From: Sulfurospirillum sp. 1612
Lineage (GTDB): Bacteria > Campylobacterota > Campylobacteria > Campylobacterales > Sulfurospirillaceae
Direction of reading: 5' to 3'
DNA length: 64,000 nt
Assembly: GCF_036556685.1 (NCBI RefSeq)
Contig: NZ_CP140614.1
Coordinates: 744,001 to 808,000 of the forward strand
In this document: positions 1 to 64,000 of the stretch, piece after piece
Layout: every line of letters starts with the position of its first letter
How positions within the stretch are numbered: the first letter of the stretch is position 1
Translations under genes and position numbers: made by a program
The notes under the pieces: generated by a model
Seen by the model: only the letters and a program-made list of their open reading frames with translations
Told to the model about the DNA's origin: nothing
The model's database searches: none

Positions 1-896
1 CCTAATATATGGGCCTCTTTTAATTCATGTTTTAAATCTTCTTTTCGCTCACCATGGGCGATGGCATTGTGAGTCTGAAAGAGGAGTCGTTTCTCTTTTT
101 TGAGTCCATAGAGATGTTTTTTGTATAAATTTGGAAGATAACGCTCTGCCATACCCATAGGAATGATATGTTCGTGAGGAATTATTTTCCCAATTTTTAT
201 ATTGATATTTTTATGATGTTGTTTAAACATCTCATCAGAGAGTAACAGTGTGGAAAAAGTTTTGTTGAGCAAGGAGAGCGTATAAAAGGTTTTGGAATTT
301 TTAGCATCAATCAAAATAGGCACGATGGGACTGTTCGTTCTGCTTGCAAATTTCAAAAATCCCTTTTGCCATTTGCCATCTCGTATCCCATAAGGTGAGA
401 TACGACTGACTTCTCCTGCTGGAAATATGATGATAGCCTCTTCATGATGTAAGGCTTCGTAGATTTTTTTTACTATGGCTTTGGGTTGTTTTCTTTTGAA
501 ATTGTCGATTTTTATAAAAACGGAGTCTAGGGAATCTACGCCTGCTAAAAAGTCATTGGCGATAATTTTGACGTCTTTTCGAATTTTTCCAAGCAATTTC
601 AATAAGCACAGGGCATCTAATCCTCCTAGGGGATGATTGGCAATAATGACAACACGACCAACAGAGGGAATATTTTCCAAATCATTGTGCGCATATGAAA
701 AATCAAATTTGAAGTATTCTAACACCGCTTCTACAAATTCAAACCCTTTTAAATGTTTGTAATCATTGAGAAAATCATTGATTTTATCTTCATGTACAAT
801 TTTTTGTGCGATTTTAATGAGAGGTTTTTTGATAATGGAAGGTCGTGTCTCTAATTTTGGAAATTTTTTCATAATCTCGTGTGCTACATCTATCAT
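1..896 (-). CDS. OlsF-like lysophospholipid acyltransferase, C-terminus cut by window edge
   Basis: The gene runs off the left edge; about 298 N-terminal residues are visible. The ATG at 896 follows a GAGGAG ribosome site by about six bases. The fragment carries a PlsC/hemolysin-type acyltransferase domain: an NHPLGGLD block near residues 90-97 supplies the catalytic His-x4-Asp, and a FPAGEVSR block near residue 160 fits the acceptor-binding motif. It probably transfers an acyl chain to a lyso-lipid at the inner membrane. The visible end (ELKEAHILG) resembles the linker that, in OlsF-type ornithine-lipid synthases as I remember them, leads into a GNAT-like N-acyltransferase domain; that domain is not in view. 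A single-domain lysophospholipid acyltransferase is the alternative. Confidence 0.75.
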   Translation of the reverse strand, partial: MIDVAHEIMKKFPKLETRPSIIKKPLIKIAQKIVHEDKINDFLNDYKHLKGFEFVEAVLEYFKFDFSYAHNDLENIPSVGRVVIIANHPLGGLDALCLLKLLGKIRKDVKIIANDFLAGVDSLDSVFIKIDNFKRKQPKAIVKKIYEALHHEEAIIIFPAGEVSRISPYGIRDGKWQKGFLKFASRTNSPIVPILIDAKNSKTFYTLSLLNKTFSTLLLSDEMFKQHHKNINIKIGKIIPHEHIIPMGMAERYLPNLYKKHLYGLKKEKRLLFQTHNAIAHGERKEDLKHELKEAHIL

Positions 897-907
897 CAGA
901 ACTCCTC

Positions 908-935
908 TTGTGAATCATTTTTTATATGATATAAT
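908..935 (+). promoter_or_regulatory. Putative sigma70 promoter of ppk2
   Basis: TTGTGA (908-913), a 16-base spacer and a perfect TATAAT (930-935) lie 44 bases before the ppk2 start. This is the only strong -10 match in the divergent gap. Confidence 0.5.
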
Positions 936-979
936 AAATCCATAACAAGATGATTACAACTTTAATATGAGGAAATACC

Positions 980-1792
980 ATGGCAAAAAATAATGAAAAA
1001 GTTCAAATTTGGGTCAAAAAAGAGACACTTGAGTATGAACAAGAGTTGAAAAAATTACAGGTAGAATTACTGAAATTTCAAAATCATGTTAAAGATGCAG
1101 GATTGCGATATTTGATGTTATTTGAGGGACGAGATGCCGCAGGGAAGGGGGGAACCATCAAGCGAATCACAGAACATCTCAATCCACGAGGCGCACGTGT
1201 TGTGGCACTTGCGAAGCCCGATGATAGGGAAAAATCTCAATGGTATTTTGAACGCTATGTCAAACACTTGCCCAGTGCCGGTGAGATTGTATTGTTTGAT
1301 CGGAGTTGGTATAACCGTGCGATGGTTGAGCCGGTGATGGGGTTCTGCACCGAGCGAGAACATCATAAATTTTTGAAAGATGCTCCTTTGTTTGAGCGTA
1401 TGATTTTAGAAGAGGGATTGAAAATTTTCAAATTTTATTTTTCTGTTTCAAAGAAAGAGCAAGCCGCGCGGTTTAAAGAAAGAGAAACCGACCCACTAAA
1501 GCAGTATAAACTCTCTCATGTGGATAAAGAGTCACAAAGATTATGGGATGAATATACCTTGGCAAAATTCATGATGTTAAGTGCTACGCATACGAATATC
1601 GCACCGTGGACGGTTGTGAAAAGCGACAACAAGAAAAAAGCGAGAATTAACACCATCAAACACATATTAAATTTTGTAGATTATCCTAATAAGATCGATG
1701 CCAAAGAGATTGAGGTCGATAAGGATATTATCGTGTATGGAAGAGATGAAACCATTCGTATGGAAAATAATCTTACGTTTTCAAAGAAATAG
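980..1792 (+). CDS. ppk2: Polyphosphate kinase 2, class I
   Basis: This cytoplasmic kinase uses inorganic polyphosphate to phosphorylate nucleotides, mainly nucleoside diphosphates in the one-domain class I enzymes. The 270-residue protein has the family's Walker A loop GRDAAGKGG (residues 50-58), a Walker B segment FDRSWYNR (about 106-113), and a C-terminal PWTVVKSDNKKKAR stretch typical of PPK2. Length matches one-domain PPK2 proteins. The ATG at 980 has GAGGAAA about seven bases upstream. Its 3' end overlaps the converging metallopeptidase gene by 20 bases. Preferred nucleotide (ADP or GDP) cannot be told from sequence alone. Confidence 0.93.
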   Translation: MAKNNEKVQIWVKKETLEYEQELKKLQVELLKFQNHVKDAGLRYLMLFEGRDAAGKGGTIKRITEHLNPRGARVVALAKPDDREKSQWYFERYVKHLPSAGEIVLFDRSWYNRAMVEPVMGFCTEREHHKFLKDAPLFERMILEEGLKIFKFYFSVSKKEQAARFKERETDPLKQYKLSHVDKESQRLWDEYTLAKFMMLSATHTNIAPWTVVKSDNKKKARINTIKHILNFVDYPNKIDAKEIEVDKDIIVYGRDETIRMENNLTFSKK

Positions 1793-2288
1793 CGGGAAAA
1801 TAGTGTCGGATTTGTTGTATTTGTTGCTTATAATCTGGCATAAAATGTGCCACCGTGTGCCAAAATGATTGTTGATGATGTTTGTGAGAGATGTGTGCTA
1901 ATTCATGGATAATGACGTATTCGATACATCTTATTGGGAGCTGACAGAGGCTTGAATTAAAGCTAATATCATTGCGACTACTACAGCTTCCCCAGCGCCT
2001 TTTTGCCTTTCTAAATGCCACACGTCTTGGGTAAAGTGACATGATTTGTGCATGTTTTTGAACCAAGGGAGTGACGATTTCTACACTTTTTTGTTTATAA
2101 AAATGATTTAAATCTTTGATGTTGTCTACTGAGATTTTCTCGCCCAATAGTAGCAGCTTTTTCTCTTTTTCATAAATTTGTTCGATAGTTTGCTTGGTGC
2201 TAAGAAGGGTTATTTTTTTATCAATCCACGCAGCTTTTGAATCGAGAATTTTTTCAACAGTATCATGAGAACCATAGGGGCTTTTCAC
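1773..2288 (-). CDS. YgjP/WLM-type zinc metallopeptidase, start codon unclear
   Basis: The protein has the HELAHISHKHH zinc-binding motif of YgjP-like (DUF45/WLM) metallopeptidases, with the family's conserved RRWGSCSS block before it. Function in the family is poorly known. The first canonical start in frame is GTG at 2288, which gives 171 residues. However, translation upstream of that codon reads LKHLYITIHPQEGVIVKSPYG, which looks like the family's N-terminal strands, so the real protein is probably about 200 residues. Between an in-frame stop just inside the dnaJ 3' end and 2288 there is no ATG, GTG or TTG. A non-canonical ATT start or a lost start codon are both possible. The GTG sits in a strong hairpin and has AGAGGGGG just upstream. 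Confidence 0.75.
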   Translation of the reverse strand: MKSPYGSHDTVEKILDSKAAWIDKKITLLSTKQTIEQIYEKEKKLLLLGEKISVDNIKDLNHFYKQKSVEIVTPLVQKHAQIMSLYPRRVAFRKAKRRWGSCSSRNDISFNSSLCQLPIRCIEYVIIHELAHISHKHHQQSFWHTVAHFMPDYKQQIQQIRHYFPAISLKT

Positions 2289-2317
2289 GATTACCCCCTC
2301 TTGGGGGTGAATCGTGA
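2285..2317. repeat. 14-bp inverted repeat over the metallopeptidase 5' region
   Basis: TCACGATTACCCCC (2285-2298) pairs with 2303-2317 across a four-base loop, with one bulged base (2309). The hairpin spans the GTG codon and the purine-rich ribosome-site-like run of the metallopeptidase gene. There is no T-tract on either side, so it is not an ordinary terminator. Confidence 0.7.
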
Positions 2318-2391
2318 TATATAAATGCTTGAGTTTTTTATTGGTAATGAGAGTATAGAAAATCTTCTTATTGTTGAAAATAAAAAATTTT

Positions 2392-3522
2392 TTAATTAAA
2401 CCAACCTTTTATTTTATCAAAAACACCACTGAAAGTCTCATCTTGTTGTTCTGTTTTATAGCCAAAACTTTCACCTAATTTTTCAAGTAACTCGCGTTGT
2501 TCGGCGTTGACTTTCTTAGGATATTTGATATTGATTTGTGCAATCAGGCTACCTTTGCGATGGTTGTGGACATTTTTGATACCTTCATTTTTAAAGATAA
2601 ACTGTTGTTTGTCTTTGGCCCCAAGAGGCAATTCTAATGTCGTTTTACCTCGAAGGGTTGGAATTTCGAGTTTATCACCCAAGGCGATTTGCGTAAAAAA
2701 GACAGGGATTTCGATATAAACATCATCATTGTGTCTGACAAAATGCTCATCTTCGTTGACTTGAATAAGGATATAAAGATCACCTCTTCTTCCCAGTTGA
2801 TCGATATTTCCTTTGTTGGCCACGCGGATTCGGTTGTCATTGTCCACCCCTTCTGGGATATCAATGGTCATACTCTCTTTAAGTTCTTCATAACCTTTTC
2901 CAGAACATTTGGAGCATTTGTTTTTGATGATTTTACCCTTACCACCACAAGTTGGGCATGTTTGTGAATAGGTCATAAACCCTTGTCTATAAAAAACTTG
3001 ACCCTTTCCATTACAGTCGGGACAATTTTTTACCTCTTTATCTTCACTACCCGTTCCATCACAATGTTTACATGGTGTTTTGTATCTGAATTTGATCTCT
3101 TTTTGACATCCAAAGGCTGCTTCGTTGAATTCTAATGTCACACTTTCTTCTTGATCAAGAGGGTATTTTTGATCACTTCTTCTGCTAGAACCGCCAAATC
3201 CTCCACCGAAACCACCGCCAAATACGGATTCAAATATAGAGCCTAAATCGCCCATAATATCTTCATAATTCATATCTGAGAAATGACTAAATCCTTGAGA
3301 ATCTAATCCTTCTTTTCCGTATCTATCATAAGTAGCTCGTTTGGTCTCATCACTCAAAACTTGATAGGCTTCATTGACAAGTTTAAACTTTTCTTCTGCT
3401 TCTTTATCCCCTTGGTTACGATCGGGATGATATTTTAAGGCTTGTTTTCGGTAGGCTTTTTTAATCTCACCACTATCTGCATTTCTATCTATTTCAAGTA
3501 TTTCGTAGTATTCTAAGTCCAA
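2392..3522 (-). CDS. dnaJ: Chaperone protein DnaJ
   Basis: Co-chaperone that delivers unfolded proteins to DnaK and stimulates its ATPase. The 376 residues show the full type I layout: J domain with HPD at residues 32-34, a Gly/Phe-rich stretch near 100-113, four zinc-finger repeats ([32 protein letters not shown]) and the C-terminal substrate-binding domain. The start is a TTG at 3522, supported by AAGAAAGAG about seven bases upstream and by the family N-terminus (YYEIL) falling immediately after it. No dnaK or grpE is adjacent, which is usual in this phylum. Confidence 0.97.
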
Positions 3523-3705
3523 TTTATGCTCTTTCTTGTATGTTTTAGTTGATTTATTTCTAGATTGTGAATTCTAGCAAAATTTTGGTTATTTATCAAT
3601 GCTTGTTAAGGTGTATTAACAAACTGTTCAAGGGTGATTATATTAAGTTATTTATAATTTCAATATCAAAAATATCGCAATGATATTTAATCTAAGGAGA
3701 TGACG

Positions 3706-4185
3706 ATGAAAACAAAAATTTTACTAGGAACACTTTTAGCAGGTGCACTCAGTGCCAGTCTCTACGCCAGTGGATATAATATGCCAAATAACAATCCCGG
3801 TATGATGGGACCACAAAATATGCAACGCGGCAACATGATGAATTGTAACCATAAAAAAGGTATGAAGGCGATGCATAAAAGAGGTGGTAGGATGATGATG
3901 TTTGCCAATCTCAATCTAAGCCCAGAACAAAGATATCAACTCTCAATCCTCAGAGATGAAATGAAACTTGATATGAAAAAAGCACGAGGATTTAAACGAC
4001 AGGGCAAGATGGTACAATTTATAAAAGGCGATCATTTTGATAAAGATGCTTTTATAAAATATTCTAACAAAATGCATGAAAAAATGGTGGAAATACGAGC
4101 CAATCATATGGAAAAAGTTTTAAAAGTCTTGACCAAAGAGCAAGTCACACAACTCAAACAAAATCTCGCACAACCACGTCGTTAG
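3706..4185 (+). CDS. Spy/CpxP-like periplasmic protein, Met/His-rich
   Basis: A signal peptide (MKTKILLGTLLAGALSASLYA) is followed by a Met-, Asn- and His-rich stretch (many MM, MG and NM pairs, HKK, MH) over mature residues 5-50. Then comes a helical domain with two LTxxQ-like motifs (LSPEQ and LTKEQ), the signature of the Spy/CpxP/CnrX superfamily. Such proteins act as periplasmic chaperones or as metal or stress sensors. I start at the ATG at 3706, six bases after AAGGAG; an ATG at 3700 abuts the ribosome site and is too close. The Met/His-rich part could bind copper or silver, which is inference. The two-component system just downstream makes an envelope-stress or metal-response role plausible. 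Confidence 0.8.
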   Translation: MKTKILLGTLLAGALSASLYASGYNMPNNNPGMMGPQNMQRGNMMNCNHKKGMKAMHKRGGRMMMFANLNLSPEQRYQLSILRDEMKLDMKKARGFKRQGKMVQFIKGDHFDKDAFIKYSNKMHEKMVEIRANHMEKVLKVLTKEQVTQLKQNLAQPRR

Positions 4186-4186
4186 T

Positions 4187-4216
4187 CATAGGGGGATTTC
4201 CCCCCTATGTTTCTTT
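4187..4216 (+). terminator. Rho-independent terminator of the Spy-like gene
   Basis: CATAGGGGG (4187-4195) pairs perfectly with CCCCCTATG (4201-4209) over a five-base loop, followed by TTTCTTT. It lies one base after the stop codon. Confidence 0.85.
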
Positions 4217-4273
4217 AAAATCCTTACTTCATATATAAAATATTCTTATTAATCTATAAAAAAATAGATGCGA

Positions 4274-4320
4274 TAAAAAGAGAATTTTTATTCATTGAAG
4301 ACTTTCAAATTCTCTTTTTA
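4274..4320. repeat. Perfect 14-bp inverted repeat before the two-component operon
   Basis: TAAAAAGAGAATTT (4274-4287) has its exact reverse complement at 4307-4320, with a 19-base loop. It ends four bases before a TATAAT (4324-4329). It could be an operator for autoregulation by the downstream response regulator, or an AT-rich bidirectional terminator. Confidence 0.6.
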
Positions 4321-4323
4321 TGA

Positions 4324-4329
4324 TATAAT
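4324..4329 (+). promoter_or_regulatory. -10 element of the two-component operon
   Basis: Perfect TATAAT 33 bases before the response-regulator start. No good -35 is present, which is common in this phylum; the expected -35 position falls within the inverted repeat. Confidence 0.5.
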
Positions 4330-4362
4330 TATTTAGAAAATTCCATATTAATAGGTGCGCAT

Positions 4363-5043
4363 ATGATAAATGTTTTAATGATAGAAGACGATACCGAATT
4401 TGCTGAAATTTTGAGTGAATATTTAGCAAAATATAATATCAAAATAACCAATTATGAAGATCCTTATCTAGGATTGAGTGCGGGTATTAAAAAGTATGAC
4501 CTTTTGATACTAGATCTCACACTTCCAGGGATTGATGGATTGGAAGTGTGTAAAGAAGTGGTTGAAAAATATGATATTCCTATCATCATCTCTTCAGCAC
4601 GCAGTGATATTAGTGATAAAGTCATCGGTTTGCAAATTGGGGCTGATGATTACTTGCCTAAACCTTATGACCCAAAAGAGATGTATGCACGAATCCAAAG
4701 TTTGATTCGCCGGTACAAAAAATCAACCAATACGACTGAATCTGCCACAGCCAATCCCGATAGTGATTTTAGAGTCGATGAAAAACGCCATCAAATCTTC
4801 TTAAAAGAGGCGCCATTGAATCTGACTCCGGCAGAATATGAAATCCTCTCTTATATGATTAAACAAAATGGATTTTCAATTTCAAGAGAACAACTTGTGT
4901 ACAATTGTAGCTCTCTTAAAGACAAAGGGAGTAAGAGTCTGGATGTGATTATGGGACGACTGAGAAGCAAGATAGGAGACAGCTCCAAAAATCCGACATA
5001 CATACATTCTGTCAGAGGGATTGGATATAAGTTAGTCGGATGA
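4363..5043 (+). CDS. OmpR-family response regulator (ArsR-type of the ArsRS pair)
   Basis: A 226-residue DNA-binding response regulator. The receiver domain has the acidic pocket ED-D (residues 8-10), phospho-acceptor Asp51 in LDLTLPGIDG, Ser78 and Lys100 in YLPKPYD. A winged-helix OmpR/PhoB effector domain follows (LTPAEYEILSYM to HSVRGIGYKLV). The last bases overlap the kinase start (ATGA), so the pair is co-translated. It resembles the Helicobacter/Campylobacter ArsR or CprR regulators. The signal is not known here, but the adjacent Spy-like gene and the promoter-proximal inverted repeat hint at envelope stress and autoregulation. Confidence 0.9.
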   Translation: MINVLMIEDDTEFAEILSEYLAKYNIKITNYEDPYLGLSAGIKKYDLLILDLTLPGIDGLEVCKEVVEKYDIPIIISSARSDISDKVIGLQIGADDYLPKPYDPKEMYARIQSLIRRYKKSTNTTESATANPDSDFRVDEKRHQIFLKEAPLNLTPAEYEILSYMIKQNGFSISREQLVYNCSSLKDKGSKSLDVIMGRLRSKIGDSSKNPTYIHSVRGIGYKLVG

Positions 5044-6272
5044 GAGAACAATCACTGAGTTCAAAGATTACGATTATTTTCGTATTTTCTCTCATACTGC
5101 TGGGGATGTTTTTTGTTTTGTTGCTAAAATACCAAGAAGAGAAAAATATCGAACATATGAAACAACGACAGTTTCAATCGATTAACTATCTTTTTACGCT
5201 CTATCGCAACAATTACACACCTCGCAATATCGAAGAGTATTTTCACACGTTTGATCTCAAAAAGGTTGAAAATCCCTCTTTAAAGCAAGCGGTATTGGAT
5301 CAAGGTACGATTATTTATAGAAAATCTATCAACCTCAATCGTTTTACCTCAATCGAATATAATGATAAATATTATCTATTTATTGAAAGTATCATGACCA
5401 ATGTTTTATTGGAGAGTAACAGTACGGTTAAAAACAGTGACAAACAGCTCTGGATAGGCTTTGCGATTGCCTTGATTATTTTTATTTCCATGTATATTTC
5501 GATTATCAGGAGCATCTCTCCTTTGAAAGAGTTGAGTTTAAAAATCCGTGAATTTGCCAGTGGTAATATGAATATTGACTGTAAAAGTGATCAAGACGAT
5601 GAGATTGCTGAGGTGGCCAATGAGTTTGATCGTGCCGTCAAAAAAATATCTGCTTTGATGGCGTCACGCCAGTTGTTTTTGCGTACGATTATGCATGAGC
5701 TGAAAACCCCGATTGGCAAAGGTCGAATCGTCTCTGAGATGCTTGAGGATGACAAAGCTAAAAACCGTTTGATTACGATTTTTGAGCGATTGGATATTTT
5801 GATTAGTGAATTTGCTAAGATAGAGCAACTGGTCTCACAAAGCTATACTCCAAATTTCAAAAATTATAACTTAATCTACGTCCTTGATCATGCGACGGAT
5901 CTTTTGATGTTGGAGAATGACACCCAAGCGGAGCATGTTAAAGTGGATATTGTAGAAGAACTCATCTTGCGTGCGGATTTTGAGTTGCTCGCTTTAGCGA
6001 TGAAAAATCTCATGGATAATGCTATCAAACATAGCGTTGACCATGTTGTTCATGTACGCAGTGACCATGGTGCCATCATCTTTGAAAACAGTGGAGAGAA
6101 ATTGCCTTTGGGAATTGAAGAGTATCTTAAACCCTTTATTTCAGGCAATATCAAACAAGGTTTGGGCTTAGGACTTTATATTGTGAAAAATATAGTAGAA
6201 TTACATGATTTTTCTTTGGAGTATTACTATTTTGAAGAGAAAAAAATACATCAATTTAAGATAATAACATGA
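5040..6272 (+). CDS. ArsS-type sensor histidine kinase
   Basis: Inner-membrane kinase of 410 residues. TM1 (about 10-30) and TM2 (about 137-156) flank a periplasmic sensor loop of about 105 residues. A HAMP linker follows, then the phospho-accepting His219 in MHELKTPIGKGR, a form of the H-box characteristic of ArsS-like kinases in this phylum. The ATPase domain has the N-box NLMDNAIKHS and a glycine-rich GLGLGLYIVKNI. The usual DxGxG G1 box reads ENSGEKL, so the ADP-contact Asp is replaced by Asn; I believe this is typical of the group. It overlaps recR by four bases. Confidence 0.9.
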   Translation: MREQSLSSKITIIFVFSLILLGMFFVLLLKYQEEKNIEHMKQRQFQSINYLFTLYRNNYTPRNIEEYFHTFDLKKVENPSLKQAVLDQGTIIYRKSINLNRFTSIEYNDKYYLFIESIMTNVLLESNSTVKNSDKQLWIGFAIALIIFISMYISIIRSISPLKELSLKIREFASGNMNIDCKSDQDDEIAEVANEFDRAVKKISALMASRQLFLRTIMHELKTPIGKGRIVSEMLEDDKAKNRLITIFERLDILISEFAKIEQLVSQSYTPNFKNYNLIYVLDHATDLLMLENDTQAEHVKVDIVEELILRADFELLALAMKNLMDNAIKHSVDHVVHVRSDHGAIIFENSGEKLPLGIEEYLKPFISGNIKQGLGLGLYIVKNIVELHDFSLEYYYFEEKKIHQFKIIT

Positions 6273-6835
6273 AACAATTAGAAAAATTTAATGACCTCGT
6301 TGAGGCTTTTCAAGCTATCCCGACTGTTGGTAAAAAATCAGCGCTTCGATTTGCTTATCATTTGGTGCTAAATGATACATTTTTGGCGATGAAATTGGCA
6401 AATTCAATCGAAACAGCGGTCAAATCGATCAAAAAATGTCAAAATTGTGGGGCGCTTAGTGAAAATGAAATCTGTGAGATTTGTTTGGATGAACAGCGAG
6501 ACCAGAGCAAAATCTGCCTAGTAGAAAATGCCAAAGATATTTTGATTTTAGAAGAAAACCATATTTACAATGGGAAATATTTTGTACTTGAAAATATAGA
6601 ACCTGACAATATAGAAAAACTAAAAGATTTGGTTAAGACGGAGGTAAAAGAGGTGATTTTTGCACTCACGCCCTCTCTCTCCAATGATGTTGTGATTATG
6701 TTCATAGAGGATTCTCTCAAAGAGTACTCCTTATCCTTTACAAAAATTGCACAAGGAGTTCCTACTGGAGTGCATTTGGAAAATGTCGATATATTGTCTT
6801 TATCCAAAGCGATGGATTTACGAGTGAAGATTTAG
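6269..6835 (+). CDS. recR: Recombination mediator protein RecR
   Basis: RecR works with RecO to load RecA on SSB-coated single-stranded DNA at gaps. The 188-residue protein has the N-terminal helix-hairpin-helix (IPTVGKKSALRFAYHL), a zinc finger with Cys57, Cys60, Cys69 and Cys72, and a Toprim domain beginning KICLVENAKDI. It starts inside the sensor-kinase stop codon (ATGA). The end lies one base from the end of the converging dnaX gene. Slightly shorter than the roughly 200 residues of E. coli RecR. Confidence 0.95.
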   Translation: MKQLEKFNDLVEAFQAIPTVGKKSALRFAYHLVLNDTFLAMKLANSIETAVKSIKKCQNCGALSENEICEICLDEQRDQSKICLVENAKDILILEENHIYNGKYFVLENIEPDNIEKLKDLVKTEVKEVIFALTPSLSNDVVIMFIEDSLKEYSLSFTKIAQGVPTGVHLENVDILSLSKAMDLRVKI

Positions 6836-6836
6836 A

Positions 6837-8507
6837 TTAAATCTTAGGATGAATCTCTATCTTTTTTGGATCAAATAATTCCTGCGCCTTTTGCATAAAG
6901 GGATTGCTGAGGATCTCTTTGGCATCGATTTCTTCCTTGCCTCTCATCATCTCTCCCGCAACACAACTACCCGAATTTTGATCATATTGCTCTTTTTTCT
7001 CTACTGAGGGTATCTCCTCTTGAGGTGTGGGTGTATTTTGCAAAGGGGCATCTTGTGGCGGAATGGCAGCAGGCTCAGATGGCGTATCCTTTTGTGCTGG
7101 TTTAGTCTGAAGCATTTTAATAACGGTGTTGATACCGTAAACTTCTTGAACAAAATGTTTGATGATACTCGTGGCATGTCGGAGTTTTTTACGACATGAA
7201 TCGGGTGCATTAGAACTGAGGGTTAGGGCTTGTCCATCAAAAGATATAAAAGAGACCGATTGTTCAAAACAGGTTCCTGTCTCAAGATTGCGATCTTTTA
7301 ACAAAGCGATTAGTTTTGCAAAATCATCTTGTGCTTTTTGAGCCGGTTGTGCGGGTGGCTCAGGTTGAGGCGGTGTTGATGGTATTGATGGAGTATCATG
7401 ATGGCGTTGTACGCTAGGGGCAGACTCCTGCATCCCTGGATGTCTGAATTTTTCACTCTCTAATTCATCAATCATATCATCAACCGTTTTGATATTCATC
7501 GCTTCAATCATTTTGAAAAAGACTAATGACAAAACAAAAGTGTTATCAGCATTAAGATAAAGCAAATTTTTTGCTTCTGATAAAATTCTAAAAAATCGTT
7601 CATTTAAAAGAAGGGTAAAGCGACTATCCTGCTCAAAGAATGCGCGTTTGAGATAGGCAATGAGCTCATCTAAGACGACTTCACATTCATAAGTCTCTAA
7701 CTCTTTTAAAATGACTAAGATTTTTTCTTTATCCTTAGACAAAATAGCCGCAAAGATGCTTTCCAATTGTTTTGGATCTAACAATCCGAGCATGGAAGCG
7801 AGATTTTGTGCAGTGATATTTGATTGTGAAAAGATGATGGCTTGATCCAGTAGGGTGAGGGTATCTCTAAGAGAGCCATTACCCGCGCGACTGAGCATAT
7901 GCAGAGCCTCGATTTCATACGTGACATTTTCTAGATTGAGTATGTGTGCGAGATGATTGACCACATCTTGCTCTGAAATTTGTTTAAATCGAAAGTGTTG
8001 CGTTCGTGATAAAATCGTCGGTGGCAATTTCATCGGATCAGTGGTGGCAAGTATAAATTTGATATAAGGCGGTGGCTCTTCAAGTGTCTTTAGCAGCGCA
8101 TTAAACGCCTCTTTGGTGAGCATGTGCACTTCATCGATGATAAAAATTTTATATCGTGCGATACTGGGTTTATATTTGGTATGTTCGATGAGTTCGCGAA
8201 TATCATCAATCTTTCTGCTACTTGCAGCATCCATCTCTACGATATCGATGTGGCGATTTTCATTGGCCATTTTACAATTTTCACACGTTTCACATGGTGT
8301 GGCATTGGGACCTTGATCGCAAATCAATGCTTTGGCGAAAATTCTCGCTGTCGAAGTTTTTCCGCTTCCCCTCAAGCCTGAAAAAAGGTAGGCATGAGAG
8401 AGACGGTCTTGATTGAGTGCCAAAGAGAGTGTTTGTGTGACAGAGCGCTGGCCTATGAGTTGATCAAATGACTTAGGACGATATTTTAGTGCGAGTACTT
8501 GTGACAA
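6837..8507 (-). CDS. dnaX: DNA polymerase III subunit gamma/tau
   Basis: Clamp-loader ATPase and replisome organiser. It has the Walker A loop GLRGSGKT near residue 45, the zinc-binding cysteines CDQG...CETCENC, a DEVHML Walker B and the SRC-type SRT finger (ILSRTQHFRF). A Pro/Gln-rich linker (about 365-385) leads to a tau-like C-terminal domain. Two TTG codons compete as start: 8513 sits one base after GAGGGG, whereas 8507 has proper spacing of seven bases and gives the family-like N-terminus SQVLALKYRP, so I choose 8507. I saw no slippery A-tract that would make a separate gamma by frameshifting. Confidence 0.95.
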   Translation of the reverse strand: MSQVLALKYRPKSFDQLIGQRSVTQTLSLALNQDRLSHAYLFSGLRGSGKTSTARIFAKALICDQGPNATPCETCENCKMANENRHIDIVEMDAASSRKIDDIRELIEHTKYKPSIARYKIFIIDEVHMLTKEAFNALLKTLEEPPPYIKFILATTDPMKLPPTILSRTQHFRFKQISEQDVVNHLAHILNLENVTYEIEALHMLSRAGNGSLRDTLTLLDQAIIFSQSNITAQNLASMLGLLDPKQLESIFAAILSKDKEKILVILKELETYECEVVLDELIAYLKRAFFEQDSRFTLLLNERFFRILSEAKNLLYLNADNTFVLSLVFFKMIEAMNIKTVDDMIDELESEKFRHPGMQESAPSVQRHHDTPSIPSTPPQPEPPAQPAQKAQDDFAKLIALLKDRNLETGTCFEQSVSFISFDGQALTLSSNAPDSCRKKLRHATSIIKHFVQEVYGINTVIKMLQTKPAQKDTPSEPAAIPPQDAPLQNTPTPQEEIPSVEKKEQYDQNSGSCVAGEMMRGKEEIDAKEILSNPFMQKAQELFDPKKIEIHPKI

Positions 8508-8569
8508 TTTCAAACCCCTCTTTAATAGATATCCATAGTATAGCTGAAAAAAATTATAACAAAATAATA

Positions 8570-9901
8570 CTAGCCATCATTGATGGTTGAGAGCAACTCT
8601 TCATTATCTTGTGTTTTGAGCATTTTAGAGTATAAAAATTTGAGTGCTTCGATATCTTCCATTTGAGAAATGGCAGATCGAATCGCCCAGATTTTTTGTA
8701 AGGTTTCAGGTTCCACGAGAATTTCTTCTTTTCGAGTGGCTGATTTCATGATATTGATAGCCGGATAAATTCTACGATCAGAGATGTTACGATCCAAGAC
8801 AATCTCACTGTTACCGGTTCCTTTAAACTCTTCAAAAATAACTTCATCCATACGACTACCGGTCTCAATCAGTGCGGTTGAGATGATGGTTAAACTGCCG
8901 CCAAATTCAATATTTCTGGCCGCTCCGAAAAATCGTTTTGGTTTGTGTAGTGCATTGGCATCCACACCACCGCTCAGGATTTTCCCACTTGATGGGGTGA
9001 CTGTATTATAAGCGCGTGCAAGTCGTGTGATGGAGTCTAATAAAATCACAACGTCTTTGCCCATTTCGACGCGTCTTTTTGCTTTTTCGATGACAAGATT
9101 AGCCACTCTGACATGATTAGACGCTGGCATATCAAAGGTAGAGCTATAAACTTCACCATTGACGCTACGTTGCATATCGGTTACTTCCTCAGGGCGCTCA
9201 TCGACAAGAAGTACAATGAGTTCAATCTCAGGATGATTAAAAGAGATGCCATTGGCGAGCTCTTTCATCAATTCGGTTTTACCGCTTCTTGGAGGAGCAA
9301 CAATCAAACCCCGTTGTCCTTTTCCGATTGGAGTGAAAAGGTCCAACACTCTACCGGTGATTTTCATGCTGTTGTATTCCATTTTGATGCGTTCTGTTGG
9401 ATAGACGGGCGTTAAATTTTCAAACAGTGGTCTTTTTCTGCTATCTTGCATCGGTAGATAATTAATCGCTTCTATTTTTAAAAGTGCATAATAGCGTTCT
9501 TGATCTTTAGGTTGTCTCACTTGTCCGGTCACGATGTCACCATTACGCAGGGCGAATTTTTTGACTTGTGTAGCACTCACATAGGCATCATTGGCACTGT
9601 CGCTAAAATTTGTATCGGTGGTTCGTAAAAAGCCATATCCTTCATGAGTGATTTCTAAGATTCCTGTAAAAAGGATAAAGCCCCCTTGGTTGACTTGAGA
9701 TTTCAAAATCTCAAACATTAAATCTTGTCGTTTGAGTTCATTGGGGTTTTCAACCTTGAGTTCGGTTGCAATTTCTACGAGCTTATCCAGTTGCATACTT
9801 CTTAAATTTTCTATCTTATATCCCTCTACTGGTACATGAGTTCTTGATTTGCGATAATTGCCTTTTGGTTTCTGGTTATCTGAGGAAGAATTCGTATTCA
9901 T
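8570..9901 (-). CDS. rho: Transcription termination factor Rho
   Basis: Hexameric RNA helicase that ends transcription. The 443-residue protein has an N-terminal helical domain, a cold-shock-like RNA-binding domain ([20 protein letters not shown]), Walker [11 protein letters not shown], Walker [11 protein letters not shown], and the Q- and R-loops ([31 protein letters not shown]). The ATG at 9901 has GAAGG five bases upstream; an in-frame ATG at 9943 would add 14 residues without a ribosome site. Only a short Asn/Lys-rich N-terminal extension is present. Confidence 0.97.
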
Positions 9902-10098
9902 TTTGCCTTCTTTTTGTAGTTTAGTGGTTTTTTGAAGCAGCATTATCCCGATAGTAAGTGTACTAGTATTGAGAAAATATCGTTGCTTTTTTGTAGTTGG
10001 TTTATTTGCAAGGATTAAAGTGTCCCTGCGAATTCAATCGTAATTTTATAATAAAGAAGATTTTTTGTCAAGAAGCCTTTAGATTTAGAAAGTCACGA

Positions 10099-10104
10099 TA
10101 TAAT
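10099..10104 (+). promoter_or_regulatory. -10 element of ccoI
   Basis: TATAAT 35 bases before the ccoI start in the 238-base rho-ccoI gap. No clear -35. The rest of this gap shows AT-rich sequence and a TATTATAAAA on the minus strand that may serve rho; I see no gene in it. Confidence 0.45.
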
Positions 10105-10139
10105 TACATTTAAAGTTTCTGCTAAGAGGGTGTCATTTT

Positions 10140-12554
10140 ATGCAAAAAAGACGTTGTGATCATTGTCATCTTGAATTTGATGAACGGGTGTTGTTTCAAG
10201 ATAAAAGTTTTGAAGAAGGTACAAAATATTTTTGTTGTAAAGGATGCCAGGGTGTTTACCATCTTTTGCGAAGCGAAGGCTTAGATGATTTTTACCAAAA
10301 AATGGGCGATACTGAGTTAGAACCACCAAAGGATGATTTAGGAGATATTAGTCGCTTTGATTTGGAGGGCTTTAACAAAAAATATATCAAAAGCAAAGAT
10401 GGATTTGATGAGATTTATCTGATTATCGAAGGCATTCACTGCTCGGCTTGCGTGTGGCTGAATGAAAAAGTACTGCATCAAAAAGAGGGCATCGTCGAAG
10501 CGAGTATCAATCAAACCAATAATAAAGCAAAAATTGTTTGGGACCCTGATACCATTAAACTCTCAGAAATCATACTCACCATTAGAAGTATCGGGTACAA
10601 TGCGTATCCTTATGACCCTAGCATGCAAGAAGTGCAAGCCAATAGTATCAGACGCGATTATTACGCGCGATTGTTGGTGGGCGTCTTTACGACGATGAAT
10701 ATCATGTGGATTGCCATCGCCCAATATGCAGGTTATTTTACGGGTATGAAAACAGAAGTGAAAAATATCTTAAATTTTGCAGAATTCGTACTGGCAACGC
10801 CGACACTTTTTTATACCGGATGGGTCTATTTCAAAGGGGCGTATTATGGCATCAAAAATCACTATGTTAATATGGATATTTTGGTGGCTACAGGGGCAAG
10901 TTCTGCTTACATTTACTCTCTCTATGCGATGTTTACACAAAAAGGAGAGGTCTATTTTGATTCGGTGACGATGATTGTCACCTTTGTGTTTGCTGGTAAA
11001 TATCTGGAAGTACTCTCTAAGAAAAAAGCAGTTGATCGTTTGGATGGTTTTAATAGTAGCGTGCCGACTGAAGTGCTTATTATTAAAAATGATGAAAAAA
11101 TTCTTTTGGGTGTAGAAGAGGTCAAAAGTGGCGATATTATCGAAGTAAAAGCCGGAGAAAAGATTGTCATCGATGGTATCATGATGCAAGGGGGAAGCTC
11201 GTTTGATACGTCTAGTTTAACAGGGGAATCAACACCGGTGTATCTTAAAGAAGGGGATAAAATTTTAAGTGGTTATATCGCTTTGGATACCGTATTTCGC
11301 TATCAGGCTATCTGTGATGTTAATTCTAGCGTATTGAGCAAAATCACCTCTTTGCTTGAAGATTCGATGAATAAAAAACCAAAAATTGAAAAACTTGCCA
11401 ATTTAGTGTCAGGATATTTTTCAACCATTATTTTACTGTTCTCAGTGGGGACTTTGCTGTTTTGGTATTTTGGAGGGGCTTCGTTTGAGCACTCTTTGAT
11501 TGTTGCCATTTCCGTGATTGTTATCGCCTGTCCATGCGCACTTGGATTGGCGACTCCTGTATCAACATTGGTCGGACTTGGTTTAGCGGCAAAAAAGGGT
11601 ATTTTATTCAAAGAATCCTCCTTTTTGGAAACGATGGCAAAGTGTGATGTGTTGATGTTAGATAAAACCGGTACGATTACATCAGGGCAGCCCAAAATTG
11701 TCAAAAAAATCTATCTGAAAGAATTTGATGCATCGCTTCTTTATGCGCTCAGCAGTCACTCAACACATCCTATCAGTAAAGCAATCGCTGAATATTTTGA
11801 AGAAGAAAAAGTCAATACCAAAACCTTAGAAGAGATTAAAAGTATCGAAGCAAAAGGGATTAAAGCGCGTCATGATACGCACATGCTCTATGGTGGAAGC
11901 CGAAGTTTACTTGAAGAAAATGGAATTACTTGTCAACAAGAATTTCACAATTATAGTGAATATTATTTTGCGATTGATGATGAGGTCGTGGCAATTTTCG
12001 CACTTGAAGATGTCCCAAGAATTGATGCTAAAGAGAGTATCGAAGGGATTAAAAAATTGGGCATTGATGTCGTGATGCTAACAGGTGACAATAAAGAAGT
12101 CGCTCAAAAGGTATCAAACCTTGTCGGAATTGACACATTTCATGCTTCACTTTTACCTCAAGATAAAGCTAAAATAGTGGAAGAAGCCAGAAATGAAGGC
12201 AAACGTGTGGTGATGACCGGAGATGGGATTAATGATGCATTGGCTCTTTCAAAAAGTGAGATTGCTATTACATTAGGAAGTGGTGCGGATATTGCTTTGA
12301 ATGTGAGTGATGTGGTATTGATTAATAATTCGTTTGATTCACTCTATAGTGCTTTTTTGATTTCTAAAAAAACTTATCGAACGATTCAAGAAAATCTATT
12401 GTTATCCTTTTTATATAATTCCATTACGATTCCCCTCGCGATGGCCGGTCATGTTATCCCGCTGTTTGCTGCACTTTCGATGTCGCTTAGCTCTTTGATT
12501 GTGGTAGGAAATTCGATGCGGATTAATTTGCTCAAATGGCCAAAGAAAAAATAA
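10140..12554 (+). CDS. ccoI: Copper-translocating P1B-type ATPase for cbb3 oxidase assembly (CcoI/FixI)
   Basis: Membrane ATPase that exports Cu+ for loading into the cbb3 cytochrome c oxidase. The 804 residues start with a cysteine-rich domain (CDHC at 6-9, CCKGC at 32-36) typical of CcoI, then an HMA-like domain with HCSACVW. These are followed by the membrane metal site CPC (ACPCALGLATP), phosphorylation motif DKTGT, the TGES actuator loop and the GDGINDALAL hinge. The ribosome site AGAGGG is about ten bases from the ATG. The next gene on the same strand is ccoS, which supports the oxidase-assembly role over general copper detoxification. Confidence 0.95.
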   Translation: MQKRRCDHCHLEFDERVLFQDKSFEEGTKYFCCKGCQGVYHLLRSEGLDDFYQKMGDTELEPPKDDLGDISRFDLEGFNKKYIKSKDGFDEIYLIIEGIHCSACVWLNEKVLHQKEGIVEASINQTNNKAKIVWDPDTIKLSEIILTIRSIGYNAYPYDPSMQEVQANSIRRDYYARLLVGVFTTMNIMWIAIAQYAGYFTGMKTEVKNILNFAEFVLATPTLFYTGWVYFKGAYYGIKNHYVNMDILVATGASSAYIYSLYAMFTQKGEVYFDSVTMIVTFVFAGKYLEVLSKKKAVDRLDGFNSSVPTEVLIIKNDEKILLGVEEVKSGDIIEVKAGEKIVIDGIMMQGGSSFDTSSLTGESTPVYLKEGDKILSGYIALDTVFRYQAICDVNSSVLSKITSLLEDSMNKKPKIEKLANLVSGYFSTIILLFSVGTLLFWYFGGASFEHSLIVAISVIVIACPCALGLATPVSTLVGLGLAAKKGILFKESSFLETMAKCDVLMLDKTGTITSGQPKIVKKIYLKEFDASLLYALSSHSTHPISKAIAEYFEEEKVNTKTLEEIKSIEAKGIKARHDTHMLYGGSRSLLEENGITCQQEFHNYSEYYFAIDDEVVAIFALEDVPRIDAKESIEGIKKLGIDVVMLTGDNKEVAQKVSNLVGIDTFHASLLPQDKAKIVEEARNEGKRVVMTGDGINDALALSKSEIAITLGSGADIALNVSDVVLINNSFDSLYSAFLISKKTYRTIQENLLLSFLYNSITIPLAMAGHVIPLFAALSMSLSSLIVVGNSMRINLLKWPKKK

Positions 12555-12606
12555 GCCATTGATTGAGAGGAACACATAGTGGAAAAAAGGATACAATGGA
12601 TGGAAA

Positions 12607-12622
12607 AGTTTTCTCGAAAACT
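12607..12622. repeat. Short dyad between ccoI and ccoS
   Basis: AGTTTTC, two bases, GAAAACT: a seven-base-pair dyad 24 bases before the ccoS start. It may be a protein-binding site or a small intercistronic hairpin; no T-tract follows. Confidence 0.3.
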
Positions 12623-12645
12623 ACAAATTACAAGGAGATATAACT

Positions 12646-12894
12646 ATGAGTAGTTGGGTGATTGCGATGATGCTAGGTGCTTCTATTACGTTGGGTGCAT
12701 TTGGACTCTGGGCTCTCATCTGGGGCTTGAGAACGGGACAATTTGAAGATCAAAACAAATTTTTAGATGGGGCTTTGTATGATAATGAAGAGTCGTTGCA
12801 AGATGCTGTGATGTTAGAAGAGCGAAAGAAAAATATCAAAAAACAAAAAGAGAAAAAGAGAGCGAAAGAGAAGGGATATCGTCCTCCGGATTAA
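12646..12894 (+). CDS. ccoS: cbb3-type cytochrome oxidase assembly protein CcoS
   Basis: An 82-residue single-pass membrane protein. One transmembrane helix (residues 4-26) is followed by the CcoS signature in which a GLRTGQFEDQ segment leads to a short acidic region, and the C-terminus is a lysine/arginine-rich tail. CcoS is needed for cofactor insertion into cbb3 oxidase. AAGGAGATATAACT before the ATG is a strong ribosome site. It lies 91 bases after ccoI and probably shares its transcript. Confidence 0.9.
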   Translation: MSSWVIAMMLGASITLGAFGLWALIWGLRTGQFEDQNKFLDGALYDNEESLQDAVMLEERKKNIKKQKEKKRAKEKGYRPPD

Positions 12895-12901
12895 TAGAAT
12901 A

Positions 12902-13198
12902 TTATTTTAGCGTGGAAATGTATTCGGCGACGGCTTTGATATCTGCATCACTGAGTTTTTCTACTTGTTTACTCATGACTTTGGCAAATTTGTCGACGTT
13001 TGACATATGTTTGAAGATTTGCAATATAGCAATCGTCTGTTTGGCTTTTGCCCCTGCGATTCGTGAAGATTTTCCAAAGGCTTTGTGCTTCCCGTGAATA
13101 CCATGACATTTTGCACATTTTTGGTATATGAGTGCCCCATTTGCAGCCATCAAACTGGAAGTCGCACAAATCAATAGCAACCCTATAATTTTTTTCAT
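12902..13198 (-). CDS. Periplasmic c-type cytochrome, class I, single haem
   Basis: A signal peptide (MKKIIGLLLICATSSLMA) is followed by one haem-binding CAKCH and a C-terminal helix YISTL; a Met in KVMSK may be the axial ligand. It likely shuttles electrons to a terminal oxidase or peroxidase. The ATG at 13198 has AAGGA seven bases upstream, so I prefer it to the GTG at 13204. The neighbouring cytochrome gene upstream and the ccoIS genes converging from the other side point to respiratory electron transfer. Confidence 0.88.
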   Translation of the reverse strand: MKKIIGLLLICATSSLMAANGALIYQKCAKCHGIHGKHKAFGKSSRIAGAKAKQTIAILQIFKHMSNVDKFAKVMSKQVEKLSDADIKAVAEYISTLK

Positions 13199-13243
13199 GA
13201 CCACATCCTTATGAGTAATATAAAAATAAGTTGACGGGTTAGT

Positions 13244-13261
13244 CGGCAGGATTTCCTGCCG
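13244..13261. repeat. Hairpin between the two cytochrome genes
   Basis: CGGCAGG, loop ATTT, CCTGCCG: a perfect seven-base-pair GC-rich stem just after the stop of the upstream cytochrome gene. No T-tract follows on the minus strand, so it may protect the upstream message or only partly terminate. Confidence 0.6.
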
Positions 13262-13270
13262 TTTGACAAA

Positions 13271-13558
13271 TTATTTACCGATAGTTTTTGAAAATGCTTC
13301 AAGTTCCGCGTCAGTATATTTTGCTACTTGACCTTTCATGATACCTTTCATCGCACCACCGAAAGTACCAGCTTTATAGCCTTTAAGTCCTTCTGCAATT
13401 TGTGCATGTGTTAAATCTTTAACAATGACAGATTTACCAAGAGCGTGTTTTTCCCAGTTTTGTCCGTGACATGCTTTACATGCTGCGGCATTAACACCTG
13501 CCATTAATGCAGTGCTTGCGCCAAGAGCGACAACGGAAGCTAAAATAACTTTTTTCAT
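13271..13558 (-). CDS. Periplasmic cytochrome c553-like protein
   Basis: A 95-residue protein with a signal peptide (MKKVILASVVALGASTALMA), one CKACH haem site at mature residues 7-11, and Met residues in GGAMKGIMKGQ suitable as the axial ligand. It ends with a short helix (LEAFSKTIGK). It looks like the abundant small c553 that donates electrons to cbb3 oxidase in this phylum. AAGGAAAGAAAAGT before the ATG is an acceptable ribosome site. It is the first gene of a two-cytochrome unit. Confidence 0.9.
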   Translation of the reverse strand: MKKVILASVVALGASTALMAGVNAAACKACHGQNWEKHALGKSVIVKDLTHAQIAEGLKGYKAGTFGGAMKGIMKGQVAKYTDAELEAFSKTIGK

Positions 13559-13730
13559 ACTTTTCTTTCCTTATTTTGAATTTGGATACTAATTCTATCA
13601 CATGTAGCTTTAAATTTTCTTGTAAAACTTTGTTTTTTCTTAGAAGTGTTTCCAGATGGGTAATTATTTGTAATTTTTAATTTTATTTAAGATAACATCA
13701 TGATTATATTTCAAAAGGCAGGAACATATT

Positions 13731-14432
13731 GTGTTAAAGGGCTATGTTGTCGGGTTATTACTCCCTATATTATTATATGCTAATCAATATACTATCTGTA
13801 CTATCAAACGATTTGATGCTGCTATTGCAACAAAGCAAATAGAAAAAATATTGGATAAAGAGCCCGAAAATGTTACCTGTTTGATACAATTAGCAAATAT
13901 ATACCTCAAAAAAGGGAAACTTGCCAAAGGATTTCAAATTTTGACAGATGCTTATGGGATTGATTCTAGTATCGTCAAAAATAGTGAAATTGCCAAAATC
14001 ATACCTTTTGCATTGCAAGTCACAAAGCTCAGAGATGCTGCTATGAAGACCAATAATTTTCTGTACTGGAACCAACTCGCTGATGGATACAATGAATTGA
14101 GTATTTTGGATGAGGCGATTATCGGGTATGAAAAAAGTCTAAAAATTAATCCAATTCAAAATACAATAAGATTAAAATTAGCATTTGCTTATAGAAAAAA
14201 CGGACGTATTTATAGTTGTATTCATGAACTCAAAACAGTGCTCTCTCATGATAAAAATAATTTTTATGCTACCTATTATTTAGGGAGGATATTGAAAGAA
14301 GATTTGAAAAATTCTCAAGAAGCTTTAAAATATTTTAAAAGAGCCGATGCACTGCTTGATGCATATAAAAAAGATATGAAACCAGACAATTATCTACGTT
14401 TTAAGCATAATATTTCAAAGGAATTGCAATGA
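13731..14432 (+). CDS. Exported TPR-repeat protein heading the heptose operon
   Basis: The 233-residue protein begins with a signal-like hydrophobic segment (VVGLLLPILLYANQ) and then carries tetratricopeptide-like helical pairs, clearest at residues 40-75 and 115-205 (KSLKINPIQ, YRKNGRIYS, LGRILKEDLK). The start is GTG at 13731 with AGGA seven bases upstream. Its stop overlaps the gmhB start by four bases, so it is co-expressed with ADP-heptose synthesis. The partner is unknown; a scaffold role in envelope assembly is only a guess. Confidence 0.75.
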   Translation: MLKGYVVGLLLPILLYANQYTICTIKRFDAAIATKQIEKILDKEPENVTCLIQLANIYLKKGKLAKGFQILTDAYGIDSSIVKNSEIAKIIPFALQVTKLRDAAMKTNNFLYWNQLADGYNELSILDEAIIGYEKSLKINPIQNTIRLKLAFAYRKNGRIYSCIHELKTVLSHDKNNFYATYYLGRILKEDLKNSQEALKYFKRADALLDAYKKDMKPDNYLRFKHNISKELQ

Positions 14433-14938
14433 ATAAAGCGATTTTTTTAGACCGTGATGGCATTATCAACATTGATAAAGCTTATGTCGTAAAAATTGAA
14501 GATTTTGAATTTTCTCCACATATTTTTGAGGTATTAGCCTATTTACAACATTTAGATTATAAGCTCATTATCGTGACCAATCAATCGGGTATAGGCAGAG
14601 GATATTATAGTGAAAAAGACTTTGAAACACTGACAAAGTGGATGGTGAAACAATGTGCCCAAAACGGTATCATGATAGAGGCAGTTTATCATTGCCCCCA
14701 TACGCCAGAAGATCACTGTGACTGTCGCAAACCCAGACCAAAAATGCTCGAAGATGCGATGAAGGATTATGATATTGACCCCCAAAATTCGTGGATGATT
14801 GGGGATAAAGCCAGTGATATTGAAGCGGGTATGAATGCCGGTATTTCTCAGACGATTTTTGTCAATAACACCCGATGTGACAAGGCTAAATATAATGCTA
14901 AAACAATTTTTGATATAATCTCTATCATTAAAGAATAA
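14429..14938 (+). CDS. gmhB: D-glycero-D-manno-heptose 1,7-bisphosphate 7-phosphatase
   Basis: HAD-family phosphatase of ADP-heptose synthesis, removing the 7-phosphate. It has the nucleophile motif FLDRDGIIN (Asp8 and Asp10), VTNQSG as motif II, the GmhB zinc loop with ligands in CPHTPEDHCDC, and motif IV MIGDKASDIEAG. The length (169) is close to that of E. coli GmhB (about 190). The HisB phosphatase domain is a relative, but the neighbours hldD, hldE and gmhA fix the role. Confidence 0.95.
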   Translation: MNKAIFLDRDGIINIDKAYVVKIEDFEFSPHIFEVLAYLQHLDYKLIIVTNQSGIGRGYYSEKDFETLTKWMVKQCAQNGIMIEAVYHCPHTPEDHCDCRKPRPKMLEDAMKDYDIDPQNSWMIGDKASDIEAGMNAGISQTIFVNNTRCDKAKYNAKTIFDIISIIKE

Positions 14939-14946
14939 GGACAATT

Positions 14947-15954
14947 GTGATTTATAGTAACAGTGATTTTAATAATAAAACCATTCTCATAACAGGAGGA
15001 GCCGGGTTTATTGGCAGTAATTTGGCTTTTTATTTTCAAAAACATTACCCCAATGCTACGATTGTGGTGTTTGATAAATTTCGGAATGAAGAAACCTTTG
15101 CCAATGGCAATCTCAAGAGTTTTGGGCATTTTAAAAACCTACTTGGCTTTAAGGGGTTGGTTATTAGTGGCGATTTGAACGACCCAGAAGATCTCAAAAA
15201 ATTAGAAGATTTCAACTTTGATTATATCTTTCATGAAGCCGCCATCAGTGACACCACGGTCAGCGATCAAAAGATCATGATGGATACGAATGTTTATGCT
15301 TTTAAAAAGCTCCTTGATATGGCAGAGCGTATGAACGCTTCGATGATTTATGCCTCAAGTGCCGCAACGTATGGCGATAGTGCGCGTTTTAGTATCGGTT
15401 ATGAAAGCCCCAATAATGTCTATGGCTTTAGTAAGCTCATGATGGACAATCTCGCGGCTACTTATATGAAAAAAGAGAAGATATCCATCGTCGGATTGCG
15501 CTATTTTAATGTCTATGGTGAGCGAGAGTTTCACAAGAATAAAACCGCATCGATGGTCTTGCAGTTTGGCTTGCAATTGTTGCGAGGAGATAATGCAAAG
15601 CTCTTTGTAAAAAGTGATATTATCAAAAGAGATTTTATCTATATAGAAGATGTAATCCAAGCCAATATAAAAGCATGCAACCCTCTAAAGAGTGGTGTGT
15701 ATAATGTAGGGACGGGCATGGCTCGCAGTTTTCAAGATATCGTAGATGGATTAAAAGGTGCTTTGAATATTCAAAGAGAAGATATTTATATCCCAAATCC
15801 TTATGAAAAACAGTACCAATTTTTCACAGAAGCTGATATCCATTTGAGTCGTGAATTTTTAAATTATGAGCCTAAGTATTCACTGGAAAAAGGAATCGAA
15901 GCCTATCTTCCTGAAATTCAACGCATTTATGATCATGAAATAGCCCATGGATAA
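14947..15954 (+). CDS. hldD: ADP-L-glycero-D-manno-heptose 6-epimerase
   Basis: Short-chain-dehydrogenase-type epimerase making ADP-L,D-heptose, the donor for inner-core LPS. It has a Rossmann loop GGAGFIGSN (residues 18-26), the YGFSK catalytic pair and an ASSAATYG Ser region. The start is GTG at 14947, five bases after AAGGA. It overlaps hldE by eight bases. The length of 335 residues fits the family. Confidence 0.95.
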   Translation: MIYSNSDFNNKTILITGGAGFIGSNLAFYFQKHYPNATIVVFDKFRNEETFANGNLKSFGHFKNLLGFKGLVISGDLNDPEDLKKLEDFNFDYIFHEAAISDTTVSDQKIMMDTNVYAFKKLLDMAERMNASMIYASSAATYGDSARFSIGYESPNNVYGFSKLMMDNLAATYMKKEKISIVGLRYFNVYGEREFHKNKTASMVLQFGLQLLRGDNAKLFVKSDIIKRDFIYIEDVIQANIKACNPLKSGVYNVGTGMARSFQDIVDGLKGALNIQREDIYIPNPYEKQYQFFTEADIHLSREFLNYEPKYSLEKGIEAYLPEIQRIYDHEIAHG

Positions 15955-17362
15955 TTTACGAGAACACAAGCCCCATATCTTGGTGGTGGGCGATTTGATG
16001 TTGGATCATTATTTGTGGGGGAAATGCGAGCGAATTTCGCCTGAAGCTCCCGTGCAAGTGGTTGATATCAATAAGGAGACGACGGTTTTAGGTGGCGCGG
16101 GTAATGTGATTAATAACTTACTCACCTTAGGGGCCAATGTGAGTGTCATGAGTGTTTTAGGACGCGATAGTGCCGGAGATGAAATCTTGGAAATGTTAGA
16201 GCAATCCGGTGCGAATTTTGATAATGTCATACGACAAAATGGTCGAAAAACGAGCAAAAAAAGTCGCGTGATTGCCTCCCATCAACAAATCATTCGTTAT
16301 GATCTTGAATCTAAAGATGATATTAACGTGAGCAGTGAAGCAGAACTTTACAAGCGTTTTCAACTTCAAATCAATCAGTACGAAGCCATCTTGTTGTCTG
16401 ATTATGGCAAAGGGGTATTAAGTGAGACTTTGACGCGCAAAATCATCGCTTGTGCTAAGGCTGCCAATAAAATGGTGTTGGTGGATCCAAAAGGGAGTGA
16501 TTATAGCAAATATACCGGTGCGACGCTCATCACCCCAAACAAAAAAGAGGCCTCCATCGCTACTAAGATTGCTATTGCAGATGATGAGAACTTGCAACAA
16601 GCAGGGCAATGGCTCAAAGAGAGACTGGATTTAAAATATGCCATCATCACACTCTCAGAAGATGGTATGGCAATCTTTGGAGATACTATCACGAAGATTC
16701 CAACCGTGGCAAGAGAAGTCTATGATGTCACCGGTGCGGGCGATACGGTCTTGGCTTCGCTTGGTTTTGCACTCACCGCAGGATTTAATATCAAAAAATC
16801 AGCCAATTTTGCCACCAGTGCCGCAGCAGTCGTGGTAGGCAAACTCGGAAGTGCAACGGTGAGTTTGGATGAGATTGATTTGTATGAACAAAGCCTCAGA
16901 AGCGCAAAAGCTGGCAGTAAAATCAAAACCAAAGAGGATTTGGTGGCGCTATTGGAAAATTTTAGAGATAAAAAGATTGTCTTTACTAATGGCTGTTTTG
17001 ATATTTTGCATGTGGGGCATGTCAAATATCTCGAAATAGCAAAAAGTTTCGGTGACATGCTCATCGTAGGGCTCAATTCCGATGCATCCGTGACACGGCT
17101 TAAAGGTCCTGCGCGTCCGATTAATAATCAGCTAGACCGCGCTTATGTTTTGAGTGCACTAGAATCGGTGAGTTTTGTCGTAGAATTTGCAGAAGATACA
17201 CCCTATGAACTCATCCGTGCTATTAAGCCAGATGTGTTGGTAAAAGGTGGCGATTATAAAGATAAAGTTGTCGTGGGAAGTGATTTGGTAGAAGAAGTAA
17301 AACTAGTGGATTTTGTAGATGGAAAAAGTACGACGAAGATAATAGAAAAGGCACGATTATGA
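15947..17362 (+). CDS. hldE: Bifunctional heptose-7-phosphate kinase / heptose-1-phosphate adenylyltransferase
   Basis: It performs two steps of ADP-heptose synthesis: C1 phosphorylation and AMP transfer. The N-terminal PfkB/ribokinase domain (about 1-310) carries GGAGNV and the catalytic DVTGAGDT; the C-terminal nucleotidyltransferase domain (about 335-471) carries [13 protein letters not shown] with the HxGH motif. The 471-residue length matches E. coli HldE (477). It overlaps both neighbours. Confidence 0.97.
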
Positions 17363-17937
17363 TGGAAATGATACAGCGCGAATTACAAGCGCATAAAGAG
17401 ACGATTGAAAAGACAATTGAAGAGTTACAAACACATATCTATACCGCTTGCATTATCGCCAGTGAGACGATTAATAATGGTGGTAAAATCTTGTTGTTCG
17501 GAAACGGTGGTAGTGCGGCAGATGCACAGCACATCGCAGCGGAACTCAGTGGCCGCTATAAAAAAGAGCGCAGAGGTTTGCCGGGACTCGCTTTGACGAC
17601 CGATACTTCAGTTTTGACCGCAGTCGGCAATGATTATGGCTATGATAGAGTGTTTGATAGACAGGTGGAAGCCTTGGCACAAGAGGGAGATTTGTTGATT
17701 GGTATCTCGACCAGCGGTAATAGCAAAAATGTCCTCAGGGCTTTAAGCTTAGGACGAAATATGGGCTGTAAAACCATCGGACTGAGCGGAAGAGACGGTG
17801 GTGCGATGGATGAATTTTGTGATATCAATATCGTCGTTCCTAGTGAGGATACTCCCAGAATCCAAGAGATGCATATCCTCATCGGCCATACGATTTGTCA
17901 AGCAATCGATGATTTTTTAAAAGAGGAAAAGGCATAA
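17359..17937 (+). CDS. gmhA: Sedoheptulose-7-phosphate isomerase
   Basis: First enzyme of ADP-heptose synthesis, making D-glycero-D-manno-heptose 7-phosphate. The 192-residue SIS-domain protein has the signature [25 protein letters not shown] phosphate-binding serines and a late [11 protein letters not shown] with zinc-site residues. The ATG overlaps the hldE stop. With this gene, the full four-enzyme set from sedoheptulose-7-phosphate to ADP-heptose is present in one operon. Confidence 0.96.
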
Positions 17938-17942
17938 AGATC

Positions 17943-19154
17943 ATGATAAAAGAACCAGTAGAAAAAACCTATAAAATTGCCATTGCAGGGACGGGTTATG
18001 TCGGACTTTCCAATGGCATTTTGCTTTCACTTCATCATGAAGTCATTGCGCTTGATATTGTTCCTGAGAAAGTCGCGATGATTAACAATGGAGTGTCTCC
18101 TATTGAAGATAAAGAAATCAGTGAATATTTACCTCAGGTTACGAAAAAAACAAAGCCACATTTTCTTAAAGCTACTTTGGATAAAGTAGAAGCCTATACG
18201 GATGCAGACTACGTCATCATCGCAACACCAACGGATTATGATCCTGAAACGAATTATTTTAATACCTCACTAGTGGAGATGATTATCAAAGATGTTTTAG
18301 ATATCAATCCTAATGCCACGATGATTATTAAATCAACCGTTCCCGTTGGCTACACTGCTAGTATTCGTGAACAGTTCCAGACACAAAATATCATCTTTTC
18401 ACCTGAATTTTTGAGAGAGGGTAAGGCCCTTTATGACAATCTTTATCCGAGTAGGATTATCGTAGGTGAAAAAAGTGAACGGGCACAAGTCTTTGCCAAT
18501 CTTTTAGCGCAAGGAGCCAAAAAAGAAGATATAGAAATATTACTAACCGATTCAACCGAAGCAGAAGCTGTGAAGCTCTTCTCAAATACCTACTTAGCAC
18601 TTCGTGTCTCTTACTTCAATGAGCTCGATTCGTATGCGCAAGTTCATAATCTCAATACCAAAGACATCATCACAGGGGTAGGATTAGACCCAAGAATTGG
18701 GATGCATTATAACAATCCAAGCTTTGGCTATGGTGGCTATTGTTTGCCCAAAGATACCAAACAATTGTTAGCAAATTATAAAAATGTACCGAGTAATATT
18801 ATTCGTGCTATTGTTGATGCAAATTCAACACGGAAAGATTTTGTAGCCGATACGATTATTGCAAAACAGCCAAAAATCGTTGGTGTTTATAGACTCATCA
18901 TGAAAAGTGGCAGTGATAATTTTAGAGCCTCATCAATTCAAGGGGTCATGAAACGTATCAAGGCAAAAGGGATTGAGGTGGTGGTTTATGAACCGGTCAT
19001 CGAGGAAGACGAATTTTTTCGCTCACGAGTGATTAAAGATTTGGATGAATTTAAAAAGATGAGTGATGTCATCGTCGCCAATCGCTTAAGCAAAGATTTA
19101 TTGGATGTGAAAGATAAAGTCTACACGCGTGATATATTTAACAGTGACAGTTAG
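17943..19154 (+). CDS. ugd: UDP-glucose 6-dehydrogenase
   Basis: NAD-dependent oxidation of UDP-glucose to UDP-glucuronate. The 403 residues show a Rossmann loop [10 protein letters not shown] (about 15-24), STVPVGYT, and the catalytic cysteine in [13 protein letters not shown]. The short form resembles E. coli Ugd (388). It follows gmhA by five bases and is followed at once by an epimerase that would use its product. Confidence 0.92.
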
Positions 19155-19160
19155 GGAAAA

Positions 19161-20213
19161 ATGAAAATATTAATAACAGGAACAGCAGGATTTATCGGGT
19201 TTTATTTGGCCAAAAAGCTATTAGAACGGGGTGATGAAGTCATAGGCATTGATAATATCAATGATTATTATGATGTCAATCTAAAATATGCAAGATTAAA
19301 AGAGCTTGGCATCGACAAAGAAGCGATAAAAGAGGGCGTACTTACGCAAAGTAGCACCTATGCAAAACATCAATTTATCAAAGCCAATCTTGAAAATACA
19401 GAGATTATCAATCAGCTTTTTAAAGAAGAAAAGTTTGATGCTGTATGCAATCTCGCAGCACAAGCGGGTGTGCGCTACTCTTTGGAAAATCCTCATGCCT
19501 ACATACAAAGTAATGTCGTAGGATTAATGAATATATTAGAAGCGTGTCGTAATTTTGATGTCAATAATCTCGCATATGCGAGTAGTTCCTCTGTTTATGG
19601 GCTCAATAAATCACAACCCTTTAAGACTAGTGATCATACCGACCATCCGGTGAGCCTTTATGCCGCTACGAAAAAATCAAGTGAAATGATGGCGCATGCT
19701 TACAGTCATCTTTATGGGATTCGTACAACAGGACTTAGGTTTTTTACTGTTTATGGTCCTTGGGGTAGACCCGATATGGCACCGATGCTTTTTGCTGATG
19801 CGATATTACATGATAGAGCGATAAACGTATTTAATCACGGCAATATGAGTCGAGATTTTACCTATATTGATGATATCGTGGATGGCGTTGTTAAGGTGAT
19901 TGATAACCCTGCAAAAATCAATGAAGATTTTGATCCTCTAAATCCAGATCCTTCAATCTCTTCAGCACCTTATAAAATCTATAATATCGGTAATAACGAA
20001 CCAGTGAGTTTGATGGAGTTTATCGAAACCATCGAATCTTCACTTGGTAAAAAAGCAGAAAAAAACTTCATGGATATGCAAGATGGCGATGTTGTCTCCA
20101 CTTATGCTGATGTGAGTGGATTGATTGAAGATTTTGGATACAAACCTGATACTAAATTATCAGAAGGTATAGAAAAATTTATCCGTTGGTATCAAGATTT
20201 TTATAAAAATTAG
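19161..20213 (+). CDS. UDP-glucuronate 4-epimerase (CapI/LpsL-like)
   Basis: NAD-dependent epimerase of 350 residues: Rossmann loop GTAGFIGFYL (7-16), ASSSSVYG, catalytic YAATK and the RFFTVYGPWGRPDMA stretch characteristic of UDP-glucuronate 4-epimerases rather than GalE. With the adjacent ugd it would convert UDP-glucose to UDP-galacturonate. A general UDP-hexose epimerase is the alternative. It ends four bases inside the converging waaF gene. Confidence 0.85.
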   Translation: MKILITGTAGFIGFYLAKKLLERGDEVIGIDNINDYYDVNLKYARLKELGIDKEAIKEGVLTQSSTYAKHQFIKANLENTEIINQLFKEEKFDAVCNLAAQAGVRYSLENPHAYIQSNVVGLMNILEACRNFDVNNLAYASSSSVYGLNKSQPFKTSDHTDHPVSLYAATKKSSEMMAHAYSHLYGIRTTGLRFFTVYGPWGRPDMAPMLFADAILHDRAINVFNHGNMSRDFTYIDDIVDGVVKVIDNPAKINEDFDPLNPDPSISSAPYKIYNIGNNEPVSLMEFIETIESSLGKKAEKNFMDMQDGDVVSTYADVSGLIEDFGYKPDTKLSEGIEKFIRWYQDFYKN

Positions 20214-21151
20214 ATGACTTTTTGAGTCTTTAGGTGGGCATTGATGCGCGTGATCACTTCAGCAGCTTTGATGCCCTTCATGCACTCATGTGTGTGAATT
20301 GGGCACACTCTTTTCATACAAGGGGCACACGCTAAATCGTGTGAAATTATAAAACTATTGGGATTTTGCCATGGTGCGGTTTCATCATAACGCGTGGGAC
20401 CAAAAAGTGCCACCGTTGGGACTTGATATGCCGCTGCGATGTGCATCGGGCCACTGTCGTTGCTCACAAAAAGACTAAGACCTGCAATCTGTTGGATGAG
20501 CGATTGTATTGAAGTCTTCCCTGCCAGATTGGTAACGTTTTGTGCTCGTATGTGCTCTGCTACTTCATTGGCGATTTTGATCTCGCCTGGGCCTCCAAAA
20601 ATCACAATATCAAAATCTTTTGCAAAATAATCAGCTACTTTGGCAAACTCATCAGGATACCATCTCTTGGCACTACCATAAGTAGCTCCGGGATTGATAC
20701 CAAGTGTAGGACGTGTGAAGTGGTGCGGTTTTTGATAGAGTTTGAGTGCTTTAGGGCTGGATTGGATTTGTAAAGATGTCGCGATAAAGTGTGAATACTT
20801 TTCGACTTGATGTCCACGGAAATGGTTCTTTTTGTATTGAAATTTTTGCTTGGCATCAACAAAATACAAAAGGGCTTTTGTGCTAAAAGAACTTCTGAAA
20901 CTAATGGCAAGATCAAAGGTTCCTAAAGATTTTGCAGTTTTATAAAGCCACAAAAAGCGCGATTTTGATTTTTTGCTTTCATCTAAGATGATATGGGAGC
21001 AGTTTGGGTGAGTCTTGAGCGCCTCAGTGGATACATAAGAGCCAAAAAATGAGATTTTAGCATCAGGATAGATTTCTAAAATCTCTTCAATCGCTGGTGT
21101 TGTCATGATGGCATCACCCAACCATGTCGGAAGCTCAATGAAGATATTCAT
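20210..21151 (-). CDS. waaF: ADP-heptose:LPS heptosyltransferase II
   Basis: GT9 glycosyltransferase adding the second heptose to the LOS inner core at the cytoplasmic face of the inner membrane. The N-terminus (IELPTWLGDAIMTTPAIEEI) is the WaaF form of the family; the donor site is SNDSGPMHIAAAY...FGPT. A Cys-rich segment near the end (CAPCMKRVCPIHTHEC) is often seen in heptosyltransferase II. It overlaps the upstream GT4 gene by 17 bases and is the last gene of the long minus-strand core operon. Confidence 0.93.
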   Translation of the reverse strand: MNIFIELPTWLGDAIMTTPAIEEILEIYPDAKISFFGSYVSTEALKTHPNCSHIILDESKKSKSRFLWLYKTAKSLGTFDLAISFRSSFSTKALLYFVDAKQKFQYKKNHFRGHQVEKYSHFIATSLQIQSSPKALKLYQKPHHFTRPTLGINPGATYGSAKRWYPDEFAKVADYFAKDFDIVIFGGPGEIKIANEVAEHIRAQNVTNLAGKTSIQSLIQQIAGLSLFVSNDSGPMHIAAAYQVPTVALFGPTRYDETAPWQNPNSFIISHDLACAPCMKRVCPIHTHECMKGIKAAEVITRINAHLKTQKVI

Positions 21152-22175
21152 AGATAATCCTCATCGTCTCTTTGGCGTTTTTCTCAATCGTGAAGTTTTG
21201 GACGATTTGATAATTTTCTTCTTTGACTTTTGCTAGTTTTATGGGGTCAGCTAAAAGCGCATCGATTTTATCCACGATGGAGTTATCTTGAGGTGTTTTC
21301 ATGATGTAATTTTGATCGAGTATTTCGCCTCCACCGCAAAATTTTGTTGTGATGACAGCATTGGAAAAACTCATGGCCTCTAAAATGACATTGCCAAAAG
21401 GTTCATATTTTGTGGGAAACAAAAAAATGTCACTTATTGTATAAAAATCATTCACATCACTTCGTGGACCTGTAAAAATCACCTGTTTGGATAAGTTGAG
21501 CTGTTTTGCTATATCTTTGTAGTGCTGTATTTTATTCTCTTTTCCCACTATGAATGCCTTAAAATTCCGATATTTTAAGCGTGATAATATCTCTAAAAAT
21601 TCTTGTACACCTTTTCTCTTGTATCCGCTACCCACATATAAAAAAATTTTTTCATCAGATGAAATCTGAAACTCTTTTGATAGTCTTTTGAAAGAAGCAT
21701 CAAAATCAGATGGTATGATTTTGATACCATTATAAACTACTGCAATTTTTTCTGCAGGGATATTATAAGTTTTTATAATATCATTTTTTACCATATTAGA
21801 GATTGCAATAATTTTTTTGCAGTTTGAAAACATTCGCTTTTCAATATATAAATATACGATATTGAGTAGACGGAATGGGGATTTATTCTCAATCTGCATA
21901 AATACCTTATGGACGCCATCTCCTGCTCGGTAAATATCTGGACACGTGATTCTCTCTAGTGAAAAATAGAATTTATCTTTTTTAAGAGCACAGACATACA
22001 GATTAAATAAAACTGCACGGAACCAAGACATCAGAAAATTTGGAAAAATGGAATTGATGACTTGTGTATGAATGTTTTGTTTATTTAATTCATCTACTAA
22101 TCTTTGAAGATAAATTTCTGCTCCACCAAATTTTGTTTTATTTGATCTTACAAAATAAATAGCTTTATTTTTCAT
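21135..22175 (-). CDS. GT4-family glycosyltransferase
   Basis: A 346-residue two-domain GT-B enzyme. The N-terminal GGAEIYLQRL loop, central GSGYKRKGVQEF and C-terminal FLFPTKYEPFGNVILEAMS (the E-x7-E-like donor site) place it in GT4. Donor and acceptor cannot be deduced. The ATG at 22175 is inside the end of the O-antigen ligase gene (11-base overlap); the longer form from 22220 is unlikely. It is notably AT-rich. Confidence 0.88.
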   Translation of the reverse strand: MKNKAIYFVRSNKTKFGGAEIYLQRLVDELNKQNIHTQVINSIFPNFLMSWFRAVLFNLYVCALKKDKFYFSLERITCPDIYRAGDGVHKVFMQIENKSPFRLLNIVYLYIEKRMFSNCKKIIAISNMVKNDIIKTYNIPAEKIAVVYNGIKIIPSDFDASFKRLSKEFQISSDEKIFLYVGSGYKRKGVQEFLEILSRLKYRNFKAFIVGKENKIQHYKDIAKQLNLSKQVIFTGPRSDVNDFYTISDIFLFPTKYEPFGNVILEAMSFSNAVITTKFCGGGEILDQNYIMKTPQDNSIVDKIDALLADPIKLAKVKEENYQIVQNFTIEKNAKETMRIIYEYLH

Positions 22176-23499
22176 GTGTTGTTTCTTGCTGATTGAAAAA
22201 TATTGCAGTACCAATACCAAGTCCCATTAGAAAAAAGAAAACTTTCAAACTGTGATTCATAAAAGTCATATCTATAATTCCTCGGGTATTGTATGCAAAA
22301 ATAAAAAAAATAGTAAAAATTTGAGAAAAACTTGGGGATAATTTGAGTAGGAGATATAATAAAGATAAGGTAAAAGCGACATAGAGTATAAAACCTGGTA
22401 TTCCAATGCCAATAATTAAGTTTAATACACCACTATGTGGGAAATTAAATCCTCCTTCTTGATTGTTATACTTCTCATCCATCATATTTTTGTAGGCATA
22501 ACGTGAATATCCTATTCCTAGAGGATAATCCAACAACGTTTTATATCCATGGACCTGTTGCGCAAGACGAATATAATTTGACATATTAACACATTGTCCA
22601 TTTGATAGCTTTGGGCAAGGAAATTTTGTGGGGTTTAACCAATATAAGGATGGACTATATAAAGAAATATTGATAGTTTCTGATATACTATCCCATCTTT
22701 TGTCAGATTTTAGATTCCCTAAAACTAAAGCTATAAGAAATATAGTTGTAATTGAAAACAAAACAAATTTTTGAAATTTTGGATGGTGTGATGTCAAAAG
22801 GTAAAAGAGGATAAATGTGATTGTCGTTAATGAAAAGGTGACAACACCCCATCGCATTCCCTCAAGATAAATTGCAATTACAAAGGTCAGAAAAATAAAA
22901 GGAATAGCAAAATTTGAGAGATATAAATATTTTTGATTGTATTTAAATCTCGTATATATTTCTGCAAGGAACATTGAATAGATTAAGTTTGTTAGATAAC
23001 TGATTTCATCAACTGGCAAAATATAAACTTTTCTAATAGGTATTACGCCTGACTGCAGAAAATGGTACCCTGCCATTGTGAGAAGAATAATAAGATGACT
23101 AAAACCGACAAAAAAGACAATATTGATTATAATTTTTTGTGACCTTTTAGGCAAGAGAATTGCAATACACATACCTACAAAAAGATATATTAATGGTGAA
23201 AAAAATTGATTTGATATTTCTGTTAGATGATATCCTCTAGACGTGATAATAGGCTGAAGAAGAATCCAACTAGAGAGTAAAAACAAAAAAATCATGCTAA
23301 TTTTTATTTTTGAAAAAAACATAGCATATCTATGATATTTTTCTTTTTTTGCAATAAAAACCAATGTTAATATCATAAAGAATAAAATAAAATATTGCAA
23401 AGATATTGTATGTTTGATATAAATAGTAAAAATAAAAAGCGCTGTTAAAAAATAGAAAGCCAAGTATCTTTGATTAATTTTTTGTTTTAGTCTACTCAT
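22165..23499 (-). CDS. O-antigen ligase/polymerase-family membrane protein (WaaL-like)
   Basis: A 444-residue polytopic protein with about ten to twelve hydrophobic helices and one large periplasmic loop (about 265-345) containing conserved-type Arg, His and Tyr residues (RLAQQVHGYKTLLDYPLGIG, NFPHSGVLNL). This is the layout of the Wzy_C/WaaL superfamily. It probably links a glycan to the lipid A core, but a Wzy polymerase is an alternative. It lacks a visible ribosome site; a short upstream frame ends four bases before its ATG. Strongly AT-rich. Confidence 0.75.
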   Translation of the reverse strand: MSRLKQKINQRYLAFYFLTALFIFTIYIKHTISLQYFILFFMILTLVFIAKKEKYHRYAMFFSKIKISMIFLFLLSSWILLQPIITSRGYHLTEISNQFFSPLIYLFVGMCIAILLPKRSQKIIINIVFFVGFSHLIILLTMAGYHFLQSGVIPIRKVYILPVDEISYLTNLIYSMFLAEIYTRFKYNQKYLYLSNFAIPFIFLTFVIAIYLEGMRWGVVTFSLTTITFILFYLLTSHHPKFQKFVLFSITTIFLIALVLGNLKSDKRWDSISETINISLYSPSLYWLNPTKFPCPKLSNGQCVNMSNYIRLAQQVHGYKTLLDYPLGIGYSRYAYKNMMDEKYNNQEGGFNFPHSGVLNLIIGIGIPGFILYVAFTLSLLYLLLKLSPSFSQIFTIFFIFAYNTRGIIDMTFMNHSLKVFFFLMGLGIGTAIFFNQQETTHEK

Positions 23500-23503
23500 A
23501 TAA

Positions 23504-23587
23504 TTAATACTTAAACTTAAAATTTTTTATCATGATAGGGTGTATATACATGATTATCGGAGAGAATTTTTGTTTTTTGCTTGTCAT
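23504..23587 (-). CDS. Possible 27-residue leader peptide before the O-antigen ligase
   Basis: An ATG at 23587 preceded by AAGGAAGG, the best ribosome site in this 186-base gap, opens a frame of 27 codons (MTSKKQKFSPIIMYIH...) ending in TAA four bases before the ligase start, which has no ribosome site of its own. Translational coupling would explain this arrangement. No similarity is recognised and the frame may be chance. Confidence 0.35.
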   Translation of the reverse strand: MTSKKQKFSPIIMYIHPIMIKNFKFKY

Positions 23588-23655
23588 TTACCTTCCTTAT
23601 GTTCTAATTACCTCAACTGTTGAATAATACTTGAATTTTACTGTAAAATCTTTTT

Positions 23656-23686
23656 AATTTCAAAAAATATTTGATATTTTGAAATT
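23656..23686. repeat. AT-rich inverted repeat after a glycosyltransferase gene
   Basis: AATTTCAAAA (23656-23665) pairs with TTTTGAAATT (23677-23686) over an eleven-base loop, directly at the stop codon of the GT4 gene. It is weak as a terminator because no T-tract follows on the minus strand; it may reduce read-through inside the core operon. Confidence 0.4.
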
Positions 23687-24828
23687 TATGAATTTCCCTT
23701 TGCACACAATTGCAAATATTGTTCAATTGAGTAGGATGCTTTAAATTTTTCTATATATTTGTCTTCTATCTTTGGATAGGATTCGAGTGCTTTTTGGATA
23801 TTGTTGGCTAATCCTTCGATATCGCCAACAGGTGATAGAAATTCTTTTAATTCATCAACTAAGACTTCACTTGGTCCCGTAGGACAATCGGTACTGACAA
23901 TTTTTGTTCCTAAAACGAGTGCTTCAACTAAAACTAAAGGCAATCCTTCACTATTTGAGGACATCACAAAAAGTTCTGCATTTTTAATCCACGGATAAGG
24001 ATTTTTCTGAAAACCAGGGAAAATGATTTTATCTTCGATACCGAGCTCTTTAATAAGATCTTTTAACTCTTTCAAATATTGTTTATCTGATGAGGTATGC
24101 GTGTTTCCGATCAATACCAAGGGCAAGGGTGTATTTGCTTTTTTGTATGCTTTTACTAACAATTTTTGATTTTTTCTGTTTTCAAATTTTGCCGCATAGA
24201 TAATATATTTTTCTTTAGGGATATTCAAATTTTCTTCTTCTGCTCTTTTGCGAATGGTCTCGAAGTCAAAAGGGTTGTAAATACATTGAATCATACGAGG
24301 TTTAATGTTCATTTGTTTTGTAATATCATCAACCAGTGCTTTAGAAACTGTTATGATATTCTGATTGTCATATCTACTTTTGAATTGTAATTTAAATTTC
24401 AATTTTCTTCGTAATCTCTTAAATCCACTCGTGTGCTCAAATTTGCTTTTATAATAGACAAACATTGAATTTCTATAGCGAATATAAAAGTTTTTTAATT
24501 TTGCTTTTTTTGCAAGCAAATCCATATCTTCTGCATTTGAAATAAAAAGATCAAAAGGCTTTGCATTAGTTTCTATGGTTGCTACAACTTTTTTGAGTCT
24601 TTGCGCTAATAAAATTTTATTGATAAATTTATATTTAGAAAGTTCTCCATCATGGCTCAAGGTATGAATTGTATATAAAGTAGGGTTGATTTCATGTTCT
24701 ATGACATCTTTGATTAAAATGATGTGCACTTCATGCCCAAATTTTGCAAATGTTTCTGCAAAATTAAGAACGATTCGTTCTGCGCCACCACCTATGAGTG
24801 TGTCAATTAATAGACCTATTTTTTTCAT
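23686..24828 (-). CDS. GT4-family glycosyltransferase
   Basis: A 380-residue GT-B enzyme with N-terminal LIGGGAERIVLNFAETF and a C-terminal FVMSSNSEGLPLVLVEAL donor site followed by VSTDCPTGPSEVL. It shares this whole layout with the next gene upstream (24829-25929), so the two look like a tandem duplication. Substrate is unknown; it probably extends the outer core. The start codon overlaps the neighbour's stop (TAAATG). Confidence 0.9.
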   Translation of the reverse strand: MKKIGLLIDTLIGGGAERIVLNFAETFAKFGHEVHIILIKDVIEHEINPTLYTIHTLSHDGELSKYKFINKILLAQRLKKVVATIETNAKPFDLFISNAEDMDLLAKKAKLKNFYIRYRNSMFVYYKSKFEHTSGFKRLRRKLKFKLQFKSRYDNQNIITVSKALVDDITKQMNIKPRMIQCIYNPFDFETIRKRAEEENLNIPKEKYIIYAAKFENRKNQKLLVKAYKKANTPLPLVLIGNTHTSSDKQYLKELKDLIKELGIEDKIIFPGFQKNPYPWIKNAELFVMSSNSEGLPLVLVEALVLGTKIVSTDCPTGPSEVLVDELKEFLSPVGDIEGLANNIQKALESYPKIEDKYIEKFKASYSIEQYLQLCAKGNS

Positions 24829-25929
24829 TTAATTTCCTAATTCTAAGTATTGTTTTGTGATGGCGTCAATCTGATATTTTTCAAGATTTATTGATGCCAG
24901 AGTCTTTTTGATGTTACTTTTTTCACTAAGAGCCATTTTAATTTTTTCCCCTAGCATGATGGGATCATTACAGGATGATAAATATTTGTTTAAGGAACCT
25001 TCTAGAATCTCGCGTGGTCCAGATGGACAATCGGTACTAACTATTGGAGTTTGGAGAATTAATGCCTCAATTAGCACTGTTGGTAGTCCCTCATAATCAC
25101 TTGATAAAACAAAAGCTTCCGCATTTTTGATAAAAGGATAGGGGTTTTTCTGAAAATCAAGCATGATGACTTTGTTTTCAAGATGCAATTTTTGAATAAT
25201 ATTTAAAATCTTTGATTTATCTTGCCCTTTTCCTATGATAACAAGTTTTTCTTTTATATTGGCATGTTGATAGGCCTCAAGCAATAAATCTTGTCTTTTG
25301 TGTTCTATTAAAAATCTACCAATATGAACAATATAAGGTTCTTTAGGAACAAGCGGATTAAATTCCGATGCTTTTTCTATAATCCCATTGATGTCAAAAG
25401 GGTTATAAATCGTAGTAATAAATTTTGGCTTTATATGCAAAGTTGTTAATAAATCTTTTTGTACACCGTGCGAAACGGTTATGAGATTTTGGTGATGATA
25501 TAATCTCTTGAATTTCAAAATTTCTCTCAAATACTTGATTTTATGAATCAAAGATGCATTTGAATATCTTTTTTTGAGTTTCTGACTGATTGTATTATGA
25601 ATCACAAAATAAGTATTGGGAAACTTTAAGAGTCTAACCATTTTATCGGTTGATTCCAAATTTGATAAAATAAGATCAAAAGGACCGTCTTTTATTAAAA
25701 CTTTTTTTAAAAGAAGGGCATAGTCTTTTCTTCTCATTTTTTGCTGCGTTTTAATATCTTCTAAACAGAACAAATTGAGATTGTCAGGAATGAGATGTTC
25801 AATATGATTTTTTCGAATGTAAAAATTGACTTTAGCATTTTGTGAAAGAAAACCGCTGGCTATCTCAAGCATGACTTTTTCAGCGCCACCACCCGCTAAA
25901 GAATCGATGATAATTGCAACTTTTTTCAT
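24829..25929 (-). CDS. GT4-family glycosyltransferase, paralogue of the neighbour
   Basis: A 366-residue GT-B enzyme: SLAGGGAEKVMLEIASGF near the N-terminus, IGRFLIEHKRQDLLLEAY in the middle, FVLSSDYEGLPTVLIEAL and VSTDCPSGPREIL at the donor site. The near-identical motif order with the gene at 23686-24828 indicates common origin. The start overlaps the stop of the upstream GT9 gene (ATGA). Confidence 0.9.
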   Translation of the reverse strand: MKKVAIIIDSLAGGGAEKVMLEIASGFLSQNAKVNFYIRKNHIEHLIPDNLNLFCLEDIKTQQKMRRKDYALLLKKVLIKDGPFDLILSNLESTDKMVRLLKFPNTYFVIHNTISQKLKKRYSNASLIHKIKYLREILKFKRLYHHQNLITVSHGVQKDLLTTLHIKPKFITTIYNPFDINGIIEKASEFNPLVPKEPYIVHIGRFLIEHKRQDLLLEAYQHANIKEKLVIIGKGQDKSKILNIIQKLHLENKVIMLDFQKNPYPFIKNAEAFVLSSDYEGLPTVLIEALILQTPIVSTDCPSGPREILEGSLNKYLSSCNDPIMLGEKIKMALSEKSNIKKTLASINLEKYQIDAITKQYLELGN

Positions 25930-26894
25930 TTTATATGCTCGCTTGCACGTTGTATTTGTTCTGTGATTGTCTGTGGCAATATATTGTCAGCAATTTTACT
26001 TTTATCTTGAATAACCAAATCTTTATAACCCCAAGGATACCATTTCTTCATATTGGTTGCACCGCTTATCGCTATAGTTTTGACACCAAGAGCTGGAGCT
26101 ATATGCATGGCACCGCCATCTAGTGTGACAAAAAGCGCTACATTTTTGATGACACCAGAGAGGTCTTCAAGCGAAGATGTTTTGATAAAGACTGCCTTGG
26201 TGTGTTCGCTAAGCCATTGTGCTTTTGCAAAGTCAGCCGGTTCGGCACTCAATAGTATTGTATCGTTTTGTAAATTTGCTATGATTGTTTTAAATTTTTC
26301 TTTACTATAGCGATTCTCTACTTTTCGTGAAGAGATGTGAAATAGGATAAATCCTTGAAATTGAGAATATTTAGTGCTAAGAGACTTTGGTACATAAAAT
26401 AGTGTCTTTTCATCATGATATTTGACACCAAATTCTTTAAGACAATCAAAACAAAATTCCACCTCGTGTTTTGTATCATCAACGGGGATATGAATATTGA
26501 AATGATCCTTCCCTTTTGGATTTTTCACACCGACTTTATAGGTGGCTGTTGTGATGTTCGAAAAAAGTTCTGCTGATTTGGAGTAATCACTTCTAAAGAC
26601 AACAACAGCATCATATTTTTCTCTTCGAATGGCTAATAAAATTTTGAGTTTTCCCCATCCTGCTTTGAGCTTATCCAAAAGACTTTTTTTATGTTTTGGT
26701 TTCGTGTAGCAGTAGATTTTATCGACAAAAGGATTGTGATCGATGGCGCTATAGTTATAGCTATTGACGACAATATCGATTTGGCTATTTGGATATTTTT
26801 TTCGCAAAGCTTCGATTGCAGGGGTAGTGCAGATCAAATCACCAATATTGTCATTTCGTACAAGTAGGATTTTTTTGTTTGTTAAATCAATCAT
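25926..26894 (-). CDS. GT9-family heptosyltransferase-like protein
   Basis: A 322-residue GT9 enzyme with the N-terminal VRNDNIGDLICTTPAIEAL and the donor-site TLDGGAMHIAPALGVKTIAISG. The Asp-x-Gly-x-Met-His core is kept, but the FGPT segment is replaced by SGAT. Possible donors are ADP-heptose or another nucleotide sugar. It overlaps both neighbours by a few bases. Confidence 0.88.
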   Translation of the reverse strand: MIDLTNKKILLVRNDNIGDLICTTPAIEALRKKYPNSQIDIVVNSYNYSAIDHNPFVDKIYCYTKPKHKKSLLDKLKAGWGKLKILLAIRREKYDAVVVFRSDYSKSAELFSNITTATYKVGVKNPKGKDHFNIHIPVDDTKHEVEFCFDCLKEFGVKYHDEKTLFYVPKSLSTKYSQFQGFILFHISSRKVENRYSKEKFKTIIANLQNDTILLSAEPADFAKAQWLSEHTKAVFIKTSSLEDLSGVIKNVALFVTLDGGAMHIAPALGVKTIAISGATNMKKWYPWGYKDLVIQDKSKIADNILPQTITEQIQRASEHIK

Positions 26895-27954
26895 TCTTTA
26901 GTAACCTTCTTTCAAGTAGAGCTATCACTTCAGCAACGCTTATAAGATCCATTCCTTTATTTGTTCGTTGTTTTTTTGGAACGCTATTGACAAAAAAACC
27001 ATCTTTTTGAATAATGTCATGTAATTTTTCATCTTGATAAGGTCCATACATCTTTGAATCGGTTGGTCCAAATAAGGAAATAGTAGGAGTTTGTAAGGCA
27101 ACTGCCAAATGCATAGTTCCAGTATCATTGGTTATTAATAAATCTAATTCTTTTGTAATATAGGCTAATTCTGTAAGACTTGATTTTCCACATTTATTAA
27201 TAATATGGGTAGGATCTTCTAATGCCTGGGATAAATGCCTCGTTAATTTTTGTTCTAAAGCAGTAGCACCCAATAGAACAAGTTTACACGAATAAGTATC
27301 TAATAGATGACGGGATAATTCGATAAATTTATCAATAGGCCACATTTTATAACTATCTTGTGCTCCTATTTGTAGGCCGATGTATCGATAATTTTTTTCT
27401 TTTTGCAATATGCCTTTTTTAAGGGTGAATTTTTTCGATATTTCCATTTTTGTATCGATAATTTTAGGTTTGAAAACTCTGATAAGATCAAGTTTTTCTT
27501 CTATAATATGTTGTTTTTTACTTGTTAATGTATTTAAAAATATATGTTGATACTCATGATTTTTATTGCTTGTCATTTTGAGAATGTTGCAAGCTCCGCT
27601 TAAAATAGAGAAAAAAATATCTTCGGGGCCATTAGAATGCAGTAGAAAAATTGTATCGATTTTTTTCTTTCTTAACTGTTTTACTAAAGTAATTTGATTG
27701 ATGATGCCTCTTGAGTAAAACAAAAAATCATCCACATATTCAAAATTCTCAAATAAAGGATAAATATTTTTGTGTATTAAAAAAGTAATATGGATATCTT
27801 TAAAATTTTTTCTCAATGTTTTTATTGCAGGTGTTGCTAGGATTGTATCACCAAGTCCTGTATTAGATACTACAAGAATATTATGAAATATTTTTTTATC
27901 ACTTCTTTTTTTGAATAAAGGTAATAGTTTATCTACATAGTTCAAAATTTTCAT
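26887..27954 (-). CDS. GT9-family heptosyltransferase-like protein
   Basis: A 355-residue GT9 enzyme: VVSNTGLGDTILATPAIKTL near residue 30 and NDTGTMHLAVALQTPTISLFGPTD at the donor site. A 25-residue N-terminal extension (KILNYVDKLLPLFKKR) precedes the fold. It is highly AT-rich, more so than the pathway genes on the other strand. It overlaps both neighbours. Confidence 0.88.
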   Translation of the reverse strand: MKILNYVDKLLPLFKKRSDKKIFHNILVVSNTGLGDTILATPAIKTLRKNFKDIHITFLIHKNIYPLFENFEYVDDFLFYSRGIINQITLVKQLRKKKIDTIFLLHSNGPEDIFFSILSGACNILKMTSNKNHEYQHIFLNTLTSKKQHIIEEKLDLIRVFKPKIIDTKMEISKKFTLKKGILQKEKNYRYIGLQIGAQDSYKMWPIDKFIELSRHLLDTYSCKLVLLGATALEQKLTRHLSQALEDPTHIINKCGKSSLTELAYITKELDLLITNDTGTMHLAVALQTPTISLFGPTDSKMYGPYQDEKLHDIIQKDGFFVNSVPKKQRTNKGMDLISVAEVIALLERRLLKND

Positions 27955-29054
27955 AATGGTACGGCTTTCTCAGCGCAAAGTTGCTTATAAACTTCAATGA
28001 TATTTTTAGCCATAACATTTTTTGAAAAGTGATCAATGATAATATTTCTTTGTAAATTTAATTGATTTGGATTTTTCAAAAGTGATTCGATAGCTTGAAT
28101 AATAGCTTGTAAATCATTTGTCTTGATTAGTAAAAAATTGTTCTCATGGTATAAATCTTTTGTACTTCCTGCATTTGTTGCGATGACTTTTTTGTGCATC
28201 AAGAGTGCTTGCATGACAGATTGTGGGACACCTTCATTAGAATCAGATGTTAAAACAAAAATATCTAGTGCAGCCAAAATCTTAGCGGGCTCTTTGACAT
28301 GTCCTAAAAATCGTATATGATTTTCTAAATTCAATGTTTTAACTAATTGATGTAATTCATCGTTTTTCGGTCCATCTCCAGCTATAAAAAATTTGAGATT
28401 ATTGTGTTTTTTTATTAATTGTTTTGCCGCTTTTATAAAAAGATCGTGTCTTTTGAATTTTCTTAAAACTGCGATAATCCCTATGGCTATTTCATCTTTT
28501 TCTATTCCAAGAATTTCTCTTTCTTTAACTGCATCATATTTTTTAGGATCAAAAATTCTCTCATCTATTCCTGTGGGGATAGATAAAATCTTCTCAGGTT
28601 TGATACGATTGTTTTGAATCATAGCAGTTTTGACACTCTCTCCCGTGGTAAAGATAAAATCTGCCAATTCATTGATAAAGTTTAATCGTGAAGGATTGAT
28701 TCTATTAGAAAGGTGTCTGGTTCGGATAAACTTGACATGTGCTAGTTTTGCAGCAAGTCCTCCAGTCCAAGTATCTTTGCCACTGTGTGTGTTGATAATA
28801 TCAATATGATGTTTTTTGATAATTTTGTAAAGTTTCCAAATCGTTTGCAAATCATAACTACCATTAAAAGGTAGGATAAACGTTTGAATATTGTGTTCTT
28901 GTGCTTTTTCTTTGATTTTAGCGTGATCTCGACATGCGAGAAATACTTCGATACCTTTTTCTCTGATTGCCAACATTTCGTTGATAATACGAATTTCTTG
29001 TCCACCCCAGCCATCAGACCATTCGGTATGGAGTACTCGGATTGATTTCTTCAT
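27951..29054 (-). CDS. GT4-family glycosyltransferase
   Basis: A 367-residue GT-B enzyme beginning with WSDGWGGQEIRIINEML, with AVLRKFKRHDLFIKAA in the hinge region and LTSDSNEGVPQSVMQALL at the donor site. It lies between two GT9 genes with ATGA overlaps on both sides, so it belongs to the same core-assembly transcript. The sugar it transfers is unknown. Confidence 0.9.
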   Translation of the reverse strand: MKKSIRVLHTEWSDGWGGQEIRIINEMLAIREKGIEVFLACRDHAKIKEKAQEHNIQTFILPFNGSYDLQTIWKLYKIIKKHHIDIINTHSGKDTWTGGLAAKLAHVKFIRTRHLSNRINPSRLNFINELADFIFTTGESVKTAMIQNNRIKPEKILSIPTGIDERIFDPKKYDAVKEREILGIEKDEIAIGIIAVLRKFKRHDLFIKAAKQLIKKHNNLKFFIAGDGPKNDELHQLVKTLNLENHIRFLGHVKEPAKILAALDIFVLTSDSNEGVPQSVMQALLMHKKVIATNAGSTKDLYHENNFLLIKTNDLQAIIQAIESLLKNPNQLNLQRNIIIDHFSKNVMAKNIIEVYKQLCAEKAVPL

Positions 29055-30124
29055 GATAACATCTTTTTAATAGTTTTTTGAATGGTATTAAGATCTAAAT
29101 GCATCAAACAATCACTCACTTTAGTTCCGTTACAACCATCTTTGCCACAAGGAACACAGTCCCAATCTTCTTGGATGACGGTATGTTTTCCCATCGTTCT
29201 GATTCCCTTGCGTGTGGTATAGCCGCTTTGCATTAGTTCATTATCCCAAGGTCCCCAATGGTCGGCACCACTTGGTCCAAAAAATGCAAGTACCGGCGTA
29301 TCATTAGCTGCGCTCATATGCATAATCGCTGTGTCTACTCCGATAAACATTTTGGCTTTTTTGTTGAGTGCTGCTGTTTGTTTGAGTGTCAATTTCCCTG
29401 CAAAATTGAGAGGGTTACTGGTGCATTGTGCCAAAATAGCTTCGATTTTTTGAATTTCAAAAGGATCATTTGAAGCGGTTAAAATGACCTCTTGATTCAA
29501 GGTATTTTTACAAAAATCGATAATTTCTGCCATGGTTGTGTCGTTGATACATTTAAAAAGCCATCTTGAAACAGGATGAATATGGATAAAATCTTGTTTG
29601 ACAAGCATGCTATCGATAATATCTTCATCCTCTTTTGCCCAATAGATGGCAACTTTTTTTTCTTTAACCGGAAGATTTAAAACTCTTAATGCATCAAGAT
29701 TGCACTCGATAGTATGGCGAAATTCTTGTGGTGGTAGTAAATGGGTAAAGACATTTTGTAGTAATTTATTTTTGTTTGGTTTGTATCCGATTTTTATCTT
29801 AGCACCACTAAAAAGTGCGAGTTGTGCCCCTCGATCACCCTCTGTTGTATTGATGACAATATCATATTTTTTCTCTCTAATTGAGTAGGCAAAGGCTATC
29901 TCTTTATAAATTCTTTTAAAAAAACCTAAAGATTTGATTTGTGCTCTATCGTAGATTCTGATAGTATCAACATAGGGGTTGAGACGGATCATCTCTTGTG
30001 TTCCTTCATTTAAGGCCACGTCGATGATGGCATCAGGAAAGGCAAGTTTTAGGTTCTCTAATAGAGGAGTGATAAGTAACACATCTCCAATATTTCTAAA
30101 CTTCATTACCAAGATTTTTTTCAT
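29051..30124 (-). CDS. GT9-family, heptosyltransferase III (WaaQ-like)
   Basis: A 357-residue GT9 enzyme. MKFRNIGDVLLITPLLENL opens it, GVDTAIMHMSAANDTPVLAFFGPSG is the donor site, and a Trp/Cys-rich end (HWGPWDNE, WDCVPCGKDGCNGTK) resembles WaaQ-type heptosyltransferase III. It would add a branch heptose to the inner core. Assignment to heptosyltransferase III is by pattern only. Confidence 0.85.
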   Translation of the reverse strand: MKKILVMKFRNIGDVLLITPLLENLKLAFPDAIIDVALNEGTQEMIRLNPYVDTIRIYDRAQIKSLGFFKRIYKEIAFAYSIREKKYDIVINTTEGDRGAQLALFSGAKIKIGYKPNKNKLLQNVFTHLLPPQEFRHTIECNLDALRVLNLPVKEKKVAIYWAKEDEDIIDSMLVKQDFIHIHPVSRWLFKCINDTTMAEIIDFCKNTLNQEVILTASNDPFEIQKIEAILAQCTSNPLNFAGKLTLKQTAALNKKAKMFIGVDTAIMHMSAANDTPVLAFFGPSGADHWGPWDNELMQSGYTTRKGIRTMGKHTVIQEDWDCVPCGKDGCNGTKVSDCLMHLDLNTIQKTIKKMLS

Positions 30125-30819
30125 TTAATATATTTCCAAAAGGTGTATTGTGCATATAATTTTGCGATAATATAACCTGCTTTTCCCTCAAGAAAGCCAA
30201 GTCTCAAGATATAAATTTTAAAAAATGTCCAATAAGGGCTCGCTATGGCTTTGAATAGGTTGCTTTTTTTATTTAAACTTGAATATCGATTTTGTTTGTT
30301 TATAAATTCTTCGATGTTGCTATATGCCAGATGCAACATATGATGTGTTAGTTTACCGACTTTTTCATTAGTAATAACTTTTTCGTGGACGTCATCTTCA
30401 CTAAATTTGGCAAATCTTTTATCAAAAAGTCGCAACGTTGCATCAGGATAAAGGCCACATCTTTTGATGGGCTTTCCAAAAAAATAATTCAGTCTTGGTA
30501 CCGTGTAGGCCTTGTGTTTTGGTTTTTTACACGTGGCAATAATTTCATCTTTTAACTTTTCTGTTATGATTTCATCACTGTCTAAGACAAAGACCCAATC
30601 ATTGAGACTTGCCTCGACACCTGCTTGTTTTTGTTTGCCAAAGCCCAACCACGTTTGTGTGACAATCTTGACGTTTGGAAAAGTTTTGGCGATATTTAGC
30701 GTCTCATCCGTAGAACCAGAATCAAGTAAGAGTACTTCATCAGCAAAGAGGGCAGATTGCAAAACATCATGAAGATATTTTTGGGAGTTAAATGTCAAAA
30801 TTACAATTGATAGATTCAT
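30121..30819 (-). CDS. GT2-family glycosyltransferase, WaaE/KdtX-like
   Basis: A 232-residue GT-A enzyme with VILTFNSQKYL, the LDSGSTDET nucleotide-binding loop and the metal-binding DSDE. Its short form and the FGKQKQAGVEAS segment match WaaE/KdtX (LgtF-like) core glucosyltransferases that add beta-1,4-glucose to heptose I. It sits next to the lipid A acyltransferase and waaC, as expected for an early core step. Confidence 0.88.
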   Translation of the reverse strand: MNLSIVILTFNSQKYLHDVLQSALFADEVLLLDSGSTDETLNIAKTFPNVKIVTQTWLGFGKQKQAGVEASLNDWVFVLDSDEIITEKLKDEIIATCKKPKHKAYTVPRLNYFFGKPIKRCGLYPDATLRLFDKRFAKFSEDDVHEKVITNEKVGKLTHHMLHLAYSNIEEFINKQNRYSSLNKKSNLFKAIASPYWTFFKIYILRLGFLEGKAGYIIAKLYAQYTFWKYIK

Positions 30820-31709
30820 TTATATAACTCCTCATATTGGTTTTTCCAACGCCTATGTAGCCAAAACCACTCATCGGGTTTTTGCTCAATCGCCTTTTGT
30901 GTAACATCTGCTTGTGCTTGGACACTTTGTTTGATATCGGTATCATGATGTTCACTTCGATGCGTCACAATTGGCTCATAAAAGGTGATATCATAGGTTT
31001 GATAATCCTGGGTTGTGATGAATGTTGGTATGATGACAGCACCCGTTTTTCGTGCCATCAATGCGGCTGAGGGCGTGTGTCTGGCACGTTTACCAAAAAA
31101 GTCAATCAAGATTCCATCTTTTTCTGTGGTATTTTGATCCACCAAAAGACCGACATTGTCGCCATCTTTGAGACCTCTTAATAATCCTCTTATAGCGCCT
31201 TGTTTTTCAAGCATATGAACATTAAATTGCTCACGGTTTTTTTGTAAAATTTGATTCATCCTCGGAGAATCCAAGTTGCGCCCCACTCCCCACAATTTAC
31301 CGTATAATGCTCCAATTGCGAGGGGTAAAAGTTCCCAATTTCCATAATGAGCAGTTTGAAAGATGATAGCATGTCCACTTTTCTTGACGTGATCATAAAT
31401 ATCTTGATTGTGGATGCGAATTTTACCTAATAATTTTTCAGTGCTGATACCTTGATTTTCCACAAAATCTCTAAGATTATAGAGGAGGTTTTTATAGCAT
31501 TTTTTGATGATACGTTTTTTTTCTTCATCACTCATCCTCTCTTCATAGGCTAAATCAAGATTAACGCGTGCAATTTTTCGATGTTTTTTATCTAGCGTAT
31601 AGGCCATAAATGCAAGAAAATCTAAGATGCAATTTGTCACAACTCTTGGCGTATATTTGACAATAAAGACAAATATTTTAAAGATAGTAAGATAGAAAAA
31701 ATCTAGCAT
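30816..31709 (-). CDS. Lipid A biosynthesis lauroyl/myristoyl acyltransferase (LpxL/HtrB family)
   Basis: A 297-residue inner-membrane protein adding a secondary acyl chain to lipid A. A hydrophobic N-terminus (FYLTIFKIFVFIVKY) precedes the catalytic HYGNWE (His-x4-Glu) and LLVDQNTTEKDGILIDFFG, both typical of LpxL/LpxM. Which position and chain it acylates is not visible. It overlaps waaC by seven bases. Confidence 0.92.
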   Translation of the reverse strand: MLDFFYLTIFKIFVFIVKYTPRVVTNCILDFLAFMAYTLDKKHRKIARVNLDLAYEERMSDEEKKRIIKKCYKNLLYNLRDFVENQGISTEKLLGKIRIHNQDIYDHVKKSGHAIIFQTAHYGNWELLPLAIGALYGKLWGVGRNLDSPRMNQILQKNREQFNVHMLEKQGAIRGLLRGLKDGDNVGLLVDQNTTEKDGILIDFFGKRARHTPSAALMARKTGAVIIPTFITTQDYQTYDITFYEPIVTHRSEHHDTDIKQSVQAQADVTQKAIEQKPDEWFWLHRRWKNQYEELYK

Positions 31710-32665
31710 GCTAAAAGCTCCTTTGCCAACGTAATGATCTCTTCTGGGTCAATATTTTTGATGCAAAAATCTTCTTTGTTTAACGCTCTAGCATGAATCG
31801 TTTTCTTGCAATCGACGGTTTTGTTGATGGGGGTTTGTAGCGTATTTCTACGACTAGGAGTCGGACCAAATATAGTGATGCTAGCTCGATTCTGCGCCCA
31901 TGCCATGTGGGTGGGGCCACTGTCTGCCCCGATGGTTAAATCACTATTGGATACAACCGCTTTGAGTTCATCTAAGCTCAGTCTTGGCAATAATGTGGCA
32001 GGAGTATGATGACAGATAAACGAGGCCGTATCTCGCTCTTTTTCATTTCCCCATGAGATGTAAGTTCTCACATTAAGCGCATTGATGATCTTGATAAAAT
32101 GCTCTTTGGGATAGATTTTACTCTCCCAAGATGAGCCCACCACAATCAAAAGTCGGGGTTTGATTTTCGATGTGCTTGAGGCAAATAAAAAAGACTCTTT
32201 TTGCAAGATATCTGGCATCTTAAAACTTAGCGCTTGTGAGACAAGGGTCATATTGCGAAAGATGACATTCTCTTCATAGGCGATGGTGATTTTTTTGGTA
32301 TACAAAAATGCCGCAAGCGATTCACGCAGTGAGTGCTTGTCAAATCCGATGACATTGCGACCAATAAGCCGAGCGACGATGGCAGATTTAATCAAGCCTT
32401 GCATATCGATGATAAGATCATAAGGATGTTGTTTGACAAATTTTTTGAGTTTTTGATACTCCTCAAAAAGATGTAATTTATTGTTTTTTAGTCGGAGTGT
32501 ATAGATATTTTCAATATGAGGATTATATCTCAAAACATCGCCAAAGCGCTCTTCTACAAACCAATCAATATGAGCATTTTCTAAATTCTTATGGATGTAT
32601 TGCAAAATAATCATGGCATGGATGATATCCCCAAGAGCTGAGAGTTTTACGATGGCTATTCTCAT
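31703..32665 (-). CDS. waaC: ADP-heptose:LPS heptosyltransferase I
   Basis: GT9 enzyme adding the first heptose to Kdo. The N-terminus MRIAIVKLSALGDIIHAM is the WaaC form of the family. The centre has FDKHSLRE and the donor site GADSGPTHMAWAQNRASITIFGPT. It is the first gene of the minus-strand core operon; the 63-base gap upstream is shared with the divergent exonuclease gene. Confidence 0.94.
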   Translation of the reverse strand: MRIAIVKLSALGDIIHAMIILQYIHKNLENAHIDWFVEERFGDVLRYNPHIENIYTLRLKNNKLHLFEEYQKLKKFVKQHPYDLIIDMQGLIKSAIVARLIGRNVIGFDKHSLRESLAAFLYTKKITIAYEENVIFRNMTLVSQALSFKMPDILQKESFLFASSTSKIKPRLLIVVGSSWESKIYPKEHFIKIINALNVRTYISWGNEKERDTASFICHHTPATLLPRLSLDELKAVVSNSDLTIGADSGPTHMAWAQNRASITIFGPTPSRRNTLQTPINKTVDCKKTIHARALNKEDFCIKNIDPEEIITLAKELLAC

Positions 32666-32692
32666 ATAAGTTTGATTCCTTTTTTAATAAGA

Positions 32693-32698
32693 TATAAT
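32693..32698 (+). promoter_or_regulatory. -10 element of the exonuclease-manB-hisHA transcript
   Basis: TATAAT 31 bases before the exonuclease start, with TTGATT 15 bases further upstream as a possible poor -35. Confidence 0.45.
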
Positions 32699-32728
32699 TG
32701 TACAAAAATAAAGATAAAGAGGTACTAA

Positions 32729-33511
32729 ATGATATGCGTTTTTGATATTGAAACAATTCCCGATGCTGATTTGATTCGTGATACGTTGCATTTAGAAGGC
32801 GAAGATATTGATGTTTCCCTCAGTGCCATGGATGAGCAAGAAGCCAAAAGCGGCAGTAGTTTCTTGCCCTTGCCTTATCATAAAATCATCACGATTAGTG
32901 CTGTGATTGCTGATGATTATGGGACTTTTAAAAAGGTAAGCTCCATCGAAGGTGCGAATGAAAAAGAGATGATTAAAAACTTTCTAGTTTTTATTGACCG
33001 ACAGAATCCAAAACTCATTAGCTTTAATGGCAGAAGTTTTGATATGCCACTTTTGATGATACGTGCGATGAAATATTCTCTCTCCTGTCCGGCTTATTTT
33101 GAAGTTGACAATAACATGCTAAATAAAAACAAATGGGATAATTATCGCTACCGCTTTTCCAACAGATTTCATATTGATTTGATGGATCATATCTCAGAAT
33201 TTGGCGCCGCACGAGGTCTAAAACTCGATGTCTTGTGTACGATGATAGGAGCTCCTGGCAAATATGATGTCAAAGGCGATCAAGTGATGGAGCTCTATTA
33301 TGCTGATGAACTTGAAAAAATCCAAGAGTATTGCGAGAGCGATGTTTTAAATACCTATTGGCTCTTTTTAAAATATGAATTGCTAAAAGGTAATGTGACA
33401 ATAGAGGATTTTAAAAGAAGCTTAGCTATAATGGGCACAAAATTAAATGCCGATAAATCTTATACCGAGGTTTTTAACGCATCAATACAAAGGGAACTAG
33501 AGGGTGAATAG
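32729..33511 (+). CDS. Predicted 3'-5' exonuclease of the PolB type
   Basis: The 260 residues form a DnaQ-like nuclease of the PolB-related family (COG3298-type). ExoI is VFDIETIPD (Asp4 and Glu6), ExoII lies in ISFNGRSFDMPLL, and ExoIII is YCESDVLNTYWL, consistent with a YxxxD-type active site. It is probably cytoplasmic and may act in DNA repair. The 3' end overlaps the phosphomannomutase start by eight bases. Confidence 0.88.
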   Translation: MICVFDIETIPDADLIRDTLHLEGEDIDVSLSAMDEQEAKSGSSFLPLPYHKIITISAVIADDYGTFKKVSSIEGANEKEMIKNFLVFIDRQNPKLISFNGRSFDMPLLMIRAMKYSLSCPAYFEVDNNMLNKNKWDNYRYRFSNRFHIDLMDHISEFGAARGLKLDVLCTMIGAPGKYDVKGDQVMELYYADELEKIQEYCESDVLNTYWLFLKYELLKGNVTIEDFKRSLAIMGTKLNADKSYTEVFNASIQRELEGE

Positions 33512-34874
33512 TATCTTTAGAGAGTATGACATACGGGGGATTTTTGAGAAGGAACTCAACGAACAAACGACCAAACTTATCGGTTATTTTTTAGGATTAA
33601 AATTCAAGCCACTTGGTGGTGTTGTCGCGATTGGCTATGATGCACGTAGTCATTCACCGATTTTGTGTGAGTATTTAACTAGTGGTTTAAATCAAGCAGG
33701 CTGCCAAGTCCTATGCATGGGGCTTGTCGCAACACCGGTGAATTATTTTAGCAATTATCAAGAGTTTGATGGCCTCACGCCAAATGCGAGTATCATGATC
33801 ACCGGCTCACACAATCCAAGTGAGTATAATGGTTTTAAAATCACAATCGATAAAAAGCCGTTTTTTGGGGCAGATATTTATGCTCTTGGGGATCAAGTCA
33901 TTAAAAATATTGATGTAAAAATCGAAGATAACACCGCGTGCAAAAAAATCGATGCCAAAACGCTTTATATTGATTTTATGGTACGTGAATTTGCCCATCT
34001 CAAAGGCTTTGATACTCCTGTGGTACTAGATTGTGGCAATGGCGTGGCGGGAGTGGTCATTTTAGATATTTTTGATCGCTTGGGCTTTCATTACAAAGCG
34101 CTCTATGCCAATCCTGATGGTGCATTTCCAAATCACCATCCTGACCCAACGATTGAAGAGAATTTGATAGATATCAAAAAAGAGTTAGCCGGTGATTTTC
34201 AGTATGGTTTTGCTTATGATGGAGATGCCGATCGCTTGGCATTTTTGACCAAAAAGCACAATGTCAAAGGTGATATTATGGCGATTTTGTACTCTGAAGC
34301 GATGCAAAACCCTACCGTGATTGGTGAAGTGAAGTGTTCCCAAGTGATGTATGATACAATCAATGCCTATGGCAAAGCCATCATATACAAAACCGGACAC
34401 AGTAATCTCAAAGTAAAAATTGCCACACTTCAAGCAGATTTTGCCGCTGAGGTGAGTGGGCATCTTTTCTTTAATGATCGTTATTTTGGTTATGATGATG
34501 CGATTTATGCGACACTTCGGATGATTGAGCTAATCAAAAACGGTCTCAATGTCAATCAACGCATCGAGGCGTTGCCAAGAGTATATTCCACCGAAGAGAT
34601 TAAAGTACAGACTACAGAATCAGAGAAATTTGCCCTCATCGAGCAGATAAAAACGCTACTGAAAAATCCGCCGAAGGGATTTCCGCGGATCAAAGATATC
34701 ATCGATGTCGATGGTGTGCGGGTGATTTTTGATGCAGGATGGGGATTGGTGCGTGCGAGCAATACCACTCCGGTATTGGTGACACGATTTGAATCCACCG
34801 ATGCGCAAAAAGCAAAAGAGTATGAGACGCAGATGAATGCCCTCATCCAAACAGCCAAGGAGATACTCAAATGA
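33504..34874 (+). CDS. manB: Phosphomannomutase/phosphoglucomutase
   Basis: Alpha-D-phosphohexomutase family (456 residues), interconverting hexose 6- and 1-phosphates for sugar-nucleotide synthesis. It has the REYDIRGIF N-terminus, phosphoserine loop ITGSHNPSEYNGFK, metal loop DGDADR, the sugar-binding GEVSGH-like EVSGHLFF, and the C-terminal phosphate site RASNTTPVL. The start is GTG at 33504. It could feed GDP-mannose or UDP-glucose for the nearby surface-glycan genes. Confidence 0.92.
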   Translation: MNSIFREYDIRGIFEKELNEQTTKLIGYFLGLKFKPLGGVVAIGYDARSHSPILCEYLTSGLNQAGCQVLCMGLVATPVNYFSNYQEFDGLTPNASIMITGSHNPSEYNGFKITIDKKPFFGADIYALGDQVIKNIDVKIEDNTACKKIDAKTLYIDFMVREFAHLKGFDTPVVLDCGNGVAGVVILDIFDRLGFHYKALYANPDGAFPNHHPDPTIEENLIDIKKELAGDFQYGFAYDGDADRLAFLTKKHNVKGDIMAILYSEAMQNPTVIGEVKCSQVMYDTINAYGKAIIYKTGHSNLKVKIATLQADFAAEVSGHLFFNDRYFGYDDAIYATLRMIELIKNGLNVNQRIEALPRVYSTEEIKVQTTESEKFALIEQIKTLLKNPPKGFPRIKDIIDVDGVRVIFDAGWGLVRASNTTPVLVTRFESTDAQKAKEYETQMNALIQTAKEILK

Positions 34875-35482
34875 TAGCTGTTGTTGATTATAATATGGGA
34901 AATCTCAGAAGCGTTTATAATGCCTTTGAGAAGATTGGCTCAAAAGTTGATATTGTGCAAGATCACACCAAATTGCAAGCATATGATAAGATTATTTTGC
35001 CCGGTGTTGGAGCCTTTGGTGATGCGATGGCAAGCTTAGAGAGCACAGGGATGAAAGAGGCTGTTCAAGCATTTGCCCAGAGTGGCAAACCACTCCTTGG
35101 AATCTGTCTGGGGATGCAACTTTTGTTTGAAAGTAGTTGTGAATTTGGCACGACGCAAGGGCTTGGTCTGATTGAAGGCGAAGTCGTAGCCTTTGATAAA
35201 ACACGATTTTCTTCCAAGCTCAAAGTGCCGCATATGGGATGGAATGAAATTTTTATCCAACAAGATTCCCCTCTTTTAAAGGGACTTCAAAAAGAGGTCT
35301 ATCTCTATTTTGTGCATAGTTTTCATGTCGTATGTGATGATGCGGTGACGATTGGGAAGACAAAATATGGATATGAATTTGCCAGCGTCGTTCAAAAAGA
35401 GAATGTGTTTGGCTTTCAGCCCCATCCTGAAAAGTCTCATGATAATGGACTGAAAATATTGAAAAATTTTGTGGAGTTATAG
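34871..35482 (+). CDS. hisH: Imidazole glycerol phosphate synthase glutaminase subunit HisH
   Basis: Class I glutamine amidotransferase giving ammonia to HisF in histidine synthesis. The nucleophile elbow is GICLGMQLLF, the oxyanion strand PGVGAFGDAM, and the His-Glu pair is in FQPHPEKS. 203 residues is normal. It overlaps the upstream manB and abuts hisA; hisF is not in the window. Confidence 0.94.
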   Translation: MIAVVDYNMGNLRSVYNAFEKIGSKVDIVQDHTKLQAYDKIILPGVGAFGDAMASLESTGMKEAVQAFAQSGKPLLGICLGMQLLFESSCEFGTTQGLGLIEGEVVAFDKTRFSSKLKVPHMGWNEIFIQQDSPLLKGLQKEVYLYFVHSFHVVCDDAVTIGKTKYGYEFASVVQKENVFGFQPHPEKSHDNGLKILKNFVEL

Positions 35483-36196
35483 ATGGATATTTTACCGGCT
35501 ATTGATTTGAAAGACGGGAGAGCGGTGAGGCTGACAAAAGGCTTGATGCATAGTGCGAAGATTTACTCAAATGAACCTTGGGTATTAGCAAAAAGTTTTG
35601 AAGATATGGGGTCAAAATGGCTTCATCTTGTCGATTTAAACGGTGCGTTTGCGGGAGAACCTAAAAATCTCGAACAAATCGAAAAGATACGACGACATTG
35701 CAATCTCTCTTTGGAGTTGGGTGGGGGTATTCGTGATGAAGCAACGATTAAGCGCTATATTGATTTGGGGATTGACCGTATTATTTTAGGCTCGATTGCC
35801 CTCAAAGACCCCGATTTTGTCAAAGCTATGACAAAAAAATACCGTATTGTCGTAGGCATTGACGCGATTGATGGTTTTGTCGCTGTTGAGGGATGGGCTG
35901 AGAAATCAACCATGAGAGCGACGGATTTGGCGCGAGAATTTGCCGATGCGGGAGTAGAAGCCATCATCTGTACCGATGTTGGCAAAGATGGCACATTGAG
36001 TGGGGTCAATGTTGATTTTACATTGCAAATTGCCCAAGCCTCAGGAGTAGATACTATTGCTAGTGGTGGGGTCAAAGATTTATCGGATATTATTGCATTA
36101 CAAGAGACCAACAAAGTCTCAGGCGCCATTATCGGAAAAGCCTTCTATGAGGGGACGATTGACCTAAGAGAAGCTTTTAAAGTAACTTCAAAGTAA
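35483..36196 (+). CDS. hisA: ProFAR isomerase HisA
   Basis: TIM-barrel enzyme isomerising ProFAR to PRFAR in histidine and purine-linked metabolism. It starts [20 protein letters not shown] with the catalytic Asp8, and has LELGGGIRD, and [13 protein letters not shown] with the second catalytic Asp. 237 residues is typical. It starts directly at the hisH stop codon. Confidence 0.96.
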
Positions 36197-36228
36197 ATTA
36201 GGTTAGAATAATATGAATTATTTATATA

Positions 36229-36242
36229 AAGTTTATAAACTT
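36229..36242. repeat. Perfect palindrome in the cheY promoter region
   Basis: AAGTTTATAAACTT is a 14-base perfect palindrome 25 bases before the cheY start, with another AT-rich palindrome (TTTATATAAA) just upstream. Such symmetric AT sites can be operators, but could arise by chance in this AT-rich DNA. Confidence 0.35.
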
Positions 36243-36267
36243 AAAGTAAAAATCACAAAGGATTCGA

Positions 36268-36633
36268 GTGAAATTGTTAGTGGTAGATGACAGCTCAACG
36301 ATGCGACGTATTATCAAAAATACATTGGCCCGATTGGGATATACTGATGTATTAGAAGCAGAGCATGGAGTGGATGCATGGCAGGTCATGGAGAAAAATA
36401 GTGATATTGATATGTTGATTACAGATTGGAATATGCCTGAGATGAATGGCTTAGAACTTGTCCGAAAGGTACGAGCAGATGCTAAATATCAAGAATTGCC
36501 GATTATCATGGTGACGACTGAAGGGGGCAAATCTGAAGTGATTACTGCACTGAAAGCAGGGGTGAACAATTACATCGTAAAACCTTTTACTCCACAGGTT
36601 TTAAAAGAAAAATTAGAGGACGTTTTAGGCTAA
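36268..36633 (+). CDS. cheY: Chemotaxis response regulator CheY
   Basis: A stand-alone receiver domain of 121 residues that binds the flagellar switch when phosphorylated by CheA. It has the acidic pair DD (7-8), phospho-Asp53 in TDWNMPEMNG, Thr83/Thr84 and Lys105 in IVKPF. The TEGGKSEV stretch is specific to CheY among receivers. GTG start at 36268 with AAAGGA upstream. It precedes prmA by three bases, as in Campylobacter. Confidence 0.94.
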   Translation: MKLLVVDDSSTMRRIIKNTLARLGYTDVLEAEHGVDAWQVMEKNSDIDMLITDWNMPEMNGLELVRKVRADAKYQELPIIMVTTEGGKSEVITALKAGVNNYIVKPFTPQVLKEKLEDVLG

Positions 36634-36636
36634 CAT

Positions 36637-37461
36637 ATGGAACAAACCTATCATGAACTCTATCTGCGTGTTGATTCAAATTATGCTGATTTTATAGATT
36701 TTATTTTTACATTGGGTTATGAAGCCATTGAAGAAAAAGATGGAGATATCATCGTAAGAAGCAATGATGATATGGAAATGCTGCGTTTTGCCTTAAACGA
36801 ATTTGCGACGAAGATGTCGCTTGCAACGCAACATGAGATTCAAATCAAAACAGATATTAAAGTGAAAAAAAACGAAGATTGGATCAAAAAATATCAAGAA
36901 TCTATCAAGCCAATTAGCGTCGGTAACTTTTATATTCGACCAGATTGGGAAGCACCGGATGATGAAAAACAAAATATCATCATCAATCCCGCACTTGCTT
37001 TTGGCTCAGGACATCATGAGAGCACTTATGGCTGTATCTTACAATTGCAAAATTATTTACAAAAAGATGATACACTTCTAGATGTCGGTTGTGGCAGCGG
37101 TATTTTATCGATTGTTGCGGCGAAATTGGGTGCTGTTGTTGATTTGTGTGATACCGATGAACAAGCGATAGAGAGTGCGCAAGAGAATTTCAAACTCAAC
37201 CATGTCAATTATCATGAGGCTTGGGTGGGTTCGGTGAATTTTAGCCACAATACTTATGATGTTGTTGTCGCAAATATCATCGCAGATGTATTGGTGATGT
37301 TGAGCCAAGATTTGATAAAACACGTAAAACCAGGTGGAGTATTGATACTCTCAGGAATATTAGATAAATATGTAGATAAAGTACACACGAAGTTTCAGCA
37401 AATGGAGCTTGTCGAAAAATATAAAAGAAACGAATGGTACACACTAGTTTTAAAAAGGTAA
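36637..37461 (+). CDS. prmA: Ribosomal protein L11 methyltransferase
   Basis: SAM-dependent enzyme that trimethylates ribosomal protein L11. The 274 residues have an N-terminal substrate-recognition domain, the PrmA hallmark PALAFGSGHHEST, the SAM loop LDVGCGSGILS and VVANIIADVL (NxxA type). It lies between cheY and ftsH with three-base gaps on both sides. Confidence 0.94.
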   Translation: MEQTYHELYLRVDSNYADFIDFIFTLGYEAIEEKDGDIIVRSNDDMEMLRFALNEFATKMSLATQHEIQIKTDIKVKKNEDWIKKYQESIKPISVGNFYIRPDWEAPDDEKQNIIINPALAFGSGHHESTYGCILQLQNYLQKDDTLLDVGCGSGILSIVAAKLGAVVDLCDTDEQAIESAQENFKLNHVNYHEAWVGSVNFSHNTYDVVVANIIADVLVMLSQDLIKHVKPGGVLILSGILDKYVDKVHTKFQQMELVEKYKRNEWYTLVLKR

Positions 37462-37464
37462 TAG

Positions 37465-39435
37465 ATGGCACAAAATAATAATAACAATAATAACAATCAA
37501 AACAAAAAAGGGAACAATTTTTTTAATCAAAACCCTTTGTTGGTTTTTGCAATTTTTTCGATTATAGTAATCGTCATTTTCAAAAATTTTATAACTCCAA
37601 ATGATGGAATGATTAATAATTCAGTGGGATCAACTGCCAATGCAGTGACCAAAAATATCAATTATTATCAATTTAAAGAGATGGTAAAAGAGGGGAAACT
37701 CTCCTATGTAGCCATCGGTCAGACCGTGATTCGAGCATACATGCAAAATGGTCCCGTCAAAGATGTTTTTATCGTGAAAAAAGTTGAAGGAGACAACAAT
37801 CTCATCTCTCAACTAGAAGCGAAGAAGATCCCATACGGTGGATTTAACGAAAGCAATGTCTTTTCTGAAATTCTCTTCTCTTGGGTATTGCCTATTTTTA
37901 TATTTTTTGGTATTTGGATGCTTTTGGCAAACCGCATGCAAAAAAATATGGGTGGCGGCATCTTAGGGATGGGGAGCAGTAAAAAGCTAGTCAATTCAGA
38001 AAAACCAAAAGTCACGTTTAGCGATGTGGCCGGTGTCGAAGAAGCCAAAGAAGAGGTGAAAGAGATTGTTGATTTCTTGAAGCATCCAAGTCGTTATATC
38101 AATCTGGGTGCAAAGATACCCAAAGGGGTCCTTTTAGTAGGCCCTCCAGGTACTGGTAAAACACTTCTTGCCAAAGCCGTAGCGGGGGAAGCGGATGTAC
38201 CGTTTTTCTCTGTTTCAGGTTCAAGCTTTATTGAAATGTTTGTCGGTGTGGGAGCGAGTCGTGTGCGAGATTTGTTTGAAAATGCAAAAAAAGAGGCTCC
38301 TGCGATTGTCTTCATCGATGAAATTGATGCCATTGGTAAGAGTAGGGCGGCCAATGGACAGATGGGCGGTAATGATGAGCGTGAACAAACCCTCAACCAA
38401 CTTCTAGCAGAGATGGATGGTTTTAGCTCTGATAAATCTCCTGTTATTGTTTTAGCCGCGACCAATAGACCTGAAGTTTTAGATGCGGCACTGTTGCGAC
38501 CGGGACGATTTGACCGACAAGTTTTGGTTGACAAGCCAGATTTTAAAGGACGGGTTGATATTTTAAAAGTCCATGTTACGGATATCAAATTATCAAAAGA
38601 TATTAAGATTGAAGAAATTGCAAGAATGACAGCGGGACTAGCGGGTGCAGATCTTGCCAATATTATCAATGAAGCGGCACTTTTGGCCGGTAGAAAAAGT
38701 AAAGAATTTGTAGAACAAAAAGATATGATTGAAGCGGTCGAGCGAGCCATTGCAGGGTTAGAGAAAAAGAGCAGACGCATTAATCCTGAAGAGAAGAAAA
38801 TTGTCTCTTATCATGAGAGTGGTCATGCCCTCATCGCTGAGACAACAAAAGGGGCGAAAAGCGTCTCTAAAGTCTCTATTATTCCAAGAGGATTGGCAGC
38901 ACTTGGTTATACGCTTAACACGCCAGAAGAAAATAAATTTTTAATGCAAAAACATGAACTTGTTGCAGAAATTGACGTCCTATTGGGAGGTCGTGCCGCA
39001 GAAGAGGTATTCTTGGGTGAAATCTCAACAGGGGCGGGCAATGACTTAGAACGCGCGACAGACATCGTCAAGTCCATGGTCGGTATCTACGGTATGAGTG
39101 ATGTAGCTGGCTTAATGGTCCTAGAGAAACAGAGAAATACTTTCTTGATGGGTGGCAGCACCAAAGAATACAGTGAAAAAATGGCTGAAAATTTAGATCA
39201 ACATATTAAAACCATGTTGAATGAACGTTATGAAATTGTCAAAGGTCGATTAGAAGAGTATCGTGAGTGTATTGAACGTATCGTTGATAAACTCAAAGAA
39301 GATGAAACGATTGATGGTGACATGTTGCGATCGATTATCTCGACTTTTGAGAAGGAGAACAATATGCCAACCAAAATGCATGCAAGGACTGAAACTAGCA
39401 GTATTGATGACAAAGAAGACCAAAACGATGCTTAG
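37465..39435 (+). CDS. ftsH: ATP-dependent zinc metalloprotease FtsH
   Basis: Membrane-anchored AAA+ protease for misfolded and regulatory proteins. Two helices (about 24-43 and 134-155) flank a periplasmic domain; then come Walker A GPPGTGKT (226-233), Walker B FIDEIDA, the SRH with two arginines (RPGRFDRQ), and the zinc site HESGH near residue 452. The N-terminal eight-residue run of Asn in front of TM1, encoded by AAT/AAC codons, is unusual. Length 656 is normal. Confidence 0.97.
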   Translation: MAQNNNNNNNNQNKKGNNFFNQNPLLVFAIFSIIVIVIFKNFITPNDGMINNSVGSTANAVTKNINYYQFKEMVKEGKLSYVAIGQTVIRAYMQNGPVKDVFIVKKVEGDNNLISQLEAKKIPYGGFNESNVFSEILFSWVLPIFIFFGIWMLLANRMQKNMGGGILGMGSSKKLVNSEKPKVTFSDVAGVEEAKEEVKEIVDFLKHPSRYINLGAKIPKGVLLVGPPGTGKTLLAKAVAGEADVPFFSVSGSSFIEMFVGVGASRVRDLFENAKKEAPAIVFIDEIDAIGKSRAANGQMGGNDEREQTLNQLLAEMDGFSSDKSPVIVLAATNRPEVLDAALLRPGRFDRQVLVDKPDFKGRVDILKVHVTDIKLSKDIKIEEIARMTAGLAGADLANIINEAALLAGRKSKEFVEQKDMIEAVERAIAGLEKKSRRINPEEKKIVSYHESGHALIAETTKGAKSVSKVSIIPRGLAALGYTLNTPEENKFLMQKHELVAEIDVLLGGRAAEEVFLGEISTGAGNDLERATDIVKSMVGIYGMSDVAGLMVLEKQRNTFLMGGSTKEYSEKMAENLDQHIKTMLNERYEIVKGRLEEYRECIERIVDKLKEDETIDGDMLRSIISTFEKENNMPTKMHARTETSSIDDKEDQNDA

Positions 39436-40084
39436 ATCTCATACGACCACACAACTGATCGCAAAAGAGGGGTGGTCGTATGTTGGATTTTTTTTCGTAT
39501 TGTTCCTGTTCTCTTATTTTTTTGAGTGTTGGAGTTGGTTATTTTTATTTTTATTTCTCTTATCTGCTTTTGTATTTAGAAATTTTGAACGCATTCCAGC
39601 CGAAGATGACAAGATGTCGGTTTTGGCTCCGATTGATGGAAAGATTACCAATATATCCAAAGTCGTTCTCAAAGATAAGACAGAATTTTTAAAAGTGGAG
39701 ATTCGTAAAAACATCTTGGATGCGTCCATCTTGAGGTCACCCGCATCGGTCTCTTTTAACAAAACACGAATGATACATGGATTGTTTGTTGATGTGGATC
39801 ATCATATTTCAAAAAAACTAAATGAACGGGCCATTTTGTCTTTTACTTCAAGTTTTGGGATGATTATCATGATTGTCAATAGTGGCTTTTTTGCTAGAAA
39901 AATTGACTTGTTTAAAACTATTGGACGATTAAAATTCGCTGAACGATTAGGCGTTTTGATTGATGGCAAGGTGGAATTATTATTGCCATTGAGTGTGAGA
40001 ATAAAAGTAAATTTAGGAGATAAAGTGAAAGCAGGTGAGAGTGTTTTGGGTTATTTTTCATCCAAGGTTGCATCACATGAGTGA
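39428..40084 (+). CDS. Phosphatidylserine decarboxylase-related protein, processing serine not seen
   Basis: A 218-residue protein starting with an ATG that overlaps the ftsH stop. Two hydrophobic segments (about 19-50) precede a Psd-like domain: LAPIDGKITN, HGLFVDVDHH and VNLGDKVKAGESVLGYF. In active short Psd enzymes the chain is cut at Gly-Ser (FGSRVDVYLP) to make the pyruvoyl group; the matching place here reads LIDGKVELLLP, one residue shorter and without Ser. It therefore may not be a decarboxylase. The position between ftsH and pssA resembles the Psd-related Campylobacter gene at that place. Confidence 0.75.
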   Translation: MLRSHTTTQLIAKEGWSYVGFFFVLFLFSYFFECWSWLFLFLFLLSAFVFRNFERIPAEDDKMSVLAPIDGKITNISKVVLKDKTEFLKVEIRKNILDASILRSPASVSFNKTRMIHGLFVDVDHHISKKLNERAILSFTSSFGMIIMIVNSGFFARKIDLFKTIGRLKFAERLGVLIDGKVELLLPLSVRIKVNLGDKVKAGESVLGYFSSKVASHE

Positions 40085-40823
40085 GACTGAGAGCACCAAT
40101 AATAATCAAAATAAAATACAACTAATATATATATTTCCCAATCTTTTTACTGCGGCGAGTATTTTCGTCGGAGTTATTAGTGTGCTGGCTTCTGCTAAGG
40201 GTGATTTTGATAAAGCCGCTCTTTATATTTTACTCTCTTTGATATTTGATGGACTTGATGGGCGTGTTGCCCGTCTTACCAATACCTCAAGTAAATTTGG
40301 TGCTGAGTTTGACTCGCTAGCCGATATTGTGGCTTTTGGTGTCGCACCTGCGATGTTGTTTTATTATAGCATCGGGATTCATTATGGTAAAGTTGGCTCT
40401 TTACTGACCGCGATGTTTGTAGTCTTTGGCGCAATTCGTCTGGCGCGATTTAATGTCATGATAGGAATCAATGAGCCTTCGGTCTTTATCGGTGTTCCGA
40501 TTCCAACTGCGGCTGTTGTGCTGACTATGTGGATTTTAGTGCATGAAAAATATGTTTTTTTCAAGGATTACAATATCGCTATTTTGGTGGGCATTGCGAT
40601 GCTTGCCCTGTTGATGGTGAGTAATTTTCGATATCCAAGCTTTAAGAAAATCAATCTGAGAAAACCCAATTTTATCAAAGTGCTGGTCTATCTTGTGATG
40701 GTGTTTTCGTTGGTTTATATTTATCCAGTCGAAAGTATTACGATTATTGTTACCGCTTATCTCTTTTATGGGGTGGTACGAGCGATTTATAATTTTACAA
40801 TTGCAAAATATAGAAAAAATTAG
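40077..40823 (+). CDS. pssA: CDP-diacylglycerol--serine O-phosphatidyltransferase
   Basis: Inner-membrane enzyme making phosphatidylserine from CDP-diacylglycerol and serine. The 248 residues have about eight membrane helices and the CDP-alcohol phosphotransferase motif DGLDGRVARLT...GAEFDSLAD with all acidic residues. The ATG at 40077 lies inside the end of the Psd-like gene. The 3' end appears to contain the promoter of the downstream leuA unit. Confidence 0.93.
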   Translation: MSETESTNNNQNKIQLIYIFPNLFTAASIFVGVISVLASAKGDFDKAALYILLSLIFDGLDGRVARLTNTSSKFGAEFDSLADIVAFGVAPAMLFYYSIGIHYGKVGSLLTAMFVVFGAIRLARFNVMIGINEPSVFIGVPIPTAAVVLTMWILVHEKYVFFKDYNIAILVGIAMLALLMVSNFRYPSFKKINLRKPNFIKVLVYLVMVFSLVYIYPVESITIIVTAYLFYGVVRAIYNFTIAKYRKN

Positions 40824-40829
40824 TATAAT
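40801..40829 (+). promoter_or_regulatory. Putative sigma70 promoter for the leader peptide and leuA
   Basis: TTGCAA (40801-40806), a 17-base spacer and perfect TATAAT (40824-40829), placed across the pssA stop codon. The predicted RNA start near 40836 is about 12 bases before the ribosome site of the leader frame. Confidence 0.6.
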
Positions 40830-40859
40830 GAATGACAAATTTAATTTAAAGGAGACAGA

Positions 40860-40955
40860 GTGAACGGTGTAGACATCGGAATTACAAAATCATTAAAATT
40901 TTTACCAAAGATAGAAATCAAAAACGCCCTCCTGCAAAACCTCCTCAGCCTCTAA
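40860..40955 (+). CDS. Candidate leucine-rich leader peptide of leuA
   Basis: A 31-codon frame starts with GTG five bases after AAAGGAG (40848-40854), itself just downstream of a promoter-like TTGCAA-17-TATAAT. The last eight codons before TAA encode Leu-Leu-Gln-Asn-Leu-Leu-Ser-Leu: five leucines, all as CTC or CTG. The stop lies 53 bases before leuA, the first enzyme of leucine synthesis. This is the layout of an amino-acid-sensing leader, although no terminator hairpin is visible between it and leuA. I know of no described homologue. Confidence 0.6.
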   Translation: MNGVDIGITKSLKFLPKIEIKNALLQNLLSL

Positions 40956-41008
40956 TTATTACTTTACTTTACAACCCATAACCAACAAAAAAATTAAGGA
41001 AAATTAAA

Positions 41009-42550
41009 ATGAAAGATATAATAATATTTGATACAACATTACGAGATGGTGAACAAAGCCCCGGTGCTTCTATGAATACAGAAGAGAAGATTCAAATTGC
41101 ATTGCAATTAGAAAAATTGGGTGTTGATGTCATCGAAGCAGGTTTTGCAGCAGCGAGTCCTGGCGATTTTGGTGCGATTAAAAGAATCAGTGAACAAGTG
41201 AAAAATTCGACTGTTTGCTCATTAGCAAGAGCCTTAGATGGTGATATAAAAGCAGCCGCTCATGCCATTGCAAATGCGAACAAGCAAAGGATTCATACCT
41301 TTATCGCAACCAGTCCAATTCATATGGAATACAAATTAAAAATGACACCCCAAGAGGTCATCAAAAGAGCAGTGGATTCTGTGCGTTATGCCAAAACATT
41401 CTGTGATGATGTCGAATTTAGCTGTGAAGATGCCGGACGGAGTGATATTGGCTTTTTGAAAGAGATATTAGATGCTGTGATTGAAGCCGGAGCGACGACA
41501 TTAAATATCCCAGATACCGTTGGATATCGATTGCCTCAAGAGATGGGCGCTATCATCAAAACATTACAAGAGAGTGTAAAAGAGCGTGCCATTCTTTCGG
41601 TGCATTGTCATAATGATTTGGGTTTGGCGGTGGCTAACTCTATTGAATCCATCGAAAATGGTGCAAGACAGATTGAGTGTACTATCAATGGACTTGGTGA
41701 GCGTGCCGGAAATGCGGCTTTGGAAGAGATTGTGATGACATTAAAAACAAGAAAAGATGTTTTTTCTGATTATCATACCAATATCAATATTAAAGAGATT
41801 TATCCATCAAGTAAGTTGGTGTCAACGATTACGGGTATTGAGCCACAACCAAATAAGGCAATTGTCGGTAAAAATGCTTTTGCTCATGAGAGTGGTATCC
41901 ATCAAGATGGCGTCTTGAAATATGCACAAACGTATGAAATTATGAATGCCAAAGATATCGGTTTGGATAACAATTCACTTGTCATGGGTAAACACTCAGG
42001 ACGTCACGCCTTTAAAGATAAATTGTGCAGTTTAGGCTATAGTTTAAGCGATGAAGAGGTCAATATCGCTTTTGATAAATTTAAAGTATTAGCAGATTCA
42101 AAAAAAGAGATTTTTGATGATGATATTCGAGCATTGGTATCGGCTGAGATTATTAAAATCTCTGAAGTATTTGAATTGGTTACCTTGCAACTTTCTGATT
42201 GTAACCCAGGAGGTGTACCTAGTGCTGCTGTGACGATTCGACATGATGGCAAAGAGATTACCGATGCTGCGATTGGTAATGGTACGATGGATGCCATATT
42301 TAAAGTCATTGACCGCGTTTGTGGAGCTGAGGGACGCTTGAAAGAGTATAAAGTTGATTCTGTTACGCAAGGCAAGGATGCGCTTGCCAGAGTGATTGTG
42401 AAGGTCGTATTTGAGGAAGGAAAACCTGCCATCTTAGGTCATGGATTAAGCGTTGATACGATGCAAGCAACGGCGAAAGCTTATATTGGTGCCTTAAATA
42501 GTTATATTTCTATGAAAGAAGATTTGAGATCTCTTACTAAAGGGATTTAA
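41009..42550 (+). CDS. leuA: 2-isopropylmalate synthase
   Basis: First committed enzyme of leucine biosynthesis, condensing acetyl-CoA with 2-oxoisovalerate. The 513 residues have the catalytic [16 protein letters not shown], the metal site [13 protein letters not shown], the [13 protein letters not shown] signature and a C-terminal leucine-binding regulatory domain (about 390-513, with [10 protein letters not shown]). Ribosome site AAGGAAA is moderate. The upstream leucine-rich frame suggests regulation beyond feedback inhibition. Confidence 0.96.
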
Positions 42551-42556
42551 TTTTTT

Positions 42557-42585
42557 GTGATCTTGCATGTCCTGTGCAAGATCAC
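42557..42585 (+). terminator. Strong hairpin after leuA
   Basis: GTGATCTTGCA (42557-42567) pairs perfectly with TGCAAGATCAC (42575-42585) over a seven-base loop; GAAATTGTTTTA follows on the plus strand. It overlaps the stop of the converging GGDEF-EAL gene, so it may end both transcripts. Confidence 0.7.
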
Positions 42586-45080
42586 GAAATTGTTTTAATC
42601 AATGCGATTAATGCTTCTCGTGTCTTTGGCTCTGAGTAGAAATAACCTTGTCCCTCATCCACTCCGAGATTTCTCAATATATCTTCTTGTGCTTTAGTCT
42701 CAATTCCCTCCGCGACTGTTTTATATCCCAAACTTCTAGAAATCGCAATGGTCGCTTTGACGATATTAATGTCACTGGCATCAATAGAAATATTATCAAC
42801 AAAAGTTTTATCTATTTTCAATACTTCAATCGGCAAATTTTTGAGATAAGCCATCGAGGCGTATCCCGTACCAAAATCATCGAGGACAATTTGGAATCCT
42901 TCCTCTCTCATTTGTTGTAACGAGGTGATATTTTCATCAATATCATACATAATGTGCGTCTCTGTTACTTCGATACCGATGTCGGTTGCCTTCACATGGC
43001 ATGCGTCCATGATAGATTGAAAATCCCGCAAAAGAGTTTTATTGACCAGTTGTGAGGCCGATACGTTGACGGATATATTTTCTAAATAGGGGTACTGTTG
43101 CTTGATAATAGTAAAGTCTTCACATGCTTTGCGAAACACAAAGTTTCCAATTTCATGGATGAGACTCAAATCTTCTGCAATGGGTATAAAATAATCCGGA
43201 GGGATTTGTCCTAATTTTGGATGATTCCACCGAATCAACGCCTCAAGTGAGATGAGTTTTTTGCTTTTGAGGTTGTATTTTGGTTGATACACGACATAAA
43301 ATTCGTGATTTTTCAGTGCGGTTGCTAGGGCTTGTTCAATTTGCCATTTTTGTTGTATTCTATCTGAAAGTTCTTTGTTGAAGACCATATAAGAATTTTT
43401 CCCATGTTCTTTGACTTGGTTGAGTGCAATATCTGCTTGTTTGATTAAAGTAGCGGTATCTTTGCGCCCATCGACACACGTGGCAATTCCGATGCTAATA
43501 CTGATGCGCGATTTGAAGTTGTCGATAATAATCAAATCTTTAAAGAGATTCAAAATATCATGAGCGATGCGAATACTCTCATCGTCTTTATCCAAAGATA
43601 AAATTGCAAACTCATCTCCTCCGATACGAAAGACACTATTGTCTTTTTTGGTATAGGCGCATAACATGTGGGCGATTTTCTTCAAAATCTCATCACCCGT
43701 TTCATGACCAATCGCATCATTAATCGTCTTAAATCCATCAATATCGATAAAAAGTAGCGATAGAATGTTGTGATTGAGGTCATTTTTCATATTAAATAAC
43801 ATATTTTTAAGGCACAAACGATTAGGCAAGGCGGTGAGACTATCATGATAGGCTAAGTATTCCATTTTCTCTTTTTGGTGCACATAATCAGTAACATCGA
43901 GTTTGATAGCTAAGTATCCGGTTAGTTTGTTATTGGTCATCATTGGCGTAATGGAGGATTTTTCGTAATATATTTCACCATTTTTTTTCTTATTGATAAA
44001 TTCTCCTGACCATTTTCTACCGCTGGCTAATACCCGATTGATTTCATCATAAAAATCTTGAGAGAGTTGTTCGGAGCGTAATATATTTGGATTTTTTCCA
44101 ATCACCTCGTCGTAACGGTATCCAGATGTCTTGACAGAGGCATCATTAACATAAGTGATGAGGCGGTCTTTGTCTGTGATGACGATAGAATCATCACTAT
44201 TTTCAACGGCATATTTAAAAGCGAGCAATTCTTTTTTAATTTGTAGCGTTCTAATATAGGTAAAAAATAGCAATAAAATAAGAAAAACAGAGAGTGTAAA
44301 AATAATATATAAAATCCTATTTTGATGATACACAAGCCTATTATGCTCTTGATTAAATTTTGTATTTAGCGTCGTAATGTCATTCTCTAGCGGAATCAAA
44401 GCTGCTTTTTTTCTCAATCCATCGACATAGGTAATTTTTTCCAATGTTGTTTTCATTTGTTCCAATAATTGAATCGCATTTGGATGGGGTATGTCTCTAT
44501 CTTTTAACATCGCAAGGCTTTGATCAATCTGGTTTTTATTGATATCTAGATTTAAATACGTTTCGATTAAACTATACAAGGATGCATCAATGTGTGTATG
44601 AATCTGTTTGATTTCACTAAGCGTACCTTTGGTGCGCGCTTTTATATCTCGTGTATTATTGATGATATAAAGCAGGGTATATAAACTAAAAGCACTATAA
44701 GATTTGTATTTTTCGATGATTTCCTTTTTGGTGGAAAAGTCTGTTTTGATTTTCTCAAGATAGGGATCGTATCCTCTTTTCTTGAGGGCATTTTTCAAGA
44801 ATTGGAGATTGTGTGTAAAATCAGAAATTTTTGTTTCTATTTTGTCATAATTAATAACAATTTTACGATTCAGAAAAAAGTTGTCAAAATCTTTATTGAT
44901 GAGCTCCAAACTGTGGATGGAATTGCTAATACTTATATAGCTCTTCTCTTTTTTATCAATCGCATTAATTTCATAAAAAATATATAAAGAGAGACCGATG
45001 AGTGCGAGAATGATTAAGATAATTTGATCTGCATAATGCCTCAGATTTTTGAATTTTAAAGATATATTATTGGACATCAT
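42582..45080 (-). CDS. Membrane-bound PAS-GGDEF-EAL protein (cyclic di-GMP turnover)
   Basis: Two membrane helices (about 20-36 and 255-276) enclose a 218-residue periplasmic sensor domain rich in helices. They are followed by a PAS domain (about 287-400), a GGDEF domain with intact RIGGDEF and an EAL domain with LEALIRW, NVSASQ and DDFGTGYAS. Both synthesis and hydrolysis of c-di-GMP are thus possible. The ATG at 45080 has GGGGAAG upstream; the stop of the cytochrome c peroxidase overlaps this start, indicating translation coupling. Confidence 0.9.
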   Translation of the reverse strand: MMSNNISLKFKNLRHYADQIILIILALIGLSLYIFYEINAIDKKEKSYISISNSIHSLELINKDFDNFFLNRKIVINYDKIETKISDFTHNLQFLKNALKKRGYDPYLEKIKTDFSTKKEIIEKYKSYSAFSLYTLLYIINNTRDIKARTKGTLSEIKQIHTHIDASLYSLIETYLNLDINKNQIDQSLAMLKDRDIPHPNAIQLLEQMKTTLEKITYVDGLRKKAALIPLENDITTLNTKFNQEHNRLVYHQNRILYIIFTLSVFLILLLFFTYIRTLQIKKELLAFKYAVENSDDSIVITDKDRLITYVNDASVKTSGYRYDEVIGKNPNILRSEQLSQDFYDEINRVLASGRKWSGEFINKKKNGEIYYEKSSITPMMTNNKLTGYLAIKLDVTDYVHQKEKMEYLAYHDSLTALPNRLCLKNMLFNMKNDLNHNILSLLFIDIDGFKTINDAIGHETGDEILKKIAHMLCAYTKKDNSVFRIGGDEFAILSLDKDDESIRIAHDILNLFKDLIIIDNFKSRISISIGIATCVDGRKDTATLIKQADIALNQVKEHGKNSYMVFNKELSDRIQQKWQIEQALATALKNHEFYVVYQPKYNLKSKKLISLEALIRWNHPKLGQIPPDYFIPIAEDLSLIHEIGNFVFRKACEDFTIIKQQYPYLENISVNVSASQLVNKTLLRDFQSIMDACHVKATDIGIEVTETHIMYDIDENITSLQQMREEGFQIVLDDFGTGYASMAYLKNLPIEVLKIDKTFVDNISIDASDINIVKATIAISRSLGYKTVAEGIETKAQEDILRNLGVDEGQGYFYSEPKTREALIALIKTIS

Positions 45081-45984
45081 GAGGCACTTCCCCATCAAGA
45101 GCATGTAAAAAATCTACGATATCATCGATATCTTGACGATTTCCGTATGCATCAAGTTGGTATTGGAGCATAAATTGCACCACGTCTCTTAAACTATAAA
45201 ACCGCCCATCGTGCATATAAGGCGCTGTTTTTGATATATTTCTAAGCGTGGGTACTTTGTAAAAATATTTATCATGAGGGTCTTTTGTGATGTTGTATCG
45301 GCCAAGATAATCACTTAAAAGTGGTTTTATTTCACCAAATTTAGCAAATAAATTGCCCCCTAAATTCACCCCATTATGACAAATAATACAGCCTTTGGAT
45401 TGAAACAGAAAATATCCTCTTTTTTGAGAAGCACTCAAAGCCGTATCATCACCACGCAAATATTTATCAAAAGGGGCATTGGGGGTGTTGAGTGTTTTGA
45501 TGTATGCGGCGATGGCATTGCTGATATATTTGGGTTTGACGCGATCATGATAGATGGCTTCAAAGCGTTTTTTGTAGGCGGTATGATTGAGCTTTTTAGC
45601 CAAATCTGAGATATTACTTTGCATGGTATCATTCTGTTCTATCATGAGGGTGATGGCCTCTTCAAGTGTCGATGCGCGTCCATCATAAAATTGTGTAAAA
45701 TTGTACTTTGAATTGTAAAGTGTCGGCGTGTTGATTGGGTTGGTCTTATTGTCTGAGTAGGGAGAATTTCTGCGATTGTCTGCTGTGGCATATTGATGTC
45801 GATGACAACTAGCACAAGAAATTTGATTATTTTTTGATAGACTTTGGTCAAAAAAAAGTTGTTTTCCTAAGCGTATTTTTTGTGCATTATCGATGGTGTT
45901 ATTTCGTGGTATTGGCGTAATTGGTTGTGCTAAAAGCACCAGGTTGAAACATGTAAAATATATCAAAATGACAACGTAATTCAT
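45067..45984 (-). CDS. Di-haem cytochrome c peroxidase (CcpA/MauG family)
   Basis: A signal peptide (MNYVVILIYFTCFNLVLLAQ) and two haem sites, CASCH (57-61) and CIICH (199-203), define a periplasmic bacterial di-haem peroxidase that reduces hydrogen peroxide with electrons from cytochrome c. The 305 residues fit the family. Typical motifs TPTLYN and APYMHDGRF are present. It overlaps the GGDEF-EAL gene by 14 bases in one operon. Confidence 0.93.
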   Translation of the reverse strand: MNYVVILIYFTCFNLVLLAQPITPIPRNNTIDNAQKIRLGKQLFFDQSLSKNNQISCASCHRHQYATADNRRNSPYSDNKTNPINTPTLYNSKYNFTQFYDGRASTLEEAITLMIEQNDTMQSNISDLAKKLNHTAYKKRFEAIYHDRVKPKYISNAIAAYIKTLNTPNAPFDKYLRGDDTALSASQKRGYFLFQSKGCIICHNGVNLGGNLFAKFGEIKPLLSDYLGRYNITKDPHDKYFYKVPTLRNISKTAPYMHDGRFYSLRDVVQFMLQYQLDAYGNRQDIDDIVDFLHALDGEVPHDVQ

Positions 45985-46026
45985 AACATTTCCTTCAATA
46001 TAATCTCATTATATCACAATCTGTGA

Positions 46027-46073
46027 AAAAATAACTTGGGAACAAAAGTGTTGCTGACATGTTAGTTATTTTT
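46027..46073 (-). terminator. Putative terminator at the end of pflB
   Basis: AAAAATAACT (minus strand, starting 46073, overlapping the pflB stop) pairs with AGTTATTTTT (ending 46027), about 27 bases of loop between, and the second arm runs into T residues. A smaller AACA/TGTT stem lies inside the loop. Confidence 0.5.
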
Positions 46074-48386
46074 GATTTTAAAACTAAAATATTTTGATGT
46101 GAATCCAGAGTCTCCGATTTTAATATATTGTATGGAGGCTCCTGCAAAGTTATTGACTTCTTGATAGAGCAATCCCAACGCATAGCGACTTTCAAAATTT
46201 TCAGGGTCGATAAGCTTTGAAAGTTCCAAAAGTGCAATCGCATTGGCCGTATGTCCCGCACCGATTGCGGCGACTGCTGCGAGGAAGATTGTTTTTGAAT
46301 CTTTTTGATTATAATCATCAATGAGTTTGTTGTATAAAACATAAGATTCCTCAAAGTTGTGGGTAAAGATATCAAGGTATGCTAAGGTGTAGATGAGGGC
46401 TTGCCTGTCATACGTTTCAAGTGGAATTTTTGCTTTTAGTGCATCACGCTCATAAAATAAAAGTCCTGAAATTTGTAGTAGTTTGGTGAATTGTTCGCGT
46501 GCAATACTCGGACCATAATAAAAACTATTGAGATTTAAATGATTGTTTTTAAATCGAATTTGGAAAGCTTTTGCATACTCTTTGATAGGTTTGTGACTGT
46601 TTTTCATATGAAAAAAGATGATATTACTCATCAAATCTTTAGGCAAGAGTGCTTGCAATGCTTGAACGTTTTGTCGAAATAAATTAGCATTGGAGACTTT
46701 GTGTGCGATGATAATATCGAATATAAGATTGAGTGGATCTGTTTTTTTACTCTCTTCCAGCCATCTTGACATTGCAAATTTGTTATTTTGGCTTAAACTG
46801 ATGAGCGACATGTATCGATTGACATCCTTTAGAGTATGATCCAAGGCGATGCTAGATTTGACATCATCTGTCAATTTTGTAGCATTTTTTTTGATTAGAT
46901 TAGAACAATAAATTGCAAAGATTCCAGCAAGATAATTGGTATTATCAAGGTGGTAGCTTGTGGAAAAATGTCGATATGCTAAGGTATAATTTCCTATTTG
47001 TGCATAAGTTAGAGCCAAATCATAATGCAAAATAGCATGTTCGGGATACGATTTGATTAAGGATTTAAAGGTTTGATTGGCTTTGAAAATATGGTTAGAT
47101 AATGCCTCTTTTATGCCTTTGGATATGCTCAGATTAATCCGGGACAATGTAGAACTGGCTTTGAGATACGTTTGCGCTGAACTGAGTTTGTCAAGGTAAA
47201 TATTCATACTCCCTTTTCGCGTGTACTCAATGCCCTGAGAGGCATTAAAAATTTTGTAGGGAGCAAAATAAAAAATTAAAGCATACGTGCTTTCTTGATT
47301 GGCAAAAAGTTGCTTTTCAAAATCTTTTTGTGCCAAATTGACATCAAAGAGTGACTCTCTTAATGTGACATGAATTGCATAGGTGCTTAATGTCTTGTTT
47401 TTGTTGAGTTTCAATGAGTCATTCATCAAGTCTGCGGCTGTTTTTAATTCGCCCAACTTATTCTCAACCAATGCGCGTGCCATTTGAACTCGGATAGGAT
47501 CATTAGTGTGTTGTTGTGCTTTTTTTAAGTAGCGTTGAGCGATTTTGTACTCTCCATTACGTGCATATAACAGTCCCAAAGGAAGGTTGTTGTGGGGTGA
47601 ATTACTACTTAAAAGAGCATCGATGGCATCTTTATCATGATGGAAATATGCAAAGATTTTTGATGTGAGATATTTTTGCTCATAGTGATAAAATTTACTA
47701 TTAGGATGTTTGAGCGTGGAGAGTGCCTCATAATAAAAATTACGGTAATAATTAATCAAACTCATCTCATAAGAGTATATCGGGGCGTTCGCATCTTCAG
47801 GCAAATAAGCACTAGCAAGATCAAGATAATAAGTAAAAAGTTTTTGATCTCCAAGATGTAGGGCGCTGATGGCGGCATTGATGGCACTAATGCACTTTTG
47901 CTCACGATTTTGGATGGCCTTTTTGAAGGCTTGTATGGCCTCTTTGTAATTTTTTTCTTTCATTTTGACGACGCCCATGTTATAAAATGATAGGGCTTCA
48001 TTGAAGTTTGAAATTTTCTCATAGATTTTGAGTGCTTTATGCTTTTCACCGGTTTCATACAGAATGTTCGCTTTTTGTATCATGCTTTCTATCCGAGAGG
48101 GTGAAAATTGACTCGAATTCTCTTTTTTTATGAGTTTTTGTGCGATTTTATGGGTGTCGATATTGGCAACTTTTTTCGTTTGTGACTGGTTAAAAATGAG
48201 AAAAGTTGCCACAAGTAATAGCAAAAGAAGTGTGATAATGGCAATGATGATAAGGAGTATTTTTCTCTTCTTCTTATCCTGATTGTCCGAGGCTTCGATG
48301 GTTTCATCTTGGCGTTCTTCATCCTGTGATTCTAACTCCGATATTCCATCGTCGGCTTCAAGGATGACGATCTCTTCTTCTGCCAT
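46062..48386 (-). CDS. pflB: Flagellar motor scaffold protein PflB (TPR protein)
   Basis: A 774-residue protein with an acidic cytoplasmic N-terminus (1-40), one membrane helix (about 43-65) and a large periplasmic part made of helical TPR-like repeats (for example YNMGVVKMKEKNYKEAIQ; YDLALTYAQIGNYTLAYRH). In Campylobacter, the homologue next to serS is PflB, part of the periplasmic disk that holds extra stator units for high torque. I assign it by this architecture and by the der-aroK-trpS-serS-pflB order. No other motor gene is in the window. Confidence 0.75.
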   Translation of the reverse strand: MAEEEIVILEADDGISELESQDEERQDETIEASDNQDKKKRKILLIIIAIITLLLLLLVATFLIFNQSQTKKVANIDTHKIAQKLIKKENSSQFSPSRIESMIQKANILYETGEKHKALKIYEKISNFNEALSFYNMGVVKMKEKNYKEAIQAFKKAIQNREQKCISAINAAISALHLGDQKLFTYYLDLASAYLPEDANAPIYSYEMSLINYYRNFYYEALSTLKHPNSKFYHYEQKYLTSKIFAYFHHDKDAIDALLSSNSPHNNLPLGLLYARNGEYKIAQRYLKKAQQHTNDPIRVQMARALVENKLGELKTAADLMNDSLKLNKNKTLSTYAIHVTLRESLFDVNLAQKDFEKQLFANQESTYALIFYFAPYKIFNASQGIEYTRKGSMNIYLDKLSSAQTYLKASSTLSRINLSISKGIKEALSNHIFKANQTFKSLIKSYPEHAILHYDLALTYAQIGNYTLAYRHFSTSYHLDNTNYLAGIFAIYCSNLIKKNATKLTDDVKSSIALDHTLKDVNRYMSLISLSQNNKFAMSRWLEESKKTDPLNLIFDIIIAHKVSNANLFRQNVQALQALLPKDLMSNIIFFHMKNSHKPIKEYAKAFQIRFKNNHLNLNSFYYGPSIAREQFTKLLQISGLLFYERDALKAKIPLETYDRQALIYTLAYLDIFTHNFEESYVLYNKLIDDYNQKDSKTIFLAAVAAIGAGHTANAIALLELSKLIDPENFESRYALGLLYQEVNNFAGASIQYIKIGDSGFTSKYFSFKIKNN

Positions 48387-48398
48387 ATTGTGATACCT

Positions 48399-49643
48399 TT
48401 ACATATATTTTTGTAACACATCCGGTATGGTGATAGTACCGTCTGCATTTTGATAATTTTCCATAATAGCGATTAAAGTACGTCCAACCGCTAAAGAAGA
48501 CCCATTGAGTGTGTGTACTAAAATATTTTTCTTCCCTTCTTTATATCGGATTTTTGCACGTCTGGCTTGAAAATCTCTTGTATTTGAAATGGAGCTGATT
48601 TCTCTGTATCTATTTTGTCCGGGAAACCAAACTTCCAAATCCACGGTTTTTGCAGCACTAAAGCCAAGATCGCCACCACACAACATGAGATGACGGTGTG
48701 CGAGACCCAATGAGGTCAATAAATCACTAGCGCAAGAGACCATCTCATCAAAGATGGCATCACTCTCTTCGGGTTTACTGATGCACACCAGTTCTACTTT
48801 ATCAAATTGATGTTGACGTATCATCCCTCGGGTGTCTCGTCCGGCACTACCGGCTTCTTTTCTAAAACACGCGGTATAAGAGGTCATTTTGATAGGAAGT
48901 TCTTCTGCGCTTAGAATTTCATCTTGGAAGAGATTAGTAAGTGGCACTTCTGCTGTGGGAATCAAAAAGAGGTCTTCTCCCTCTATTTTGAAGAGGTCAT
49001 CTTCAAATTTTGGTAATTGACCGGTACCTTCAAGTGTCGTACGATTTACGATATAAGGCACACCTACTTCTGTAAAACCTCGTGATGTATTGAAATCTAA
49101 CATATAATTAATCAAGGCACGCTCGAGCTTTGCTGCTTGATTTTTCAAAACGGAAAATCTACTTTTAGAGAGTTTAACCCCTCGCTCAAAGTCAATCCAC
49201 TCTTGTTTTGAATCCAAGTCCCAATGCTCTTTTGGTGTGAAATCAAACACGGGAGGCGTGAGGACTTTCTTGATTTCGACGTTGTCATCTTCATCTAATC
49301 CCTCTGGCACCCCATCATCGGGTAAATTTGGGATGGTTTTAGCCAAAGCACCGAGCGCTTCCTCTAGGGCTTTGACATTTTTATTTAATACATTTATCTT
49401 CTCTTTATTTTCGGTGAGCGTGGCTCTAAGCTCACTGACATCACGCTTCTCTCTTGCATAAACGCCGAGCAGTTTACTCTTGGCATTTTGGTCTGCTTGG
49501 AGAGGCTCTAGCGCTGCTTTTTGAGCTTTTAACTCTAGTGATTTTACCCTTAAATCTTCTATGAGTGATTCATCGACTCTTTTTTTTCTAAGTTTTTCAC
49601 AAACCGTCTCAAAATCATTTTGTATCATTTTTATATCTAACAT
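48399..49643 (-). CDS. serS: Seryl-tRNA synthetase
   Basis: Class II aminoacyl-tRNA synthetase of 414 residues. The N-terminal coiled coil (about 28-105) that grips tRNA-Ser is followed by motif 2 ([18 protein letters not shown]) and motif 3 ([19 protein letters not shown]). It is five bases after trpS and 12 bases before pflB. Confidence 0.97.
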
Positions 49644-49648
49644 CTTAT

Positions 49649-50614
49649 TTACCTTATAATCCCAACTATATCTTGAATTTTTTCTATTTTTTCTTGTGCG
49701 ATGACTCTGGCTTTTTGCGCTCCATAGTGCAAAATATCTCGTACTTCATCTTTGTGTTCGAGGTAGTAAGCTCTTTTTTCACGAGCCTCAGCAAAATAAT
49801 CCCAAATCAACTCTTTGAGATACATTTTAAAATGCCCATAACCCTCACCACCTTTTTGATAGCGTGCTTGCAATGCTTGTTCTCCTTGCTCATCCAAAAA
49901 GAGACGACACAATGCATAAACATTGCAGGTTGTAAAATCTTTAGGCTCTTCCATCGGCGTGGAGTCAGTCACAATCTTTCCGACAGTTTTTTTGAGCTGT
50001 TTTTCATCACAAAAGATTTCTATAGTATTGCCATAACTTTTGCTCATCTTCGCCCCATCTAATCCTGGAACCGTAGCTACTTTATCATCAATTCTAAATT
50101 CTGGTAATGTTAAAATATCGCCAAATTCATTATTGAATTTCACAGCAATATCTCTGGCAATCTCAACATGTTGAATTTGATCTTTGCCCACAGGCACAAT
50201 ATCGGCATCATACAGTAAAATATCAGCGGCCATTAAGACCGGATAGGAAAAGAGTGAATGATTGGCAGGAATGCCTTTGGCTACTTTATCTTTGTAGCTG
50301 TGGGCACGCTCTAAAAGCCCCATGGGTGTGTAACCAGAGAGAATCCAATAGAGTTCTAATACTTCTTTGACATCAGATTGCACATAAAATGTCGATTTTT
50401 GTGGATCCACACCTAAGGCTAAGAAATTAATCGCTGCATCGATGGTATTGGTTTTTAAAGCTTGTGGATCTTTGAGTGATGTGAGCGCATGATAGTTGGG
50501 GATAAAGATAAATAAATCACTTGTATCTTGTAAATCTATCATTTGTTTTATAGCACCAAAATAGTTTCCTATATGTAGTGCACCGGATGGCTGAATACCT
50601 GTTAATACTCTCAT
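49649..50614 (-). CDS. trpS: Tryptophanyl-tRNA synthetase
   Basis: Class I aminoacyl-tRNA synthetase of 321 residues with HIGNYFGA (HIGH type) near residue 16, the Trp-pocket region [20 protein letters not shown], and KMSKSYGN (KMSKS loop). Preceded by aroK with a 38-base gap. Confidence 0.97.
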
Positions 50615-50652
50615 TATAACCTCTAAAATTTATTATTTTATAGAGATTATAT

Positions 50653-51159
50653 CTAAATCAATTTTAATATATCTTTTGCTATTTGTTGCGGTGTTTTATC
50701 TTCTACTGTAATCGTGAGATTTGCGCAAGCTTCATATGCTTTGACACGAAGTAAAAAGAGTTTTTTAGCCTGTTCTAAATCTTGTAGTAAGGGTCTTTTT
50801 GCAAATTTCTTTTCAGCTTGAGGATGGTGTTGGATTCTTTCAATAATTTTTTCAAAACGGGATTCAAGATAGATGATGGTACCAATTTTGTTGAGGTTAG
50901 AGACCTTGTAAAATCCGCCGCCTGTAGAGATGATACTTTTTTTGACAGATTTTTCTAACCACTTTGCTGTTTTCTTCTCAAGTGCTCTGAAGTAATCCTC
51001 TCCCTCATCTTTGAAGATTTCTTTGATTTTTTTATTTTCCAAACTCTCTATCAAATCATCAGTATCAATAGCAAAGAGACCACTTTGACGTGCGAGTTCT
51101 CTAGCAATCGTGCCTTTGCCTACACCCATGAAGCCAATTAAAATCAGATTATTGGCCAT
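50653..51159 (-). CDS. aroK: Shikimate kinase
   Basis: Phosphorylates shikimate in aromatic amino-acid synthesis. The 168-residue P-loop kinase has GFMGVGKGT (the family usually has GKS/T; here GKGT, as in adenylate kinases), the DTD shikimate site and GGGFY. The ATG at 51159 is inside the end of der; the ATG at 51168 is poorer. aroE lies 4.4 kb upstream on the same strand. Confidence 0.92.
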   Translation of the reverse strand: MANNLILIGFMGVGKGTIARELARQSGLFAIDTDDLIESLENKKIKEIFKDEGEDYFRALEKKTAKWLEKSVKKSIISTGGGFYKVSNLNKIGTIIYLESRFEKIIERIQHHPQAEKKFAKRPLLQDLEQAKKLFLLRVKAYEACANLTITVEDKTPQQIAKDILKLI

Positions 51160-52552
51160 GCTCTTCACCTATGATAGCCTCATCTTTTTCACCTCGATTT
51201 CGAGGATAAAGCAATACGGGCGTCCCTTCTAAATCAAAGGCTTCGCGGAGTTTATTCAAAAGATATCTTTTGTAGCTAAAATGCAATGCTTTGGGACGAT
51301 TCATCACCAATACGATTTTGGGTGGTTTGACATCATATTGGGTTGCGAAGTAGATTTTGACACGTTTTGTCTTGTCTGCTGGCAGTTGATGTCTGACGGT
51401 AGCCACTTTTAACAGTTCATTGATTTTTGATGTTGAGATACGGCGCGAATAATTAGCATACACGCTCAAAATCAAATCTTTGATTTTAAATACACGTTTT
51501 TTTGATAGTGCAGATACCGTGATAACCGGAGCCCATGAGAGAAATTTGAATCGGTCTCTGATTTCATCTACGGTCTCTTTGTAATCTTCTAAGGCCTTGT
51601 CCCATTTGTTCAAAACGATAATAACGCCCAAATGATTTTTATCTGCAAGGTTCGCAATACGTTCATCCAACTCTTTAAACGGTTCACTAGCATCCAAAAC
51701 GAGTAGGGCAATATCGGCTTTTTCTAACATTTCATTGGTTCTTAGAAGCGCAAATTTTTCAATGCCTTCGATTCTACTTCTTTTACGGACACCGGCAGTA
51801 TCGACGAAATTGATGATTTTATCTTCATACTCGATGCTATCATCAACCGGATCAATTGTCGTGCCTTCGACAGAACTCACTACAGCTCGTTCCTCTCCTA
51901 CTAAGGCATTGAGAAGTGAACTTTTGCCCACATTTACTCGTCCGATGATGGCAACATTGATTTCATTGGTTTCAGGAGTTTCTTCTTCATCTTGAAGTGC
52001 CTCTTCTTCAAAGTCATCCAGATCAAAAGCATCGTCATCTTCAATCACATCAATGGGTGCTTCTACTTCTGGTAAAAAGGAGGCAATCCAGGTAAAAAGA
52101 TTGGTAACACCACGATTGTGCGATACTGAAATAGGAAAGACATTCTCCGCACCAAATTCATCAAATTCCCAAGCGCGTTCGAGTTCTTTGTCATTGTCGA
52201 TTTTATTGATGACCAAAGCGATGGGTTTTTGTTGCGCTTGCAAGGCATAAAAAATCTTTTTATCTTCATCACTAGGTAACATCTTGCCATCTACCATCAT
52301 GATAATCATATCTGCTTTTTGACTCGCTTCTATGGATTTGAGTCTGACATTTTCAAAGAGTTCATTAGAGCTGTCTAATCCCCCAGTATCAAGGATTTTG
52401 CAGGGTTTATCTAAAATTTCTACTGTGTGTTCTTTGATGTCTCTTGTGGTACCACTGAAATCTGATGTGATAGCGATTCTTTGTTTTGCGATTCTATTAA
52501 ATAGAGAACTTTTGCCAACATTTGGCTTGCCGATAATTGCGATTTTTTTCAT
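51149..52552 (-). CDS. der: Ribosome-assembly GTPase Der (EngA)
   Basis: Double-GTPase factor for 50S ribosome maturation. G domain 1 has GKPNVGKSSLFNR and DTGGL; an acidic linker (about 165-195, many Glu and Asp) precedes G domain 2 with GRVNVGKSSLLNAL, DTAGVRKR and NKWD; a KH-like domain ends it. 467 residues is normal. It overlaps the dctM stop by four bases. Confidence 0.96.
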   Translation of the reverse strand: MKKIAIIGKPNVGKSSLFNRIAKQRIAITSDFSGTTRDIKEHTVEILDKPCKILDTGGLDSSNELFENVRLKSIEASQKADMIIMMVDGKMLPSDEDKKIFYALQAQQKPIALVINKIDNDKELERAWEFDEFGAENVFPISVSHNRGVTNLFTWIASFLPEVEAPIDVIEDDDAFDLDDFEEEALQDEEETPETNEINVAIIGRVNVGKSSLLNALVGEERAVVSSVEGTTIDPVDDSIEYEDKIINFVDTAGVRKRSRIEGIEKFALLRTNEMLEKADIALLVLDASEPFKELDERIANLADKNHLGVIIVLNKWDKALEDYKETVDEIRDRFKFLSWAPVITVSALSKKRVFKIKDLILSVYANYSRRISTSKINELLKVATVRHQLPADKTKRVKIYFATQYDVKPPKIVLVMNRPKALHFSYKRYLLNKLREAFDLEGTPVLLYPRNRGEKDEAIIGEEHGQ

Positions 52553-53889
52553 GAGTTAAATCCGTAAAAATGTGGGAATAAAACAACTGAGATAAGTAGC
52601 AATATCTGTAAAAGAATAAAAGGAAGCACACCTTTATAGATATCTGTCGTTAAGACACTCGGAGGTGTAACCCCTTTGAGATAAAAGAGGGAAAAACCAA
52701 ACGGCGGTGTTAAAAAAGATGTTTGAAGGTTTAATGCTATTAAAATAGCAAACCATGTTGGGTCCAATCCAATCTGATGGGCAATAGGGATCAAAATTGG
52801 AAGTACGATGTAGGAGATTTCGATAAAATCGATGAAAAATCCCAAAAACATAATAGCTAACATAGAGAGAATTAAAAATCCCCATTTATCTCCTGGTAAA
52901 TTCATCATGAAGTTAGCCGTAATATCATCAGCGCCACTGTAAACAAATACCATAGAAAAAGCGGTAGCTCCGATTAAGATGGCAAACACCATAGCGGTAA
53001 TCTTCATCGTAGCAACGGATGCTTGTCGAATCATATCAATGCTGAGTTGTTTATAACTCCATGCCAATAAAATAGCGCCAATAGAGCCCACAGCAGCGGA
53101 TTCTGTCGGAGTGGCAATACCTGCAAAGATAGAGCCTAATACCATAATAATCAAAATAAGTGGCGGGATAATGGCAATCAATGCTTTTTTGACATTTTGT
53201 GCTTTAGAGAAGTTTTCATCATACTCAATAGCCGGTGCGATATCTTTTTTGAAATACGAAACAATTAAGATATAGCTGACATACAACCCTACCAATGTAA
53301 TACCTGGGAAAAATGCCAATCTAAAGAGGTCACCCACAGGTAACTGAAACACATCTCCTAAGACAATCAAAACGATTGAAGGTGGAATAATTTGTCCTAA
53401 CGTTCCTGCTGCGCAGATGGTACCGGTACTGAGTTGTTTGGAATAGCCATATTTTAACATGACCGGCAATGAGATGATTCCCATCGCCACAACGCTCGCT
53501 CCAACGACTCCCGTGGAGGCAGCAAGCAGAGCGCCTATGAGTACCGTACTGACAGCAAGACCTCCCCGTACGCGTCCAAATAAAACGCCCATAGACTCTA
53601 ATAATCTTGATGCTAGCTCAGACTTTTGCAAGACGATACCCATGAAGATAAATAAAGGCACTGCAATCAAAATCTTATTGGTCATGATAGAAAAAATTCG
53701 AAAAGGCATCATGGAAAACATTTGTAAAAATTCATCCATAAAATCTACCATCGTGCCCCCATCTGGTATGACTTGAAAATAAGCAGAAAGTGCTCCAAAA
53801 AACATCGAAACCGCACCAAAAGTAAAGGCAACAGGATAGCCTACAACCAACAGCAATAAAGCTGTAAAAAACATGGCAAGACCAATCAA
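52549..53889 (-). CDS. dctM: TRAP transporter large permease DctM
   Basis: The 446-residue membrane protein has about twelve helices and the TRAP-M signatures (VPLFIFMGIVLQKS; GTLGQIIPPSIVLIVLGDV; FIDFIEISYIVLPIL). With DctQ and DctP it forms a sodium-driven importer of an organic acid. It overlaps dctQ by four bases and der by four. Confidence 0.94.
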   Translation of the reverse strand: MIGLAMFFTALLLLVVGYPVAFTFGAVSMFFGALSAYFQVIPDGGTMVDFMDEFLQMFSMMPFRIFSIMTNKILIAVPLFIFMGIVLQKSELASRLLESMGVLFGRVRGGLAVSTVLIGALLAASTGVVGASVVAMGIISLPVMLKYGYSKQLSTGTICAAGTLGQIIPPSIVLIVLGDVFQLPVGDLFRLAFFPGITLVGLYVSYILIVSYFKKDIAPAIEYDENFSKAQNVKKALIAIIPPLILIIMVLGSIFAGIATPTESAAVGSIGAILLAWSYKQLSIDMIRQASVATMKITAMVFAILIGATAFSMVFVYSGADDITANFMMNLPGDKWGFLILSMLAIMFLGFFIDFIEISYIVLPILIPIAHQIGLDPTWFAILIALNLQTSFLTPPFGFSLFYLKGVTPPSVLTTDIYKGVLPFILLQILLLISVVLFPHFYGFNS

Positions 53890-54425
53890 GACAATGCTCC
53901 TTGCGGATCAACTTTTTTGGGTTTTTCTAACTCTCTGTAAATATTGATATTTTGGATAATATAGACAATTCCCTCAATAAAGAGTAAAATAAACGAGATA
54001 GGTATCATTGCTTTGATTGCCCAAAGATATTTAAGCCCTCCTGGGTCGCCTGATGTCTCACCGATACTATAGGAATCCATAAAAAAGGTATAAGAACCAT
54101 AGATGATGAGCAAGGTAAAAGGAAGGAGGAAAAATATGGTGCCCACAATATTGATGATCGCTTGGGTTTTGGTACTAAATTTATCATATAAAAAGTCAAC
54201 GCGTACATGAGCATTTTCTTTGAGAGAATAGGAGGTACCAAAGAGAATAATAATCGAGAAAAAATGCCATTCTAACTCTTGCATTGCAATGGAACTATCG
54301 TGAAAGGCATATCTCATGACAACATCATAAAAAACATTTAAAATCATGAGCAATAACATGACGATTAAAATATTTCCTATAAAGTCCATAAATTTATTGA
54401 ATTTTTTTTCTATTTTTATTAGCAT
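53886..54425 (-). CDS. dctQ: TRAP transporter small permease DctQ
   Basis: A 179-residue protein with four membrane helices (about 15-37, 48-70, 87-112, 133-155) and the DctQ-type ELEWHFFSIIILFGTSYSLKENAHVRVDFLYD block. Longer than many DctQ proteins and followed directly by dctM. Hairpin DNA separates it from dctP. Confidence 0.92.
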   Translation of the reverse strand: MLIKIEKKFNKFMDFIGNILIVMLLLMILNVFYDVVMRYAFHDSSIAMQELEWHFFSIIILFGTSYSLKENAHVRVDFLYDKFSTKTQAIINIVGTIFFLLPFTLLIIYGSYTFFMDSYSIGETSGDPGGLKYLWAIKAMIPISFILLFIEGIVYIIQNINIYRELEKPKKVDPQGALS

Positions 54426-54449
54426 TTTTTAATTGTCTTTTTTTGAGTT

Positions 54450-54475
54450 TTTCGGTCGACTTCTGCCGACCGAAA
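54450..54475. repeat. Hairpin between dctP and dctQ
   Basis: TTTCGGTCG (54450-54458) pairs perfectly with CGACCGAAA (54467-54475) over an eight-base loop, 5 bases after the dctP stop. No T-tract follows on the minus strand; probably a message-protecting or partly terminating hairpin that keeps binding protein above permease. Confidence 0.6.
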
Positions 54476-54480
54476 TTGTT

Positions 54481-55554
54481 TTATTTCACTTCTTGTGAAG
54501 CTTTTAAGTAGTGGTATTCTGACATCATTGACCATTCTCTTGCTTTTTTCATAAAAGCTTTTTGGTCATCCCAGATTTTCTTAAACATAGGATTTTTAGC
54601 GGCATAGCTGCTTAAAAGTTCATCGGTTGCTTTTTTCATGGCCTTTAGAACTGGCACTGGGAATGTTTTAACTTTGATGTTTGGATTTTCTTTTTTCATT
54701 TTTGCCCAACCATTGGCATTATCATTAAACATCGCAGTAGTAACATCAGCTGTTGCTGCTTGCATTGCTGTGACTAACATCACTTGATATTTTTTAGGCA
54801 ATTTTTCAAAAGCTTTTTTATTCACAACATAATTCATTTCAGATGCTGGTTCATGCCAACCGGTATAGTAATAAGGTGCTACTTTATAAAAGCCCATTCT
54901 AACATCCATACCCGGTCCTACCCATTCCAATGCATCGATGGTTCCTCTATCCAAAGAGGTGTACAATTCGCCTCCTGGAATATTGACAACACTAACACCG
55001 AGTTTGGCCATAACTTTTCCTGCAAATCCAGGAATTCGCATCTTGAGACCTTTTAAATCATCGACAGTTTTAATCTCTTTTCTAAACCATCCGCCCATTT
55101 GAACGCCAGTATTTCCGCAAGGAAAAGAAAGCATGCCGTATTTGCCATAAACTTCTTGCATCAATTTCATACCATTGCCATAGTAAAACCATGCATATTG
55201 TTCATCTTTTGTCATACCCCATGGCACAGTGGTAAACCACATAGCGTTGATATCTTTACCAAGATAATAATACGAAGCCGTTGAACCCATTTGAAAGGCG
55301 CCGCCACGAACCATATCAAAGACACCCAGTGGAGATTTGGTTTTTTCTGAACCTTCGACTTTAATAATGAATTTTCCGCCACTCATCTCTTTGACAAGTT
55401 TCGCAACCTTGAAAGAGGCATCTGCAAGAGGACTCAGTGTAGAGGGCCAACTCATTGCAAGTTTCCACCTTACGGTTTTTTCAAAAGCAAAAGCATGACT
55501 ACTTAAAAGCAGTAATGCGACAACTATGCCCGTTAGTTTAAATGACTTCTTCAT
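54481..55554 (-). CDS. dctP: TRAP transporter periplasmic substrate-binding protein
   Basis: A signal peptide (MKKSFKLTGIVVALLLLSSHAFA) then a DctP-type fold of 357 residues. The conserved arginine lies in KMRIPGFAGKV and the GTIDALEWVGPGMD and YYTGWHEPASEM segments resemble TakP-like binders of 2-oxo or monocarboxylic acids. Exact ligand not visible. It is first in the dctPQM operon, followed by a hairpin. Confidence 0.92.
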   Translation of the reverse strand: MKKSFKLTGIVVALLLLSSHAFAFEKTVRWKLAMSWPSTLSPLADASFKVAKLVKEMSGGKFIIKVEGSEKTKSPLGVFDMVRGGAFQMGSTASYYYLGKDINAMWFTTVPWGMTKDEQYAWFYYGNGMKLMQEVYGKYGMLSFPCGNTGVQMGGWFRKEIKTVDDLKGLKMRIPGFAGKVMAKLGVSVVNIPGGELYTSLDRGTIDALEWVGPGMDVRMGFYKVAPYYYTGWHEPASEMNYVVNKKAFEKLPKKYQVMLVTAMQAATADVTTAMFNDNANGWAKMKKENPNIKVKTFPVPVLKAMKKATDELLSSYAAKNPMFKKIWDDQKAFMKKAREWSMMSEYHYLKASQEVK

Positions 55555-55615
55555 TATTATCCTTTAATTAAGTTTTAAGTTTCTGCATTGTAGTAAAAAT
55601 GTACTGAAAATATGA

Positions 55616-56407
55616 TTAAAACGCTAATGCTTCTCTCATATATTTTTCTATTATTTTATTATCAAAGCGTTGATTATAAAAGAGATTAAATGCTAAAATA
55701 CCTTGATATAAAAGCATATCGCGTCCATCTTTATAAATCAAATCATGAGCGCTTGCTAATTTCAAAAATGGTGTCATTTTTCCGTAAATCACATCAAAGG
55801 CATAATGCGCAGATTGCATAAGTTTTGCAAGAGATTCTGTTTCAAAAGGTAACGTGTCGTCTTTGAGTCCCGCTGGGGTTGTATTGATAATGATATCGTA
55901 TTGGTCAATGCTAAAATCTTTCCAACTGAAGGTGCTAAAATCATGATCTGAAAAGAATTTTAATCGCGCCTCTGATCGGTTTAGAACACTCACGTCAATG
56001 TGATGGCTTCGCAGTATAAATGCGATGGCTTTTGCTGTGCCTCCTGCGCCAATGATGAGTGCTTTTTGGATGTTTTTGAATGCATTGAGTGATTGATAAA
56101 ATCCCGGCGCATCAGTGTTGTAGCCGATGATTTTACCCTTTTCTTGTACTAAAGTGTTGATGGCTTTAATCTCGTTGGCAATGCCTCGAACTTCATCGCA
56201 GAGGCGATAAGCGGCCTCTTTATGTGGAACGGTCACATTGGCACCGGTTAATTTTAGTGCTTTAAATGTCTTTATAATATCTTCTTGATTGGTGATAAGC
56301 TTTCGTGTGTAGCAGGCATCAAGATTGAGATGCTGGATGACATTATTATGGAGTCTCGGTGAGATTGAGTGAGAGATTGGGTTTCCAAAAATTGCAAATA
56401 ATTTCAT
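55616..56407 (-). CDS. aroE: Shikimate dehydrogenase
   Basis: NADPH-dependent reduction of 3-dehydroshikimate. It has SHSISPRLHN (shikimate site), NVTVPHKE with the catalytic Lys and Asp neighbours, GAGGTAKAI (NADP loop) and a C-terminal YQGILAF. The ATG at 56407 has GAGG five bases upstream; a TTG three bases earlier is less likely. 263 residues is typical. Confidence 0.96.
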   Translation of the reverse strand: MKLFAIFGNPISHSISPRLHNNVIQHLNLDACYTRKLITNQEDIIKTFKALKLTGANVTVPHKEAAYRLCDEVRGIANEIKAINTLVQEKGKIIGYNTDAPGFYQSLNAFKNIQKALIIGAGGTAKAIAFILRSHHIDVSVLNRSEARLKFFSDHDFSTFSWKDFSIDQYDIIINTTPAGLKDDTLPFETESLAKLMQSAHYAFDVIYGKMTPFLKLASAHDLIYKDGRDMLLYQGILAFNLFYNQRFDNKIIEKYMREALAF

Positions 56408-56419
56408 CAAGTCCTCACA

Positions 56420-57835
56420 TTAAACTTCGCTCAAATCTTTTAACGAAGAGGTCATCGCGGCGAGTTTGTTTGAAACCTCATGATATTCAAATTCTGGCGT
56501 GCTATCTGCTACAATACCGGCTCCGGCTTGAAAGATTATCTTTTCATCATCCAAATAAGCCGTGCGAATTAAAATTGCACTATCAAGATTGCCATCAAAA
56601 CCAAAATAGCCCACAGCACCGCTATAAAAACTTCGCTTTAAGCCTTCAAATTCACTAATGAGCTCCATCGCCCGAATTTTTGGTGTTCCTGTCATGGTAC
56701 CGGCTGTAAATGTTGCAGCAAATAGATCAAACATATCATATTTTTGATCCAATAAAGCTTCAATGTCTGTGACCAAATGCATCACATGAGAATAGCGTTC
56801 GACACGCATCATTTCTTTGACGTTGACACTACCCACCTTGGCTACTTTCCCGACATCGTTGCGACCTAAATCAATCAGCATCAAATGCTCGGCACGCTCT
56901 TTTTCATCTTGTTGCAATTCATCTGCTAGTGCTAAATCCATCTCATAGTTTGTCCCTCGTTTTCTTGTTCCTGCGATGGGTCTGAGCATGATATGGCCAT
57001 TTTTCAATCCGACCATGACTTCAGGGGAACTTCCTATGATAGAAAATTTTCCATAATCTAAATTAAACATATAAGGAGAGGGATTTTTATTTCTTAATAC
57101 TCTATAAAAACTAAGACGGTCGATTTTTGCTCTCATTGTGAAACGATTGGACATGAGGATTTGAAATACATCACCGCTCTTAATCATCTCTTTTGAAGCC
57201 CTCACCATCTCAAAGAATTTCTCTTTTGAAAAAGCAAAACTGCCATTATCTGGCATTTTGGTCTTGTGAATTGGGATATTATGATGCGGTTTTTTGAGCA
57301 GTTCAATAATAGCATCAAGTTTTTTTGCAATATGTGGCAAGAACGTCATCAGGGTGAGTGTATTAGATTTGTGCGAAAATGCACAGATTAATTTGGGGCG
57401 AATCAAGTCAAGATCTGGTATTTGTAATTCATCATGCAATTGATTCATGTGTTTTTGCAAAACCGGTTCAAATGTTTTGACACAATCATAGCCAACATAG
57501 CCGATAAATCCATCCACAAATCCGATGTTAAGTTCGTGTGCAAGACGTTTGTAATAGTTCATATCAATCTCTTGATATCTCTTTTTAAGAAAATCAAAGG
57601 GATTGTCTTCGACTTGTATCTTTTCGTTGTTTTCATTAATATAAAAACTTTGAGAGTTTTCGTGAATCACACGCTCTCTCGCACCGATAAAAAGAAAACT
57701 ATAGTTTCCAGCCTCTGAATTGATGGCACTCTCAAAGAGGAAAGACAACTCATCTTCAAAAAAATCTTGGAGTTTCTTGAAGATGGTGATGGGTGTCAGT
57801 TGGTCAAATAATATGGTTCTTTTTTCTAACATCAT
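56420..57835 (-). CDS. trpE: Anthranilate synthase component I
   Basis: Chorismate-binding enzyme, 471 residues. The N-terminal FLFESA is like the tryptophan feedback site of TrpE; LIDLGRNDVGKVAKVGSV, IGSSPEVMVGL and FTAGTMTGTPKIRAME are chorismate-site motifs. These favour TrpE over PabB, although PabB cannot be excluded and no trpG/D partner is adjacent. It lies between aroE and the SPOR gene, and overlaps the latter by four bases. Confidence 0.8.
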   Translation of the reverse strand: MMLEKRTILFDQLTPITIFKKLQDFFEDELSFLFESAINSEAGNYSFLFIGARERVIHENSQSFYINENNEKIQVEDNPFDFLKKRYQEIDMNYYKRLAHELNIGFVDGFIGYVGYDCVKTFEPVLQKHMNQLHDELQIPDLDLIRPKLICAFSHKSNTLTLMTFLPHIAKKLDAIIELLKKPHHNIPIHKTKMPDNGSFAFSKEKFFEMVRASKEMIKSGDVFQILMSNRFTMRAKIDRLSFYRVLRNKNPSPYMFNLDYGKFSIIGSSPEVMVGLKNGHIMLRPIAGTRKRGTNYEMDLALADELQQDEKERAEHLMLIDLGRNDVGKVAKVGSVNVKEMMRVERYSHVMHLVTDIEALLDQKYDMFDLFAATFTAGTMTGTPKIRAMELISEFEGLKRSFYSGAVGYFGFDGNLDSAILIRTAYLDDEKIIFQAGAGIVADSTPEFEYHEVSNKLAAMTSSLKDLSEV

Positions 57836-58542
57836 TTTATTCTATATATAAATGCATTTTTATTGATTGATTTTTTGATGGCAGTCAAATTATTTTTTGC
57901 CTCTTGGTTGCTTTTATAAGGCCCAATTAATACTTTTGTTACTTTTTTACCATTCACGCTGGTTTGATATAAGATATATGCGTATTTTTTACTCTGAATA
58001 AGTCGTAAAAATTTTTGGTTCGGAGACGTTTTTGCGATAGCACCTACTTGCACAAAAATACCCTTATGTGATTTTGTTGCTTTAGGTGTGACTTTCTTGG
58101 CTGTTTTTTTGACCGTCTTCACCGGTGCTTTTTTGAGTGGTTCTACCACCGTAGAGACAGGTTTTTCTTTTTTCTTTGGCGTGAGGATAGGTGCAGTTGT
58201 TGTATTTTGTTCCATACTTTTTGTTTTTTGAATCTCTTTTTCTTTTAAATTTTTAACCACTTTTTCAAAATCATCTTGTTTGGTAGTGTTTTCTTCTACA
58301 ATAGGCACTTGTTTAAATAGAGACTCATCTTTTGGTTGGGCCATAGTTGATTTTGGCTCTGGCGGGAGAATAAGCTTTGGAGTCGCATTTCGCGTTGGCT
58401 TGTTGACGAGTTTCATAGTTACAAGAACCCCTAAAAAAACAATAATGAGCAACGCTATGATAATCAAGATTCGTTTGATTTTGAGCGTTTTACTGTTATC
58501 TTTTTCCAAAACTATATCACTTAATTCGTTTTTATTTTCCAT
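57832..58542 (-). CDS. SPOR-domain membrane protein
   Basis: A 236-residue inner-membrane protein: short cytoplasmic N-terminus, one helix (about 24-46), a Lys/Pro-rich periplasmic linker with many KKxxK repeats and a C-terminal SPOR domain (KGIFVQVGAIAKTSPNQKFL ... VLIGPYKSNQEAK), which binds glycan strands lacking stem peptides at division sites. A role in septation is likely by family. It sits between DUF1882 and trpE genes. Confidence 0.88.
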   Translation of the reverse strand: MENKNELSDIVLEKDNSKTLKIKRILIIIALLIIVFLGVLVTMKLVNKPTRNATPKLILPPEPKSTMAQPKDESLFKQVPIVEENTTKQDDFEKVVKNLKEKEIQKTKSMEQNTTTAPILTPKKKEKPVSTVVEPLKKAPVKTVKKTAKKVTPKATKSHKGIFVQVGAIAKTSPNQKFLRLIQSKKYAYILYQTSVNGKKVTKVLIGPYKSNQEAKNNLTAIKKSINKNAFIYRIK

Positions 58543-58587
58543 ATTGTCTCCAATTTTTTGTTACAAAATTTAAATTGTTCTACGCTT

Positions 58588-58593
58588 ATTTTA
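58588..58593 (-). promoter_or_regulatory. Possible -10 of the SPOR-trpE-aroE transcript
   Basis: TAAAAT on the minus strand, about 45 bases upstream of the SPOR gene start. The -35 region has TTGATG two bases beyond normal spacing. Confidence 0.3.
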
Positions 58594-58624
58594 ACATATA
58601 TTCTCATGCTTTCATCAAAATATA

Positions 58625-59167
58625 CTACAGATGTTTTGACCAGGCAGAACCGCGCTCTTTTTGATACACTTTATAAGGCAAGGTAAGAATATTAAACTCT
58701 TTTGGAATGCTATTGTTTGGAAAAATCTTCCATTCTCTTGGCATCTTTTGTGCGAGTTTCATAGAAAGCAATGATGCTATCTGATATCCTTCTTGCAAGG
58801 CAGTGTGTCCTTTGTGTATGTAAAGATGCAAATGCCCAGGAGTCTTACTCTCATAGGCAGTAAAATTGATATATCCCTCTTCTCTAAGCAATAATTGTGC
58901 CCGATGCCAAAATCGTTCTGTATTAGTGCCGTTGTAATCTATGACAATGTTTTCTACATAATCTAAAGTATGAATCAACGAGTGCGCGACGGTGAGCTCC
59001 CCATTGAGGTGCTCTTGCATGATCTGGCGCGTCAAGCGGCTATCATGTCTCTCAAATTTATCAAAAAAGGTTCGTCCGCCGTATGATATCTTTTGCACAA
59101 TATGGTCTTGTTTGACCCAATAATGTGATGTATCCATCTTGATGAGTGCGGTATCGATATCATACAT
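58625..59167 (-). CDS. DUF1882-family protein of unknown function
   Basis: A 180-residue soluble protein without a signal peptide. The central region ([40 protein letters not shown]) is rich in His, Trp and Tyr. I recall the same family at this place (glyA-DUF1882-SPOR) in Campylobacter. Function is unknown; conserved His residues may hint at metal or nucleic-acid binding, which is a guess. Confidence 0.8.
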
Positions 59168-59179
59168 TGGCGCATCCCT

Positions 59180-60427
59180 TTAATATGTTGATTGCTCGTA
59201 GATAACAAACTGGCTAGCTAAGACTTTCATCTCTTCTTTGATTTTTGCTTGTAAGTCGGTATCTTGGATATCATCAAGTACGTCGGCAATTTTATTGGCA
59301 ATAATGTCAAATTCTTTGGTACCCATACCTCGGGCAGTAAGCGCCGCACTTCCGATTCTCACACCGCTAGTCACAAAAGGACTGCGCGTTTCATTAGGTA
59401 CGGTGTTTTTGTTGACTGTAATACCCGCGTTTCCAAGAGCGATGTCTGCATCTTTTCCACTGAAATTTTTGTTTAGAAATGAAACCAGCACGAGATGGTT
59501 GTCCGTACCGCCACTGACGATGTCATAACCTCTTTTGATGAGGACATCTGAGAGTACTTGCATGTTGGCTTTCACTTGTTTGGCATAAGTTTTCCATTCT
59601 GGTTTGAGATTATACGCAAAACCCACCGCTTTGGCTGCGATAACATGCACCAGTGGACCACCTTGGATTCCAGGGAAAATGGCACTATTTATTTTTTTAG
59701 CCAACTCTTCATCATCAGTCATGATGAGTCCCCCTCTTGGACCTCTTAGTGTTTTATGGGTTGTTGTTGAGACAACATGACAATGAGGAAAAGGACTTGG
59801 ATGTTCTCCCGCGGCTACAAGACCGGCAATGTGGGCAATGTCTGCAAAAAGGTAGGCTCCCACTTCGTCCGCAATTTCACGGAATTTAGCAAAATCGATT
59901 ACGCGTGGATACGCACTAGCACCACAAACGATAATCTTTGGTTTTACAATGTGTGCGATCTCTCTCACTTTTTCATAATCGATGCGACCGTTTTCATCAA
60001 CACCATAAAAGAAACTTGAGTACGTTTTACCCGAACTGCTCACTTTTGAGCCGTGTGTTAGATGTCCACCTTGACTCAAATCCATACCCAAAATTTTGTC
60101 ATACGGTTTTAAAAGTGCTTGATAGACTCCCTGATTGGCTTGACTACCAGAGTTTGGTTGTACATTGGCAAATTTACATCCGAATAATTCACAAGCTCTA
60201 TCAATCGCAAGTTGTTCTACTTTGTCAGCAAACTCACAACCTCCATAGTATCTTTTGTTTGGATAACCTTCGGCATACTTATTCGTAAAAACGCTTCCCA
60301 TGGCTTCCATGACAGCTGGAAAGGTAAAGTTTTCACTAGCAATCATCTCAAGGTGTTCGGTTTGTCTTTTTAACTCTAATTCTACCAAATCATATACTGC
60401 AGGGTCTTCTGTTTTTAATATACTCAT
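59180..60427 (-). CDS. glyA: Serine hydroxymethyltransferase
   Basis: PLP enzyme converting serine and tetrahydrofolate into glycine and methylene-tetrahydrofolate. It has [29 protein letters not shown] and the Schiff-base lysine in [13 protein letters not shown]. 415 residues matches the family. The start is four bases after lysS. Confidence 0.97.
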
Positions 60428-60430
60428 TAT

Positions 60431-61954
60431 TTATTCCTTACTATTTTCATTTTCATCTGTTGTTGGGTCTAAAAGGGGTTTCATGGCCGGAAACAATATG
60501 ACATCTCTAATAGAATGTTGGTTGGCTAAGAGCATGACAAGTCGGTCAATACCCAAACCTTCACCGGCAGTTGGAGGGAGACCGTATCCGAGAGCTTGTA
60601 CATAATCTTCATCCATCTCATGTGCTTCATCATCTCCTTCATTTTTTGCTTCAATTTGTTTTTTAAATCTTTCATATTGATCAATCGGGTCATTTAATTC
60701 ATTAAATCCATTGGCGATTTCTCGCCCTGCAATAAAGAGTTCAAAGCGCTCTGCAATATTTTTATTTTCTTCATTTCTTCGTGCCAATGGGCTGATTTCG
60801 ATTGGATAATCGATGATATAAGTCGGGTCGATGAGTTTTTCTTCCACAAAGAGATCAAACATCTCTTCGTACAACTTTCCGATGTTCATTTTCGTATCAA
60901 CTTCAAGATTATTTTCTTTGAAAAATTCTAAAATTTTCTCTTTGCTATCTAGGATGTCTTCTGGAACGTTACCGATTTGAATGAGTGAATCTCTAAAAGA
61001 GATTTTTCTAAATTCTTTTGAAAAATCAATAACAACATCACCAAATGGCAACTTTTTAGGTAAATTCAATTTATCTAAGAGATAGGTAAACAAATCTTCA
61101 GTTAAATGCATAAGATCATGATAATTGTGATAGGCCCAATAAAATTCTACCATTGTAAATTCAGGATTGTGCGTCAGATCCATCCCTTCATTTCTAAAGT
61201 TTCTATTGATTTCAAACACAGATTCAAAACCTCCGACAACGAGTCTTTTGAGATAAAGCTCTGGGGCAATCCTGAGGTATCGATTGACGCCTAGTGCATT
61301 GTGATAGGTCACAAAAGGTTTGGCATTGGCACCTCCTGCAATCGGATGCATCATCGGTGTTTCGACTTCTAAGAAGTTTTTGGATTCAAAAAAATGTCGG
61401 ATTCGGCTGACAATCAAACTGCGTAATCTAAATGTTTTTTTGACATCTTGATTCATAATCATATCAAGATAACGTTTTCGGTATCGTAATTCGATGTCTT
61501 GTAATCCGTGAAATTTTTCTGGTAGAGGCGTGATAGATTTGGTGGCCAACTCAAGTGTTTGCGCGTGAAGCGATAATTCTCCCGTTTTTGTGACAAAAGG
61601 AAATCCTTTGACAAAAACAATATCACCCACTTCAATGAGTTTTTTAGCCTCTTTAAACCACGCTTCGCCAATACTGTCTCGACTGAAATATATTTGCAAT
61701 ACATCTTGTTCGTCTTCAATCTTCGCAAAGGCAGCTTTTCCCATATGTCTCAAAAATTTGATACGTCCTGAAATCGTATGCAGTTTGTTTTCATCCCGCT
61801 TTTCTTCGGTATCTTTGATATATTCATAGGTCGTTTTAAATTCAAGAGTCGTGCAATCTTTCTTAACATTGTGCCTATAAGGATTTTTTCCTAAATTTTT
61901 TAAATCTTGTGATTTTTGTATTCTTTGTTGTTCGTACTGATTTTCAAATACCAA
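60431..61954 (-). CDS. lysS: Lysyl-tRNA synthetase, class II
   Basis: Class II synthetase with an N-terminal anticodon-binding OB fold ([21 protein letters not shown]), motif 2 ([20 protein letters not shown]) and motif 3 ([12 protein letters not shown]). I start at TTG 61954 ([12 protein letters not shown] follows), with AGGGA upstream; this gives 507 residues, close to the family. A longer frame to 62047 overlaps fur and is unlikely. Confidence 0.95.
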
Positions 61955-61967
61955 TTTATTCCCTTTT

Positions 61968-62444
61968 TTATTTGTTTTCTGATTGTAATTTTTGTTGACA
62001 TTTTTCGCAAATACCATAGAGTTGCATGATATGTCCGGTGAGTGCAAAACCGTTGGCTTTTGCGATTTTTTCTTGCTTATGTTCTATGTCCTTATCTTCA
62101 AATTCGATAATTAAACCACAATTTTTACAGATGAGATGATCATGATGCGGTTTATTAGCAAGTTCAAATTTTTTACCTGCTTGTCCAAAAGTCAGTGATG
62201 TGACGATATTAGAATCTTCAAGAAGGTTTAAGGTTCGGTAAACGGTGGCAATTCCAATATTGAGTTTTGGATGATTTTTTTTGATTAAAATATAAAGTTC
62301 TTCTGGCGAGAAATGATTGGGAAAATTATAGAGTGTTTGTATCACAATCTCTCTTTGCCTTGTGAATTTTAATACATTTTTTTTCAATACATCCTTGAAC
62401 GCAGCGATTAAGTGGTCGTATTCGATATTTTCCATAGAGTTCAT
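61968..62444 (-). CDS. fur: Ferric uptake regulator, Fur family
   Basis: Iron-sensing repressor of 158 residues. The winged helix ([15 protein letters not shown]...[14 protein letters not shown]) and metal sites ([18 protein letters not shown]) are intact. Two ATG codons (62444 and 62435) compete; neither has a strong ribosome site. Adjacent to lysS and cvpA as in Campylobacter, which supports Fur over PerR. Confidence 0.92.
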
Positions 62445-62451
62445 AGTATGC

Positions 62452-62991
62452 TTACTTTGAAGTATTGTTTTCTGGTGAACCGGAGATTTTCTCTACTATG
62501 TCATCGGTATTGATTTTTACGATGTATTTCCCGGTCTCTAGAAAAATAGGATACATGAAACTTTTATCCATATATTTTTGAATTCTTGATCTGACAAATT
62601 CTACATTGGTTAATGCGATGGCCAAAATCGAAAAAACTAGAAATATTTTTAAACTACCGACAAGAAAACCGGCGAGTTTATCCAGGCCGCTTAAGCCACT
62701 CGCTTTTAAGAGGTGAGATAGAATATATCCGATAATAATGCTCAAAATCCATACTAATAACAGTGTGGCGATAAAGCCAATCAGATAGAGTGATGCTTTG
62801 TTGCCAAAAGCGTAAATATTAGTGTCGATAAATTGACCTGTTGTCTCAGCAAAACGTGTAGCAACATAAATACCACCGACGATACCGATTAAACCAAAGA
62901 CTTCTTTGATAAATCCATTAATCACACCTTTTATCCCCAATATCAATATGAGTGATAAAGAGACAATGTCAAAAATTGATACTTGATCCAT
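62452..62991 (-). CDS. CvpA-family membrane protein
   Basis: The 179-residue protein has four membrane helices (about 8-28, 30-50, 63-88, 105-125) with the CvpA features [23 protein letters not shown] and [17 protein letters not shown], then a short polar tail. CvpA proteins are linked to envelope integrity and colicin V export; the reaction is unknown. It is three bases after the GGDEF gene and eight before fur. Confidence 0.9.
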
Positions 62992-62994
62992 CTG

Positions 62995-63939
62995 CTAATT
63001 TACCTTACAACAGTTTTTGCCATGCAATTTTGCTGCATAGAGTGCTTTGTCTGCGCGTGCTAGTATATTATCTATTGTGTCACCTTTGACGTGGCTAGTA
63101 ATGCCCGCACTGATAGTCAAATGGATGGTGTTGCCCTTGTATAAAAGTTTGCTTTCGCTTGTGTTTTGTATAATACGTTCGGTGATTTTAATGCAGTTTT
63201 CTAAATTTGAACGATTGAGTAATACAATAAACTCTTCACCTCCAAAACGGTAGACTTTGATACCGCTACGGATTGAACTTTGTATGAGACGTGTCAAAAA
63301 GATGAGTGTTTTATCTCCGGCAATATGACCAAAAGTATCATTAATAGTTTTAAAATCATCCGCATCAAAAAGAATGACTTGCAAATCCAAGTCGCGATCG
63401 TTTCCAATTTTTAGGATTTCTTCTAAATCTTTATTAAGAGATCTTCTATTGTATATTTTAGTCAAAGGGTCGATATTGGATTCACGTTCGAGTTTTTCAA
63501 CTTCTAATTTTAACGTCGTAATCATTTGCTCTGCATTGTCCAATTCATTCAGAAGTTGTTTTTGAAAAACATCCAAACTGTTTAGGATTTTTGCAGCATC
63601 TAGACCATTGGGTTCTTTTCGGATTTCATCAATATCTATAATATTTTCATCAGATATTGATTTGATATTGATCTTAGATTGTTCAAATTCTTTGATGCTC
63701 TCTCGAGTAATATCAAGACAAGCTTCTTTTAAGCTTGTGTCAAGGTCATCGATGGAAAATAGGTATTTATATTTTTTTGACAAATCAAAAATATCTTGGT
63801 TGTCATCAGTTAAAAGTAAATCCATAAAAGTTTCATGATAATACTTTGGATATGGAGGTATATCAAGATTTTCTAACTTTTGAAAAGTTTCTTTACCTAT
63901 CTTGCCGATTTTATCTGCAATATTTGCATTTTTATTCAT
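62995..63939 (-). CDS. Diguanylate cyclase, GGDEF domain
   Basis: A soluble protein of 314 residues. An N-terminal helical sensor-like part (about 1-150) is followed by a GGDEF domain with FGGEEFIVLL (active GGEEF) and TDDFKTIND-type metal loop DADDFKTIND. It would make c-di-GMP; no RxxD inhibitory site is evident just upstream. I use ATG 63939 (GGGGAG about ten bases upstream) rather than TTG 63957. Confidence 0.9.
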   Translation of the reverse strand: MNKNANIADKIGKIGKETFQKLENLDIPPYPKYYHETFMDLLLTDDNQDIFDLSKKYKYLFSIDDLDTSLKEACLDITRESIKEFEQSKINIKSISDENIIDIDEIRKEPNGLDAAKILNSLDVFQKQLLNELDNAEQMITTLKLEVEKLERESNIDPLTKIYNRRSLNKDLEEILKIGNDRDLDLQVILFDADDFKTINDTFGHIAGDKTLIFLTRLIQSSIRSGIKVYRFGGEEFIVLLNRSNLENCIKITERIIQNTSESKLLYKGNTIHLTISAGITSHVKGDTIDNILARADKALYAAKLHGKNCCKVN

Positions 63940-64000
63940 AATGTGTTCACTCCCCAAGGATATTCGAATATTTTATCGATTTTATGCTGTGATATTGTTA

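Follow-up and report, generated by a model that had tools for sequence, protein, structure and literature searches.

Leucine leader peptides and the leuA locus

LeuL is already known as a leader: it has been described upstream of leuA in Campylobacter jejuni and other Epsilonproteobacteria, where it has stood as a predicted attenuator since 2013, and the 3' ends of its RNA in C. jejuni are reported to lie immediately past the leader's stop codon (Porcelli et al., 2013, PMC3847290). Translation of LeuL in C. jejuni is stated in a second source, according to which tBLASTn generally detects leuL only in C. jejuni or related Campylobacter (PMC11955535); the position-based search used here, as in PMC3847290, recovers such leaders more widely. 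The literature searched yielded no experimental LeuL mechanism and nothing on Rho acting on LeuL in Campylobacter. In the actinobacterial LEU element, a leucine-codon run is predicted to pair with the Shine-Dalgarno (SD) sequence of leuA, which sits at the base of a pseudoknot (PMC1262725).

The locus analysed here belongs to Sulfurospirillum sp. 1612 and lies within a stretch of 64,000 nucleotides (contig NZ_CP140614.1, positions 744,001 to 808,000; hereafter the window), in which the following features are numbered from the first letter.

8579-9817, minus strand: gene for the transcription terminator Rho (family profile match)
Upstream of the leader: pssA (TIGR00473)
40801-40829, plus strand: probable leader promoter TTGCAA-17-TATAAT, at the end of pssA (promoter-like site search)
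40850-40854, plus strand: AGGAG, the leader SD and 5' arm of the helix considered below (fold, covariation)
40860-40955, plus strand: LeuL leader ORF of 31 codons with a GTG start, MNGVDIGITKSLKFLPKIEIKNALLQNLLSL (ORF list; homologous leaders in relatives)
40902-40925, plus strand: conserved peptide LPKIEIKN, its end one residue away from the Leu-Leu pair (motif leaders)
40928-40933, plus strand: first CCTCCT, over the Leu codons CTC CTG; its CTCCT (40929-40933) is the 3' arm of the helix
40940-40945, plus strand: second CCTCCT, with which the leader SD can pair instead in the window fold; unconserved in the genus
40920-40997, plus strand: C-rich, G-poor tract, a candidate Rho-loading region (composition scan)
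40996-41000, plus strand: AAGGA, the leuA SD, of which the CCTCCT copies are not partners (fold, covariation)
41009-42550, plus strand: leuA, 2-isopropylmalate synthase (NCBIfam NF002086 and TIGR00973, both above cut-offs; relatives)

LeuL is characterized as a small ORF of 20-35 aa with its own ribosome site, lying 5' of leuA and carrying several C-terminal leucines encoded by CUN codons (PMC3847290), and the leader fits this description. Its leucines at codons 24, 25, 28, 29, and 31 are written CTC CTG CTC CTC CTC, and 53 nt separate the leader stop from the leuA start. The SD:Leu-codon helix and the LPKIEIKN motif are added here to the published LeuL account, as far as that account was available (PMC3847290). 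The likeness to the LEU element is that the leucine-codon run of the leader pairs with an SD box (PMC1262725); unlike in that element, where the box is that of leuA, the box in the window is the leader's own, and the window offers no support for a leucine run paired with the leuA SD. No Rfam family matched the window at the gathering score.

Promoter-like sites in the 700 bases scanned number four against 2.7 expected, which is weak evidence taken alone; an exact TATAAT lies within the 46 nt 5' of the leader SD in 33 of 58 relatives against 6.3 expected. Between leader and leuA the same hexamer occurs in 11 of 58 relatives (9.1 expected), so that a second promoter is no general feature there. 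A large convergent ORF on the minus strand (window 42582-45104) lies 3' of leuA, which therefore seems to be the last gene of its own transcript.

Pairing of the leader start with the first leucine codon pair

Relatives were assembled from 150 genomes, 145 of which gave a leuA-like match, with paralogues and fragments left out. The 119 leuA upstream regions examined (30 + 89 loci, G063 being counted twice) comprised 53 whose leader holds PKIE[ITV][KR]N and 66 others, 33 of which yielded no leader and 33 of which passed an automatic leader rule; 30 of the latter were used, L084, L087, and L106 being dropped for want of a Leu run. A further 36 leaders came from 61 loci of titled genome records after removal of identical ORFs and, having been found via LPKIEIKN itself, are invariant in the motif by construction. 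LPKIEIKN-like peptides are thus encoded by 89 leaders of the final collection and other peptides by 30; four of the 89, whose leuA start fell outside the retrieved stretch, were excluded from the spacer set of 115. Leader starts were chosen by SD-like sequence without use of pairing, and a set of 58 leaders was thinned to pairwise identity below 75%.

The sequence-only reading had pointed to two CCTCCT copies inside the leader frame, and a sequence search finds both at 40928-40933 and 40940-40945. Across both strands of the window, CCTCCT matches 15 times against 12.0 expected, which is chance level; within the leader, CTCCT arises in 17.5% of versions resampled with synonymous codons, and two CCTCCT copies arise in 0.04%. 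The duplex between the leader SD and the Leu-codon region is worth -7.9 kcal/mol in the window, a value equalled or bettered by 28.7% of synonymous versions, and the helix comprises a 5-bp core only, with the flanking bases (A and C) unpaired. The complementarity in the window alone is hardly more than chance and proves nothing. As a separate matter, the whole window leader folds no better than its shuffles (z=+1.00; 174 of 200 shuffles fold at least as well), which speaks against a stable leader fold as such.

The two copies fare differently among relatives. At the first (codons 24-25), CTCCT is conserved in 73 of 89 motif leaders and in all seven leaders of the window's genus in the set (an eighth member, G009, gave no leader by the automatic rule and stands outside this count). 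As for the second, 26 of 89 motif leaders have a further CTCCT downstream, and within the genus the window is the sole case out of seven; its absence from the six others led to its rejection as a conserved element. The earlier suggestion that the repeat is a by-product of CTC leucine codons accordingly suits the second copy, but not the first, which is conserved and covaries.

That covariation shows in the duplex energies. When the SD (16 nt before the start) was paired with the last 48 nt of its own ORF, the 58 leaders gave a mean of -10.27 kcal/mol, against -9.06 kcal/mol with swapped partners (z=-5.6, reached in 0 of 10000 permutations), and the observed mean was reached in 0 of 200 synonymous-codon permutations within each leader. 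With one leader per genus (27 genera, 100 draws) the median P lay below 0.001, and with one per family (15 families) it was 0.002 (5-95% range 0.000-0.046). The 30 leaders without the LPKIE motif show the excess by themselves (0 of 10000; 3 of 10000 for 19 representatives). Individual leaders can form long helices, such as the 11 bp between AGGAGGATAGA and TCTATCCTCCT in L074 and the 10 bp between AGGAGTGTAC and GTACACTTCT in L067; 12 of 58 relatives pair more weakly than the window, weak examples being L047, L049, L077, and L091.

The flanks of the core were compared in 48 distinct rows drawn from the 92 of 119 leaders that have AGGAG plus CTCCT or CTTCT, a selection that fixes the five core pairs and leaves only the flanking pairs to inform. 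The nucleotide immediately 3' of AGGAG pairs with the one immediately 5' of CTYCT in 32 of 48 rows (AU 20, UA 6, CG 2, GC 2, UG 2), and the two are unpaired in 16; their pairing and covariation score was reached in 0 of 500 shuffles, and the 38 unique flank combinations of the motif leaders gave P=0.003 in a separate test. Pair types, however, are no more numerous than expected from shuffling, their number being attained in 212 and 216 of 500 shuffles, and at the next two positions outward 30 and 31 of 48 rows lack a pair. These row counts use related sequences, which can exceed shuffles without structure; the 58-leader, per-genus, and per-family tests thin by identity, genus, and family.

The excess is confined to this combination of segments among those compared in the 58 leaders, none of seven other region pairs showing it: besides the four pairs involving the leuA SD or the spacer that are treated below, it is absent between the SD and ORF nt 4-39 (z=+0.6), between the SD and the 48 nt after the stop (z=+0.5), and between upstream sequence and the Leu region (z=-0.3), and ORFs of the window, taken as a baseline, give -5.20 with own and -5.41 with swapped partners. 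The proposed complementarity of CTCCT to the leader's AGGAG is thus borne out for the first copy, and a pairing between the two that covaries in Campylobacterota relatives is supported by sequence comparison. That many relatives appear to have kept the pairing by matched changes suggests a self-closing leucine sensor.

In E. coli, leuL and trpL likewise encode leader peptides whose control codons specify the amino acid made by the pathway. For the E. coli trp operon, the leader ribosome site has been reported to become occluded; in the K-12 trpL sequence (L231), the SD region forms its best duplex, of -9.1 kcal/mol, with nt 25-35, which cover the Trp codons. Leaders outside the present family may therefore also pair their control codons with their own ribosome site. 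In K-12 leuL (L229) the CTA control codons occupy nt 28-39 and the best SD duplex lies elsewhere, at nt 71-82. The literature searched, mostly at abstract level, gave no description of a covarying pairing between leucine control codons and their own ribosome site in Campylobacterota, and no sequestration of a leader's own ribosome site by control codons was recognised in the abstract beginnings searched.

An explanation that dispenses with the helix is a plain codon-starvation leader, in which CTC and CTG were chosen for minor tRNAs and the complementarity to AGGAG is accidental. Codon usage lends it some weight. Of the 89 motif leaders, 73 have CTC, 7 CTA, 5 CTT, and 4 CTG as the first Leu codon of the pair, and 74 have CTG and 15 CTA as the second; for the Leu within LPKIE, by contrast, 75 of the 89 use TTA or TTG. 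The possibility raised beforehand that relatives would use TTA at the pair was not realised, both codons being CTN in 89 of 89 and never TTA or TTG. Among nine tRNA loci typed of 39 found, tRNA-Leu genes with GAG, UAG, UAA, and CAA anticodons occur once each, and rare codons in C. jejuni LeuL are stated by Porcelli et al. (PMC3847290); chance, moreover, would suffice for the complementarity in the window alone. Against this, own pairs beat swapped pairs although swapping preserves codon preference, permuting the same codons within a leader destroys the effect, and the base preceding the Leu pair covaries. Nor is CTC rare: across 55 ORFs of the window, picked mechanically, it makes up 17% of the Leu codons, the rarest being CTG at 5.3%. 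Codon starvation is therefore disfavoured as the whole story and, so framed, unlikely, although codon-specific sensing may be part of it.

The helix might instead merely limit synthesis of the leader peptide after the first ribosome, with no role in the leucine response. Its action on the leader start and not on leuA accords with this; yet its arm consists of the leucine control codons themselves, and neither the N-terminal half of the ORF nor the region after the stop shows such pairing, which makes so restricted a role improbable.

Ribosome position and probable termination before leuA

Under the preferred reading of a self-closing leucine sensor, the state of the leader start would depend on where the ribosome stands. 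In computed folds, the probability that the window's leader SD is unpaired is 0.07 without a ribosome (0.05 in a longer piece), rising to 0.24 when a ribosome occupies the first of the Leu codons (0.34 in the longer piece) and to 0.60 when it stands further on (0.59); with a ribosome at the stop codon, the SD stays closed on the first copy, at 0.04 (0.11). Averaged over the 58 leaders, SD accessibility climbs from 0.28 to 0.41 when the footprint is placed on the Leu pair (p=5e-6), the gain being at least 0.3 in 13 of them, and shifted footprints give a mean of 0.30. The predicted ribosome-driven opening of the leader start is thus modest.

The output is probably premature transcription termination. 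Classical attenuation, with an intrinsic terminator and an antiterminator, would agree with the published C. jejuni LeuL model, which is one of termination/antitermination (PMC3847290), and with the spacers that contain a hairpin followed by a T-run, of which there are 15 among 115 where 4.3 would be expected. Eight of them (L132, L133, L134, L138, L139, L140, L146, and L158) belong to similar leaders from Campylobacteraceae metagenome-assembled genomes (MAGs) and carry a terminator-like GATGTTT...AAACATC hairpin and then a T-run. By the same rule, none was found in the other 100 spacers, and a hairpin and T-run search detected no intrinsic terminator in the window's leader region, unlike in E. 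coli leuL/trpL. Helices covarying between leader halves and spacer, as expected of an antiterminator, are also missing from the 58 leaders (z=-0.9 for ORF nt 4-39 and z=+1.6 for the Leu region), a test that an invariant helix would escape. Classical attenuation is accordingly quite unlikely. The single terminator-like site near the window's leader lies at 40600-40623, inside pssA.

Rho may serve in place of a hairpin. The Rho protein encoded in the window's genome scores 665.7 bits against a family cut-off of 509.45, and within 40920-40997, downstream of the putative stall site, the excess of C over G is matched by no more than 0.1% of 78-nt windows when both strands are counted. Leader-leuA spacers of the 58 leaders (window included) average 6.0% G and 17.2% C, with C exceeding G in 52 of 58, against 14.1% and 13.4% G and C exceeding G in 22 of 43 and 20 of 58 in two sets of control stretches. 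The regular C spacing used by one Rho-site predictor, a rule that is not a strict requirement for Rho, is absent for every start from 40895 to 40929, and 5.4% of the window positions sampled satisfy it. As the window's leader region has no detectable intrinsic terminator, carries a C-rich, G-poor tract, and is accompanied by a rho gene, we infer Rho as the terminating factor in this lineage. The G-poor spacer may alternatively do no more than keep the leuA start open: in the 58 leaders, swapped spacers pair better with the leuA SD than the native one does (z=+3.0).

Rho-dependent attenuation by leader peptides is exemplified by tnaC and speFL, where a stalled ribosome masks Rho loading. By analogy, the window has a leader ORF followed by a C-rich stretch without an intrinsic terminator, and a stalled ribosome would mask Rho loading in like manner; unlike in tnaC and speFL, the signal would be a shortage of leucyl-tRNA, and the part played by Rho is a putative one.

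Some spacers have further peculiarities. Those of L003, L012, and L035 are lengthened to 156, 229, and 160 nt, respectively, by similar sequence containing a second small ORF with ARN-type residues; in L012 and L035 this ORF stops close to the leuA start or runs into it. A recurring CCC-loop-GGGTA segment, possibly a hairpin or a promoter, is seen in the spacers of L063, L066, L067, and L074.

Translational attenuation at leuA, by which a stalled ribosome would release a leuA site otherwise sequestered by the copies, in the manner of the actinobacterial LEU element, is highly unlikely: TCCT:AGGA complementarity is present and leuA SD accessibility rises slightly with a footprint (0.48 to 0.56, p=6e-5, by 0.3 or more in 6 of the 58 leaders; 0.37 to 0.49-0.63 in the window), but either copy forms at most 0.21 expected base pairs with the leuA SD region in any folded state of the window, the leuA SD and Leu codons do not covary (z=+1.4, 58 leaders), and swapped spacers, as noted above, suit the leuA SD better than the native ones. 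Pairing of CCTCCT with the leuA ribosome site was rejected on the fold and the lack of covariation. The sequence-only reading, which had expected folding to show the copies paired with ribosome sites and a stalled ribosome to free one, consequently holds in computation for the leader SD, which pairs with the copies, is closed, and opens from 0.07 to 0.24-0.60, and is not borne out for leuA through these copies. A switch is thus supported for the leader and not for leuA. The accompanying preference for a translational switch rather than transcription attenuation finds no support either, because the helix acts on the leader, not on leuA, and because the ends reported for the C. jejuni leader RNAs directly follow the stop codon (PMC3847290).

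The LPKIEIKN peptide and a proposed self-closing attenuator

An LPKIEIKN-type peptide directly before the Leu-Leu pair is found in the window and in 88 other leaders from several Campylobacterota families. The Leu before the motif and the Leu pair after it, both outside the search pattern, are invariant in the 30 peptides aligned of the 53 that the pattern identified, and over the 53 leaders the LPKIEIKN codons are free to vary, with pS 0.82 and pN 0.02, the low pN stemming partly from motif selection. No further LPKIEIKN leader was found in the window's genome (next best E=0.184). As the motif ends one residue before the first control codon, it would sit in the exit tunnel during a stall there. 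It is a candidate arrest-type nascent peptide, and its probable role is to contribute, from inside the tunnel, to slowing the ribosome.

We lean, by a slight degree, towards regarding LeuL as an attenuator of leuA with a self-closing leader as the whole explanation. In the first step, for which the evidence is comparative, the first Leu-Leu codon pair is complementary to the leader's own SD, in a pairing that covaries across Campylobacterota relatives. In the second, for which the computed effects are modest, a ribosome on the Leu codons would block their pairing and leave the leader start open, and once it had terminated, the codons would close the leader start and prevent further loading. 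In the third, a shortage of leucyl-tRNA would cause a parked ribosome and those following it to cover the leader, so that transcription reaches leuA, and plentiful leucine would leave the leader empty and closed, so that transcription stops before leuA. The fourth step would be lineage-specific: the window's lineage would terminate by Rho on the bare C-rich, G-poor stretch, and the Campylobacteraceae MAG group would use a hairpin and T-run instead.

A bolder version, possible though doubtful, would give the Leu codon pair three roles, as reader of leucyl-tRNA, lock on its own ribosome site, and start of the Rho tract, with LPKIEIKN tuning the stall; this arrangement would extend across much of Campylobacterota, the terminator having been exchanged between lineages and the lock kept. 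If true, it would constitute a self-gating, nascent-chain-assisted Rho attenuator.

The covarying helix between the control codons and their own SD is a precise, testable part of the proposal: it should be disrupted by a small number of synonymous substitutions and re-formed by compensating ones. If this helix governs the leucine response, the Campylobacterota leader would represent an attenuator that works without a terminator-antiterminator RNA switch and would unite coding, sensing, and structural roles in one codon pair.
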